In this document: positions 1 through 64,000 of the stretch, piece after piece
Layout of the letters: each line of letters starts with the position of its first letter
Numbering within the stretch: the stretch's first letter is position 1
Assembly (NCBI GenBank): GCA_964017185.1
Contig: OZ024878.1
Coordinates: 16,947,851 to 17,011,850 of the forward strand
Direction: 5' to 3'
Source: Rugalucina vietnamica
Lineage: Eukaryota; Mollusca; Bivalvia; Lucinida; Lucinidae
Length of the DNA stretch: 64,000 nt
The notes under the pieces: model-generated
Told to the model about the DNA's origin: nothing
The model's input: only the letters and a program-made list of their open reading frames with translations
Database searches by the model: none
Position numbers and translations under genes: made by a program

Positions 1-59
1 GCAACAGACAAGAAGCTCCGGCCCCAACCAACTAAAATGAATAGCTTTAAGTCGGGCCA

Positions 60-428
60 TCATAGAGTCTGACACCCGACCCACCGGCGTGCAGTTAAAG
101 AAGGCAGCATAGTTATCAACCATGATTGGGTTAAAAACTAAGCATGCAGACTGTCGCATAACATTCAAGTTATAACCTATACGTCTGTAACGAGTTATGA
201 TTTTTCTGAACTGAAACGAAGAATCATTAATTCCTTTAAGTTTCTTAAATTTGTAAACCAAGTCACCATAAAATTCAGGTTCCGAAAGGCCCTCACTTAA
301 AAGCATCTTTAATGTTTTATCATTAATCATTAATTCCTTTAAGTTTTTTAAATTTGTAAACTAAGTCACCATAAAATTTAGGTTCCGAAAGGCCCTCACT
401 TAAAAGCGTCTTTAACCCAACATTATAA
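60..428 (-). pseudogene. PLE reverse transcriptase C-terminal fragment with internal duplication
   Basis: Minus-strand fragment ending in the conserved tail CTPVGRASDS found in every copy here. A stretch of about 100 bp is duplicated inside it: a block with KFKKL and GLSEPEFYGDLVYKF coding is read twice, at about 226-325 and 328-415. The copy is therefore broken as well as truncated. Only the region after the catalytic domain is present, so no enzyme can be made. Confidence 0.55.
226..415. repeat. Local ~100-bp tandem duplication inside a PLE fragment
   Basis: The stretch from TTAATTCCTTTAAG through AAAAGC.TCTTTAA occurs at about 226-312 and again at 328-410, with a few substitutions. A single copy of the same stretch lies at 918-1003 in the neighbouring PLE unit, which shows the singleton is the original state. 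Confidence 0.75.
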
Positions 429-738
429 ACCGGTTTTACATAGCCATAACCTCACCCTCAGCTTCTGCAGTGGTTCATAACATTTAGTTAGTTCTTCGGT
501 CCTCGTGGTGAATCTCTAACTAGTCAATGAATCATCAAGAACAAACAAATAAATCACGATAAACATCCTGATGAATCAAAAACCAGGACTCACAGATTGA
601 GTAAGCTGCCCGACGATGGAGATCCCTGGGCGCCGAATAACCTACTAACTCCGGAGCAAAAGAAAAACACCAGTTGGACCCCGGTGGGCCAAGCAACAGA
701 CAAGAAGCTCCGGCCCCAACCAACTAAAATGAATAGCT

Positions 739-1005
739 TTAAGTCGGGGCCATCTTAGAGTCTGACGCCCGACCCACCGGCGTGCAATTAAAGAAGGCAG
801 CATAGTTATCAACCATGATTGGGTTAAAAACTAAGCATGCAGACTGTCGCATAACATTCAAGTTATAACCTATACGTCTGTAACGTGTTATGATTTTTCT
901 GAACTGAAAAGAAAAATCGTTAATTCCTTTAAGTTTCTTAAATTTGTAAACCAAGTCACCATAAAATTCAGGTTCCGAAAGGCCCTCACTTAAAAGCATC
1001 TTTAA
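739..1005 (-). pseudogene. PLE reverse transcriptase C-terminal fragment
   Basis: This minus-strand coding remnant holds GLSEPEFYGDLVYKFKKL, then RYRRIGYNLNVMRQSACLVF, and ends in NCTPVGRASDS before the stop. All are shared with the longer copy at 33573-34762. An open frame continues upstream to 1224, but that sequence is not element coding and is probably fortuitous. The catalytic part of the RT is missing. It is a 5'-truncated copy, as expected from incomplete target-primed reverse transcription. Confidence 0.6.
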
Positions 1006-1019
1006 TGTTTTATCTTGAA

Positions 1020-2201
1020 ATGATTCCGAGAAATACTCGTGATTTATGCAGAGCAATAGAAATTTTGAGCTTAGGAAGTGAGATGCAGCTGTTATTGACA
1101 ACACTACTAGCCGTTCACATATACGCATAGACATGGGACAACTTTCGACAGACAACATACACATATATCTTCTGTTAGTTGCCCATGATCTGCGAAATGA
1201 TTTCGTAACGTTTTTTTTTCTCATTCATAGTAAGCTGGCCTTTCTGTACCAGAAAGCCAAGGTAATCAAAGGATCACCATTTGTCACATTTGCAGAACAT
1301 GGGCCCCTGATGCTCCAAGCAATGCTTTCAAGACCTCAGCACTTTTGAGAAAATTTCTAAAGATTTTTGCCTGATGGACATCTTGGTCGTCTGACCGGAA
1401 ATATGTCACTGACTTTTATTCTCAGTTTGCAAGGTGGTTCCATTTTTTAATTTTGCATATCTAGTGGTTTTTTATGCATATATGGTTTTATGTTTTATAT
1501 AATGTCGGTCTGATGTAGAACTGCTGATGTCCGAACCATTATGAACATTCAATATTTCCAGTTCACCAGAAAAGATAAAATCTAACAATAACATAAGAAC
1601 GAAAACTGACTTTCCTTATATAAATAATGAAGTCAACTTGGATATAAGAATATATCCCCGGGGTCTGTTCCAATAAAGGAATGCCAGCTATGATTTAGTC
1701 TTACCGACAATAGGTCCCTCTAGTCTCTCGTTGTGGACAAACCGGTGATTGGTTACTTAGTATGTTGCACGTTATTTGAAATAGTCCCTCAGGAAAATTC
1801 ATTGAACGTTTTTCGTGTGTGAATACACATTCCTTCCATTTAGGGCATTTGTCTACATTGCTTCCAAAAGTGTAAGTAAAATGTCATTGTAATCAGCACA
1901 CTATGAATGAAACAAACCATAAACTGCCGAAGTAATCATGTAAAATGCAATTTAAATGTTTCAACCTTTGCAAAATATCGCAAGATCGTTTATTTATTTA
2001 TTTTTTTTTTTAATTCAGTTTTACGTCTTTTTCAAGATTATTTCAGCTCATATGAGACGGGCCAATCAGTAGGTGGGGCGAAAACGGGAGAACCCCGAGA
2101 AAAACCACCTGGCACACCCGCAAGCAGAACTTGGCTTGTCTAGATCGTTTAGGCACCTGATAAGTTATAGATAATCAACTGATTTTTATTTCACGGGGAG
2201 T
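1020..2201. other. Non-coding; diverged segmental-repeat block
   Basis: No gene is seen. The stretch at about 1490-2165 resembles 25190-25720 (CCCCGGGGTCTGTTCCAATA at 1655-1675 recurs near 25341) and weakly 37080-37960 and 50570-50735. About 1250-1400 is a degenerate copy of a mollusc-type tandem repeat (CCCTGATGCTCC.. followed by a CATCTTGGTC box) also present at 21590-21800 and 23550-24660. Confidence 0.55.
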
Positions 2202-2205
2202 GTTT
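2202..2205. repeat. Target site duplication, left (GTTT)
   Basis: GTTT immediately precedes the left LTR and is repeated immediately after the right LTR at 9130-9133. A 4-bp duplication lies within the 4-6 bp range of Ty3/gypsy integrases. Confidence 0.7.
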
Positions 2206-3036
2206 TGTTACGTGCCAGGCGTAACTAGAAGATTAAGGAAACCAACAAGTTGGTTAGCCAGCAACAAGCTTTGTTTAAAATTTAACAAATTTATTTAGAA
2301 GTGATTTAACCAGTAATTACATGTGAAACAATCAAAAGCATATATACAATCAAACAAAAATGAATGTACAATACCTTTCAAGATGTTAATTCCCTTAAAG
2401 AATGTCTGAATGTCCCTCAGAATTTTTTAACACAAGTCTGTATCAGTTTCTGATCCCAAGAATTAAAGTTTGTTTCAAAAAAGCACTATGTCCCAATCCA
2501 GAATCGAATATCACAAAGTAATACAAGAATAAGTTTAAATTCCAGTAAGATAGATTTTGACTTCTTAATAGTAACAGTACCCAAAGATTGTCCTTATGAA
2601 AATTTGTAGCCCTTATATAGCACTGAGGAACATTCAGGATTCTTCCAGCAAATTCTATGATATCATATACTAAAAATAACAAGTTGTTTACCAAAATTTA
2701 ATGTTTTGGAATATTCTAGAGAGGCCATTATCCTTCCAGAAAATTCCACAATATTCTTTTGACATAAAAAAAAAAGATTTTTCTAGAAGATTCTACATCT
2801 TTGGTTCTTCCAGATTTTCCCGAACTTTTCCGTCAAAGAACAATTTGAAATTTCTAGAAAATTCTGAAGTAAACAACCTGTTTATGTCCAATATCTGGGA
2901 CACTAAAAGTAAATAATTGCTAAGGACAACAAGTAAACATCATATGTATAACATCATACTTTCCTGGGCATACTCCCTTGGGAAGTTTACCAGTACTGAA
3001 TGCACATCTTTCAACAAGTAACTGTCATACATAACA
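2206..3036 (-). repeat. 3' LTR (coding orientation), 831 bp
   Basis: It begins TGTTACGTGCCAGGCG and ends CATACATAACA. It matches 8303-9129 almost base for base: I count four substitutions, one extra T in a T run and three extra A in an A run near 2767-2777. Open frames inside the LTR are conserved only because the two LTRs are near identical; they are not genes. Confidence 0.93.
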
Positions 3037-3048
3037 CTTCCCCTCTTC
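3037..3048 (-). other. Polypurine tract
   Basis: On the minus strand GAAGAGGGGAAG abuts the 3' LTR exactly. This is the expected plus-strand primer site for reverse transcription. Confidence 0.8.
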
Positions 3049-3183
3049 AAAGAAAAGAAAGTTTTATAAAATAAAGCTTTCTTTTGCAATACTGGATAAT
3101 TGTATACAATATGTTTAGCAAAATTTGTGCAAAACTAATCAAATACAACAGCACAAAGCTGGACATCAGCATTGTAGAGGCAC

Positions 3184-6100
3184 TTAAGCTCTGCTTAGGG
3201 TGTCTGGAATGATATTATCTCTTCCTCGGATATGTCTGATGTCAAGATTGTGCTCTTGCAACATGAGACTCCACCTGAGTAAACGCTGGTTCTTGTTTTT
3301 CATTTTATGTATGAAAGTCAGTGGATTGTGGTCACTGAAGACAACAATTGGTGCATGTGAAGAAGCTAAGTAAACTTCAAAGTGCTGAAGCGCAAGGATT
3401 AGAGATAGGCATTCTTTCTCTATGGTAGAGTAATTTCTCTGATGCTTGTTAAACTTTTTGGAAAAATAACAAACAGGATGGTCAACACCATTGTCATCTT
3501 CTTGCAACAATACACTGCCTGCACCAACATCACTGGCATCTACAGCCAACTTGAACTCTTTGTCAAAACTTGGTGCTAAGAGAACCGGAGCACCTCTAAG
3601 TATGGCCTTGAGCTTATCAAATGACTTCTGGCAGTCATCTGTCCAAACATACTTGGCCTTCTTACCAAGCAAGTTTGTCAGAGGCTCAGCTATAGCCGAG
3701 AAGTTGTTGCAGAATTTCCTGTAATATCCAGCCATACCCAGAAAGCGCATCAGTTGTCTTTTGCTAGTAGGTACAGGAAAATCTGAGATAGCCTCAACTT
3801 TAGCTTCTACAGGTTTTACCTGACCTTGACCTACAATGTGTCCAAGAAATGTCAAGTTTGCATGGCAAAATTCACTTTTTGCCAAGTTCACAGTTAGTTT
3901 AGCATCACTTAGCTGGTCAAAGAATGTTCTGATTGTCTGCAAGTGTTGTTGCCACTCCTCACTGAAGATAATAGCGTCGTCGATATAGGCTTTACAGCCA
4001 TCCAGATTGGAAATCAAACTGTTGACCAGCCGCTGAAAAGTCGCAGGCGAGTTCTTCATTCCAAATGGCATGACTTTATACTGGTACAGTCCATCTGGTG
4101 TAACAAATGCCGAGATCTCCTTTGCTCTGTCCGTGAGGGGTATGTGCCAAAATCCCTTTAGCAGATCGAACTTTGTAACATACTTGGCATGTCCAATATT
4201 ATCAATGCAGTCATCGATTCGTGGGATGGGAAAAGTGTCTGTTTTAGTGACAGAATTAACTTTTCGATAGTCTGTGCACATTCTAAATGTCCCGTCTGGC
4301 TTTGGTACAAGAATACAAGGAGAACTCCATTCACTTTGGCTGGGTTCAATGAAATCATTGTCCAGCAAATATTGAACTTCTTCCCTGAGATATTGCTGTT
4401 TTACAGGGTTCATTCTGTAAGGATGTTGCTTTACAGGTTTTGAACCTTCAATAATGTCAACATCATGAGAGATTTTGTCAGTTCTGGATGGAATGTCCGG
4501 AAATAAGTGCTCATATTCGAGAACTAACTGTTTCAGTTCAAGTCTTTTGTCTGAATCAAGGTGAGACAGTTTCTGATCAAGATTCTGTAATATGTCAGAA
4601 TTCTGGAGTTTCGATGACGAGGGATCAGATTTCTCCAAGTTGAAGTCCTCAGAGTCCATTTGATTTTGTTCATGAGGGACAGAATTAACTATATTTACTG
4701 ATGAAATAACAGAACTATCCCTATCAATATACTTCTTGAGCATATTAATGTGACATAGCTGTTTTTGCTTGCGCCTCCCAGGAGTGTTAACAATGTAATT
4801 CACGTCACTTAACTTTTTATCAACAGTATACGGGCCATAATATCTAGCTTGTAAAGGTCTGCCAGGAATGGGCAAGAGAGCAAGTACCTTGTCTCCAGGT
4901 TCAAAATTTCTGTCTTTAGCATTTTCATCATAACGAATCTTCATTTTGCTTTGAGCAGATTTGAGATTGGACCGAGCTGCATCACAGGCCTTTGATAGTC
5001 TGTTTTTGAAATCAGACACATACTGAAGTAAGTTCAAAGAACTGTCATCATCTGAGAGAAATTTCTCTTTTAGAAGTTTTAACGGTCCACGTACAGTGTG
5101 CCCAAAAACAAGCTCAAATGGGCTGAACCCCAGAGACTCTTGTACAGATTCTCTTACAGCAAATAGAAGCAAGTGTATGCCTTCATCCCAATCTTTTTCA
5201 GTGTCAAAGCAGTAAGATCTGATCATGTTTTTCAAAGTTTGATGGAATCTTTCTAAGGCACCTTGGCTTTCAGGGTGGTAAGCCGATGACTTGTATTGCT
5301 TAATTCCAAGTTCGTACATAACTTGCTGAAAAATTCCTGACATAAAATTTGAGCCCTGGTCTGACTGGATAGATTTTGGGAGGCCTACAAATGTGAAGAA
5401 CTTCACAAGTGCATTAACTATTGTTTTAGCCTTGATATTTCTGAGTGGGATAGCTTCAGGAAAGCGAGTTGAAGCACACATTATGGTCAGAAGATATTCA
5501 CAACCTTTCTTTGTTTTGGGTAAGGGACCTACACAATCAATAATCACTCTGCTGAAAGGTTCATCAAAGGCAGGAATGGGCTGCAATTGAGCTTTTGGAA
5601 TGGTCTGATTGGGCTTTCCTACCATTTGACAAGTGTGCCAGGATTTGCAATGCTGTGAAACATCAGATTTTAATCCTGGCCAGTAGAAATGATTTAGAAT
5701 CTTGTGATAGGTCTTATTTACACCTAAATGGCCTGACATGGGTGTTTCATGAGCCAAGTTTAAGATTTCAGGGCGATAAACCCTAGGAACCACAATCTGG
5801 TGGTTAACAGTCCACTCATCTGCTGCGGAGACATCCGGAGGACGCCATTTTCTCATCAAAATGCCATTTTTGACATAATAGCAAACAGGAACCTGGGATA
5901 TTTCATTTTCATTAAAAGCCCTTTCAAATAAAGGCGAGATCTCAGGATCAGTGTGTTGTTCTTTACAAAGCTGTGACCTTGACAGCTGGTCATGACCTTG
6001 GTCATTTGAGTTGGAAGGTGAAAGGTCATTTTCTGACCCTGACCTTGGATTGCTAGGGTCAGTCTGAATATCAGACTGACTAGGGGAAAGAGATGTTGAA

Positions 6101-7419
6101 ATCTCTTTATTAAAGGACTGACCTATCAAAGTGTCAGTTAAATTTATGTCCTGCATCCCATCATATAATTTGGCTTTCTTAGCCATTGCCCTAGTAACAG
6201 CACAAGAAGGGTAAAGGTCAGGAATTTCCTGCTCAATGGGATCAGGCGGTTGATCAACACATGGTGTGCTGGTCAAAAGTGGGTTTACCACAACCTTATC
6301 TCCTGCCAAATCATTGCCTAACAGCAAATGAATACCTTTAAAGGGTAAGGAAGGTCTAATACCTACAGCCACGGGACCTTTAACTAAATCTGAGGACAAA
6401 TAGATATTATGGAGCGGTACATTAACAAATCCACACTCTACGCCCTGGATAAGGACACTTGTCCCAGAAGAAGACTTCTCGGAAAATGGCAAGGTATCTG
6501 CCAAGATAAGGGATTGAGAAGCTCCGGTATCTCGTAAGATTTTAATAGGGGTAGACTGGGCAGAGTCACTGTTAAGTGACACAAAACCATCTGATAAGAA
6601 TGGTTCATAAATCTCCATAATAGAATCCTCAGAGACTGACTCTTTACAAGTTCTGGTCAGTATAGGGTTTTCATCCTGGATACAAGACTGTGGTTTAGCC
6701 TTTAAGGAGGTGAGGCCTGTTGGTTTAGCACTATCTAGATTTTCTCTTTCTTTCTTTCGTTTCAGTGCCAAACATTCAGAAATAATGTGGCCAGTTTTCT
6801 TACAACAATTACAAATTGGCTGGGATAAGGGATTTTGTCCTTTGTTTTCACTAGAAAATTTGGGTTTTGGACTGGAATTGTCAGTTGGATTACTGGGATT
6901 GGCTTTGGGACCGGACTGAGGGGAATATGGTTTTGACTGAGGGGTTATTTGCTTTGATTGAGGGTTATATGGTTTCCTAGGATATGGCTTGTTGACAAAT
7001 GAAGCCTTATGAGTCAAAGCATAGTCATCAGCTAAACGTGCTGCTGTTTCCAAGTTTTCAACTTCTCTTTCGTTCAAGAAAGCCTTAACATCAGAATTTA
7101 TGCACCGTTTGAATTCTTCAACAAGCATGAGCTGCCTTAGCTTTGCATGATCAGAACCTACTTTCTTTGAAGAACACCATCTATCAAATAGTTGCTCTTT
7201 TGTTCTAGCAAACTCAACATGAGTCTGGTCATGTTCTTTTCTACAGTCTCTAAATTTCTGTCTGTATGCCTCAGGGACCAGCTCATAAGCCTTAAGAATA
7301 AATTCCTTTACTGTATCATAATCTGAGCTTTGCTCAAGAGAAAGCTGAGTGTAAATTTCTCGAGCTTTACCAATTACAACACTTTGCAAAAGCAAGGTCC
7401 AATGCTCTTTTTTTGCCAT
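3184..7419 (-). CDS. gag-pol: Gag (C-terminal half)-protease-integrase-RT-RNase H polyprotein
   Basis: A 1411-residue open frame. Residues 1-110 are a SCAN/capsid-like helical Gag region. A CCHC zinc knuckle (C-x2-C-x4-H-x4-C, ICNCCKKTGH) lies near 202-215, after a Pro/Ser/Gln-rich linker. The protease motif DTGAS is near 297. Integrase follows: an HHCC zinc-binding region near 555-600, then the catalytic core with D near 625 (IIDCVGPL), D near 688 (SDQGSN) and E near 723. The last two are separated by exactly 35 residues (D35E). A GPY/F-type module (YYGPYTV) comes next. RT spans about 1015-1200 with YIDD near 1145 and PFGMKNSPATFQ. RNase H runs from DASDVGAG near 1291 to SDHNPLTF near 1363 and ends PDTLSRA. 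All catalytic residues are present and there is no internal stop. No envelope gene or chromodomain is seen. The ATG is 9 bp beyond the upstream ORF's stop, in a different frame. Confidence 0.92.
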   Translation of the reverse strand: MAKKEHWTLLLQSVVIGKAREIYTQLSLEQSSDYDTVKEFILKAYELVPEAYRQKFRDCRKEHDQTHVEFARTKEQLFDRWCSSKKVGSDHAKLRQLMLVEEFKRCINSDVKAFLNEREVENLETAARLADDYALTHKASFVNKPYPRKPYNPQSKQITPQSKPYSPQSGPKANPSNPTDNSSPKPKFSSENKGQNPLSQPICNCCKKTGHIISECLALKRKKERENLDSAKPTGLTSLKAKPQSCIQDENPILTRTCKESVSEDSIMEIYEPFLSDGFVSLNSDSAQSTPIKILRDTGASQSLILADTLPFSEKSSSGTSVLIQGVECGFVNVPLHNIYLSSDLVKGPVAVGIRPSLPFKGIHLLLGNDLAGDKVVVNPLLTSTPCVDQPPDPIEQEIPDLYPSCAVTRAMAKKAKLYDGMQDINLTDTLIGQSFNKEISTSLSPSQSDIQTDPSNPRSGSENDLSPSNSNDQGHDQLSRSQLCKEQHTDPEISPLFERAFNENEISQVPVCYYVKNGILMRKWRPPDVSAADEWTVNHQIVVPRVYRPEILNLAHETPMSGHLGVNKTYHKILNHFYWPGLKSDVSQHCKSWHTCQMVGKPNQTIPKAQLQPIPAFDEPFSRVIIDCVGPLPKTKKGCEYLLTIMCASTRFPEAIPLRNIKAKTIVNALVKFFTFVGLPKSIQSDQGSNFMSGIFQQVMYELGIKQYKSSAYHPESQGALERFHQTLKNMIRSYCFDTEKDWDEGIHLLLFAVRESVQESLGFSPFELVFGHTVRGPLKLLKEKFLSDDDSSLNLLQYVSDFKNRLSKACDAARSNLKSAQSKMKIRYDENAKDRNFEPGDKVLALLPIPGRPLQARYYGPYTVDKKLSDVNYIVNTPGRRKQKQLCHINMLKKYIDRDSSVISSVNIVNSVPHEQNQMDSEDFNLEKSDPSSSKLQNSDILQNLDQKLSHLDSDKRLELKQLVLEYEHLFPDIPSRTDKISHDVDIIEGSKPVKQHPYRMNPVKQQYLREEVQYLLDNDFIEPSQSEWSSPCILVPKPDGTFRMCTDYRKVNSVTKTDTFPIPRIDDCIDNIGHAKYVTKFDLLKGFWHIPLTDRAKEISAFVTPDGLYQYKVMPFGMKNSPATFQRLVNSLISNLDGCKAYIDDAIIFSEEWQQHLQTIRTFFDQLSDAKLTVNLAKSEFCHANLTFLGHIVGQGQVKPVEAKVEAISDFPVPTSKRQLMRFLGMAGYYRKFCNNFSAIAEPLTNLLGKKAKYVWTDDCQKSFDKLKAILRGAPVLLAPSFDKEFKLAVDASDVGAGSVLLQEDDNGVDHPVCYFSKKFNKHQRNYSTIEKECLSLILALQHFEVYLASSHAPIVVFSDHNPLTFIHKMKNKNQRLLRWSLMLQEHNLDIRHIRGRDNIIPDTLSRA

Positions 7420-7427
7420 TTCAAGTT

Positions 7428-8189
7428 TTATGCTACCTTCTCAAAATGTAGAAAATATTTATCAACCTCTTTTTCTTGAAATGGAGGAACGAGTCGGATA
7501 TGTTTTGTTACATCAAATATTTTGCTTGTGTCTGAAGATAAAGATTTTGATTTTGATTTTTCATTAAATTCAATTTCTTTGATTCTTAACTGAAATAGCC
7601 TTTCTCTTTCTTTTTCTTCATTTTCAAATCTCAATTTTTCTTTTTCAATTTCGAGCCGTTCTTCTCGTTCTAATTTTTCTTTTTCAAGCCTTTCTTCTCT
7701 TTCTAATTTTTCTTTTTCTAACTCAATTTTTTCTCGTTCTAATTCTCTTTGTTTTTCCTTCTCTCGTTCTTCCATTTCTAACTTTTGTTTATGCATTCTT
7801 TCTTCCCGTTCTAAAGTTTCCAATCTTATTCTTTCTTCCCTTTCGGCCTTTTCTGCCCTTATTCTTTCATCCCGTTCTAAAGTTTCCAACCTTATTCTTT
7901 CTTCATACTCAAATTTTAGTTTTTCCATCTCAATTTGTCTTTTGATTTCTAGTTCCCTCAACTGCAAGTCAGTCTGAGTGACTAGAATCTGAGAAGTAGC
8001 CGAGGAATCAAAAATTTCCTCGTCAACAAAAAACTGAATCAAAATGTTCTTAATTTCATGTTTTAACATGGAAGTCTTGATATTTGACAACCCATAATGA
8101 TCAGCTATGTCTAAGAGGTCACTCTTTTTGGCCTTATCTAACAGCTCCTGAGAAGGCGCAGCAATAAAGTCACTTAGTTTGAATGACAT
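7428..8189 (-). CDS. gag: Gag N-terminal coiled-coil protein
   Basis: 253 residues. The first 60 residues (FKLSDFIAAPSQELLDKAKK...) form a short helical domain. Residues about 75-220 are an unbroken charged coiled coil rich in E, R and K, with repeats of EERIRLETLE type. The end (VPPFQEKEVDKYFLHFEKVA) looks like the start of the capsid-like fold that continues in the next ORF. ORF1 stops at TAA (7430-7428). The next ORF is in another frame and is open back only to a TGA just upstream, so the two frames overlap by about 12 nt. I infer a single ancestral Gag split by a stop codon and a frame change near a run of seven A (7411-7417 region). Programmed shifting or reinitiation is the alternative. 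Confidence 0.8.
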   Translation of the reverse strand: MSFKLSDFIAAPSQELLDKAKKSDLLDIADHYGLSNIKTSMLKHEIKNILIQFFVDEEIFDSSATSQILVTQTDLQLRELEIKRQIEMEKLKFEYEERIRLETLERDERIRAEKAEREERIRLETLEREERMHKQKLEMEEREKEKQRELEREKIELEKEKLEREERLEKEKLEREERLEIEKEKLRFENEEKERERLFQLRIKEIEFNEKSKSKSLSSDTSKIFDVTKHIRLVPPFQEKEVDKYFLHFEKVA

Positions 8190-8279
8190 GGTTGCTTTTT
8201 GCTGGCTTTAGCTATTTAAACAGCAAACAGTGAAGATACTTTAGAATTTTAAATAAATTTGGTGCACAAGAAATTTCAA

Positions 8280-8298
8280 TCCCGGACTCGAGCCCCCA
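8280..8298 (-). other. tRNA primer binding site
   Basis: On the minus strand TGGGGGCTCGAGTCCGGGA lies 4 nt downstream of the 5' LTR. It starts with TGG, complementary to a tRNA CCA end, and its complement reads like a T-arm plus acceptor strand. I do not assign the tRNA identity. Confidence 0.7.
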
Positions 8299-8302
8299 AT
8301 TC

Positions 8303-9129
8303 TGTTACGTGCCAGGCGTAATTAGAAGATTAAGGAAACCAACAAGTTGGTTAGCCAGCAACAAGCTTTGTTTAAAATTTAACAAATTTATTTAGAAGTG
8401 ATTTAACCAGTAGTTACATGTGAAACAATCAAAAGCATATATACAATCAAACAAAAATGAATGTACAATACCTTTCAAGATGTTAATTCCCTTAAAGAAT
8501 GTCTGAATGTCCCTCAGAATTTTTAACACAAGTCTGTATCAGTTTCTGATCCCAAGAATTAAAGTTTGTTTCAAAATAGCACTATGTCCCAATCCAGAAT
8601 CGAATATCACAAAGTAATCCAAGAATAAGTTTAAATTCCAGTAAGATAGATTTTGACTTCTTAATAGTAACAGTACCCAAAGATTGTCCTTATGAAAATT
8701 TGTAGCCCTTATATAGCACTGAGGAACATTCAGGATTCTTCCAGCAAATTCTATGATATCATATACTAAAAATAACAAGTTGTTTACCAAAATTTAATGT
8801 TTTGGAATATTCTAGAGAGGCCATTATCCTTCCAGAAAATTCCACAATATTCTTTTGACATAAAAAAAGATTTTTCTAGAAGATTCTACATCTTTGGTTC
8901 TTCCAGATTTTCCCGAACTTTTCCGTCAAAGAACAATTTGAAATTTCTAGAAAATTCTGAAGTAAACAACCTGTTTATGTCCAATATCTGGGACACTAAA
9001 AGTAAATAATTGCTAAGGACAACAAGTAAACATCATATGTATAACATCATACTTTCCTGGGCATACTCCCTTGGGAAGTTTACCAGTACTGAATGCACAT
9101 CTTTCAACAAGTAACTGTCATACATAACA
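8303..9129 (-). repeat. 5' LTR (coding orientation), 827 bp
   Basis: Near-identical partner of 2206-3036, with the same TGTTACGTGCC start and CATAACA end. It is followed by GTTT at 9130-9133, the right-hand target duplication. Transcription would enter the element from here on the minus strand. Confidence 0.93.
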
Positions 9130-9137
9130 GTTTTGTA

Positions 9138-9534
9138 AATTAAAAGGTACAAGCAGGCAAAGATCAGGAAAAGGCGCAATCAGAAAAAGATTCCCACTCC
9201 AAAAACCAAGGTGGGAAAAAACCAAACTAACAATCAGGCACTTATACCATGAAAAATATCGTAAGCCGAATGAGCAGCTATTTCCCCAATAGGTGGCCAC
9301 TCAGTTACCTTAACTTAACTAAAAATATGAAAACATACATAAGGCGCCAACAGCACAAAAAAATTTAAACACCAAGACATAAAACAAAAAGAACCACCAC
9401 AGAAGTATCGACTTGGAACGATCAGTAACTCAAAGTTATTGGCGGGCTTAAACCGGTTTTACAGGTACCTAACCTCACCCTCACCTTCTGCAGTGGTTCA
9501 TAACATTTAGTTAGTTATTCGGTCCTCGTGGTGC
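9138..9534 (-). mobile_element. PLE 3' tail fragment
   Basis: On the minus strand this runs from the GAACCACTGCAGAAGGTGAG box to the terminal block TGATTGCGCC..GCCTGCTTGTACC. That block is shared with at least ten other places in the window (for example 41127-41758). No coding part is attached. The LTR element's right flank enters this copy within a few bases. Confidence 0.7.
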
Positions 9535-9602
9535 ACACTTTCAATGACCTTTAATCACGTCCTCACGAGTGAGGTCGTGATGAAAGATCACTCAAAGTGT
9601 GC
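9532..9602. repeat. Imperfect 70-bp hairpin
   Basis: GCACACTTTCAATGACC.. pairs with ..GATCACTCAAAGTGTGC across a CCTCAC/GTGAGG centre near 9565. It sits at the boundary between the PLE tail and the tandem repeat that follows. Confidence 0.75.
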
Positions 9603-10270
9603 TTTAATTTACAAAACACTGCACTTGGAACAAAAATCAGCTGATTATCTGTTTATCCTATAGGCTTTAAGGTCCAGATCCGCTTGTTATAACTGTGCAG
9701 TTGATCAGTGTCTTTGTCTTACTGTATAAATAGTTCTGTTCATAAGACAAGTTTTGTTGTGACACAGCTTTGTTTTCCAAATTTTGACATTTCCTAGGTT
9801 ATTGAGTACAGTAATAAGCCACATCATGAAAAAGGTGTAAATCTGTAATGTGATCAGCATGCACAACACCGCACTTGAAGCCAAAACCAGTTGATTTTCT
9901 GCTTTATCCTTTAAGCTGTAAGATCCATATCAGCTTGTTACAACTGTGCAGTTGTTCAGTGTTTTTGTCTTACTACTGTGACTGTATAAATTGTACTACT
10001 CATTAAGAATCATTTTGTTGTGACACAGCTGTTTCCAAAATTTCAATCACACTTTATAGGCTACATCATGGAAAAAACTCTGTAAATCTATTATGAGTAT
10101 AATGTGATCAGCATTCAGCAGTGCAAATTAACTAGCAGTAACATAACTTTTTAGTACAAAATAAAGAATTAGATCAGCTTTGTGACAACAGCGCAGCTTA
10201 TCTATGTCTTTGTTTTCATTGTATGGAAAGTACAGCCATTAAAGATAGACTTTGTTGTGCCATGGCACTT
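9603..10270. repeat. Tandem repeat, ~260-bp unit, about 2.6 copies
   Basis: The unit starting CACTTG.A.C and running through CTGTGCAGTTG.TCAGTG..TTGTCTTACT..TTTTGTTGTGACACAGCT occurs at about 9605-9800 and 9868-10050, with a decayed third copy at 10120-10270. Non-coding. Confidence 0.7.
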
Positions 10271-10663
10271 ATGTGAATAGTACAAGTGTACTGTAGACAA
10301 AAACAGAGATATGTAAATGAGATGTTCATTGATTGGTCTAAAAAGTATGGATTAACCAGATGTACATGTAAACAAAAAATATACAATATTGGAAAATTTT
10401 CGTTATCTGATTTAATCACACAGTTTTGCCGCCATAGTCTCTGTACTACATGTATGCCTATAACGTAAAATACATGTATAATGGTGTCCTGTATGACAAA
10501 CGGTGTTTAAAGTACGAATATGCTAGTCGCAAAGTGTGCGCTTATGATATGCGCTTTTTATTTGACCTTGGTCTATACTAACTGGAGCATGTACGCTATA
10601 CAGAATGAATATGGTCCATATACATTTATAACAAGTCGTCACATTCTGTTTCATTCTAATATA

Positions 10664-10704
10664 ATGAATCCTCGGCCCCTTCGGGGCCTCAGATCCATTA
10701 TTTT
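10664..10704. repeat. Short GC-rich hairpin
   Basis: ATCCTCGGCCCC-TTC-GGGGCCTCAGAT is a strong stem-loop inside segmental block b. The other copies lack it, which suggests a small foldback insertion. Confidence 0.6.
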
Positions 10705-10928
10705 TCAGGAATGGATAGTTACTCGGACTTTCTCCTTTACCTAATGTCTTGTCACCCGATAACTGTATTTGTTCATTGCACGGTCCCATTACTTACTTAG
10801 CGATTTGCACTGTATTATGTGGTTCCCTAGAGCATTTAGCACAGACAGACAGAAAATGAAGAAGTTCGTATTTAAGCAAAGTGTCAACGATCTCAAGGAA
10901 CGAAATCTTATAGACGTACAATAATAAT

Positions 10929-11932
10929 AAACTTAGAAAAACAATTGAGGGACATGGTTTTTGTTTCGATTTCATTCCTAAAGGTATAATCTTTTCTACC
11001 CAAATAATTAATAGATTTGTAGCAGAACCATCACTGTGCAAGGATTCCATGAAATTTTTGCGTTGCCTGGAAGCGCTTCTTGCAGACTTGCAAAAATGAT
11101 GGAACACCCCTAAAATTAAAGTTATCACTGCTCCTTACCCTATCCAAATCTTTCATTTACCCCCTCTTACTGGTTCATCCAAATGCAAAACTGTTTTGAT
11201 AATCGAAATGGCGACACTTTTATGTCTAAAACGCACTTTGGGGAAATTTCAGAAATCTGTGATTTTGGGTAAAAAACACATTTTTTAACCAAAATTTTTT
11301 TTTCGTTTAAAATGTTTCCCTTTGCACTGTGAGTATGAAACTGAAATGCGTTTTTGAATGTGCGCTCTGGTTTTCTCAAAACAGCGTTTTTTTTAAAATG
11401 TGTTGACAAATTTTTAATCACGTAATGCAAATTCCCATTAAGGTAATGTTCAGTTCTTTAGCAAATATTTTGAAACACTGTAAAATCTAAACTAATGCCC
11501 GTAGCTCAAATCGGTTTTCTGTACCAAACTCACAGCTTAAAGGGCAACGTTTTAAGCGAAAAAATTTTTTTGGTAAAAAATCGTGTTTTTAACCAAAAAT
11601 CACAGATTTCTGAAATTTTCCCAATATGCATTTAAGACATAAAAGTACCGGCATTTCGATTATCAAAACAGTTTAGCAGTTGAATGAACCAGTAAGAGGG
11701 GAGGAATGGCAGAATTCGGTAGGGTAGGCAACAGTTGAAACTTCAATTTCAGGGGTGTTCAAACGTTTCTGCAAGTCTGCAAGAAGCGCTTCCAGGCAAC
11801 GCCAAAATTTTATGGAATCTTTGCATAGTGATGGTTCTGCTACATATCTATTAATTATTTGGGTAGAAAAAATTATACCTTTAACAATGAAATTGAAACA
11901 AAAACCATATCCCTCAATTGTTTTTCTAAGTA
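10929..11932. mobile_element. Foldback element with ~400-bp inverted arms
   Basis: Left arm about 10929-11336, starting ACTTAGAAAAACAATTGAGG. Right arm about 11529-11932, ending CAATTGTTTTTCTAAGT. The arms pair almost throughout and are separated by about 190 bp. The flanks match anchor-b sequence, where the other copies read ATATAATAAAATGTAAC without the insert (38345, 51115), so this is a clean insertion into an AT-rich site. It has no coding capacity: a MITE or foldback of unknown superfamily. Confidence 0.8.
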
Positions 11933-13154
11933 TATATAATAAAATGTAACTCGCGAGTGATCATGCGAAAACTTAGTCGAGTTCACTTTGAACGGCAGTA
12001 TATTATCAAAAGTGGCAAACATAAAATCATAAGGAAAACCAACCGCAATTATTGGTGTCTGTAATAGTTATGATTCTGCCTTACGTATATATAAACAAAG
12101 AAATAAAAGTTTGTGTAGCTGCATGACCAACTTTTTGAAAAAGAGCTTCTCAATCGGTTAACTACCAGTCGTTCTTTTGTTTCCATTCTTCTTTGATTTG
12201 AATTAAGTTTTATCTTTTCTTACACCGGATCATAGTCGTATTCTTTTGTTTTGCTTAAGGTAGTGTGCACGTGACATCGGTTAATGGTCTTTGCTTTCGT
12301 TTTACTTTAGGTAGTATGCACTTTAAGAGTATTCGTTTCATAAACAAAGAGACGTAGTTTGGTATGAAGGGCTACATGCACCACGCGTGTTATATCATTA
12401 TATCACCAACTAAATAAACAATGCTTATGACAAATGTCTGACTCTCGTGTGTTTTTCGCAGATAATAAAACACCAGAAGCAGGTTCGCTAATCGCCTTAC
12501 ATTCTTACGTTTTTAATTAGCTAACACGAGCTAATTCTGTTGCTGAGTCGGTCATTAAAAATAAACAAAAAAAAACATTCCAAACTGACGACATTATCGC
12601 ATAAGCATTTTTTAAATTGTCTATAACAGTATATCAGGTAGATAAACATCAGTGGTTATAGATTCCGCCGCTTCGGGTGCGGATGGTCGGGAGGCGGGGG
12701 GGGGGTGTCGGTTCATAGTCGCGTCATACTAAATACATTAAAATTGTGTATGTGGCTACTTTGCTTGGCGCTAGCCTTATAAGGCAAGCACTGGTACATG
12801 TTCATGCCTTGCATGTTGGTGAATACTGTTCACCCAGACGCAATTGAACAAACTGCACCATATCGTGGGTAGGGGCATGCGTTCTTGGACATGAAGCAAT
12901 AATAACTTTACACATAAACGAAACATAACTCAGAACGTTTGTAAATCACTGTCATCTACAGACCCAATCATACTGTGATAATGTTTTGTCTAGGAATTTG
13001 ATTAATGTTGGTCAAAATAGGCTCTCAAGGGAACAGACAATGCTATAAACATAGAAAGTTAATTTTCTCTGAACGATGAGTTGCATAAGGCGGCGAACTG
13101 TCTTTAAATTAACCCTCCATATGGCCATGCTGACAGTTATGAAATATAAATTGA

Positions 13155-14812
13155 ACCTCAACGCGACAAAATGTACCTTCGGACATTCTGACATAACTAG
13201 GAGAAAGCAGCATAAAAGCGGAAAAATCATGTAACATGTGTTTTAGAAATAACACTATATTTGTAATCTTTGAACACTGGGCGACCAAATTTATGAATTT
13301 TCAAACATATTTATTTTCAAAATTTGGAGTTGTCTGCCCTTGTTTTTGCCCATAATATACTTATTTTTCCTATATACACTGAAAAAAAGTTATAAGAGGC
13401 CACTTTTCAAACTCATTTTTTATTTATAAGCCATGTGCAAAATTGACTGATTTTTGCTTAAAGACGTGTCTTTCAAGTAAGTAAAGTTACAAAGTGTTCA
13501 GAAATAATTTTCTTTCACTAAACGCGTTTTTCGTATTAAAGTGCAAAAATCAATGTTTTTGAATAAAAATTGGTCAAAGCGCAAAATTTATTGAAATAAG
13601 GAACGAGCTTGTCATCAAAGGGGCCATTCCAGGTTGGAAAAAACATCAAACATTCGAATTTTCTCAACTTAATAATTTTTTACGCATTTTCAAAAAAACG
13701 CTATTTTCGAGATTATTTGAAAAATCAACAATGTACCTCTTAAACATGTTAATCCCTATAAATTCACTTTTTGAGGCCTGGAAATAAGAAATATACCTCG
13801 CAAGAGCCGTATTATACGATTTTTGAGGACAAACAGGTCACGACTGCCGCACACTTCCGGTTTCAATTCCAAATTTTAACGACAAAAATAACAAAATCTG
13901 AGGACGATTTTTAAAATTTTCATAATCTATCAGAGTCAAGTATTAAACATAAATAATCGCTGAAAATTTCAGTGCCGTGCTGCTGCTAATCATGCAACCA
14001 GAGAAGAACAAAGTTTGTATGCAGATTGCATACAAAAAGCTGAATTCCTGTTATTCATGTTGCTGTCTTTTTGCATTTACAAAACTGAAACGAAAATTCT
14101 TATTGCAGCAACACATATAACATGATTTTATCATACATCGTAGCAGTCAATAACACTTTCAAATAAATTAAAATATAAAACAAAAACGTCGTAATATGAC
14201 ATTTAATTTGATGTTAATAAAGTGTGACTTTTTGAATTGAGGGTAATTGAGGGTACCTTTACTCATGCTTCGTCTGTATGAAAAGTATCACACAGATTGG
14301 AATGCAGAAACTCACAGAGCCACTGTTAGACATTGGTATATTCATATGACCATGAATTGTAATTGATCGTATTTTACTTTCTGAACTAGAAGGAAACAAT
14401 ATAATGCGGCCTCTTATAACTTTTTTTCAGTGTATATCGCAAAACGGTAACCATAGCAACTGCAGCATGATAAAAATAGACAAAATAATTTCAAAAGATT
14501 GCCTGTAAAGATGATATGCTTCTATTTTAAAAAATAGGTTCTGACCAGTGTTTAAACAGTTTTAAGCAAATGCATCAAGTTTTTTAGGCTCTACTAATAT
14601 GCAGAAATCATTACGCAGCTTTGACGTCATTTTCCAGGACAATGACGTATGTAGGGTTCATATAGTAAATTGGTCATAACTCACAAAGTAACTTGAATAA
14701 TCTGGTCAAGTAAAGACTAACAAACTGTAGAAGGATTATACATTCAAAGTAACATTGTTTTTCTAATACTAAAACATTGTCCGAAGGTACATTTTCTCAC
14801 GTTGTGGCCCAA
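13155..14812. mobile_element. Probable TIR element, outer of a nested pair
   Basis: CCTCAACGCGACAAAATGTACC near 13157 is inverted at 14774-14806 (GGTACATTTTCTCACGTTG), giving arms of about 35 bp. The arms resemble those of the 17044-17285 foldback (GAGCC..ACG.GAGAAAA), so they seem to be one family. A second TIR element (13377-14432) lies inside. No coding sequence is seen. Confidence 0.55.
13377..14432. mobile_element. Non-autonomous TIR transposon, CACTG ends, TATA duplication
   Basis: About 25 bp of perfect terminal inverted repeat, CACTGAAAAAAAGTTATAAG at the left and its inverse ending CAGTG at 14432. TATA flanks both ends (13373-13376 and 14433-14436). About 1.06 kb with no ORF. CAC ends with a 4-bp duplication would fit the CACTA/Chapaev-type groups, but without a transposase this is only a suggestion. 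Confidence 0.7.
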
Positions 14813-16500
14813 TTGTATATCCCGCCTGGTTTCTGTAAGTTGTGATAATAGATTTGATAGCATCAACATATTTGGAAACAAAGGTTCATCAGGCCAGTGC
14901 AATGTCTGCTTTTACCTAATAGTTTATTAAAAATAATCAATGATATCCTCTTTGCCGTCCATTGGACATTTTTGCTGTGATTTATCTTCATGATAAATCA
15001 TGTTGTTTTATGTTTGTCTATCTGCTTTATGTTATAAAAATAAAACTGAGCTCCTTCAATATCAGTGAACATATTAATGAGAAAGGGGATGGGCCATACC
15101 GCAGTTTCGGCTACTTAAGCCTCTTCAGTGACCCTATAGATTTGGCAATATGGATCAAAGATAATTACTATAATTTTGCATGTTTCAACAGGGTGGTCAA
15201 TACAAAGACTAGTAAAAATCCATATGGGACCAAATATATTAAAGCGTTGGTTAGAAAATGAATCTAAACCGATAATAATTTTCTGATTTCTCAGAATACC
15301 CTCGCTGATCTCAAAGGATCAAAAGGAAAATATAATATTTACTATGGATGATGTGCGGGGAGACTTTGGGTTCGGCTGATGCTAGTAATTATGTGAAAAG
15401 AGCTTAGCCGCCTAGTTATCTTCTTCTCCATGCGTGGGATTTAATAGCAGTAAAACAGGAAGTTAATAATTTAGAAAGTTCAGTGGTAGTACAATTACTA
15501 AAACATTTTAATAATATTGTTGCTGTTCTTTCTTTCCAGCCTGATGTCCATGTTGTGATTTTAAATTCAATTGTATTGAGTCTTGGTAACCTTTATTCTT
15601 ACATGAAAAGTAGAAAGTTAGGAACTCATACAATTATATAATTATGTATGATACTGGGGTTTCCACGACCAAAATGTTTTGAGCAAAGTTATAGAAAAAA
15701 TCGCGAACTTTTCCAATTACTTTTTACAGCTAAAAAAATGTATGAGCAAGTTTACGTCATTTTCAAAAATGTTTGCAATGGACAGGAACCGGCGCAAGCA
15801 GACCAAAATTCCCGACCAAAAACTAAAGTAGAGAAAGACCCAAAAAGAACCAAAATCTCTTAATAAAAAGTTGACCATTCAGTCAACTGAACACAATTTG
15901 ATATATTTATACATATAAAAGGTAAAAACACCACTGAAAGAGACACATATAAAACATCAATAGAAGTGTCGCTACGGGACGGTTAGCAGTACAAAATTAC
16001 TTAAGAAGGGGTTGAACCGTTAAAACAACTGTTAAATCAATTATTAACGTTGAATCTTGTCAAACTTTGACTAGTATAAAACAATACATATAAAGGTCTC
16101 TTTAAAGAGTCATTACAAACAAGAATGATGCTGGAACATATGGCAAAGGCAATCCGATTTTACGTTGTAGCTTAACATCATTCAGACGTGACTAAAATAG
16201 AATTAAAGAACTGACAATCAAATCATGCACTTTTTTCCGCCGAAATCTGCAAATTTAAAGTATTTATTTGATTGAGAGTCCATTAAAGTCTAAACGAGCT
16301 GGTGTTGTGCCGTGTGGTGGCCCAAAAAGTCTCCCCTACACCATCCATAGTGTATATTATATTTTTATTTAGGTCCTTTGAGATCAGCAAAGATATTCAG
16401 AGTGTTCAAAACACTCACGTTTAGAAACATACTTCTTAGCCATGTTTAAATTATTTGACCCATTTAGGAATGTGTCTTTGATTTAGTTTTCTCACGTAAA
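14813..16500. other. Non-coding; inverted and direct repeats of the segmental unit
   Basis: No convincing gene. CAGTTTCGGCTACTTAAGCC near 15102 is present inverted near 43345-43370. The GAGATCAGC.AAGATAT box occurs at about 16380 and 43165 and, inverted, near 15303. About 15840-16210 is a duplicate of 17910-18200. Confidence 0.5.
15840..16210. repeat. Direct repeat, first copy (partner 17910-18450)
   Basis: Shared blocks include TTTGATATATTTATACA.ATAAAAGGTA, AGAAGTGTCGCTA.GGGACGG and ACTTTGACTAGTATAAAACA, in the same order and about 2.07 kb apart. Non-coding. Confidence 0.7.
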
Positions 16501-16547
16501 ATTTTCGAAATTACAGTAAAGTAGCCTAGCTTTCGTTGCCGGTTTTA

Positions 16548-16611
16548 AAAGGGCTACTGATGAGGGTTCTTTACCCGAAATTGCAAAATATAGTCCATAC
16601 AATCTCCCTTT
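16548..16611 (+). ncRNA. Candidate type I hammerhead ribozyme
   Basis: The full catalytic core is in order. CTGATGA is at 16557-16563. Stem II is GGGT/ACCC (16564-16567 with 16573-16576, loop TCTTT). GAAA is at 16577-16580. Stem III is ATTG/CAAT (16580-16583 with 16600-16603). The cleavage-site C is 16604, preceded by T (UH rule satisfied). Stem I is an A-T pair (16556-16605), a CT bulge, then AAAGGG/CCCTTT (16548-16553 with 16606-16611). Hammerheads of this type are known from Penelope-like elements and small retrozymes of bivalves. A diverged, truncated copy of the upstream half, including CTGATGA, lies on the minus strand near 56985-57065 beside a PLE tail. Stem III is short with a 16-nt loop, so activity is uncertain. 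Confidence 0.5.
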
Positions 16612-17043
16612 GAATTGTTTTACTGCTTCCAAAGGATCAAACCTTTATATTTCATTCAAATATAATTGTAGAGTGGCAGAATACAGAAGTTGTCCGATTT
16701 CTACGGCCGTATATTTCCCTTATTTAAATAAAATGCTAAATCTGAATTAAACTGTTTTAGACAATACTACAACCGCAGCACTTGTATCAAAAGCAAACCC
16801 ACAATGCTCTTGCATCCCTAAATATTTTTCTTGCTACGCTTACCATTTGTTCAGAGAAAGTTTTAAGCCTCATGCTGAGAAATGTAAGGATTAAGCGAAA
16901 GAATTAAGTAACATCTGGTATTAACAACTATTAAAAAACCGTACACATGTCATGTCTACTTTTATCATAAAGCATTGACGCAGCACAAAATTGTATCACC
17001 CTTAGCATTCAGCAACGTATAAGCAGCGCATGAAGCAGATTAT

Positions 17044-17285
17044 CTGAGCCTCGACGCGAGAAAATCGGTCTTCGGGGTTTCCGACCAGGTCCGACACAAA
17101 CCGGCCTGTACAAGCTCAGAAAAGAGCTAGAAGCTTGAAATTTCGGATTTAAGTAGAAGAGGAATTGTACTATCCGAGTAGCGAAAACAAAGGCGCTGAT
17201 CAGCTTCGCGGTTACCGCGAAGCTGATCTGCGCCTTTGTTTTCGCCTAGGCAAAAATCCGGTTTTCTCACGATGCGGCTCATCTG
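17044..17285. mobile_element. Short foldback element with inner 65-bp palindrome
   Basis: Outer arms are CTGAGCCTCGACGCGAGAAA at 17044 and the inverse CCGGTTTTCTCACGATGCGG.. ending near 17285. The inner palindrome at 17181-17245 (GCGAAAACAAAGGCG.. / ..CGCCTTTGTTTTCGC) is near perfect around CGCGGTTACCGCG. GAGCC..GAGAAAA ends are common in bivalve MITE-like repeats, as far as I recall. No coding sequence. Confidence 0.75.
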
Positions 17286-17439
17286 ATGAAAGTGTTATTC
17301 ATTTGTGAATCGTGATTTAGTGTTGGTAAGAATTACAAATGCCCATAAACACTCCTGCTTACTTCGTGAAAAGAAAGTTTCATCATTTTTCAAAAAAAAA
17401 AAAAAAAAAAAATACAATCGGACCAGTTCCACAATCTTA

Positions 17440-17700
17440 AACCAGATTAGTTTGCATTTCTATGTTTTCATACACCGCATGACAGGGAAAAAAGTATTTA
17501 ATGACACAATGTCACATAAGTTATTCTTAAGTGAATAATCTTAAAGTGATTTATATTTTTGTGTCAGTAACTCAGCACTATTATTGTCACCCGTGACGTC
17601 ATCCTATTACGAACAAAACTCAGTCAATGTTAAAAAAAAGCAAACACAGCATTGCCCAATTTAACCCCTATATGACCCTAGATGCAAGTGATTTCACTTC
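17440..17700. repeat. Direct repeat with 20945-21110
   Basis: ACCAGATTAGTTTGCATTTC is shared at 17442 and 20950, followed by similar tails including GTGACGTCATC near 17594 and 21094. Non-coding. The region between (18450-20170) holds no other feature I recognise apart from the SINE-like copy at 19522-19620. Confidence 0.6.
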
Positions 17701-17718
17701 TTGAATATTTCTGACAAT

Positions 17719-17720
17719 AA

Positions 17721-17770
<50 letters not shown>

Positions 17771-17800
17771 TAATAATAATAATAATTATAACAATAAAGT
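17719..17800. repeat. AAT microsatellite
   Basis: Tandem AATAAT triplets, interrupted once by GATAAT. Confidence 0.95.
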
Positions 17801-17909
17801 AATGACGGTGTTGTGGTAGAGAATTTACATTAGGAAGACCTGCTTATGCATAATACAGATTTTAAAAACTGCAAAAAATATACAAGAGCGGTTCTAAAAA
17901 TTTATGACC

Positions 17910-18450
17910 AAAAACTTAGGTAGAGAAAGATCCAAAAATCCAAAAAGAACAAAACGTCTTCACAAACAGGTGACCACTCTGTTAGCTGTACACTATTTGA
18001 TATATTTATACACATAAAAGGTAGAAACACAACTGGAAGAGACACACAAAGAAACCATCGATAGAAGTGTCGCTATGGGACGGTTAGCAGAACAAAATTA
18101 CTTCGGGGAGTGAACCGTTACGAAAACTGTTCTATCATTTATAAACGAAATAGATTATCAAACTTTGACTAGTATAAAACAATAAATTTAAAGGTCTTGT
18201 GTCTTAATGAGCCACTACATACAAGAATAAAACAAAGGACGATCACACCGTACAACCGATTGTTTTTAAGCCAGACATTGTTGAAAAAAGGGTAGGTGAA
18301 GATTTCTTGTTTGCAAATATCAAGAAGTGAATCTGTTGCGCCCTGAAGCAGTAATCTGTCTTCGAAACAGTCAGTTGCACGGTGTACACGATGTTGGAAC
18401 AAATGACAACGGCAATCCGATTTCATCTCGTAGCTTAACATCATTCAGAC
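17910..18450. repeat. Direct repeat, second copy (partner 15840-16210)
   Basis: Same ordered blocks as 15840-16210. This copy extends further, with a block (AATCCGATTTCATCTCGTAGC near 18414) also near 16155. Non-coding. Confidence 0.65.
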
Positions 18451-19521
18451 GACTCAAATAGGATTTAAAAACAGACAATCGAATCATGCAACTTTTCGCT
18501 GAAATCTGCTAATTTAAAGTACTAAAAGGCTCTTGAAAATGAATAAAAAAACTTAGATACTGCTAAGGAAAGTTGTTATTTTGGCAGATTTTGTCAACAG
18601 AAGTAAATGTACTAAAATAGATTTTATCGAACCTGAGCAGTGCAACTGAAATCTGTTTTGTCTTTCCTAGCCAATTTTTGAGTTTGAGATACTTCATTGT
18701 TTTTGTGTAGAATGTCAAACGCCTGTCATGACTAGTCCTCTTGGTATCAACTTTGTATTTTGATGCGACCAATACAACATCATCAAGTGCATGTATAAGC
18801 AGCTAATATACATGTTTGCCTGTTTTACAAGTCTACAAGATAACTACAGGGTTTTCTCTTTCGTTTGTTAGGATGTTAAGTAATGGCTTTCAGTATAAAA
18901 TTTATGACACATATACATAATAAACTGTCTGACAAGTTACATAATCGAAACGACAAGTATTATTACAGCTTTTATCAATAACATTCTGTTGAAATCTGGT
19001 TCGCAATTATGCCAGTAAGACTGAAACTAGAGACAGCGAAACAAATTCTTGTAAATGCAAATTGCGTAATATTATATAAGCTGTATACGTTAGTTTAGAC
19101 TATTTAGAAATGAATAAAAGTAACGGTTAGTCGCCATCATGACAGGGACGTACCGGTCAGGAATCGAACTTCAAAGCTCTCTGTTGCAGAGCTCTAATAA
19201 CGTATTTGTACCTATCTTGTGAACAACCTTGTTCAAGCGCTTCTTGTATGGCAGTAGATACTGATGAAAGTACGACGTGTAATCACAATTCACAATGCAA
19301 TGTATACGGATGAGCTGGATTTCTTAGGAAAATTTATGTAATTCTAGCCAAGATAAATGTTACTAACATTTGAAGGTTTTCAGTATTAGCAATAATTATC
19401 TGGTTTCGCCTACATTTGTGGAAAAGAAAGGCCAGTCTACATATTGATACATGTGTAGGACAAACGGAAACAGGCACAAGCATGTGATGTTTATCAACAA
19501 CTTTTATGTTACATAATTTCT

Positions 19522-19620
19522 CAGTTGGAGAGCGCGGATGTCTGGTGGTAGATCGTTAGAGTCCAAATCGAAAAGGTCTTTGGTTCAAAGTCAAGTAGGT
19601 GTTGCCATGTTTAGACACTG
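19522..19620 (+). mobile_element. tRNA-derived SINE-like copy
   Basis: GAGCGCGGATGTCTGGTGGTAG has an A-box-like TGTCTGGTGGTAG. A B-box-like GGTTCAAAGTC follows about 45 bp later. It resembles the copy at 50440-50530. The cloverleaf is not preserved, so it is not a tRNA gene. Confidence 0.45.
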
Positions 19621-20174
19621 AGCACAACATATTGACTCCACCTTGTAGGCCATAAAACACAAAAAGTCAATATGATTAGTAAGTAGCAGAAAACAGATAG
19701 TACTGTTTCTTCGGTCATTTGAGTTTATATACATGTACATTGTATATTGAAATACTCGGTTTCAAAGACATGATCGCTCCGAATGGTCTTGATAAGATTT
19801 TACGTGATTATACAACATTAATGTTAATCTTGCAAGATGCTCGCGCCAGTACATGTTCTTCTCGATATGCCTAACACCTGAATGGTTCTGAAAAATTGTT
19901 ACGCCTTGCGCAGAGCAATGTAAAGATAAAACTTAAAAAGACTCGCAGCTGTTGTTGCCAACTCTGCAAGCCGTCTAATTATCGGGTCTACTGATAACGC
20001 ATCGTCTCAAAACGTATTTTACCAGTTTTTAGGCACTCGAATATGCATGCGTAAGTCATTTGAAAACAAAAACAATATCTCACTGGCTTTCTGTTTCTGC
20101 ATGTAGTACACAGGACATGTAACAAATCGGACAACAATTATGTCTCGGGTGAAAAGTCATCATGTGCCATTGCC

Positions 20175-20835
20175 TCATAAAAAGTACATGTAGGCAAAGA
20201 TCAGGAAAAGGCGCAATCAGAAAAAGATTCCCACTCCAAAAACCGAGGTGGGAAAAAACTAAATTAACAATCAGGTACTTATACCATGAAAACATATAGT
20301 AAGCCGAATGAGCAGCTATTTTCCCAATAGGTGGCAACTCAGTTACCTAAACTTAACTAAAATATGAAAACATACATTTAAAAAATTTAAACACCAAGAC
20401 ATAAAACAAAAAGAACCACCACAAACGTATCGCCTTGGAACGATCAGTAAAACAAAGTTACTGGCGGGCTTAAACCGGTTTTACATGGCCATAACCTCAC
20501 CCTCAGCTTCTGCAGTGGTTCATAACATTTAGTTAGTTCTTCGGTCCTCGTGGTGAATCTCTAACTAGTCAATGAATCATCAAGAACAAACAAATAAATC
20601 ACAATAAACATCATGATGAATCAAAAACCAGGACTCACAGATTGAGTAAGCTGCCCGACGATGGAGATCCCTGGGCGCCGAATAACCCACTAACCCCGGA
20701 GCAAAAGAAAAACACCAGTTGGACCCCGGTGGGCCAAGCAACAGACAAGAAGCTCCGGCCCCAACCAACTAAAATGAATAGCTTTTAATCGGAGCCATCG
20801 TAGAGTCTGACGCCCGACCCACCGGCGTGCAATTA
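20175..20835 (-). mobile_element. PLE copy: 3' tail plus last codons of RT
   Basis: On the minus strand a stub of RT coding (NCTPVGRASDSTMAP, about 20835-20785) is followed by the full 3' tail down to the terminal GCCTACATGTAC block near 20183. This is a heavily 5'-truncated insertion, breaking into unrelated sequence at about 20836. Confidence 0.65.
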
Positions 20836-21109
20836 AAAATCGTGATAATGTCTGTAAGCATTGCAAATGCGGCATAGATACTTCCGCTAGAAAAGAAATC
20901 TTTATTATGCTTCTGGGAGAAAGAAAATGAGACAGATTTTGCAATATTTAACCAGATTAGTTTGCATTTCTTTGTATTCATGCAGCTCATGACGGAACTA
21001 TGGATGATACAAAGCCAGATAAATTATTCTTGACTGAATTTACTGAAAGGTACTTGACATTTTCGGGTCGATCACCAAACATTATTATGATCTGTGACGT
21101 CATCTCGGT

Positions 21110-21915
21110 TTAAAAAAAGACAAACATTCCTTTCCCCAATCGACCCAAGTTGTACTTGTTCGCATCTTGAATATAAAAGGGGCAAACAACTTTCTTATCA
21201 GATAATGTTTCTAACATTGAATGGAAACTAGAAAACAGTAATATAAATAGTGATAAGCTAGAAGAGTGACTGTACCATGACGTTACAAAACAACTCCCAT
21301 GCGATATACAGATTTTAAAGCTGTAAAAATATTGCTGTTTTAAAATAAAATCTAGAAGACAAGTGGTCCTGAAAACGCTAATCTGAGATATAGTATATAT
21401 GCAAATACTTTCATGCATGTCACTGTGCGTAGCCCTTGTACCCACCTTTGGCAGATAACATACACATAGATTTTCTGTTCATTTGCCCATATTCTGCCTT
21501 AAGTCCCCTTAAAATTATTTTGTAACGGCTTAATTTCTTAAAGTCGAATTGTCTATTACGTACTAGTACTTTTTTTGTCTATAAAATATTTTAAGATTAT
21601 CCAAGGTCCATGATTTACACTATCTTTGCATAGCTTGAGTCCCTGATGCTCCACGCAATGTTAACAAACATAGGACTTCTGGAGACAATTGTAAAGGATT
21701 TTGCTATCTATAGACCTGGTGGACATCTTGGTCATCTGACCGAAACTATTTTGACTGACTTTCAATCCCAATTTGCAAGGCGGTTCAATATGAAACTTGG
21801 CTTTTGTAGTGTCTGATCAGAGTAGTGTAGAATTTCTGATGTACCAACCATATGAACATTCTACATTACCAGAAACATCTAACTATAACATAAGAACAAA
21901 ACGACTTCGTGATTT
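21110..21915. other. Non-coding; relative of 1020-1640 and 25040-25330
   Basis: No gene is seen. CCCTGATGCTCCACGCAATG (21642) and GACCTGGTGGACATCTTGG (21713) match blocks at 1300-1400 and 25087-25110. These are decayed tandem-repeat remnants. Confidence 0.5.
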
Positions 21916-21917
21916 TG

Positions 21918-22240
21918 TTTGTCCATGATGACTAGTGATTGTCATTGATTAGTTAGAGATTCACTACGAGGACCGAACAACTAAATATTATGAACCGCTG
22001 CAGAAGCTGAGGGTGAGGTTAGGATCCTGTTAAACCGGTTTAAGCGCACCAGTAATTTTATATTACTGATCGTTCCAAGGCGATACTTCTGTGGTGGTTT
22101 TTATTGTTTTATGTCTTGGTGTTTACAATTTGGTGCTGTTGGCGCCTTATGTATGTTATCATATTATTTCAGTTAAGTTTAGGTAACTGAGTGGCCACCT
22201 ATTGGGAAAATAGCTGCTCATTCGGCTTACAGAAAGATGT
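21918..22240 (+). mobile_element. PLE 3' tail fragment, joined tail-to-body with an inverted RT fragment
   Basis: Plus-strand tail from the GATGACTAGTGATTG region to CTGCTCATTCGGCTTAC. There it abuts the minus-strand RT fragment 22236-22600. The abrupt opposite-strand join is a typical Penelope-like inverted junction. Confidence 0.7.
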
Positions 22241-22606
22241 AGATCTAAAAAGGGGCTTCGGTATCCGAGATATTGGCTTTAATCAACTGTAGTTCAGATG
22301 GATAAATTTGATTGACCATACCTTCAAAATAAGGGTTGTCAATGTACAAAAGGTCATCGAGGTACCTAGAAGTGGAATTAAAAGCCTCGATAACATCAGC
22401 TTGATTATCATGGTTAAGAGAATCGAATCCATGAAATCTCTTTCGTAGCAGTATAAAAATAAATCAACTACGAGAGGTGCGCAATTTGTACCCATCGGAA
22501 TTCCAACAATTTGTCTGTATAACTTGGTCCCAAATCTAATATAAATATTATCCAGGAGATAGGATAAGGCGTCGCACACATTCTGACATGACCAAAGTGT
22601 AGACAA
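22236..22606 (-). pseudogene. PLE reverse transcriptase fragment, frameshifted
   Basis: The minus strand encodes LWSCQNVCDALSYLLDNIYI, then VGIPMGTNCAPLVVDLFLYC, the conserved RT block before the catalytic YLDD. A 5-bp duplication (GATTC) just after ERDFMDS shifts the frame. The remaining RYLDDLLNIDN.. coding is readable in another frame to about 22240. Pseudogene. Confidence 0.65.
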
Positions 22607-23090
22607 TCAAATCATGCATCTTTTCGCTGCAATCTGCAGATTTTCAATACTCAAACTTTATCATTAAACTAGTGAAGAGCATTTCCGCTGTACCACGGAA
22701 ACCCTGCATTGAACACATTAGAATTCGGGAATTGGCTTTCGCTATCGTTACGCACATATTGGTGTACAACTTCATTGGCGTGCAAGAAATACAAATGAAA
22801 TATCACAGAATTTATAATGCAGTAGGTGTTGTCGCCAGCATACTTGACATGTGTCTATATGACAAAAAATAATTGAGCTTTATTCTAGAAATGGTTGGCG
22901 AAAAACATTAGGGTCGTCGGTGCAGGACAAAAGATTTTGACATACATAAGACAGTAATGTGATACACCTCATATGTGAACGAAATTCAAATTGACAACAC
23001 ATTTTGTAAATCACCAGTTAAACACAATGATATCTCAATATGTTTGATTATTACAAACCAAGAATTCAACATCTTCAACATGCTACCAGA
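22600..23090. repeat. Segmental repeat block f, copy 1
   Basis: GAAGAGCATTTCCGCTGT.. near 22674 recurs near 29737, 43702 and 62531. It is followed in each by CTGCATT.AACACA and later by the TTAAACACAATRATATC box. AACATGCTACC near 23078 recurs near 31288 and 63966. Non-coding. Confidence 0.75.
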
Positions 23091-23093
23091 ACG

Positions 23094-23412
23094 CTCGATT
23101 TAAACCCGCCAGTAACTTTGTGTTACTGATCGTTCCAAGTCGATACTTCAGTGGTGGTTCTTTTTGTTTTATGTCTTGGTGTTTAAAATATGTTTGTGCT
23201 GTTGCCGCCTTATGTATGTTTGCAAATTTTTAGTTAAGTTAAGGTAACTGAGTGGCCACCTATTGGGAAAATAGCTGCTCATTCGGCTTACGAAATGTTT
23301 TCATGGTATAAGTACCGGATTGTTAGTTTGGTTTTTTTCCACCTTGGTTTTTGGAGTGGGAGTCTTTTTCTGATTGCGCATTTTCCTGATCTTTGCCTAC
23401 TTGTACTTTTTT
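23094..23412 (+). mobile_element. PLE 3' tail fragment
   Basis: From GATTTAAACCCGCCAGTAAC to the terminal TGATCTTTGCCTACTTGTAC block, plus strand. No coding part is attached. Confidence 0.7.
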
Positions 23413-23549
23413 CTGTCAGCCATTCTTTCGGTAAAAAGTTCAACATTTCAATCAAGATACCAGAGAACCAATGGTCCTGTAAACGCTCATCTGAGATATG
23501 GGAAATATACCAATAAATTTGTTTTTTTTGTATCATGGTCATATACATG

Positions 23550-24660
23550 TATATAGCCCCAGGGCAGGGACAAACGGACCTCTGGGGTCTATTTTATTTT
23601 TCGAATCATAAATATGCCGATTTCCTGGAAATTTTTGCATTCAATGCCATTTTAACAGTTTACTGTATACGCGTCCTAAGCTGACCTTGCTGTAAAATAG
23701 GTCAGTGTCATCACATTATCACAATTTACGTACACATTGTAGTACTCTAGTCCCCGATGCTACATGCCAAGTTTTGTTGAAATCAGTTCATCGGTTCCAG
23801 AGAAGAATATTTTTGAAGGGCTTAGACCATATATGGGCACATTGGTGTCCTCTTCATATAGATATTTCATGTAAACTTTGGCTTTTATTGGCCTGGCAGT
23901 TCCAGAGAAGAAGAACTTTGAATGTCATTGTCATAAACATATATTGTTCCATGGCGGGGGTAGACCAACCTGGGGACCAATGTTTTACTGAATCATAAAT
24001 CGTCAGTCCATTTGCCCATTTCCTTCAAGCGTTTCCCTTCAAATGACATCTTAACAATTTTCCTCATTCAAATGCATGGGCGACCTATGTTGACTTCGCC
24101 GTCAAATAGGTCAGGGTCATCACAGGGTCATAATTTATGTATACACTGTAGTACTCTAGTCGGCAACGCTAACAAGTTTTGTTGAAATTGGTACACCGGT
24201 TCCGGAGGAGAATATTTTTAAAGGGTCTTTTATATATATGGACTTGGTGGTGATCTTGGTCACGTGACCTGGATTATGTACACATTGATTATCCATTACT
24301 CTTCTGTCCATTTGCCCATTTCCGTTATAATAAGCGTTTACCTTCAAATGGCATTTTAACAATTTTCTCCATTCAAATGCATGGGCGATCTATGTTGACC
24401 ATGCCGTAAAACAGGCCAAGGTCATCCCAAGGTCATGATTTATATGAGCTTCGTAGAGCTCCTTACACTGATTCTTCATGCCAAGTTTCAAACAAAGGCC
24501 TTGTAGTTCTGGAGAAGATTTTAATAGGTTCTTGCTATTTTAGCCATGAGGGCCACTTGGACCATTTACGTATACTTTTGTTTCCACTTACCATGGATGC
24601 TTCATATGAATTTTGGCTTTGATTGCCCGGAGAAGATGTTTGAATATTACGATTATATAC
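23550..24660. repeat. Degenerate tandem repeat, ~300-350-bp units
   Basis: Three or more decayed units share CCATTTTAACA.TTT, ATAGGTCAG.GTCATCAC, GTAGTACTCTAGTC and AAGTTTTGTTGAAAT.. followed by TTCC.GA.GA.AATATTTTT. The text resembles the unit of the tandem-repeat element at 46897-49058, so this is probably an old relative. Non-coding. Confidence 0.65.
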
Positions 24661-24759
24661 ATGTACGAGGTATAGTCGGAAAGTTCCCGGACTGGTTCAT
24701 TTCAAAAGATAATTGACGTCCAACTACAATGAAACTCTCGAAATAACAAATACCATCCA

Positions 24760-25030
24760 TTTTCTTTAGTTGTTTGTTCTTGATGATTCATTGACTAGTT
24801 AGTGATTCACCACGAGGACCAAAGAACTAACATCCTGATGAATCAAAAACCAGGACTCACAGATTGAGTAAGCTGCCCGACGATGGAGATCCCTGGGCGC
24901 CGAATAACCTACTAACTCCGGAGCAAAAGAAAAACACCAGTTGGACCCCGGTGGGACAAGCAACAGACAAGAAGCTCCGGTCCCAACCAACTAAAATGAA
25001 TAGCTTTAAGTCGGGGCCATCATAGAGTCA
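24760..25030. mobile_element. PLE tail fragments in opposite orientation
   Basis: 24770-24832 is PLE tail in plus orientation (TTGATGATTCATTGACTAG..CACGAGGACC). From about 24832 to 25028 it is the adjacent tail segment in minus orientation (CATCCTGATGAATC..ACTAAAATGAATAGC). An internal inversion has occurred between two parts that are contiguous in intact tails. Confidence 0.65.
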
Positions 25031-27236
25031 TAAACCACAGGACTTCTACACACACCTGTAAAGGAGTTTTGTATTATTTGTTATATAGACCTGGTGGACA
25101 TCTTGGACAACTGACCGGAACTATTTTGACTGACTTTCATTCTCAGTTTGCAAGGCGGCTCCATATGAAACTTGGCTTTTGTAGTGTCTGAACAGAGTAG
25201 TGTAGAACTGCTGATGTACCAATTATATGAACATTTGACATTACCAGAACGACAAATACGATAACATCTAACTATAACATAGGAACAGAACGACGTTTCC
25301 TTATATAGATCAAGATGTCTTCTTTCATACAAAAAATTGTCCCCGGGGTCTGTTCCAATAAAGGGATGCCAGTTATGATTTAGTGTTACCGGCATTAGGT
25401 CTCCCTGGTCTCTCGTTGTGGGCAAACCAGTAATTGGTTACTTAGTATATTGCACGTTATTTGAAATGGTCCCTCAGGAAATTTCATTGGACGTTTTATG
25501 TTTATGAATAACGTATTCCTTCCACTTAGTGCACGTTGCCTAATTTTCTACATTGCTTCAATAACAATTAGTAAAATGTCATTGGAATTCGCACACTTTG
25601 AACGAAAACAACCGATAAACTGCCTAAGTAATCATGTAAAAATAAGAATGATGATTTTATTTAAATGTTCTAACATTTGCAAAATATCGCTAGACCATTT
25701 AAGCTACTGATAAGATATATATAATATTATTGCGTTCAGGGTGACAAACCGTGTTAAACGTTAAGTACAAATATGCTAGCCCCGCATTTTATATGACCTA
25801 AGTCTGCGCTAATTGGAGCATTATGCGCTATACAGAATGAATATGGTCCATATACGTTTATAACATGTAGTCGCATTGTGTAATGTCTTGTTACACGATG
25901 ATTGCATTGGTTCATTGCACAGTCCCATTATTTTCTAAGCGATTTGCACTGCATTATGAGATTCCCTTGAGCATTTAACACAGACAGAAAGAAAATGAAG
26001 AAGTTCGTATTTAAGGAAAGTGTCAACGATCTCAAGGAAGGAAATCTTATGGAGGTATAATAAAAGGTAACGAGTGACAATGCGTGACAATGCGAAAACT
26101 TGAGTCGAGTACACTTTGAACGGCAGAATATCATTATTAGTGCTAAGATTTGTAAGGAATTCTTGAAGACATTATGAAAGAAATAAAACCACTGCAATCC
26201 TCTTTGTCTGTTTCTGTAGTATTACAATGGTCGCATTGTTTGTTGTCGCCTCCCCGTAACCGACTGAATCCTGTTTTATATTTAAGTTAACGGAACGCGG
26301 AACCAATCAATATGACATTTGCCACGACATGTTTACAAAATGGCATTATACTTCCCATCGTATGTTTATTAACACATAAATAAAAGTTTGTATGGCTGCG
26401 TGGCCACCGTGTTAGAGAAATGCTGGTAATTCAGATGGCTGACCGACGATTGCCCTTACTTTTCATTTTTATTTGTTTCACACCTTCATCAGGAAAACAT
26501 GTCCGTGCAATGAATACCCCCTCATATACCACTTTTGTATAAATAAAGTAGGGTATGCAGGGGTATTCCTATTTTTATTTTGCTCCAAAACATAGTTTGT
26601 GGGTACTCGTTAGAACCGCCTCGGCAACATTAATAAAACTATCAAATATTTTATAGTTTTAAAGCTCTAAAAATATCTGTGTATTGTATCGGCAAAGTTT
26701 TTGTAGTGGTTTTCGAGGTTGTGGTTTTCGTTAACTTTCTTCTTATGGTTTCGTGCAAGAGTATCCCTACGTCATATCTCAAACTTTTGAAAAAGTTTAA
26801 TTACCAGTATAATCTGAGACTCTCGTGTGGTTTTCGCAGATAATAAAACATCAGTCGCCTTACATTCTTTAAAACACATCAGATATCAAGTTAAATAGTT
26901 ATTACGTTTTTAATTAGCCGATACGTGCTTTCTGCTTTTGAGACGGTCATATAAAGCATACCAATAAAAGCATTTCGATCCGATCTGGCAACGTGCGAAA
27001 ACCAACAGAAGCACAGGAGCATTCTGGAAGCGCATTTGTCTCAATAGAACAATACAAAATGCAAAATTGAAGCCTCGCATAATGGCATACTAGCTGTTAT
27101 TAAAATGTCCGTGAACGTGTATGACAGAATATCACCGAGATAGACGAAGATAACATTCTGAAAGCGACATAGTTATAATGCAACAAGGGATGTAATGCTA
27201 ATTTCATATTGTTTAGATACATGCAAAGCGTCAATG

Positions 27237-27345
27237 TTTAGGGAATCGCAGTGGCGTAGTGGTAGAAAGCTGACTACGAATGGAAAGGCCATGAGTTCTA
27301 ACCCCGCTGGGGTGCCTTGTTGTGTCATTGATCATACTGTTTTCA
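27237..27345 (+). mobile_element. tRNA-derived SINE-like copy
   Basis: GTGGCGTAGTGGTAGAAAGCTG is A-box-like. GAGTTCTAACCCC, about 45 bp on, is B-box-like but departs from consensus. A related copy is at 40462-40568, at the same position of the segmental unit, so the insertion predates the duplication. Confidence 0.5.
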
Positions 27346-27887
27346 GTTTTAGTACGTGTCTACTATTGAACCTTCGATACTGTGTGAAAGACGGGGGCTT
27401 TCCTACCAATATACGGAAAGGAACAGAACTTAGTTTTCATTTCTCAAATTGTACAATACTACGGATAAATTGACGAGTGATGGAAACACAACCCCGAATG
27501 TTTGTAAATCACTGTCATCTACAGACATAATCATACTGTGATAATGTTTTGTCTAAGAATTTGATTAATTCTAGTCAAACTAGGCTCTCTAGAGAAAAGA
27601 CAAGGCTATGAAACTAGGAAATTAATTTTCTCTCAAAGATTAGATTTATAAGGAGGCGAGCTGTCTTTGAATTAACCTTCCATATGACCATTACGAAAGA
27701 TAAACTTGAACAAGTAAGAACAGAAATCCCAGGAATTCATACAATTTAAGTTACAATTACAACCCGGTCACTAGCGGTAAAAGAAAATGACTAGCTATTG
27801 AAAGACGAGCAATGTGGTCACCAAGTTGCAAAAGAATTAGAACAAAAAAGGTGTGCATCATGCAACAGTGATTTGTACTCACGCCTG

Positions 27888-27920
27888 ACCCCCCCCCCCC
27901 CACACACACACACACATACG
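27888..27920. repeat. C run and CA microsatellite
   Basis: About a dozen C residues followed by CACACACACACACACAT. Confidence 0.95.
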
Positions 27921-28574
27921 GGGAAGGATGGGGATGGCCGGGCTAAAGCGCAGGACAATTACTTTTTATTGTCCCGGCAGTGCGGGGGAAATGACGGTGT
28001 TTTGATGTTAAGATGTTTACCCCAGGGAGAGTTTCTATCATGAAGAAGGACATTTCTATTATGAAGAAGGACAGGGCAAAGAGCGTAGTTTTGACCTAAA
28101 GTTTGTCCCCTGGGGACGGGGTATATGGCAGGGCATTGAAAACTGAAAAGTCATAATCACGGCCCCTACCCGTAGGTGGGGGAGCCATGGTTACAAAGAC
28201 TGGTGCATAACACAGAAGTAACATAAAATAAACCCAAGCAGAACCGCTTTCTAACGGTGAGACAGAAAGTGCAAATCCTCGCTGGTTCGTCCTGTGATGA
28301 TCTATCTAATACACAAACCTACATGTATATTTTCTTTCGTACTGACCTTTGCCTACAAAGCACAGTAGAACTTAAATTTAAAAAATTTAAAAATATCAAA
28401 TATGTTTTGATGCAAATTGTCCAAATGTTTAAACTATGTTTTTTGTTAATCTTTCTTCCATTTTTTTTTAAAATACAATTGAATCAATGTCAGTTTTTGT
28501 TTGATATCTACAACTAACATTCTTGTAATTGAATAATTTTGTGCTTTAGAAATCAATCTACCTTTGAAACTAGC

Positions 28575-29487
28575 CAGACAAAATCATAAAGAGTTTAAGG
28601 AGTTGATTTCCAAATTTAATGTTGGGCTAAAGACGCGTTTACGTGAGGGCCTTTCGGAACCAGAATTTTATGGTGACTTGGTTTACAAATTTACGAAACT
28701 TATAGAAAGGAACGACTTTTTTCATTTAAGAAAAGTCATTACACGTAACAGACGAATCGGTTATAACTTGAATGTTATGCGACAATTTACATGCTTAGTT
28801 TTTACGCCAATTATGGTTGATAACTATGCTGCCTTCTCTAATTGCACGCCGGTGGGTCGGGCGTCAGACTCTCTGATGGTGCCGACATAAAGTTATTCAT
28901 TGTAGTTGGTTGGGGCCGGAGCTTCTTGTCTGTAGCTTTTCTAGTGGTTTTTCCTTGCCCCGGGTTTCAGTAAGTTATTTGGCGCCCAGGGATCTCCATC
29001 GTCGGGCATCTTACTGAATTTGTTAGTCCTCGTTATAGATTCATCATGGTGGTTATCTATGATTTATTTGTTTGTCCTTGATGATTCTTTGACTAGTTAG
29101 ATATTCACCACGAGGACCGAACAACTAACTTAATGTTGTGAACCACTGCAGAAGATGGGGGTGAAGTTAGGCGCCTGAAAAATCGATTTTAGCCCACAGT
29201 AATTTTGTTACTGGTCTTTCCAAGTCGATACGTCTGTTGTGGTTCCATTTGTTTTATGTTTTGGAGTCGATTTTTTTTGTGCTGTTTAAACCTTATATGC
29301 GTTTTCATATCTTTATTTAAGTTCGCGTTACTGAGTGGCTGCCTATTGGGAAATAGCTGCTCACTCGGCTTACGATATGTGTTCTAAGTATAAGTACTTA
29401 ATTATCAATTTAGGTATTTCCATCTCGGAGTGTGAATTTCTTTCTGATTGTGCCTTTTCCTGATCATTGCCTACTCGTACCTTTCAG
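28575..29487 (+). mobile_element. PLE copy: RT C-terminal fragment plus 3' tail
   Basis: Coding remnant 28590-28890 (GLSEPEFYGDLVYKF, then NCTPVGRASDS) followed by a diverged tail to the CCTACTCGTACC block near 29480. It carries more substitutions than the 33573 and 40575 copies, so it is older. The frame is still open through the C-terminal segment, but the catalytic part is missing. Confidence 0.65.
28590..28890 (+). pseudogene. PLE reverse transcriptase C-terminal fragment
   Basis: About 100 residues matching the post-catalytic region of the 33573-34762 copy, ending CTPVGRASDSLMVPT and then a stop. Truncated at its 5' end inside LISKFNVGLKT. Confidence 0.6.
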
Positions 29488-29489
29488 TT

Positions 29490-30775
29490 ATGAACGAATT
29501 CGCATTTCAAAATATAAAACAATGAATCTGAAGGTATCGTATCATATAGAGGCATTGCAAACAAAATTAAAATAAAATTTGCTATTGGAACAAATGACAA
29601 AGGCAATCCAATGTCAACTTGTAGAACAAATGCTTTCAGGCGACACAAATATGATTTAAAAGAAGACAATCAAATCAAAGCATGCATCTTTTCACTGAAA
29701 TCTGCACATTTTCAATACTTAGATTAAAACTAAACTGATAAAGAGTATTTCCGCTGTTATAGGGAAACCCTGCATTTAACACAGTGTATTTAGGGAATTT
29801 GCTTTTGCGGCCGTTAAACACATATTTGTGTACAGCTTCATGTGGTGTACTGTACATGAAATACAAAAGGAAATACCAAAGAATTCAACATTCAATATAT
29901 GTTGTCGCCAGCATACTTGTAACATGTGTCTTTATGAAAAACAAAATGATTGAGCTTTATTCTAGAAATGGTTGTTGAAGAAACATAAGTATCGTCGGTG
30001 CAGGGCAAAAAGATTCAGTGACATACATAAGACAGTAATTTGATACGCATTATATGAACGAAATCCAAACTTTCGGCCGAGTCAAGATCAGCTTTGCTGT
30101 TTGTATGGCACTTGATGCAAAAAGTGTATTTCTCTGTAGTTTCGTTTTTCTTTGTTTATAATAACTTAAGACCTATCAGGTTTATATTCCAATGATAATT
30201 GTTTTGGTTCTCGTGCGTTTTCAAATACACCATAGTGGGTAATGGGAATAGTTCAGTACAAGAGCTTCAAAACAATGTCTTTGGCTGCTAAATGAGATGA
30301 TCTTCTGCCTAGATAAGCCATTTTCCATGCTGCAGCTACTTTAATGCAATGTAACATGTGTGGTTACATATGAATAATTGGAGAAAACCTTGACTGCAAC
30401 ACACATTTTATTTCTAAGGTGCCTCTTACCAAGGGGCTACGGACTCTATAGGCCATGCCAAATAGCCAAATATATATTTGACCATATCAGCAGTCTTGTA
30501 CAATTTCTTGACAAAACCTTCATACATATTTTACCGGCCCTCAGTCTGAAAAATAATAAGACGCTTTTATTCTTTTTTTGAACTTCCATTTTGAAAATAG
30601 GGGCTACGAACTATACATCAAAATAATGATTTTAAAAGAAACAAGTTCTCTTCACTGTGAGGATAAATTCAACTTCATTGATTCTAAACATTCTTTTGTC
30701 TTAGCAATGAAAGACTAGATACCAAAAAATCATGTTCTAATGTGTAAAGATACCAAGTGAAAAAAGAAAAAAAAG

Positions 30776-30820
<45 letters not shown>

Positions 30821-31600
30821 GCAAAACTACAGTTTCACCTACTATGTTATTTTTTGTCTAAACTGAATTCCGTAAAAAGTATATTACATGGAACATATGT
30901 GTCTTCAATATTACGTGAATACTGGGCCTTACTTATTTTTGAACATGACAGCAAATCAGCTTAGAAAACACCCAAAATAAAAGTGCAACATCACAACATG
31001 CGAAAATGGAGATTTTTGGACATATATTGTCTTGCTATAGCAAAATGTTGCAGAAAATATCCTATTATTACATATGGCCAGAAAGCTTATCACCTAAATG
31101 ATCTAGTAAAATAAAAACATTTATTCTCAGATAAAATCCTATTGAATTATACATGCATACCATGACATACCTGGTTAAAGCAACCCCAATCGTGACACAG
31201 CCGCTGATAACATAATTATTCAAAACCACAAGTTAAACACAATAATATCACAATCTGTTGGCTTAAACCAAACCAAGGATTCAACACGTATAACATGCTA
31301 CCAGAACGTTTGGTAGCTCTATACCTGTCGGCCATAGCTGACGGAAAAATGTTCATCATTTTATCGTAAAAGGTAAAATTGTATACTATAGAAATAGTTT
31401 GATATCACTGTAAAAAATCGGTAAAAACGAATAATTCGACTCATTAGCGTTTTAAGGTTTGTATGTGTATTTTCTACAAAGTTTTAGACAGCTTATTTCA
31501 ATGCACAACGACATCGTAGGATTTCGCGTACATTGATAATTATTACATATATATTTACCAATATTTATCTGTTCATTCGAAAAAGTGGTGCAACCTCGTT
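29490..31600. repeat. Segmental repeat block f, copy 2, and unassigned non-coding DNA
   Basis: 29500-30070 matches block f of the other units (22600, 43440, 62290). 31190-31330 carries TTAAACACAATAATATCACA, GTTGGCTTAAACC (the unoccupied site of the 62871-63935 element) and AACATGCTACC. A long A run lies at about 30768-30820. 30080-31190 shows nothing recognisable. Confidence 0.6.
30768..30820. repeat. Poly(A) tract
   Basis: About 50 A residues with two early G interruptions. No attached retroposon body was recognised upstream. Confidence 0.9.
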
Positions 31601-31607
31601 ATCATAC

Positions 31608-32012
31608 AAAGGTACAAGTAGGCAAAGATCAGGAAAAGGCGCAATCAGAAAAAGATTCCCACTCCAAAAACCAAGGTGGGAAAAAACCAAACAAACAATC
31701 AGGTACTTATACCATGAAAACATATCGTAAGCCGAATGAGCAGCTATTTTCCCTATAGGTTGCTACTCAGTTACCTTAACTTAACTAAAAATATGAAAAC
31801 ATACATAAGGCGCCAACAGCACAAAACATTTAAAAAGGTACAAGTAGGCAAAGATCAGGAAAAGGCGCAATCAGAAAAAGATTCCTACTCCAAAAACCGA
31901 GGTGGGAAAAAACCAAACTAACAATAAGGTACTTATACCATGAAAACATATTGTAAGCAGAATGAGCAGCTATTTTCCCCAATAGGTGGCCACTCAGTTA
32001 CCTAAACTTTAA
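31608..32012 (-). mobile_element. Two PLE 3' tail fragments in direct tandem
   Basis: GGTACAAGTAGGCAAAGATC begins at about 31610 and again at about 31838. Each is followed by the same tail sequence on the minus strand (CAATCAGAAAAAGATTCC..). The first continues to AACAGCACAAAACATTTAAAA, the second stops near TTACCTAAACTT at 32010. There RT sequence in plus orientation begins at once. Confidence 0.7.
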
Positions 32013-32392
32013 ATTTTTCTACTCTGTATACAACTTTACCACATAATCTAATTAAAGAAAAACTTCTGGATTTGATAGAGTGGACCTTCAAAAGGGCATT
32101 GAAAACTATGGTTCACTTTATTTGGCATGTAATGACAGAAAGGCTTTTTTCACTTCCTCTGACCAAAGTCGGTATACACTTTGGTCATGTCAGAATGTGT
32201 GCGACGCCTTATCCTATCTCCTGGATAATATTTATATTAGATTTGGGACCAAGTTATACAGACAAATTGTTGGAATTCCGATGGGTACAAATTGCGCACC
32301 TCTCGTAGCTGATTTATTTTTATACTGCTACGAAAGAGATTTCATGGATTCTCTTAACCATGATAATCAAGCTGCGATAATTTCGACTATCA
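32013..32392 (+). pseudogene. PLE reverse transcriptase N-terminal catalytic fragment
   Basis: Encodes NYGSLYLACNDRKAFF, LWSCQNVCDALSYLLDNIYI and GIPMGTNCAPLVADLFLYCY. Coding is lost after FMDSLNHDNQA, where AT-rich sequence leads into the tandem-repeat element at 32427. The same RT segment is present again at 33680-34030, so the two fragments are separate copies rather than one ORF split by the insertion. Confidence 0.65.
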
Positions 32393-32479
32393 CATGCGCA
32401 TAAAATATGCGCGTACAGTTCGTTTTTAGCTCGCCTGCACGAAGTGCATAGAGCTGTTGTAGTCACCTCGGTCGTGCGC

Positions 32480-32511
32480 GTTTACGTTTACGTTTACGTT
32501 TACGTTTACGT
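32480..32511. repeat. GTTTAC hexamer array
   Basis: Five GTTTAC units in a row near the left end of the tandem-repeat element. Confidence 0.95.
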
Positions 32512-32539
32512 GTGCGTCCGCGTCACACTTTCGGTTAAA

Positions 32540-33480
32540 GTTTTTTAAAAGTCTATATCTCTTGACTATGTTGATGGATCAAGTTGATACTTTGCATGTT
32601 GCTAGATATTGGTCTGAAGTTTTACGCAGTACCATCATGACCCACCCTGGGTGACCTCGAGGTCAAGGTCACAGACTTAGAAATTTTGTGTTTAAGTTTT
32701 TGGTTAAAGTTTTTTAAAAGTCTATATCTCTTGACCATGTTGAAGGATCAAGTTGATACTTTGCTAGATATTGGTCTGAAGTTTTACGCAGTACCATCAT
32801 GACCCACCCTGGGTGACCTTGAGGTCAAGGTCACAGACTTAGAAATTTTGTGTTTAAGTTTTTGGTTAATGTTTTTGTAAGTCTATATCTCTTGACCATA
32901 TTGATGGATTGAGTTGATACTTTGCATGTTGCTTAGCAGCTAGATATTGGTCTGAAGTTTTACGCAGTACCATCATGACCCACCCTGGGTGACCTTGAGG
33001 TCAAGGTCACGGACTTAGAAATTTTGTGTTTAAGTTTTTGGTTAAAGTTTTTGTAAGTTTATATTTCTTGACCATATTGATAGATTGAGTTGATACTTTG
33101 CATGTTGCTAGATATTGGTCTGAAGTTTTATGCAGTACCATCATGACCCACCCTAGGTGACCTTGAGGTCAAGGTCACAGACTTAGAAATTTTGTGTTAA
33201 ATCTTTTGGTTAAAGTCTAAATCTCTTGAACATGTTGATGGATAAAGTTGATACTTGCATGTTGATAGATATTGGTCTCAGGTTTTATGCTGTACATCAC
33301 AACTCACCTGGATGACCACGGACTTGGAAGTTTTGTGTTTAAGTTTTGGTTAATGTTTTTATAAGTCTATATCTCTTGAACATGTAGATTGATCAAGTTG
33401 ATACTTTGCATTGGTCTAAAGTTTATGTTGTACCATCATGACCCACCTGAGTGACCTTGAGGTCAAGGTCATGGGTCATA
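32540..33480 (+). repeat. ~165-bp satellite-like array with TCAAGGTCA boxes
   Basis: Units run GTCTATATCTCTTGACCATG.., ATATTGGTCTGAAGTTTTA.GC, ACCATCATGACCCACC and GGTGACC..GAGGTCAAGGTCAC. The box TCAAGGTCA is near 32664, 32825, 33000, 33170 and 33466. The last units are decayed. No coding. Confidence 0.85.
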
Positions 33481-33572
33481 GATTTTAACCGGCAGATGTA
33501 GTGGCAAAGCACAAGTCAGGCGAGTTACGCTGTCCTGCGACAGCTCTTATTCTAAAAGGTTTTTAAAACCTT

Positions 33573-34762
33573 TTTTCTAAAAGGTTTTTGGTTTTGGTCA
33601 ATAAAAAATTCTGGTGGGGTGCTCAGTAAATTGAAGTGTAGAGGGTTCCGTGCGACAAGCTTGTCCACATATGATTTTTCTACACTGTATACAACATTAC
33701 CACATAATCTAATTAAAGAAAAATTTCTGGATTTGATAAAGTGGACCTTCAAAAGGGCATTAAAAAACTATGGTTCACTTTATTTGGCATGTAATGACAG
33801 AAAGGCTTTTTTCACTTCCTCTGACCAAAGTCGGTATACACTTTGGTCATGTCAGAATGTGTGCGACGCCTTGTCCTATCTCCTTGATAATATTTATATT
33901 AGATTTGGGACCAAGTTATACAGACAAATTGTTGGAATTCCGATGGGTACAACTGAATTGCGCACCTCTCGTAGCTGATTTATTTTTATACTGCTACGAA
34001 AGAGATTTCATGGATTCTCTTAATCAAGCTGATGTTATCGAGGCTTTTAATTCCACATCTAGGTACCTCGATGACCTTTTGAACATTGACAACCCTTATT
34101 TTGAAGGTATGGTCAATCAAATTTATCCATCTGAACTACAGTTGATTAAAGCCAATATCTCGGATACCGAAGCCCCCTTTTTAGATCTACATCTTTCTGT
34201 TGCAAATGGATTTGTTTCTTCTAAAATTTATGATAAGCGCGATGACTTTGATTTTGATATAGTAAATTTTCCGTTTTTGGATGGTGACGTTCCTCGTCGT
34301 GCTTCTTATAGTGTAAACATTTCGCAACTTATTAGGTTTGCTAGAGTCTGCAATCATGTTACAGACTTCAACGCTCGAAATAAATCTTTAACGGCCAAAC
34401 TTCTCCAACAGGGCTATCGGTATCATAAACTTCGAAAAACCTTTTCTAAATTTTATCGTAGACACTATGAATTGATTTCCAAATATAATGTTGGGTTAAA
34501 GACGCTTTTAAGTGAGGGTCTTTCGGAACCAGAATTTTATGGTGACTTGGTTTACAAATTTAAGAAACTTATAGGAAGTAATGATTTTTCTTTTCAGTTT
34601 AGAAAAATCATAACACGTTACAGACGTATAGGTTATAACTTGAATGTTATGCGACAGTCTGCATGCTTAGTTTTTAACCCAATCACGGTTGATAACTATG
34701 CTGCCTTCTTTAATTGCACGCCGGTGGGTCGGGCGTCAGACTCTATGATGGCCCCGACTTAA
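33573..34762 (+). pseudogene. PLE reverse transcriptase, longest copy, one frameshift
   Basis: The most complete RT in the window, about 395 codons. Order: SKLKCRGFRATS and STYDFSTLYTTLPHN (first RT motif, like the SLYTNIPH block of Penelope RTs), GIPMGT, then NCAPLVADLFLYCYERDFM, RYLDDLLNIDNPYF (catalytic YLDD), APFLDLHL, SKIYDKRDDFDF, YSVNISQLIRFARVC (the thumb-like region Penelope RTs share) and the end CTPVGRASDS. A 4-bp insertion at about 33953-33956, relative to 32281-32300, breaks the frame between GIPMGT and NCAPL. Nine bp are deleted after DSLN relative to 22236-22606. No GIY-YIG endonuclease follows the RT; the N-terminus is missing. Penelope-like assignment is inferred from motif order. 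Confidence 0.7.
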
Positions 34763-35385
34763 AGCTATTCATTTTAGTTGGTTGGGGCCGGAGCTTCTTG
34801 TCTGTTGCTTGGCCCACCGGGGTCCAACTGATGTTTTTCATTAGCTCCGGAGTAAGTAAGTTATTTGGCGCCCAGGGATCTCCATCGTCGGGCAGCTGAA
34901 TCTGTGAGTCCTGGTTTTTTATTCATCAGGATGTTTATCATGATTTATTTGTTTGTTCTTGATGATTCATTTACTAGTTAGAGATTCACCACGAGGACCG
35001 AATAACTAACTAAATGTTATGAACCACTGCAGAAGCTGAGGGTGAGGTTACGGTCGTGTAAAATCGATTTAAACCCGCCAGTGGCTTTGTGTTACTGATC
35101 GTTGCAGGTCGATACTTCTGTGGTGGTTCTTTTTGTTTTATGCCTTGGTGTTTGGGGTGTTTTTGTGCTGTTGGCGCCTTGTGTGTGTTTGCGAATTTTT
35201 GGTTGAGTTAAGGTAACTGAGTGGCCACCTATTGGGAAAATAGCTGCTCATTCGGCTTACGAAATGTTTTCATGGTATAAGTACCTGATTGTTAGTTTGG
35301 TTTTTTCCCACCTTGGTTTTTGGAGTGGAAGTCTTTTTCTGATTGCGCATTTTCCTGATCTTTGCCTACTTGTACTTTTTTACTA
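34763..35385 (+). mobile_element. PLE 3' tail of the longest copy
   Basis: Runs from the stop through TTGGTTGGGGCCGGAGCTTC, CGCCCAGGGATCTCCATCGT, CACGAGGACCGAA and AACCACTGCAGAAGCTGAGG, then AACTGAGTGGCCACCTATTG and the terminal TTTCCTGATCTTTGCCTACT block. This is the reference order for all tail fragments listed here. Highly conserved non-coding blocks suggest an RNA function in retrotransposition. Confidence 0.7.
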
Positions 35386-35545
35386 AAATATGAAAACACA
35401 CATAAGGCGCCAACAGCACAAAAATTTAAAACACCAAGACATAAAACAATAAGAACCACCACAGAAGTATCGCCTTGGAACGATCAGTAACACAAAGTTA
35501 CCGGCGGGCTTAAACCGGATTTACATGGCCATAACCTCACACCAA
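35386..35545 (-). mobile_element. Inverted PLE tail fragment, tail-to-tail with the preceding copy
   Basis: Immediately after the plus-strand terminal block (CTACTTGTACTTTTT) the sequence continues as minus-strand tail (ACTAAAATATGAAAAC..GGCGCCAACAGCAC..GGTTTTACATGGCC-like). The two copies are therefore inverted and abutting. Confidence 0.7.
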
Positions 35546-35579
35546 GACATAAAACAAAAAGAACAACTTTCAAGTTTAA

Positions 35580-37200
35580 CTATGAATAGCTAACCAAAAA
35601 CGCGAATGAGTCGATACTAGTGACGAATGGAGTCGCCCATCATTATCATTTAGATGATTCCACTTTAATTTTAGGGGCTTCGTGTGTGAGTTTAAAATTC
35701 TATTCCATTTTTCGATGAAATTCTAACAAAGCACTCAGAATAACCCCAGATGGGACGACTTGCTTGCCTATGTCCCATAAAAATGACGTCAGACTTATAT
35801 GAGTTAACGATTTACATGTACATCTTTTTTTAAGTCGACCATAATTCAAAATGATGGTACATACCTTTTTATTCACCAAAGCGTATAACAACTCTTAATC
35901 CATGATGAACATGTTTCACCATCAGTGTTTCTTATTTCACAAGCACACCCTTAATGATAATGAGCAGTTGTTTTAATAGTCAAAATACACTGATGGCATT
36001 AACTCTTTTGTAAATGGATACACGATACAAAATCAAATTAGTCATAATAACTTGAACCTGCTCTTGAAACATTTCACTAATAAATTAGCAATTTTGATGT
36101 CAATGTTCATTTTTTGTAGCAGGCCGACTGCCTACATTTCATGTTTGTTATTATATTGCCGTTTTTCGAATATGAAGAAAAAGAAAAAACATATATGAAA
36201 AGATAGGTAATTAGTTGAGTGACATCAGATGAAATATGAAACAGTTATCTTCGAAATCATCTTATAGCATACCGTGTCGCTTACTATAGAATATCCTTGA
36301 ACCAAACTATATGCATTTCGTTTTTAGCCTTGAATAGTGCGTTGTTTTATACTGTTTGACGTATTTGAAGGCTGGGAAATATTAAAGTTGAACTTAACCC
36401 ATATAAGACTGTCGTTTATTTATTGGACATAGGCAAACATCGTACAAACGCGGCGTCCCATATGTGGCTTTTCTGTTTGCTTAGAAGATTAAATTTTTTG
36501 TCGTAATATGAAATAAAAATCTAACTTCAAACCTGATGCCTCTAAAAACCAGTGAACAAATCCAAATGCTAATGATGGACAAGTCCATTCGTCATAAATA
36601 ATAATGGGTAAATGTTCAGTAAAAAAAAGACTATGAGATAATTATGAGAGGCATATCCGTTACCAAAACTCGCCTATGCATTACACATTTTTTCGGCTTT
36701 GAATATATAAAAAAATCAGATAATTATTTTTTTTTTCAAATATTGTTTTGCAATTTTGCCCGTAACATTGATTGTTGGTACACGTAACAGTTGCCAAGGC
36801 GGTTCTAACGAGTACCCAAAATCTATGTTTTGGATCAAAAATAGGAAAACAGTATAACCCTCTGCCCATAAATTATACTTTATAAAAGAGGGATATCGAT
36901 TTAAGAAGTTCTGCACGGACATGTTTTCCTGATGAAATCTTGTACATATAATCATGGGTTCGCGGGTGGGAGCTTACAACTTATCATAGGAAGCGCGATG
37001 TCTTCGTGATTGGCTCAAATCAAACTGGCCACGGCTGGTGTATCAATAAAAATCATTTATAGTGCATTCTGTGCTTAACTTTACCAAAACAACGTTAAGT
37101 AAAAGCGCACTTTTTTACGAATGAAAACAATACATAAACTGTCACAGCTCGAATTTGACCTCAGTTGCGTCAGAAGATCGACGAGTCTACTTAGTAGCAC
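35580..37200. repeat. Segmental repeat block g, copy of 46550-46730 and 49370-50640
   Basis: CTAGTGACGAATGGA.TCGCCC near 35615 matches 46575. The region from TTTTAATAGTCAAAAT (35970) to AATCATCTTA (36255) matches 49530-49850. 36760-36960 is an inverted version of 26510-26640 and carries an unoccupied CCTATTTTT-type site on the minus strand. No gene is seen. Confidence 0.65.
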
Positions 37201-37204
37201 ATGA

Positions 37205-37740
37205 AAATGTACAAGTAGGCAACCATCAGGAAAAGGCGCAATCAGAAAAAGATTCCCACTTCAAAAACCGAGGCGGGAAAAACCCAAACTAACAATAAGG
37301 TACTTATAACATGAATACATTTCGTAAGCCGAATGAGCAGTATTTTCCCAACAGGTGGCTACTCAGTTACCTAAACTTAACTAAAAATACGATAACAAAC
37401 ATAAGGCGCCAACAGCACAAAAAATTTGAAACACCAAGACATAAACAATATGAACCACCACAGAAATATCGCCTTGGAACGATCAGTAATATAAAATTAC
37501 TTGCGGGCTAAAACCGGTTTTACAGGATCCTAACCTCACCCTCAGCTTCTGCAGTGGTTCATAACATTTAGTTAGTTGTGCGGTCCTAGTTGTGAATCTC
37601 TAACTAGTCAATGAATCATCATGGACGCAAACAAATAAATCATGATAAATTCCATAATGAATCAAAAACGAGGACTCACAGAATGAGTAAGCTGCCCGAC
37701 GATGGAGATTTCTGGGCGCCCAATAACTTACTAACTCCAG
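37205..37740 (-). mobile_element. PLE 3' tail fragment
   Basis: Minus-strand tail from the CGCCCAGAAATCTCCATCGT block (37720) to GTACAAGTAGGCAACC near 37209. It lies inside segmental block a of copy 3. Confidence 0.7.
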
Positions 37741-37744
37741 ATAT

Positions 37745-39140
37745 TCAGATGTAACAGTACAAATACTTACTGCGCGTGTAAGTGAAGTGTAACGGAAAAC
37801 TTGAAGCATTTCGTACTGATTTACCTTGCACGAGCAACGTTATGGACTCGTCAATCTTTTGACGCATTTGAGGTCAAAATCGAGCTATAAAGTAATCATG
37901 ATAAAATATGAAAGATAATGTCGTTAAAGTATACTAACCTTTGCACAATATTAATAGATCATATAAGGCTATGTTTGTATTCAGCTAATACGATATTATG
38001 ATTACCTGAGTGTGTGACAAAAGAGGTGTAAAGTACCCACAGTATGCGCATATGCAAGATTTTCGGATATGACATTGGGGCACGCTTATTGGATCATTTG
38101 TGCCAAACAGAATTGATACAGTACAATTTACGTTTATAACAAGTAGCCGCATTGTGTTTTATTCCATAAAATGTCTTGTCACCCGATGACTGCATTTGCT
38201 CATTGCAAAGCCCATTATTTTCTAAGCGATTTGCACTGTACCATGTGGTTCCCTTGAGCATTTAACGCAGACAGAATGGAAATTAAAGAAATGTCTACAT
38301 AAGGATAGTATAGCCGATCTCAAGGAATGAAATCGTATAGACATATAATAAAATGTAAAGAGTGATTGTCGTGTACACTTTAATTTTAACGGCATGATAT
38401 TATTATTTATTACCCAACATACTATATAAAGAGAAATAAAACATTTCAGGCTGCTTTTTAAACAATTTTAGTTAAACCCAGTTTAAACCAGTTTCAATGA
38501 ACTGTTTCATGTCATGTGACGAACTGTTTCATGTGCAACAGTTTTTACTGTTTCCCAGTCAAGTGACATGCTTTGCATGCTTTTATACTGCATGCTTTTA
38601 TACTGCCTGTATACCTACAAATATTGTCAAACAAAAGTAATCAAATGCAAACAACAAACAAATAAATCAAACAAACAAACAAAACATATGACCAAACAAA
38701 CAAAAACAAGCAAACAAACAAACATAAAGCAAACAATTCAAACCAAGCATTAATCACAAGTAAGCACATGAAATTATCTAAAAAAACAGAAACAAAAAAC
38801 TAACAAAACAAACAAAAAACAAACAAGCAAAACAAACAAAAATGGAATAAAACAAAACAAACAAACAATCATACAAACAAAAAATGAACAAACAAAAACA
38901 AACAAACAGAATAAACAAAACAAAAACAGTAAAATAAGCACACAAGTAAATCAACTTAAGTGCCAAACCTTCAAGCAAGTAAACAAACAAGCAAATCAGA
39001 ATCAAACAAGCAAACATGATCTGTACAACAAAAGCAGGATATGAGCATGTTTCAACCTTTTTTTCACTTTTAACATTTAATGTTACAATCAGTCTTGTCA
39101 TAATATAGTATGTGTATGGTATTAAGTTTGAGTTGGGTAA
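37745..39140. repeat. Segmental repeat blocks a-b, copy 3, with A/C-rich simple repeat
   Basis: Anchor b is at 38227, and CATATAATAAAATGTAA near 38345 is an uninterrupted version of the 10929-11932 insertion site. 38640-38960 is low-complexity CAAA/AAACA sequence. Its open frames are artefacts of this composition. Confidence 0.7.
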
Positions 39141-39144
39141 TAAA

Positions 39145-39319
39145 ACAACTATTTCAAACCTTCCTGTGTGACAGTCATAACTATCACCCCTCGGAGCTGT
39201 GGATGAGCCGATGAACTGTTGCCCTCGGCCTTCGGCCTCGGGCAACAGTTCATCGGGTCATCCACAGCACCTCGGGGTGATAGTTTTGACTGTTACACAG
39301 GAAGATATGAAATAGTTGT
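39145..39319. mobile_element. 175-bp near-perfect foldback element
   Basis: The left arm ACAACTATTTCAAACCTTCC.. pairs with ..GGAAGATATGAAATAGTTGT, with apex near 39231 (CTCGGCCTTCGGCCTCGGG). GC-rich centre and AT-rich arms. Likely a small MITE. It is probably part of a larger insertion (about 38407-39322) absent from copy 2 at 26140. Confidence 0.8.
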
Positions 39320-39324
39320 ATATT

Positions 39325-40460
39325 GTGCTTAAATTTGTAAGGAAATCCTAGGGAAATCAGCAGAGAACAGATCGCAGTCCTTGGTGTCTGTTCCAGACGT
39401 GTTTCTACCTAAGTTCGTATGTATAAACACATTAACTTCTTTTATAAACGTTTGCGTTGCTGCGTGGCAACGCCTTGTTGGAAAAGAGCTTCATTCTCAT
39501 CGTTTGATATTATTATGTTTTGTTGTCTCAATATGTTTTGGTGTAAGTTATTTGCCACTTCGTATTGTGTGCGGAAGTATAAGTTTTCTTCCGCCGGATC
39601 ATGGTCCTTGCTTACTATGTTACTTTCGTTATTGTACATGGGTACTCGTTTGTATAGTTTGTTGGTTTGTTTGAATTGATGCTTAACGTCCCAGTCAACA
39701 GCTATGGTCATATTGGGACGTTGCCTCCATGTTATGACATTTTATGCGTATTTATTACTTATAAATAGGATGTAATGGTATCCAAAAAGTACCTTGGATA
39801 TAACCAACAAAATAAGCCACGAAGGCTGTATATACATGTAAATGGATGGTTTGACTTGAAACTACTTTTCCTGGCCAAACTCACACCTTACCGATTAACC
39901 AGTAATCAGATGGTCAGTCAGTAGCGTATAAGCATTGCCTTGAGGCACAAACATGAGCTATATTTATTTAGGTCCCTATGGGCGGGGGAAAATATTCTCG
40001 ACCACCTAGCTGTGCTACTTGTACTCGTACGACGTTATGTCTAGGTGAGTAATGCAGGCCTATGATAAATATCAGACTCTCGTGTGTTTTTCGCAGATAA
40101 TAAAACATCAAAGCACGTCCGCCAATCACCTTCAATTCTTAATATACACTATCAAGTTAAATGCGTATTTTATTAGCTAATAAGTTATTTCTGGTTTTGA
40201 TTCGGTCATTATAATCCAATAAAAGCATTTCGATCTGGCAACGTGCGAAATCCGGCAGAAGCACAGACTCATTCGGAAAGCAAACCCATTTGTCTTAATA
40301 GAACAATATAAAAATGCAAAAGTGAAGACTCACATAATGGCATAAGTTTTTATCTAGAATGTCCAGTAGAGCTTATGGCAGAATAGGAAGCTAGATAAAG
40401 ATAGTATTCTGTCAGCGAGGGATGCAATGCTTATTTCATATTGTTTGCTACAAGCAGATC
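39325..40460. repeat. Segmental repeat block c, copy 3
   Basis: Anchor c is at 40086. AAAGCATTTCGATCTGGCAACGTGCGAAA (positions 40224-40251) recurs at 26968-26998 and 57470-57498. No coding sequence is supported. Confidence 0.7.
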
Positions 40461-40461
40461 G

Positions 40462-40568
40462 TCACGTTTGAGGGGTCGCGGTGGCCTGGTTGTAGAATGC
40501 TGGCTGCTAATGGATAGGTCATGAGTTCTAACCCCGCTGCACGGTGCCGTGTTGTGTCATTGAGCATG
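40462..40568 (+). mobile_element. tRNA-derived SINE-like copy
   Basis: GTCGCGGTGGCCTGGTTGTAG (A-box-like) and GAGTTCTAACCCCGCTG (B-box-like) match 27237-27345 in sequence and in position within the segmental unit. Confidence 0.5.
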
Positions 40569-40574
40569 AACAAA

Positions 40575-41126
40575 TACTGTATTCGTTTCTTCTAAAATTT
40601 ATGATAAGCGCGATGACTTTGATTTTGATATAGTAAATTTTCCGTTTTTGGATGGTGACGTTCCTCGTCGTGCTTCTTATGGTGTATACATTTCGCAACT
40701 TATTAGGTTTGCTAGAGTCTGCAATCATGTTACAGACTTCAACGCTCGAAATAAATCTTTAACGGCCAAACTTCTCCAACAGGGCTATCGGTATCATAAA
40801 CTTCGAAAAACCTTTTCTAAATTTTATCGTAGACACTATGAATTGATTTCCAAATATAATGTTGGGTTAAAGACGCTTTTAAGTGAGGGTCTTTCGGAAC
40901 CAGAATTTTATGGTGACTTGGTTTACAAATTTAAGAAACTTATAGGAAGCAATGATTTTTCTTTTCAGTTTAGAAAAATCATAACACGTTACAGACGTAT
41001 AGGTTATAACTTGAATGTTATGCGACAGTCTGCATGCTTAGTTTTTAACCCAATCACGGTTGATAACTATGCTGCCTTCTTTAATTGCACGCCGGTGGGT
41101 CGGGCGTCAGACTCTATGATGGCCTC
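40575..41126 (+). pseudogene. PLE reverse transcriptase C-terminal fragment
   Basis: Open from VSSKIYDKRDDFDFDIVNF to CTPVGRASDSMMAS, about 185 codons. It is nearly identical to 34213-34762, with differences such as YGVYIS for YSVNIS. The 5' end starts abruptly after TACTGTATTC, so the catalytic domain is missing. Similarity to the 33573 copy implies recent activity of this family. Confidence 0.7.
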
Positions 41127-41758
41127 GACTTTAAGCTATTAATTTTAGTTGGTTGGGGCCGGAGCTTCTTGTCTGTTGCTTGGTCCACCGGGGTCCAACT
41201 GATGTTTTTCTTTAGCTCCGGAGTAAGTAAGTTATTTGGCGCCCAGGGATCTCCATCGTCGGGCAGCTTACTCAATCTGTGAGTCCTGGTTTTTGATTCA
41301 TCAGGATGTTTATCATAATTTATTTGTTTGTTCTTGATGATTCATTTACTAGTTAGAGATTCACCACGAGGACCGAAGAACTAACTAAATGTTATGAACC
41401 ACTGCGGAAGCTGAGGGTGAGGTTACGGCCGTGTAAAATCGATTTAAACCCGCCAGTAACTTTGTGTTACTGATCGTTCCAAGTCGATGCTTCTGTGGTG
41501 GTTCTTTTTGTTTTGTGTCTTGGTGTTTATAATATTTTTGTGCTGTTGGCGCCTTATGTATGTTTGCATATCTTTAGTTAAGTTAAGGTAACTGAGTGGC
41601 CACCTATTGGGAAAATAGCTGCTCATTCGGCTTACGAAATGTTTTCATGGTATTAGTACCTGATTGTTAGTTTGTTTTTTTCCCACCTTGGTTTTTGGAG
41701 TGGGAGTCTTTTTCTGATTGCGCCTTTTCCTGTTCTTTGCCTACTTGTACCTTTTTTC
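41127..41758 (+). mobile_element. PLE 3' tail
   Basis: Complete tail following the RT fragment, same block order as 34763-35385, ending GCCTACTTGTACC. It inserts between segmental blocks c and d of copy 3. Confidence 0.75.
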
Positions 41759-41759
41759 A

Positions 41760-44003
41760 GTTTAAGCATGTGTCTGCTATTGAACCTTCGATACTGTGTG
41801 AAAGAGGGTGGCTTTCATACCAATATATATACAAAAAGAAACAGAACATCACATAGTTTTTAATTCTCACATTATACAATACAACACAAACACTGACGAG
41901 TGAAGGAAACACAACTCTGAGTGTTTGTAAATCACTGTCATCTACGGACATAATCATACTGTGATGGTGTTTTGTCTAGGAATTTGATTAATTCTGGTCA
42001 AAATAGACTCTCTAGGGAATCGACACGGCTATGAACGTAGGAAGTTAATTTTCTATGATAGATGATATTCATAAGAAGGCGAATAGTCTTTAAATTAACC
42101 TTCCATATGACCATTACGAAAGATAAACTTGAAAGTAAGAACAGAAGCCCCAGAAATTGATACAATTTACGTTACAATTACAACCGAGTCGCAAGGTGGG
42201 AAAGAAAAGTTATTGAAAGACGAGCAATATGGTCACTCAGTTGCAATAAATTAAAACAAAAACTGGTATCACACAAACTAAACAGACAACATTAATTAAA
42301 CCCAAGCAGAGCCGCATTCTAGCGGTTAGCCTGAAATAAAGTGCCAATCCTCGCTTCCTCGTTCGTCTATCTACGTCACAAACCTACATTTTCGTTTGCT
42401 CTGACCTCTGAGTGACTTACAAAGAGCAGTAGAACTTGAATTAAAATATAAAACACATTTGATGCAAATTGTCCAAATGTTTAAACCGATATTTTTGCTA
42501 ACCTTTCTTGAATTGTTTTTCTTAATGCCGCTTTAATAGAAATACAATTGAATCAATGTCAATTTTGTTTGATATCTTTAGCTAATAGTCTTGTAGTTGA
42601 ATAATTTTGTGCTTTAGAAACACATTGTCACTGGAAAACTAGTTATGCAAAAACATAAGTTCCACTTATGTAGAGATCAATGGAGAGTACCCCAGAAAAT
42701 AACCAAAATGTGAAAAGAATAGGGACCTGCACAAGCAAAACGGAAAACAATGGGGAAATAATCAAAATCAGACAGTGCTTTCCCAAAATCCCCTGTGTAA
42801 CCCGAACTTGATTTAACTCATTTATGACTGAAGTCCTTTAATAAAGTGAACGCGGCGTCCCATCTGGGGCTAGGTTGTTTGCTTAAAGCAACTTCATCGA
42901 AAAATGGAATAAAATCTTAAAATCACTCCTGCTGCCCCTTAAAATAAAAGTGGACTCACCCAAAGGATAATGATAGGAAAATCCATATGTCAGAATGGGT
43001 TAATACCATTGCATAAGGTAGAAGCACCAATAAAACAGACATTAAGATAATCACAATAGATGTACCTACTTGAGCCGGTTTATAACAATACAGAATTACT
43101 TCGGTGTTAAACCGTTCATGTACGTCATCCATAGTGCAGATTATATTTTCATTATGGTTCGTTGAGATCAGCGAAGATATCTGAGAAATCAGGAAAACAA
43201 TATCGCCGGTTTAGATACATTTTCAAACCAATATTTAATATATTTGACCCCATTGATATTAGTCTTTGTATCGACTACTCTGTTGAAAGTTGCAAAATTA
43301 CAGTATCTCCGTTTGGCTCTATTTTGCCAAATCTAAAGGTTCTCTGAAGAGGCTTAAGTAGCCGAAACCATGGTATGACCCACCCCCTTTCTCAATAATA
43401 TGTTTACTGCTCTTAAAGGATCTGTTTTAATTTTCATTTCAAACGAATTTGCTTCTCAAATACAAAACAACGTAAAATTTAGGTACAATGTATGGTGTCT
43501 TATAGAGGCATATAGAGGCACCGTAAAAAAAGAATAAAACAATGTATGCCGTTGGAACAAATGACAAAGACAATCCAATTTCAACTTGTAGAACAAAAGC
43601 TTTCAAGCGACACAAACTGGATTTAAAAGAAAAAAATCAAGTCATGCCTCTTTCCACTGAATCTGCAAATATTCAAAACTCGGATTGAATCAGTTAAGTG
43701 GTGAAGAGCATTTCCGCTTTTTCATGGACACCCTGCATTAAACACATTTGGGGAATATGCACGGGGTGTACGTGAAATACAAAGAAAATACCAACAAGTT
43801 CATCATGCAGTAACTGTTGTCGCCAGCATACTTGACATGTATGTATATAAAACAGAGGCTTTATTCTAGAAATGGTTGTTGAAGAAACATAAGGATCGTC
43901 GGTGCTGGGCAAACAGATTCAGAAACATACATAATTTGATACGCATTATATAAACGAAATCTAAATTGATAACATATTTAAACCACCAGTTAAACACAAT
44001 AAT
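41760..44003. repeat. Segmental repeat blocks d, e, f, copy 3
   Basis: Anchor d is at 41930. Block e (TTTGATATCTTTAGCTAATAG near 42568) is the unoccupied counterpart of the 58881-62092 insertion. 43140-43400 is an inverted relative of 15070-15310. Anchor f is at 43702. No gene is seen. Confidence 0.75.
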
Positions 44004-44004
44004 A

Positions 44005-45395
44005 ATACGATGTCCCTACGATTTTACGGCTTCCTACGGCTTTCTACGATCTCCGTAGCCTCTACGATTTTGTAGTAGTCTGCACTTTTACAAATTTTAA
44101 AAAATCGTAAGACCGTAGCCCGTAGACATGTGGTAGGTAGAATCGTACGGGCGCCGTACAGAAACCCTACGATGATTGTGCGGTCACCGCACGGTTTTTA
44201 TGATAATTTTGGGACTAAAATCGTAAGAAATCGTAGACCTTTAGGGCGATCGTACGGCATCCGTACGGCTATATCGCAAGGATATTAAAATCGTACGGAT
44301 ATCGTGCGGCCGCCATGTGATTGCTGTGCATTTTGATGGGATATGGTTGCATTTCGCCATTAGGTTTCAATAGGACCGCTTGCCTTTTCCTTTCGGGGGA
44401 GCCATGATGCAATGTGAGGCTGTACACGTTTGGTAGTACTTGAAAGACGGATGGACACCTAACATCGCACGGCTACCGTAGGGAGACTGCAAGGGCTCAG
44501 TCAGAAATCGTAGGGACTCCTCACGGACATCCCACGGGCTCCTTACGATTTCCACTTAAGTGTGCGGAGACCCTACAACTTCCCTACGATCTCCGTACGG
44601 TTTTGACTCGGAACATCGAAGAAAGCCAGAACAAGAAATCGTACGATTTCCGCATGAATTGTAAACACCTACGTCGTAGCTCATTATTACCTAAGATGTT
44701 CGGGGCAAATGTAACCTACTAGGCATGACCCCTTGCGGACTCCCTACGATCACTGTACGATTTTTGTCCCCAAACTATCATACATGAGGTGACCGCACGA
44801 TCATTGCAGGGTTTCCGTACGGCGCCCGTATGATGACGTACAACGTGTCTACGGGCTACGGTCTTACGATTTTTAAAATTTGTAATAGTGCAGACTATTA
44901 CAAAATCGTAGAGGCTACGGCGATCGTAGGATCTCGTAGAATCGTAGGGACATCGTAGGGTCACCCTGCGGAGACCGCACGAAAATGCAAAAATTGGCAT
45001 CGCACGATCATCGCAAGCTAATCGTAGGCCAAATGTGACCAATGCATCAGTCAGAAGTCCAAGTGACTCCGTACGATATCCACTTAAAGTCAGCGGAGAC
45101 CCTACGACTACCGTACGGCCGACTTGCGTTTTGTATCAGAACGTATAGGGACTCCGTACGGACATAGCACGGTCTTCGAACGATATCAACTTAGAAACTG
45201 CGGAGACCTTCGACCACCGTACGATCGCTTTGCGTTTTGTATCAGAACGTGGACAAAAGGCAGATCAAGAAATCTTACGATACCCGTATGAATTGTAAAC
45301 ACATACGTCGTAGCCAACAATCACCGACGATTTCAAAAAATCGTACGGAAAATAGCAGACCGAAAAATCGTACGATGATCGGGGCAAATGTAACA
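44005..45395. mobile_element. CGTACG-rich composite insertion with inverted arms
   Basis: 1.4 kb packed with variants of CGTACGAT, CTACGAT and CGTACGG. Inverted arms of about 220 bp at 44008-44230 and 44745-44965 share CTCTACGATTTTGTA.TAGTC, AGACCGTAGCCCGTAGACA and ACGGGCGCCGTAC. A second subrepeat (CAAGAAATC.TACGAT..CCG.ATGAATTGTAAACAC) occurs near 44633 and 45267. GGGGCAAATGTAAC closes both halves (44702, 45382). The flanks match block f of other units, which lack it. High CpG in an AT-rich setting. No ORF of interest. Confidence 0.75.
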
Positions 45396-45499
45396 TAGAC
45401 TTTACGAATAAATCGACTCATCAGCGTTTTAAGGTTTATATTTTCTACAAAGTTTTTAATACAACATCTTATTCAAATGCACAACAACATCCCAGGATT

Positions 45500-46480
45500 T
45501 AACGTACAATGATACATATTATTTATATTCTTGACCACTTTCTTACGAATAAGGACTTTCCTGATCATTGCCTACTTAAACTTTTCATTCGTCATCCATA
45601 TCCCGATAAGCAGCAGACTTGGTCAAAGGGACAAAATACAGACGTCACACATGCTTCATTTGATTATATATGGCTAATAAATGCCAGACGAATCGTGTAT
45701 TACAAAACTAATCCAATTTATAAGAAACATGTAATGACAAGTAAATACACGTTATTGTCATACTTTAAAACATAATTGTGATTGTTCCAAGACACAAACT
45801 TAGCCTAAACATGACCCACCTAACGTGCATGAAGTACAAAAAGTATGCAGCTTTCAGAAAGTGGTGGGTAGAGGGGAGGATTGGGAGAAATGTTTGAGAA
45901 ACTAACCTTTTCAGATTTTAGTCCCGGCCAACTCTCTGGCTGCGGATTGAGTCATGTTGCAGCTTTAGTTGTTTTAGCCAATCATTGCAGTTAAAATTAG
46001 GACACACCTAAACGTAGCTATCTCAGCTACTCTCCGCCGCAGCCAGCAAGTTGGCCGGGGATGCATTCTGTTAAACGAATCAGTATATGAAATACGCCGC
46101 AAGAAAATGTAAGCTGAAAGCAACATACGCATCTCATGAATATAAACTTATTTTTGACAAAATAGTATTTTTATATTCTTGACAACTTTCTTACGAATAA
46201 GGATTTTCCTGATCATTGCCTACTTGAACTTTTCATTCGTCAACCATATCCCGATAAGCAGCAGACTTTGTTCATTTGGGTCAAAGGGACAAAATACAGA
46301 CGTCACACATGCTTCGTTTGATTATATATGACTAATAAATGCCAGACGAATCGTGTATTTCAAAAACTAATCCAATTTATAAGAAACATGTAATGACAAG
46401 TAAATACACGTAATTATCATACTTTAAAACATAATTGTGATTGCTCCAAGACACAAAGTTGGCCTAAACATGACCCAATG
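45500..46480. repeat. ~660-bp tandem duplication
   Basis: CTTTCTTACGAATAAGGA.TTTCCTGATCATTGCC..TCCCGATAAGCAGCAGACTT.. through AATTTATAAGAAACATGTAATGAC occurs at 45535-45790 and again at 46185-46450, with few changes. The intervening 45800-46150 is single copy. An open frame in the first copy (45509-45775) is not kept in the second and is not called a gene. Confidence 0.75.
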
Positions 46481-46549
46481 ATAATTCGAAAAAGTGGTGC
46501 AACCTCTTTATCATGCAACTTTAAGTTAAACATGTATAGCTAAGCCCAA

Positions 46550-46895
46550 AAGTGAATGAGTCTTTGTTTATTAATTAACCCGCTAGTGACGAATGGAATC
46601 GCCCATCATTATCATTTAGATAATTCCACTTTAATTTGTATTCAATTTTTCGATGAAATTCTTTCAAATCAAACAGGCATGACGCGTTTACCTATGTCCC
46701 ATACAAAAGGACGTCAGAAGCCGAATTTTGGTGCTGCTTGAACCTTATGTATGTTTTCATATTTTCATTTAAGTTCGAATAACTGAGTGGCCGCCTATTT
46801 GGAAATAGCTGCACACTCGCATCAGGAAAACATTTCCGTGCAATGAATACCCTTTATATAGTAAAACTGGGGTATGCAAGGGTATACCTATTTTT
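46550..46895. repeat. Segmental block g, PLE tail scrap and insertion site
   Basis: 46550-46730 matches 35600-35800. 46722-46818 is a plus-strand PLE tail scrap (TGAACCTTATGTATGTTTTC..TAACTGAGTGGCC). GGGTATGCAAGGGTATACCT then leads into the tandem-repeat element; the same text without the insertion is at 26553-26590. Confidence 0.65.
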
Positions 46896-46896
46896 A

Positions 46897-49058
46897 GCTC
46901 ACCTGAGCCGAAGGCTCACAAGGTGAGCTTATAGGATGGCCATGATCCGGCGTCCGTCCGTCCGTCCGTCGTCCGTCGTCCGTCGTCCGTCCGTCGTCCG
47001 TCGTCCACAATTTCAAAGATCTTCTTCTCTGAAACTGCTTGGCCGATCTAGTTGAAATTTTATGTGGAGCCTCCTTGGGTAGTGGCATTTCAAGTTTGAT
47101 CGCGAAATCCAGGTCACATGACCAAGATGGCCGCCACGCCCATATATGGTAAAAACGCTTCAAAAATCTTCTTCTCCAGAACCGGTGGGCCGATTTCCAC
47201 GAAACTTGGTATGTAGCATCGGGGACTTCAGCCCATCATAGTTTGATAAAATGATGACCCTTGGATGACCTTGACCTATTTTACGGCAAGGTCAAATTTG
47301 GAAACATAGGCTTTTACATGGGAAAAAGTGAAACCTATGGATTTTTTGAAAATTATTGCAGCCTGAGGCCTGAAAAGTGGTAGATGCAAACAACTAATGG
47401 AGTAGATGAAGGTATATGATTAATATAGGTCAAGGTCATCTCTTGACCTTGGCCAGTCTGTTGTCCATACACACTTTTCAAAGATCTTCTTCTCTGAAAC
47501 TGCTTGGCCAATCAAAGTGAAATTTTATGTGAAGCATTCATGGGTAGAGGAGACGAAAGTTTGATCGCGAAATCCAGGTCACATGACCAAGATGGCCGCC
47601 ACGCCCATATATGGTAAAAACCTTTCAAACATCTTCTTCTCCAGAACCGGTGGGCCGATTTCCAAGAAACTTGGTATGTAGCATCAAGGACCTCAGCCCA
47701 TCATAGTTTGATAAAATGATGACGCTTGGATGACCTTGACCTATTTTACGGCAAGGTCAAATTTGGAAACATAGGCTTTTACATAGGAAAAAGTGAAAAC
47801 TATGGAATTTTTTGAAAACTGTTGCAGCCTGAGGCCTGAAAAGTGGTAGATGCAAACAACTAATAGAGTAGATGAAGGTATGTGATTAATATAGGTCAAG
47901 GTCATCTCTTGACCTTGGCCAGTCTGTTGTCCATACACACTTTTCAAAGATCTTCTTCTCTGAAACTGCTTGGCCAATCAAAGTGAAATTTTATGTGTAG
48001 CATCCATGGGTAGAGGAGACGAAAGTTTGATCGCGAAATCCAGGTCACATGACCAAGATGGCCGCACGCCCATATATGGTAAAAACCACTCAAAAATCTT
48101 CTTTTCCAGAACCGGTGGGCCGATTTCCACGAAACTTGGTATGTAGCATCAAGGACCTCAGCCCATCATAGTTTGATAAAATGATGACCCTTGGATGACC
48201 TTGACCTATTTTACGGCAAAGTCAAATTTGGAAACATAGGCTTTTACATAGGAAAAAGTGAAAACTATGGATTTTTTGAAAATTGTTGCAGCCTGAGGCC
48301 TGAAAAGTGGTAGATGCAACTAACTAATGGAGTAGATGAAGGTATATGATTAATATAGGTCAAGGTCATCTCTTGACCTTGGCCAGTCTGTTGTCCATAC
48401 ACACTTTTCAAAGATCTTCTTCTCTGAAACTGCTTGGCCAATCAAAGTGAAATTTTATGTGGAGCGTCCATGGGTAGGGGAGACGAAAGTTTGATTGCGA
48501 AATCCATGTCACATGACCAAGATGGCCGCCACGCCCATATATGGTAAAAACCTTTCAAAAATCTTCTTCTCCAGAACCGGCAGGCCAATTTTCATGAAAC
48601 TTGGTATGTAGCATTTGGGACTCCAGCCCATCATAGTCTGTTGAAATGATGATCCTATGATGACCTTGACCTATTTAACGGCAAGGTCAATTTTGGAAAC
48701 ATAGGCTTTCACATGGGAAAAGGAGAAAACAAACTGTTGCAGCCTGAGACCTGAAAGTTGCTAGATGCAGACATCTAATGGAGTCAATGAAGGTAAGTAA
48801 TTAATAAAGGCCAAGGTCATGTCTTGACCTTGGCCCAAGGTCATTTAAATATCAAAATTAAAATTATGGTTTTCTCAGAAATCACTGGGTTTGGAAACTA
48901 TTGCAGCCTGAGACCTGAAACTTTGCAGATGCAGACAACTTATGAAGTCAATAAAGATGTGTGAGTATTCAAGGTCAAGGTCATATTATTATGACTTAAT
49001 ACTCCAAGATCAGGCTTCAGGTGAGCGTTCTCAGGACCAATGGTCCTCTGGTTCTTAT
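46897..49058 (+). mobile_element. Tandem-repeat mobile element (Helitron/pearl-like), ~466-bp units
   Basis: Left end AGCTCACCTGAGCCGAAGG, with a long stem AGCTCACC..GGTGAGCT (46897-46930), then a CGTCCGTCCGTC array (46950-47005). About 4.4 units of 466 bp follow (TCAAAGATCTTCTTCTCTG at 47012, 47478, 47943 and 48409). The right end is CAGGTGAGCG..CCAATGGTCCTCTGG. Compared with the unoccupied relative at 26570-26590 (CCTATTTTTATTTTGC), the element sits exactly inside the T run. Many bivalve genomes carry elements with such AGCTCACCTGAG / GGTGAGC ends (from memory). Non-autonomous. Confidence 0.75.
46950..47005. repeat. CCGTCCGTCGT minisatellite
   Basis: Short array of CCGT and CGTCGTC units near the element's left end. 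Confidence 0.9.
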
Positions 49059-49158
49059 TTTTGCTACAAAACATTGATTGTGGGTACTCGTTAGAACCGC
49101 CTCGGCGAGGCGGTTCTAACGTGTACCCACTATCTATGTTTTGAGCAAAAATAAGACT
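49054..49158. repeat. ~100-bp palindrome of two inverted repeat ends
   Basis: TTTTTGCTACAAAACATTGA..GTGGGTACTCGTTAGAACC meets its own inverse at CGCCTCGGCGAGGCG (centre about 49106). Two copies of the block seen singly at 26585-26625 are joined head to head, immediately right of the tandem-repeat element. Confidence 0.85.
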
Positions 49159-49274
49159 GAAAAATATCAAAAAATTTCCACTGAAAATTTTCAATTTTTA
49201 CAGGTGAAAAAATCTCTGTATATTGCATGGGCAAGTTTTCGTAATGGGCTTGCGATATGATTTCTGCGTTATTG

Positions 49275-49362
49275 TCAATTTGGTTTTTCCCACCTCGGTT
49301 TTTGGTGTTAGAATTTCTTTCTGATTGCGCCTTTTCCTGATCATTGCCTACTTGTACCTTTT
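49275..49362 (+). mobile_element. PLE terminal tail scrap
   Basis: TTTTTCCCACCTCGGTTTTTGG..GATCATTGCCTACTTGTACC, the terminal block only. Confidence 0.65.
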
Positions 49363-49369
49363 TATACGA

Positions 49370-50135
49370 GTTAACAACGATTTCCATCTTACTTTGTTTC
49401 GACTATAATTCAACGTAATGGTACATACCTTTTCATTCACCAAAGCGTTTCTTAATCCATAATGAACACGTTTCACCATCAGTGTTTCGTTGTGACAGCC
49501 TCTTATTTCCAAGCACATCCTTAATCATAATTAGCAATCGTTTTAATAGTCAAAATGCATTAATGGTATTTCTTAACTCTTTTAAATGAATACACGATAC
49601 AAAATCAAATTAGTTATAATAGCGTGAAATTGCGCTTTAAACATTCCACTACTTCTAAATTAGCAATCTAGATAGAAACGTTCATTTCTGCTAGCAGACA
49701 GACTGCCTTTATGTCATTTTCTTTATAATATTATCATTTTTGAACAAAATAAAAAATGAAAAATAAATATATATATGTATATGAAAAGGTAGGTAATTAG
49801 TTGAGTGACATTAGATGAAATATGAAACAGTTATCTGCGAAATCATCTTAATAGCATACTGTCGCTTACTATAGAAAACCCTTGAACCAAACTATCTGGA
49901 TTTCGTTAAAGCCTTGTATAGTGACGTTCTTTTATTCGATTTGACGTATTTCGATGGCTGGGAAAATTTAAAGGTGAACTTAACCCATATAAGCCTGACG
50001 TCTTTTTTACGAGCAAACATCACAGCAAACGCGGCGTCCCATATGTGGCTTTTCTGTTTGTTTTTATTGTAAAGTGAAATAAAAATCTAACTTCAAACCT
50101 GATAAATCTAGAAAGCAGTAAACTCATCCAAACAT

Positions 50136-50185
<50 letters not shown>

Positions 50186-51319
50186 TTTCTGTATTTTCGC
50201 TCGTAACATTATTTGTTGGTACACGTTACACCTTGCCAATGTGGCTGTAATGAGTACCCACAACCTACTTGTATGCTTTGGATCGAAAGGAGGAACAGTG
50301 TATAACCCTCTGCACCCAAATGTTACTACATGAAAGAGGGGTTTAAGGAGATGGGGGCTTCAGGGATAAGTTTTCTTGATGAAATCTCACACATAAAATC
50401 ACGATCTTGCGGTTAGGAGTTTACAACTTATTGAATTTAGGGGAGCGCGGTGTCTTAGTGATAAAGCGTCGGACCCTGGACATAAAGGTCCTGGGTTCAT
50501 ACCCATCTGGCCACGGCTGGTGTATCGATGATAAAATCCTTTATAGTACACTGTTTGCTTAATCTTTCCCAAAACAACGTTTAGTAAAATTTCATTCTAA
50601 TAAGCACACTCTTCTATGAACGAAAATAATACATAAATTGGCAATTCAACAGTAATCATTAGAAAGTATGAATGATAATGCCGTTTAAGTATATCAACCT
50701 TTGCACAATATTGCTAGATCATTTCAGGCTATGTTCGTATTTAGCAAATTACGATTACCTGCGTGACAAAACAGGTGTACAGTACCCACACTTCGTGTAT
50801 AAAATGCATGATTTTCGGATATGACCTGGGTGCGCGCTTATTCGGAGTAGTTGTGCTTAACAGAATGACTATGACATCTATACGTTTGCAACAAGAACAT
50901 GTAATCGTATTATTCACAAATAATGTCTTTGTCAACCGATGACTGCATTCGTTTCTTGCACCTTCACACCGGGCCCTCACATCATTTCTCAAACGATTTG
51001 CACTTTGTTATGTGATTCCCTTGAGCATTAAACACCCACAGAAAGAAAATGAAGAAATGCGTATTTAAGACAAGTGTCACCCATCTCAAAGAAAGAAATA
51101 TTATAGACATATAATAAAATGTAACGAGTCATCAGCGAAATCTTTAGACGCTTACACTTTGAAATTATTAGTGCTAAATAATCAGAGAACAAACCAGAGT
51201 CAATATTCCCTGTTATTTCTGTATTTGAACCTTACGGAAGTATAGATAAAGTATAAAGATTTGATCGTTTGGAAGCAATAATAATTTTTCCTTGTTAAAA
51301 GGAACGCTTGGCTATTCTG
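49370..51319. repeat. Segmental repeat blocks g, a, b, copy 4
   Basis: Block g at 49370-50100 matches 35830-36500. Block a is at 50570-50735 and anchor b at 50994. Poly(T) lies at 50141-50180. The Polinton-like element interrupts this copy at TATAAA (51320). No gene is seen. Confidence 0.7.
50440..50530 (+). mobile_element. tRNA-derived SINE-like copy
   Basis: GAGCGCGGTGTCTTAGTGATAAAGCG is A-box-like. GTCCTGGGTTCATACCC is a good B box with a T-stem-like flank. A deleted relative is at 37000-37035. The acceptor stem is not preserved. Confidence 0.55.
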
Positions 51320-51325
51320 TATAAA
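51320..51325. repeat. Target site duplication, left (TATAAA)
   Basis: TATAAA before the left terminus is repeated exactly at 55622-55627 after the right terminus. Six bp is the Polinton/Maverick duplication length. Confidence 0.85.
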
Positions 51326-51339
51326 AGTAGTAATGGTGG

Positions 51340-51466
51340 GCGGTATGGCTCCATTTTCTGAAAACTTATAGCTCCATTTTTATAGCTCCATTTCAGATAA
51401 GCGTAGCGCTAGAAATGGAGCCATAAAAATGGAGCTATAAGTTTTCAGAAAATGGAGCCATACCGC
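51340..51466. repeat. 127-bp hairpin within left TIR
   Basis: GCGGTATGGCTCCATTTTCT.. (51340-51394) pairs with ..AGAAAATGGAGCCATACCGC (51411-51466), leaving a loop of about 16 nt (AGATAAGCGTAGCGCT). Inside the stem TAGCTCCATTTTTATAGCTC repeats the same motif. It is present in the same orientation in the right TIR. Confidence 0.9.
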
Positions 51467-51540
51467 GCACCCTGGGTCTCAGTTTTAATAATGAACTAGC
51501 TAAGTTGCATGTAGGTAAGTATCCTTGAGTTAAGACAAGC

Positions 51541-51790
51541 CTGCACATTTGCACATCTGCTCATCTGCACATCTGCTCATCTGCTCATCTGCACATTTGC
51601 ACATCTGCACTTCTGCACATCTGCACATTTGCACATATGTACATCTGCATATCTGCTCATCTGCACATTTGCACATCTGCTCATCTGCACATCTGCACAT
51701 TTGCACATCTGCACATTTGCACATCTGCACATCTGCACTTCTGCACATCTACACGCCTATGCATCTACACATCTACACGCCTACACATCT
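51541..51790. repeat. 8-bp minisatellite GCACATCT in left TIR
   Basis: About 31 units of GCACATCT with variants GCTCATCT, GCACATTT and GCACTTCT, ending in TACACGCC/TACACATC forms. Because the unit is 8 bp, all three frames stay open and give spurious repetitive ORFs. Confidence 0.9.
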
Positions 51791-51887
51791 TTAGAGACTA
51801 TGAGATAACTGACATAGTCAAGTTTTCTGTTGGTAAGTTCCATTACGAAATTAAGGAAGGGCCTTTTTCCCTCTTGTGTTCCTGGGT

Positions 51888-52449
51888 TATTTGATTTTGC
51901 ATTAGTATCCACATCTACACAAACATAGAAACTTCAAGTAAAATGCCCCTTTGTTTTATTATTATTCACAGATAAGCACAGGTCATTATAACTTTATATA
52001 ACTGAAGTTTTCAAAGATGATTAAAATTTGTGAATGGAAATTTGCATATGGAAATCCATTCTCATATCAAAAGTAAGAAAAGTGTTGCAATTATATTATT
52101 GAATGTAATATTATTTACTTAAATATCACATTTTCTAATTAAAAAGAAATAAATAAACACATTTTGCTTCAATATGTACAGAAAATACAAGTTTTATTAA
52201 TTTTATAGTTGATATAGGGGAACTATGGATATTGGTTTTTCTGAGAAAAGTAGGTTAGCATTTTCAGAAAATTCTAAAACTGAAAGTAGATAATTTTCGG
52301 AAAACGACGCATGAATGGAAATCGACAAAAGGTTTTATGTTTAAATAGTTTGTGTTTCACCTTGTAAATCAAACTGATATATAGCATTTTCAAGAGCTGA
52401 ATTATTCATTCACTCAAGTAATACTGACACATTCTGTACTTCTTCAGAC
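51888..52449. other. Element interior upstream of first gene
   Basis: AT-rich, no ORF. AATACAAGTTTTATTAATTTTATAGTTGATATAG lies within 52183-52218. The stretch just before the ATG may hold the promoter, but no box stands out enough to call. Confidence 0.4.
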
Positions 52450-53310
52450 ATGAAGGATTTTTACATTACATTGCTAAGTGACAGTTCTATGAACATGTTC
52501 CCATCAAATAAACAGTCTGAATTTACTGTAAAATTGGATCATCCTATTAAAATTGACGTGGAAAGCTGGGAGGTTGCCTTGGTTGAAATTGCAACACCAG
52601 CTGAAGTTCTCAACATAACAGAAGAAAACAACTATTTCTTTTTGACTTTCCTAGACCAATCCAGTTTACGCAGAGTTGGAAATCAAAACATCACAGAGAT
52701 ATGTAGCAGTGAAAACGGCTGCTATAACTTCAAACTAACAATTCCAACTGGAAATTATGAGTCACATGAATATCTAGCTGAAGAAATGCAAAACTCCATT
52801 GACAACTTTGAAAAAGGCATACTGAAAAAATTCAATGCTCACATTACTATGACATATGATCATTTGAGACAACGTTTCAAAATATCAGCCCAAAACGAAA
52901 GGTTGGTTAGACTCATATTCCCAAAACCATTTGCTCAAATCTTAGGATTAGATTCATCATTGGTCGAAAAGCCTATAGGAAATGAGGAAAATGTGTTTAA
53001 GTTCAATGCAAAGTTGAATCACAATTTTAGCAACTTCTATGTTTATTCTGACATTGCAAGTTTCACTTTTATTGGTGATACTGTAGCACCTATTTTACGA
53101 GTTGTTCCATTTCAAAGTAAACCAGATTTATATTTCTTCTATAAAGAATTTAAAACTCTGCACTATGTTTCTGTTTCAAAATCTATTGTAGACCAAGTGC
53201 ACATTACATTAAAAACAGAGAATGGTATGACTGTTCCTTTTGTAACAGGCAAAACGATTTTAAAATTACACTTTCGTAGAAAGAAAAAAACTAGTATAAA
53301 TACAATCTAA
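52450..53310 (+). CDS. Penton-like minor capsid protein of Polinton type
   Basis: 286 residues, intact, ATG at 52450 with no earlier in-frame ATG. The N-terminus FYITLLSDSSMNMFPSNKQS, then EFTVKLDHPIKIDVESWEVALVEIATP, has the layout of the Polinton/adintovirus minor capsid (penton, PY-type) proteins. Those start with F(Y/x)(V/I/M)TL.S..S...FP.N....F...L..PI.L...WEV.L.EI. A beta-rich C-terminus ends in a basic tail (LHFRRKKKTS). No signal peptide or membrane segment is visible. The expected role is the pentameric vertex of a virion-like shell. It is first of three co-oriented genes; the major capsid gene is missing. Assignment is from remembered family patterns, not a search. The alternative is an unrelated element-specific protein. 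Confidence 0.6.
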   Translation: MKDFYITLLSDSSMNMFPSNKQSEFTVKLDHPIKIDVESWEVALVEIATPAEVLNITEENNYFFLTFLDQSSLRRVGNQNITEICSSENGCYNFKLTIPTGNYESHEYLAEEMQNSIDNFEKGILKKFNAHITMTYDHLRQRFKISAQNERLVRLIFPKPFAQILGLDSSLVEKPIGNEENVFKFNAKLNHNFSNFYVYSDIASFTFIGDTVAPILRVVPFQSKPDLYFFYKEFKTLHYVSVSKSIVDQVHITLKTENGMTVPFVTGKTILKLHFRRKKKTSINTI

Positions 53311-53350
53311 GAGTTTGTAAATTATCAGTTTTGTACAAAACGCTAAAGAG

Positions 53351-53473
53351 ATGACTTCCTTAGAAGAACAGACAAAACAATCCTGCAAGGCTATGGAGAA
53401 TCTAAGAAAACGCCAGTGGCACAGAAACCGAGTGGATCTCATGCAAGTTATGCACAGATCAGAAACCTTATGA
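53351..53473 (+). CDS. Small basic ORF overlapping the next by ATGA
   Basis: 40 residues from the first ATG after the penton-like gene (TSLEEQTKQSCKAMENLRKR..). It is basic and helical. Its TGA (53471-53473) overlaps the ATG of the following frame (53470-53472) as ATGA, a layout that allows termination-reinitiation. The downstream frame is itself open without ATG from 53347, so the two may be one gene disturbed by a frameshift. Function unknown. Confidence 0.35.
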   Translation: MTSLEEQTKQSCKAMENLRKRQWHRNRVDLMQVMHRSETL

Positions 53474-53673
53474 AAAGGCTGACTACAGCTTTGAATAAAA
53501 GGCTTAGAGAGGGCAGACCATCGAAGTATTGCAGATTCTGTAGGGCTGAACTGCTTTCTATCAGTAAAGAACTGTCAGAGAAAAAGAAGAAAACAACAGC
53601 TAGACGTCAGCGGATTACAAAGAAACCAAATCTGAGAAGAACTAGAACAAAACCAACTCCGGCGATGGTATAA
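53416..53673 (+). CDS. Small lysine/arginine-rich protein
   Basis: Open from 53347 with GTG at 53416; the first in-frame ATG is 53470 (67 residues). It contains ALNKRLREGRPSKYCRFCRA, with a CRFC pair, and a very basic tail (KKKKTTARRQRITKK). High charge suggests nucleic-acid binding, like a virion core protein, but this is inference. It ends 46 bp before the next gene's ATG and is read in the same direction. Confidence 0.5.
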   Translation: MAQKPSGSHASYAQIRNLMKRLTTALNKRLREGRPSKYCRFCRAELLSISKELSEKKKKTTARRQRITKKPNLRRTRTKPTPAMV

Positions 53674-53719
53674 AAAGACATACTCAGGATGAATCTCAGT
53701 ATTCTTCGAATAACCAGCT

Positions 53720-54541
53720 ATGGGTCGATATCAGTGCTATCAGTGTGATCGAGAATTTTCCAGATCATACAACTTGAGAAGACACAAGGACAGTGGTATC
53801 TGCAGAAGTGCTCAGGCTAACATGTTAGACAGTGATGAAGAAAGTGTAATGTCTGAAAGAAGATCACTAGACGATGGAAAAGACATCTTCAGAAAACCTG
53901 ATCTTGAAGATGTAGAAGAAGTCGATGAGGAAGAAGAGGATGAAACTGAAGAAAGTGAGGAAAATGAGGAGGAGGAAGAAGAAGAAGAAGATGATGATGA
54001 GGATGATGATGATGAAGAAGATGAGGATGAGGAAGAGGATGATGATGATGTTGATGATGATGAGGAGGAGGAACCTCAGAAAATAAAACCATGGGATATT
54101 TTGATGGGCATAACGACAGATAAGATGCAAGACACTTTCAACGAAACAGTTGAAAAAGCCCTGCATGAAAATCCTGGCAAAGACGTACAAGATGCTGAAG
54201 AGATAGCATATGATGAACTTAAGCCAAAGTATCTGTCAGAGTTCGTATCCCGCTACAAGTATCTTACTGATCTCTCAGCTGCATTAAGAAAAGATCCAGT
54301 CAACAAGAAAATACAGGAAACAGCTAAACGATTGAGGGATGAAGAAGATTATGACGAGGACGAATCAATACTGTATGCCATCAAGAAACGAAAATTCTTG
54401 ATTGAGAAGAAACTGAACGACTATGACCCACCAAGCTACGAAGTGGCCGAGGAACAGACATTATTGTTGCCACATAAAACACATATGAACATTATTAACC
54501 ATAAACCGAAGAGTAGCTATATTCAGGGGAAACACTTGTAA
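53720..54541 (+). CDS. Acidic zinc-finger protein
   Basis: 273 residues, intact. The N-terminal finger YQCYQCDREFSRSYNLRRH has C6-x2-C9-x12-H22-x5-C28, a C2H2-like finger ending in Cys. Residues about 37-120 are an almost pure Asp/Glu tract, likely an expanded GAA/GAT run at the DNA level. The C-terminal 150 residues are helical and charged (WDILMGITTDKM, DELKPKYLSEFVSRYKYL, AKRLRDEEDYDEDESILYAIKKRK). I recall similar finger proteins beside capsid genes in Polinton-like loci of marine invertebrates but cannot search for them here. A role in DNA binding or virion assembly is a guess. AATAAA follows at 54603. Confidence 0.6.
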   Translation: MGRYQCYQCDREFSRSYNLRRHKDSGICRSAQANMLDSDEESVMSERRSLDDGKDIFRKPDLEDVEEVDEEEEDETEESEENEEEEEEEEDDDEDDDDEEDEDEEEDDDDVDDDEEEEPQKIKPWDILMGITTDKMQDTFNETVEKALHENPGKDVQDAEEIAYDELKPKYLSEFVSRYKYLTDLSAALRKDPVNKKIQETAKRLRDEEDYDEDESILYAIKKRKFLIEKKLNDYDPPSYEVAEEQTLLLPHKTHMNIINHKPKSSYIQGKHL

Positions 54542-54544
54542 ACG

Positions 54545-55011
54545 AGAACAGAGGGACGGTCCTAATCCTCTGTTTCATCGTGCATTCATAGTAAGCGGGA
54601 CAAATAAAAAATGTTGAAAATGTTAAAGTCAGTCTTGGGTTTTCATTTCTCCTCTCAGGAGGTAGTAGTAAAGGTTTTAAAGTTTGACAATAACTAGATG
54701 AGTTTTTGACACTTATCAATGTTCTCGAGATACGAGAACATTGAAAAGCCTCAATATATTAGGAAGACGCTATAAAGTTATGCCTTTTGACTAGTTGAGA
54801 TCTTGAGATACAAGACCAAGAGACAGTGAAACGCATACCACTTTAAAGCCTCTAAGGAAGCTATAGAGTCATGCCTCTAATAGAGTTGAAGTCTTGAGAT
54901 ACAAGACTGAGATACTCTTCAGACGCATTCAGCTGTATAGCAACATAAACTTCTACATACCCACACAACTGTCCCAGACAAGTCCAACAAGTGTCACAAT
55001 GTAACAAGTCT
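54545..55011. other. Element interior downstream of last gene
   Basis: Non-coding. AATAAAAAATG at 54603 is a plausible polyadenylation signal for the gene cluster. GAGATACAAGAC near 54796 and 54896 is a short direct repeat with similar flanks (AAGCCTC..GAAG.C.ATA), so part of 54720-54910 is duplicated at about 100-bp spacing. Confidence 0.5.
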
Positions 55012-55621
55012 ACCCAGGAACACAAGAGGGAAAAAGGCCCTTTCTTAATTTCGTAATGGAACTTACCAACAGAAAACTTGACTATGTCAGTTATCTTATA
55101 GTCTCTAAAGATGTGTAGGCGTGTAGATGTGTAGATGCATAGGCGTGTAGATGTGCAGAAGTGCAGATGTTGAGAAGTGCAGATGTGCAGATGTGCAAAT
55201 GTGCAGATGTGCAGATGTGCAAATGTGCAGATGTGCAGATGTGCAGATGAGCAGATGTGCAGATGTGCACATGTGCAGATGTGCAAATGTGCAGATGTGC
55301 AGAAGTGCAGATGTGCAAATGTGCAAATGTGCAGATGAGCAGATGTGCAGATGAGCAGATGAGCAGATGTGCAGATGAGCAGATGAGCAGATGTGCAAAT
55401 GTGCAGGCTTGTCTTAACTCAAGGATACTTACCTACATGCAACTTAGCTAGTTCATTATTAAAACTGAGACCCAGGGTGCGCGGTATGGCTCCATTTTCT
55501 GAAAACTTATAGCTCCATTTTTATGGCTCCATTTCTAGCGCTACGCTTATCTGAAATGGAGCCATAAAAATGGAGCTATAAGTTTTCAGAAAATGGAGCC
55601 ATACCGCCCACCATTACTACT
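55012..55621 (-). repeat. Right terminal inverted repeat, 610 bp
   Basis: Inverse of 51326-51887. It contains the 8-bp array as AGATGTGC (55109-55407, about 37 units) and the hairpin at 55480-55606. It ends ATTACTACT and is followed by TATAAA. Confidence 0.92.
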
Positions 55622-55627
55622 TATAAA
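55622..55627. repeat. Target site duplication, right (TATAAA)
   Basis: Exact repeat of 51320-51325. Confidence 0.85.
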
Positions 55628-56820
55628 ACATTATTTCGTCTATACTGCAAAACTGTTCCCGGATCTAAATTCTTGGATGGGTTCCCATATGGAGTCCCAT
55701 ATTTTGATCAAAATTTCAAATATTCGAATTCTTTGGATAAACGATGATTTACATCATTGAAATGACCTTATAAACTACACACGCATATGATCATGATGAT
55801 AGTGCCTTTTTGATTACCGTAAAGTGGTCCCGGATTTCGGTCCCGGGTTTTACTCCTTCCCCAGCAGAAGACTTCCTAGACCATTCCATATCACAAACCA
55901 ATGTCATTCTTGTGGTAAATACAACGTCATAACTGAGCGTCTGCAAGTTTCCTGTTCTGTTTATAGAGCTCTGATAACAAAAATTCGAAACGTATTACTT
56001 CAAGTCCGAAGTATAAAATGCACAGAGAAGCCCACAAAATACCTTTTATCCCATGTGGAAGCGTGGACCAAAATATGTCTAATGAGAACATTTGCTTTTG
56101 CTATGCTTCATGCAGACAACTTAGGCACTGTTTAAATGTGGCTGTTAAATTATAAACAATGTAAACATTTATTTCTGTTGGTACTGCAGTGCGTTGGCTC
56201 AATAGATTTATTACTAAATGCAGCTATTAACAATGTTATAAAGTTCAGAAGCTACTATAGGTAACAATAATATGTCAATTTTAGACCCTCTAGCAGACGC
56301 TTCTCCGGGAAAAGGCCGACGCTGGAGCTGACCCCCTTACAGATTTTCCGCAAGTAAAATTTCGTTAGTTATTGCTGTTGTCTTATGACAATGCAGTGGA
56401 GCAGCAGTTGTCTTAGCACAATGTAGTGGAGCAGCTAAAATACTTCCTCGGTGGATACCATTCGTACTTGGTCGGACCTTGGACTAGTTCCGGGTTTTAG
56501 CATTATCCGTCCAGAACGCCAGCTATATGTTACACATTTAGAGCCAAGCACGTCAGTCTTCCCACAAGTCCTAATGACAATGGCGGAGAGCAAGGACTGG
56601 TTACTGTTTTTAATTGCTTTATAATGCGACAAGAGTAGCAAAAATTTGCGACTGGAACCAGGCCCCTGGCTGTCAAAGGGAAACCCCATAGATTGAAGGA
56701 AAAGACCCCGCAGATTGAAGAGAAATCCTCGTTCCGTCTCATTTTCTTGGCGCTTAGCAGCGCCAAGCAAAAACATTCAAAGGGAGATAGTATGGACTAT
56801 ATTGCGCAGCTTCGGGTAAT
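55628..56820. other. Unassigned non-coding sequence
   Basis: No gene or repeat recognised. Short AATGTAGTGGAGCAGC-type duplication near 56390-56435. Open frames here lack any motif. Confidence 0.4.
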
Positions 56821-57065
56821 GAGGTACAAGTGGGCAATGATCAGGAAATGGCGCAATCAGAAAGAAATTCCCACTCCATAAACCGAAGGGTGGGAAAAAC
56901 TAAAATGACACTTAGGTACTGATCAGGAAATGGCTCAATCAGAAAGAAATTCCCACTCCATAAACCAAGGGGTGGGACAAACCTTCATCAGTAGCCCTTT
57001 TTAAACCGGCAACGAAAGCCAGACTATTGTACTGCAATTTCGAATATTTTCACGAGAAGTCTAAA
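56820..57065 (-). mobile_element. PLE terminal tail scraps joined to a hammerhead-region relative
   Basis: Minus-strand terminal tail block occurs twice (ATCAGGAAATGGC.CAATCAG at 56839 and 56923). Then 56985-57065 is the inverse of 16490-16570 (GGCAACGAAAGCCAG; CTGATGA on the minus strand near 56990). The hammerhead-like core is cut off in stem II by the join. This links the ribozyme-bearing sequence with PLE ends. Confidence 0.55.
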
Positions 57066-58030
57066 TCAAAAACATAAATATTATAAACACATTAATAAAA
57101 GTGTGTGTTGCTGCGTGGCCACTGTGTTAGAAACAAGCTGCTCACTTGGATGACCGATGTACTTAGTTTTCATTTTAACCTATTTCCCACGTTTTTTTGT
57201 GGCAGGAGTTTGGCATATCTTAGGCTGGTTTGTGGATTTTCCTAACTTTCTTAATTAAGGTAGCATACAAGAGTACCCCCACGTCATCACGGCATATCAC
57301 CAACTTAAAAATGTTTATCATTAATGTCAGAATCTCGTGTGTTTTTCGCAGATAATAAAACATCAGTCGCCTTATATTCTTTAAAACACATCAGGCATCA
57401 AGTAAAATGCGTTTTTAATTAGCCGATAAGTGCTTTCTGCTTCTGAGACGGTCATTATAAACCAATAAAGGCATCTCGATCTGGCAACGTGCGAAAGCCG
57501 TCGGAAGCACAGACGCATTCTGGAAGTGAATGCATTTGTCTCAATAGAACAATATATAACGCAATACTGAAGCCAGTCACAGGTCTAATTAAAATGTCCG
57601 TGAAAGTGTATAACAAAATAAGACTGAGCTAGACGGAGATAATATTCTGAAAGCGAAAGAATTATAATAGAACGAGGAATGTAATGCTTATTTCATATTG
57701 TTAAGTTATTGACGAATAAACGAAACACAGCCCAGAATGTTTGTAAATCACTGTCATCGACAGACATGTTCCTACTGTGATAATGTTTTGTCTCGGAATT
57801 TTATAAATTCTGGTCAAAATAGACTCTTTAGGGAAAAGACAAGGCCATGAATGCAGGAAGTTAATTTTCTCTAAAAGATTAAATTCATAAGAAGGCGCAC
57901 TGTCTTTAAAAAAAACCTCCATATGACGGCTACGAAAGATAAATTTGAAAAAGTAAGAGCAGAAACTCTAAGAATAATTGCTTAAGTTACAATTACAAAC
58001 CGGTCACCGGGTGGGAATGAAAATGACTAG
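57066..58030. repeat. Segmental repeat blocks c and d, copy 4
   Basis: Anchor c at 57341, GATCTGGCAACGTGCGAAA near 57478, anchor d at 57746. No coding sequence is supported. Confidence 0.75.
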
Positions 58031-58034
58031 ATAT

Positions 58035-58560
58035 TGAAAGGTACAAGTAGGCAACGATCAGGAAAAAGAGCAATCAGAAATAGATTCCCACTCCAAAAAC
58101 CGAGGTGGGAAAAATAAATTAACAATCAGGTACATATACCATGAAGGCACATCATAAGCCGAATGAGCAGCTATTTTCCCAATAGGTGGTCACTCAGTTA
58201 CATAAACTTAACTAAAAGTATGATAACATACATAAGGTGCCAGCAGCATAAAACAATTAAACACCAAGACATAAAACAATAAGAACCACCACAGAAGTAT
58301 CGCCTTGGAACGATCAGTAATATAAAATTACTGGGGGGGGGGGGGCTTAAACCGGTTTTACAGGTACCTAACCGCACCCTCAGCTTCTGCAGTGGTTCAC
58401 AACATTAAGTTAGTTGTTCGGTCCTCGTGGTGAATCTCTAACTAGTCAGTGAATCACCATGTACAAACAAATTAATCATGATAAACTCCATGATGAATCA
58501 AAAAGGAGGACTCACAGATTGAGTAAGCTGCCCAACGATGAAGATCCCTGGGCGCAATCT
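58035..58560 (-). mobile_element. PLE 3' tail fragment
   Basis: Minus-strand tail from CCCTGGGCGC (58543) to GGTACAAGTAGGCAACGATC (58039), with a run of 13 G at about 58333. It lies between blocks d and e of copy 4. Confidence 0.7.
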
Positions 58561-58880
58561 GGTCACGCAGTTGCAATAAATTAAAACAAAAATTGCATCC
58601 TTAACACAGACGTACGTGTACACAAACTCAATTGACACATATTAAATAAAACTAAGCCGAGGTTCTTTCTCTAATGGTTAGAAAGAAAATGCCAATCCTC
58701 GTCGGTTCGTCCTGCGAGAATCTATCTACGACGTCGACTAAACCTACATTTTTTTCCCTCTGACATTTTAATACAAAGCGCAGTAGAACTTGATTTAAAA
58801 AATATCATACACATTTTGATGAAAATTGTCAAAATATTTAAATTGATGCTTTTGCTAACCTTTCTTGATTATTTTCATTT
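58560..58880. repeat. Segmental repeat block e, copy 4, left part
   Basis: GGTCACGCAGTTGCAATAAA.. to TTTGCTAACCTTTCTTGATT matches 42230-42515. The block resumes at 62095 after the tandem-repeat insertion. Confidence 0.75.
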
Positions 58881-58978
58881 TAGCTCGATTGCACGAAGTG
58901 CATAGAGATTCTGCAGTCACACCGGTCGTCCACGTTCCTCGGGGGGGGGGGGGTGTAACTCGGAGGTAATTTTGGTAC

Positions 58979-59345
58979 GGACGTGCCGCCCGATACTTTA
59001 AAACATACCCCATTCATATACCTGGTAATCGAAAAAAGTGACCCATGCAATATCTGCCTTCGAAAAAAGTGACCCATTCATATATCTGCCTTCGAAAAAA
59101 GTGACCCATTCATATATTTGAGTGTACAAAATTTTGACCTATACACAAGTATATACAAATATTTCGACTTTCTGAGCTGTGTATGTCAGCAAAAAAATGC
59201 TCTTGAACATGAATGTCCTAAAAAGTTGGTCATTCATAGACTAAATATGGAAAAATGAGGCCATTCATATATTTTGACATGAAAAAGGTAACCCATTCAT
59301 ATATATGGCGAGGCTAAAAAAGGGGGCTATTCGGGCGGCACATCC
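58979..59345. mobile_element. Small TIR element with GTGACCCATTCATATAT subrepeats
   Basis: GTGCCGCCCGA at 58983-58993 is inverted as TCGGGCGGCAC at 59331-59341. Inside are several spaced copies of TGACCCATTCATATAT with TTCGAAAAAAG linkers (about 59030-59110). Non-coding, nested in the larger element. Confidence 0.65.
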
Positions 59346-59548
59346 CCACTACGTCATATATAGGTAGTTACCCCCCCCCGCCCCCCACGAGTCACGTTCC
59401 CGTACCCGTGCGCGTCTCACTTGCGGGGGTCTGGGGGGCTTGCCCCCCAGGCATTCCGTGTGAATCAATGCCTACTCCATTGATCTTGACCTACATCCTT
59501 CCCTATGATTGCCCATGTTTTGCACGCATGCGCAATTCTTTCACTTCT

Positions 59549-59660
59549 GTCAACCTGTCGACCTGTCAACCTGTTGATATGTCAACCTGTCGACCTGTCA
59601 ACCTGTCGACCTGTCAACATGTCAACCTGTCAACCTGCCAACTTGGCGACCTGTCAACAT
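59549..59660. repeat. 9-bp minisatellite CTGTCAACC/CTGTCGACC
   Basis: About 12 units alternating TCAACC and TCGACC, decaying at the right end (CTGCCAACTTGGCGACC). Confidence 0.9.
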
Positions 59661-60019
59661 TTTGTTGGTTATTACTTGTGTTCAATACACCTCAGATGTG
59701 TTATTAGCTCTTATTATAGTTTACGACTCGTCTTTACCTCAAGCACTTAGAAATACACATAATTTTTTTGTTTCCGTCCCTTATGTGATAGTGTATTAAT
59801 GCATATGCTGTTGTACTTCTATTTTTCAGGCTCAGTTGCTGAAACTCAGATTGGGTATCAATAATGTCTCATCTATGATCTGCATGCAATATCCGTCCGT
59901 TTTATAACAGTTTCTAGTCCATCTTCTACCATTGCCTGTGTTTCATCTATCCGTCTAATAGTTTCATATACAGGCATACATATTCTATGTCCCTAAGGTG
60001 TCCCCTATATTTGACTTGA

Positions 60020-60690
60020 GCCAAGTTTTCTAGAAGTCCATATCTTGACAACCACTCATCAGAAAGCATTCATACTTGGACCATAGATACCCTGTTGGGT
60101 TAGCTTTCATTCCATGGCATCAATCCTCTGGGTCCAGGCCAGTGGGTGGGGCTGGAGGTTAAAATCTGGAACACTTTCAAAAATGGCCATTCTTGCGTTA
60201 AAGTTTTCTAGAAGTCCATATCTTGACAACCACTCATCAGAAAGCATTTATACTTGGGCCATTGCCACCCTGTAGGGTCGGCTTGTATTCCATGGCATTG
60301 GATTTCTGGGTCCATGCCAGGGGGTGGGGCTAGAGGTTAAAATCTAGAACACCATTAATGATAATGGCTTTTCTGTGATATAGTATTCAAGAAGTGAAAA
60401 CCTTTTATCAGGGGGCTTTCATATTGGGACCATAGGTACCCTGTAGGGTTGAGTTTCATTTCATGACATCGGATCTCTGGGTCCATGCCTGGTGGGTGGG
60501 GCTAGAGGTTAAAAACTAGAACACTGTAAAAAATAGATGTACTGCTGTGTAACTTTTACAAGGAGTCCATATCTTGACAAAAACTTAACATAAAGCATTC
60601 ATACTTCATACACTTTTCGGACCTCTGGGTCAGAGTCAGGGGGCTGGGGCGAGAGGTCAAAATCTAGAACTCCCTGATTTTTTTTTCTTT
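60020..60690 (+). repeat. ~183-bp tandem repeat, about 3.7 units
   Basis: TCTAGAAGTCCATATCTTGACAACC.. with GGGTGGGGCTRGAGGTTAAAA recurs near 60030, 60212, 60385 (decayed) and 60560. Confidence 0.85.
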
Positions 60691-60789
60691 TAATTTCTTA
60701 ATAGAAACAACTTAGGAAGATGGTTGGTCATTTATTTTTTGACTTTGCGACACTGACTTATGTGTCATGACGCTAAGGGTGGGTTGACC

Positions 60790-61960
60790 TTCTTTCCATG
60801 GTTCAGTGATTTTTGCCTTATATCTTGACACTCAATTAATATATTTTCTTACTTATTTTCAGATTATGAGTGATCATGACCAGGCCTTTGACCCCAATAT
60901 ACTTATAGGTCACTGTGACCTTAATTCACGGTTCAGTGATTTTGCCTTATATCTTGACACTCAATTAGTATATTTTTATACTTCTCTTTCAGATTATGAG
61001 TGTGTATGACGAGACCTTTGATCCCAATATACTTATAGGTCACTGTGACCTAATTTCACGGTTCAGTGATTTTCCTTATATCTCGGCTCTTAATTGGTTT
61101 ATGAACAAACTTCTTTCACAAAATGTTTGCGTATGACAAGACCTTTGACCCTAAAGTAGTCCTAGGTAATTATGACCTTATTCCACGGTTCAGTGATTCG
61201 GCCTTATATCTCGGCACTCAATTAGTATATGAACATACTGTTTTCACGATATGTTTGCCTATGACAAGACCTTTGACCTTGAAGTATTCGTAGGTCACTG
61301 TGACCTAAGTTAATGGTTCAGTGATTTTGCCTTATATCTCGACACTCAGTTGGTATTTTTTCTTACAATTTACAGATTATGAATGAGTCTGACCAGACCT
61401 TTAACCCAAACATACTTATAGGTCACTATAACCTTATTTCATGGTTCAGTAATTTTGTCTTATATCTCGGCACTCAATTGGTTTATGAACAAACTTCTTT
61501 CACGATATGTTTGCGTATGACAGGACCTTTGACCGTAAAGTATTTCTGGGTTACTGTGACCTATTTTCATGGTTCAGTGACTTGCCTTATATCTCAACAC
61601 TCAGTTGGTATTTTTTCATACTTTTTTCTGATTATGAATGAGTATGACCAGACCTTTAACCCAAACATACTTATAGGTCACTATGACCTAATTTCATGGT
61701 TCAGTGATTTTGCCATATATCTCAACACTCAATGGGTACATGATCATATTTCTTTCAGATTATGAGTAAGTATGACTAGACCTTTGACCCTGAAGTACTG
61801 ATAGGTCAGTGTGACCTTATTTCACGGTTCAGTGATTTTGCCTTGTATCTTGGCACTCAGTTGGTATATGAACACACTCCTTTCACAATAAAAGTGAGAC
61901 CTTTAAATCTTAGGTAGTTATAGTTAACTTTCATGGTTCAGTGATTTTGCCTTATTGCAA
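60790..61960 (+). repeat. ~117-bp tandem repeat, about ten units
   Basis: GGTTCAGTGATTTTGCCTTATATCT.GACACTCAATT.. with ATAGGTCACTGTGACCT recurs throughout. The TAGGTCACTGTGACCTA part is itself palindromic (AGGTCAC/GTGACCT). Open frames across it are repeat artefacts. Confidence 0.85.
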
Positions 61961-62092
61961 TAAGGCAAAGAGATGCATGAGCATAATGCTTTGGGTTACA
62001 GGTTGGGTTTGGCCTTATGTTTGACAAAGGTCAGAGGCAGTCGAGTGCGCTGTCCTGCGACAGCTCTTATTACAGAACACAATTGAATCAAT

Positions 62093-62866
62093 GTCAGTTT
62101 TTGTTTGATATCTACAGCTAACATTCTTGTAGTTGAATAATTTGGTGCTTTTACATGTACTAGCAACACAAAATCATATGGAGTTTAAGTAGTAAGTATG
62201 CCAGAAGAGCCAACAAAAATATGCAAAGAATAGGAACCGCTGCAAACCCAAAAAACTATGAGGTAAACTTTTCAGAATAATGCTTCAGAAAACTTAGAAT
62301 TGTGAACGGATTCGCATCGCAAAATGTGGTATCGTGTCATATAGAGGCATTTCAAACAAAAATAAAACAAAGAATGCTGTTGGAACAAATGACAAAGGCA
62401 ATCCAATTTTAACTTGTGCAACAAAAGCTTTCAGGCGACACGATTATGATTTAAAAGAAGACAATCAAATCATGCATCTTTTCACTGATATCTGCAAATA
62501 TTCAATACTCAAATTGAATCAGTTAAGTGCTGAAGAGCATTTCCGCTTTTTCATTGAAGCCCTGCATTAAACATATTGGATTAAGGGAGCCGTTAAACAC
62601 ATATTTGTGTGTAGCTTCATGGGGTGTACAAGAAATACAAATAAAATACCAAAGAGTTCATCATGCAGTAATTGTTGTCGCCAGCATATATGAAGAAAGG
62701 GCTTTATTCGCGAAATGGTTGTTGAAGAAACATAAGGATCGTCGGTGCAGGGCAAACCGGCAGATTCAGTGCCATACATAATTTGATACGCATTATATGA
62801 ACGAAATCTAAATTGATAACATATTTAAACCACCAGTTAAACACAATAATATCACAATCCGTTGGC
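62093..62866. repeat. Segmental repeat blocks e and f, copy 4
   Basis: Block e resumes at 62095, anchor f is at 62531, and CACCAGTTAAACACAATAAT at 62830 matches 43985 and 23010. No gene is seen. Confidence 0.75.
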
Positions 62867-62870
62867 TTAA

Positions 62871-63935
62871 GGTGTTTCGATACCAATTTTGTTGATAAAT
62901 AAACCTTTACCTTTTAGACAGCTTAAAATATAGATGGAATGCTACTTAAAAAGCAAAATATTTGCAGGGGTATCCCGGGGGTATCCATTCTTTTAAAAAA
63001 AATATCGACTTTCAAAAATGAGAAAAATAGATTTTTTGAAATATTTTCAATTTCATTTTTCACGGAATAGGTCTAAAATACGCCAACGGAATGTATCTTA
63101 TATTGTTAATGTATTCGTAAACTACTTGCCAAATAACCACACTGAAAGGTTAAAATAAATATATACATCCTAGGGCAAAAATATACTGTTTTGCAGGAAA
63201 TATTTTTCAAATTTGTTAACATATTTGTCTAGTACATCTCCGAGAATATACTTTGAATAACAAAAGAACTGATTTTTTTGAAAAGGGGAATAATTATCAA
63301 ATAAGATAATATATTAATTGATAGGTCTATCCACGCTTTTCAATCTGCTATTAGCATTTTCCCACACCCACCCCTTACAAAGATGCATATCCCGGCGTCT
63401 AATCAAACCTCATAAAAACTTTTCAAAAATAAGTTTTTAAAGCTTGTGATGTATGGCTGTTTAGATTCACAAATTGCCAATTTGATGATACCAAAATTCT
63501 GATACATATTAAATGAGATGCAAAGCCCAATCCACCACTTGTCGTACATCGCGATCATATAGTCTTGACAATAAGTATGCTATAGTATCATTTTTTTAAA
63601 ACTTAACTTAAATGTAAAACAAAATATTATTTCCCTTTCAATACTGGCTGAATCTGAGTCTAATAAGGCCTTCTAGTTATACAATTCAAAACATCTGTTC
63701 AACTGTTAATAATTTTTAAATAAAAAAGAACAAAGCAAGCAATTTCGATGCATTTTCATTTTTCCATTCTTTTTACTTCTCCTGTTGATGGGATTTGCAA
63801 ATTCCTTCTACAATAAGACTTCATTCAATACATGTAGTCTATATAAAATCATACAAATTTAACAAAAAACAAATAACGATAACTCTTTCTTTTTGAGACG
63901 ATTACAGTTGTCTTATTTATTACTATCGAAACCCC
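62871..63935. mobile_element. Non-autonomous TIR element with TTAA duplication
   Basis: TTAA at 62867-62870 and 63936-63939 flanks GGTGTTTCGATA at the left and its inverse TATCGAAACCCC at the right. The unoccupied site is GTTGGCTTAAACC near 31257 in copy 2, which has a single TTAA. A TTAA duplication is characteristic of piggyBac-type transposases. The 1065-bp interior is AT-rich with no ORF. Confidence 0.75.
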
Positions 63936-64000
63936 TTAAAACAAAGAAAGAGTTCAATATAATCAACATGCTACCGGAACATTGTGTAGCTCCATACCTG
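63936..64000. repeat. Segmental repeat block f end, copy 4
   Basis: AACATGCTACCGGAACATTGTGTAGCTCCATACCTG resumes the sequence seen at 31288-31325. The copy runs off the window. Confidence 0.75.

Follow-up and report, generated by a model that had tools for sequence, protein, structure and literature searches.

Within a 64,000-nucleotide stretch of the genome of the lucinid bivalve Rugalucina vietnamica (GCA_964017185.1, contig OZ024878.1, positions 16,947,851 to 17,011,850 of the forward strand; hereafter the window), we found a 4,296-bp element, at 51326-55621, that is probably a helper-dependent satellite of a Polinton. The satellite reading, which the initial annotation had raised, is favoured because the ends of the element match those of a Polinton resident in the same genome, because it carries a divergent penton gene of its own, and because no replication genes were found in it. 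The resident Polinton, of 18.4 kb, is likely to be its helper.

The element is flanked by an exact TATAAA duplication, and its terminal letters, AGTAGTAATGG...CCATTACTACT, give it AG..CT ends (Table 1). These marks, together with the long, near-identical inverted repeats, had drawn attention to this locus, and both the coordinates and the genome-wide copies confirm them. The difference in length between the two repeats (562 versus 610 bp) is located in their 8-bp tandem arrays. Three co-oriented coding regions were correctly recognized, but had been described as three intact reading frames; only two are intact, the basic gene being broken. Likewise, the term capsid-type genes holds for the penton and was not borne out for the other two. 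No PolB or rve integrase gene was present among the ORFs of 51326-55621, nor did a Pfam scan of the three main ORFs yield either, in agreement with the description of a miniature element devoid of replication genes. Genes for a major capsid protein, ATPase or protease were not found either, as there was no further long ORF and no such match in the three main ones.

Table 1. Features of the 4.3-kb element and its flanks (window coordinates).
Feature	Position	Strand	Remark
Left target-site duplication, TATAAA	51320..51325		
Left terminal inverted repeat (TIR), 562 bp	51326..51887	+	
Outer 212 bp of TIR	51326..51537		93-95% identical to the helper's ends
Left terminal palindrome, near-perfect hairpin	51335..51471		DNA fold
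8-bp tandem array, TGCACATC type, within left TIR	51541..51790		Unmatched in the helper pieces read
Penton gene (minor capsid, Polinton PX-type), 286 aa, intact	52450..53310	+	
Basic protein gene, frame broken near 53397 in the window copy	53352..53673	+	About 104 aa in sister copies
C2H2 zinc-finger, acidic, C-terminal predicted-helical protein, 273 aa, intact	53720..54541	+	Poor model
Right-end noncoding block	54536..55024		94.5% identical to right end of 18.4-kb helper
Right terminal inverted repeat, 610 bp	55012..55621	-	
8-bp tandem array within right TIR	55157..55406		
Right terminal palindrome	55476..55612		
Right target-site duplication, TATAAA	55622..55627		

The identity of the first gene was settled by fold comparison rather than by sequence profiles, since Pfam, PHROGs and PDB sequence searches with the protein returned nothing useful. 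Its structure model (pLDDT 85) found its best matches in the pentons of mavirus, Sputnik, adenovirus and PBCV-1, and on the strength of this model we assign the protein to the Polinton PX/penton family, as had been surmised. Nor are the copies of this gene random degraded stretches: among the matches scored in the genome, 38 of 66 full-length small-type pentons lack an inner stop. The other two genes are less well characterized. The stretch corresponding to the basic gene is open over 100-123 codons in ten sister copies (about 104 aa from the ATG where one is present), and it is relative to these ten that the window copy is broken. The model of the zinc-finger protein was poor (pLDDT 52.6). 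A search of PolB loci and helper pieces (L042-L054), 46,639 bp in all, gave no match to either protein.

Full-length relatives had been expected in the same genome, and the 18.4-kb (18,372-bp) Polinton, with its matching ends, is one. We read 8,673 bp of this single helper; it encodes PolB, an rve+chromo integrase, a penton and, by a weak match, an adenain-like protease. Its predicted major capsid protein gave no useful PDB match by sequence and is so named for its location one gene downstream from the penton. The same arrangement is given for Polintons in a published account (PMC4028283). The small element and the helper have in common their hairpin structure, AG..CT ends and 6-bp duplication, as well as the outer 212 bp (93-95% identical) and a 489-bp block at the right end (94% identical); the 8-bp tandem array of the small element was not matched anywhere in the helper pieces read. 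In contrast to the ends, the two pentons are only 49.8% identical, so that the retained gene is far from a near-copy of that in the resident autonomous element. Moreover, none of 105 scored small-type pentons lies within 20 kb of a PolB, compared with 31 of 33 helper-type pentons. The small element is therefore something other than a simple deletion derivative of the helper, and the earlier suggestion of a very recent, simple deletion of a resident full-length relative has to be abandoned. Judged from these sequence comparisons, it is probably a separate lineage with borrowed ends. The small-type penton might instead come from a second autonomous Polinton lineage, lost or unseen here and alive elsewhere, of which the small element would be the ordinary non-autonomous form. 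The protein is indeed a Polinton PX/penton member whose clade has representatives in the database, and pentons at 58-66% identity stand there too (P0007, P0011 and P0012), which counts somewhat against a satellite; however, the lack of any PolB near the scored copies and the match of the ends to the resident helper make this origin unlikely.

The element belongs to a large, dispersed family, and the alternative that its TIR occurs only here did not hold. An end motif gave 314 exact matches genome-wide, compared with none for the reversed control, and an exact 6-bp duplication, different in each case, flanked 19 of the 21 elements with both ends placed by end patterns (from 34 loci, some of them overlapping or partial); hence the ends are not a chance finding. 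The copies are mostly colinear over 51785-55105, where they are 92-94% identical to the window copy, and the interiors of 18 copies are 96.2% identical on average. Two copies of 2.0-2.2 kb (L012 and L034) contain none of the three genes and still carry target duplications, which indicates that an element can do without them in cis. Besides these 2-kb forms, gene-less forms of 40-60 bp occur in the small-element family. The idea that copies at 70-89% protein identity are old relics was rejected for the six that were read (L055-L060), whose DNA is 93-97% identical and which simply carry frameshifts or stops.

Such uniformity could reflect a recent burst carrying passenger genes. By this account, a Polinton from some other lineage shed its replication genes, took the helper's ends by recombination and spread in one burst, its remaining genes being functionless. 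The copies read form one recent family, mostly colinear and closely similar inside, the gene-less ones also inserted with duplications, and single-copy variants give a near-neutral N/S (0.60-0.70). Variants common to at least two copies gave a different picture for the penton, with a normalized N/S of 0.36 (p 0.013), while the values were 0.43 (p 0.14) for the basic gene and 0.85 (p 0.38) for the zinc-finger gene; selection on the three genes within the host genome is thus weakly indicated by these ratios. Relatives outside the family also argue against passengers. The database holds relatives of the small-type penton at 69-73% identity, mostly full-length ones, of which two belong to clusters with 212 and 79 members, whereas no unbroken match of 69-73% was present among 138 matches in the host genome. 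Furthermore, the match lists of the penton and the zinc-finger protein have eight contig sizes in common, one of them 6,919. A chimeric deletion derivative of this kind is, in our judgement, somewhat unlikely.

Each end of the element is a palindrome of ~140 nt, and the DNA fold of 51327-51475 reached -69 kcal/mol (z -19.8). The stem varies among copies with its pairing retained, 24 of 59 pairs being compensated. Within one copy both ends are alike, but the ends do not follow the relationships of the interiors, and helper-type ends are present on some small-element copies. One integrated inverted dimer was found, with its junction at a terminal hairpin of this kind. Palindromic ends, a size of 4.3 kb and an inverted dimer could also denote an independent small virus replicating by rolling hairpins, as parvoviruses do. 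We consider this highly improbable: all three element proteins were without a Rep/NS1 or helicase match in Pfam and PHROGs, and the 6-bp duplications and common ends point to a Polinton integrase. A parvovirus-like flip/flop was looked for as well, but loop orientation, judged by eye, is constant in most of the ends compared and gave no sign of it.

If the element is a satellite, the helper integrase would insert it and the helper PolB would copy it as an extrachromosomal linear molecule, the latter step being suggested by the common and exchanged ends only. Terminal hairpins folding on displaced single strands would keep both ends of one molecule alike, allow an exchange of ends with co-replicating helpers and now and then prime an inverted dimer. 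The most speculative steps concern the particle. Here the helper might supply the capsid shell, the packaging ATPase and the protease; the satellite penton, for which we infer a role of its own, might enter or compete for capsid vertices such that satellite DNA is preferentially packaged or delivered; and the basic and zinc-finger proteins might bind or recruit the small genome. Alternatively, the copies could serve the host as an antiviral module, providing a decoy penton that poisons helper assembly, much as virophages protect hosts. The divergent penton is indeed in excess (66 full-length small-type versus 32 helper-type pentons scored), but the copies resemble a selfish burst with insertion duplications, and the findings fit a benefit to the element as well as one to the host; we hold this to be very unlikely.

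Going beyond the satellite reading itself, we tentatively propose, at somewhat less than even confidence, that this is the first satellite of a Polinton of cellular genomes: three genes in 4.3 kb, with copying, integration and shell left to the helper, a penton of its own that takes capsid vertices, and self-complementary hairpin telomeres that are exchanged with it, which would let ends and gene cassettes follow separate evolutionary paths. Polintons are regarded as viral since they encode capsid proteins, but few, if any, demonstrations of classical-type particles are known. If our proposal is true, a satellite that retains the penton alone from the capsid set would indirectly support the view that Polinton capsids are produced and are of importance, and Polintons would gain their own counterpart of virophages. 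The covarying, swappable hairpin ends give access to the question of how Polintons replicate their termini. Searches of IMG/VR (penton protein, alignment and TIR motif) and of GTDB genomes, from which records of the host genome are possibly excluded, returned no relatives in public contigs. Among the literature matches listed, no title or abstract opening described either a satellite of Polintons or miniature Polintons that carry capsid genes; this scope excludes the majority of subscription papers as well as Repbase Reports, and Repbase may list non-autonomous Polintons.

The small element resembles Polintons/Mavericks (polintoviruses; adintoviruses) in its AG..CT ends, 6-bp duplication, long TIR and PX-type penton. 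It differs in its extra TIR tandem arrays, in that we found neither PolB nor integrase in it, and none of the ATPase, protease and major capsid genes, and in its size, 4.3 kb as opposed to the 15-20 kb stated for Polintons (PMC4028283). With parvoviruses and bidnaviruses it can be compared for self-complementary ends and a dimer joined at the hairpin, but no Rep was found, and the repeats of bidnaviruses form no hairpins of this kind (PMC4061559). The virophages mavirus and Sputnik are similar in penton fold, in the proposed dependence on a larger DNA virus and, for mavirus, in genome integration. Virophages, however, encode a major capsid protein, a protease and an ATPase of their own, whereas the small element yielded only a penton, and its proposed helper is not a giant virus but a Polinton. 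Transpovirons and the capsid-hijacking phage satellites P4 and SaPI, also small genomes with their own ends that ride on a helper, provide an analogy of mechanism only; P4-type satellites bring capsid-modifying proteins. Finally, like non-autonomous DNA transposons and MITEs, the small element would spread in trans with borrowed ends and has gene-less forms, but unlike them it retains intact, divergent coding genes.

The 4.3-kb element in the window (the small element) shares its ends with an 18.4-kb Polinton of the same genome (the helper) and has a separate penton lineage. We consider it rather likely to be a helper-dependent satellite of that Polinton. No replication or integration gene was found in the small element, which would be mobilised in trans, with its ends exchanged through hairpins. 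Each inverted repeat of the window copy has three parts: a palindrome at the terminus, a tandem array of 8-bp units and, innermost, a stretch of unique sequence. Of the three ORFs that the initial annotation described as intact, those for the penton and the zinc-finger protein stand, but the basic gene has a broken frame near 53397; it is open in the 10 sister copies compared (100–123 codons; ∼104 aa from the ATG where present). The C2H2 finger scores slightly below the Pfam cut-off (23.3 bits), and the C-terminus of the 273-aa protein is predicted, by a poor structure model, to be helical.

Features of the window and the helper Polinton
Feature	Position	Strand	Remarks
Small element, window copy, 4,296 bp	51326-55621		ends AGTAGTAATGG and CCATTACTACT
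Target duplication TATAAA, exact	51320-51325 and 55622-55627		flanks window copy
Inverted repeats, window copy	51326-51887 and 55012-55621		
286-aa protein (penton)	52450-53310	+	
Basic protein gene	53352-53673	+	
273-aa zinc-finger protein	53720-54541	+	N-terminal C2H2 finger, acidic run
Helper, 18,372 bp	C1:2097034-2115405		duplication GAGAGT both sides
Intact Gag-Pol-like ORF, 1,411 aa	3184-7419 and 7428-8189	-	LTR-type element
Three ORFs, one C-terminal stretch in common	739-1224 (-), 33770-34762 (+), 40648-41142 (+)		end near GRASDS

As had been anticipated, the TIR recurs in many copies in the genome (1.09 Gb, 47 contigs): an exact search with the end motif AGTAGTAATGGNNNNCRSTMTRG hits 314 sites (reversed control, 0), and 34 loci were inspected, namely the window copy and 33 stretches fetched around TIR matches (L015 and L016 represent a single place, and L017 overlaps L018). 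Both ends could be placed by end patterns in 21 elements; in 19 of them the 6-bp duplication is exact (one mismatch in L010, three in L022). Most placed elements are ∼4–5 kb long and colinear with 51785–55105 of the window copy at ∼92–94% identity, and the order penton, basic, zinc finger is constant where the genes are present. Because the interiors of 18 copies have a mean identity of 96.2% (range 94.4–99.0), the family is, judged by sequence, a single recent expansion. At L040:3037–6910 a small-type penton is split by ∼3.9 kb of other DNA, probably a later insertion. Another locus, L019, has one left end and two right ends in succession (4594, 6017), both followed by GGTCTA, the six bases of its left flank.

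The expected full-length relative is the helper. From 100 ends listed on contigs C1–C4 we formed 30 pairs by eye, with 40 ends unpaired. Among these, seven pairs enclose PolB and a helper-type penton, five spanning 18.37–18.51 kb and two, which probably contain nested insertions, 47 and 57 kb; 17 enclose a small-type penton without PolB, six have neither PolB nor penton (three being 40–60 bp long), and none of the 30 holds a small-type penton together with PolB or a helper-type penton. Element ends facing each other 40–60 bp apart (C1:27982202-27982248, C1:49853053-49853112 and C1:81854034-81854073) are solo palindromes, which aborted copying or excision may have left behind. We read the helper in three separate pieces (8,673 of 18,372 bp), which revealed an integrase (rve and chromo domains), a penton, a predicted core protein and, a gene further along, the predicted major capsid protein; the protease matches adenain below the Pfam cut-off. 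Small element and helper are 93–95% identical over the terminal 212 bp, and window 54536–55024 matches the helper at 94.5%. Apart from a weak DNA match in the penton, the pieces read otherwise match only where these stretches recur internally; the tandem arrays and left noncoding region find no match there.

A very recent deletion, which the initial annotation had offered as a possible origin, is contradicted by the pentons, which are 49.8% identical versus 93–95% at the ends, and by their surroundings. Scoring 136 of 286 penton candidates gave 138 matches, 105 at 70–100% identity (small-type) and 33 at 46–51% (helper-type), and scoring 86 of 155 PolB candidates gave 111 matches, merged to 56 loci; both counts are lower bounds, since only part of the candidates was scored. 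Of the 105 scored small-type pentons, none has one of these PolB loci within 20 kb, the shortest distance being 177 kb; among the 33 scored helper-type pentons, 31 have one within 12.8 kb. A tree of 33 pentons places the small type (with P0001) and eight database pentons, 69–73% identical to the window penton, in one clade (100/99) and the helper penton in another (99/100); P0007, P0011 and P0012 (58–66%) fall outside both, their placement unresolved. No unbroken match at 52–82% identity occurs among the 138 scored, and six lower-identity matches that were read are broken copies, 93–97% identical in DNA. These comparisons indicate that the small element is other than a plain deletion of the helper. 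Among full-length pentons scored, inner stops are absent from 38 of 66 small-type copies (at most one in 57, where in some cases it is the natural stop) and from 22 of 32 helper-type copies (at most one in 26).

The database pentons at 69–73% include large clusters (212 and 79 member sequences), as do the zinc-finger matches (342 members at 66%). Eight contigs are apparently common to both lists, same-size contigs (e.g. 6,919 and 470,916) being taken as the same; in the database protein P0131 a basic stretch like that of the window precedes the finger in one frame, as judged by eye. One helper-clade Polinton penton, P0019, is filed under a Candidatus Thiodiazotropha MAG, and its 3,005-nt contig is probably DNA of the host animal that was binned with the symbiont.

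Hairpins could be assessed for the 40 of 42 ends that were delimited; all fold, mostly over ∼140 nt with 72–86% of bases paired, and the left end of the window copy has a DNA fold energy of −69 kcal/mol (z −19.8). In the 16 copies of standard length (five elements with other palindromes were left out), 99.4% of cells pair and 24 of 59 pairs changed on both sides, with 95 both-side-changed cells versus 27.6 in shuffles and ≤ 5 in slid structures; further pair types, the weakest covariation measure, numbered 36 versus 31.2 shuffled (11/500 shuffles reach the observed value). Taken alone, such covariation may stem from one arm being the template for the other and not from selection. Over the first 60 nt, the two ends of a given copy share 98.6% identity, as against 79.7% (up to 100%) for ends of different copies; whole hairpins are 74.8% identical between copies, and their similarity shows no correlation with how alike the interiors are (Mantel r −0.02, p 0.51, n = 18). 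Identity to the helper's hairpin reaches 99.3% in L020 and 97.3% in the window copy (others 56–90%), and a helper-type TIR junction without tandem array occurs at 2 of the 34 loci (L014, L033). From this within-copy likeness, the missing interior correlation and the helper-like ends, it seems that ends are copied from one another inside a molecule and passed among elements, including the helper, as expected if displaced strands with self-complementary ends were copied in a common pool of elements.

Rearranged copies speak for extrachromosomal copying. L014 is an inverted dimer of 8,546 bp with a single duplication, ATCATG; its interior arms are identical at 3,103 of 3,109 bases in the alignment (9 gap columns). 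Cutting it at the midpoint gave 99.6% identity and 1,848 gap columns, a consequence of the ∼0.9 kb of other sequence that lies in the left arm near L014:961–1881. The arms join in a 218-bp palindrome that matches the helper right end unbroken (125–126 nt at 93%) and the window copy only in pieces flanking the array. L034, 2.24 kb long, is a left-left palindrome with 99.4% identity and 175 gap columns, and L013, L015/L016 and L024 have an extra inverted right end.

Pairwise mean dN/mean dS is 0.40 for the penton (18 copies), 0.37 for the basic gene (24) and 0.49 for the zinc finger (20). In a count per column that omits half of the dimer as well as 4, 5 and 14 multi-step variants, respectively, variants shared by at least two copies have a normalised N/S of 0.36 (11 S, 12 N, p 0.013), 0.43 (p 0.14) and 0.85 (p 0.38), and single-copy variants 0.70 (p 0.11), 0.69 (p 0.19) and 0.60 (p 0.0084). 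The two classes do not differ significantly (Fisher p 0.21, 0.72 and 0.44), and variants private to one of six broken pentons have an N/S of 0.86. This pattern fits, if weakly, near-neutral decay post insertion with some constraint on source copies. The least certain of our proposals is that the penton encoded by the small element would usurp or impair the capsid vertices of the helper.

Elsewhere in the window, the 330-aa member of the three ORFs whose common C-terminal stretch ends near GRASDS has no Pfam match. The Gag-Pol-like ORF begins with a SCAN match and places its integrase (544–896) before reverse transcriptase and RNase H (1038–1389), the unusual domain order of Gmr1-like Ty3/Gypsy elements.
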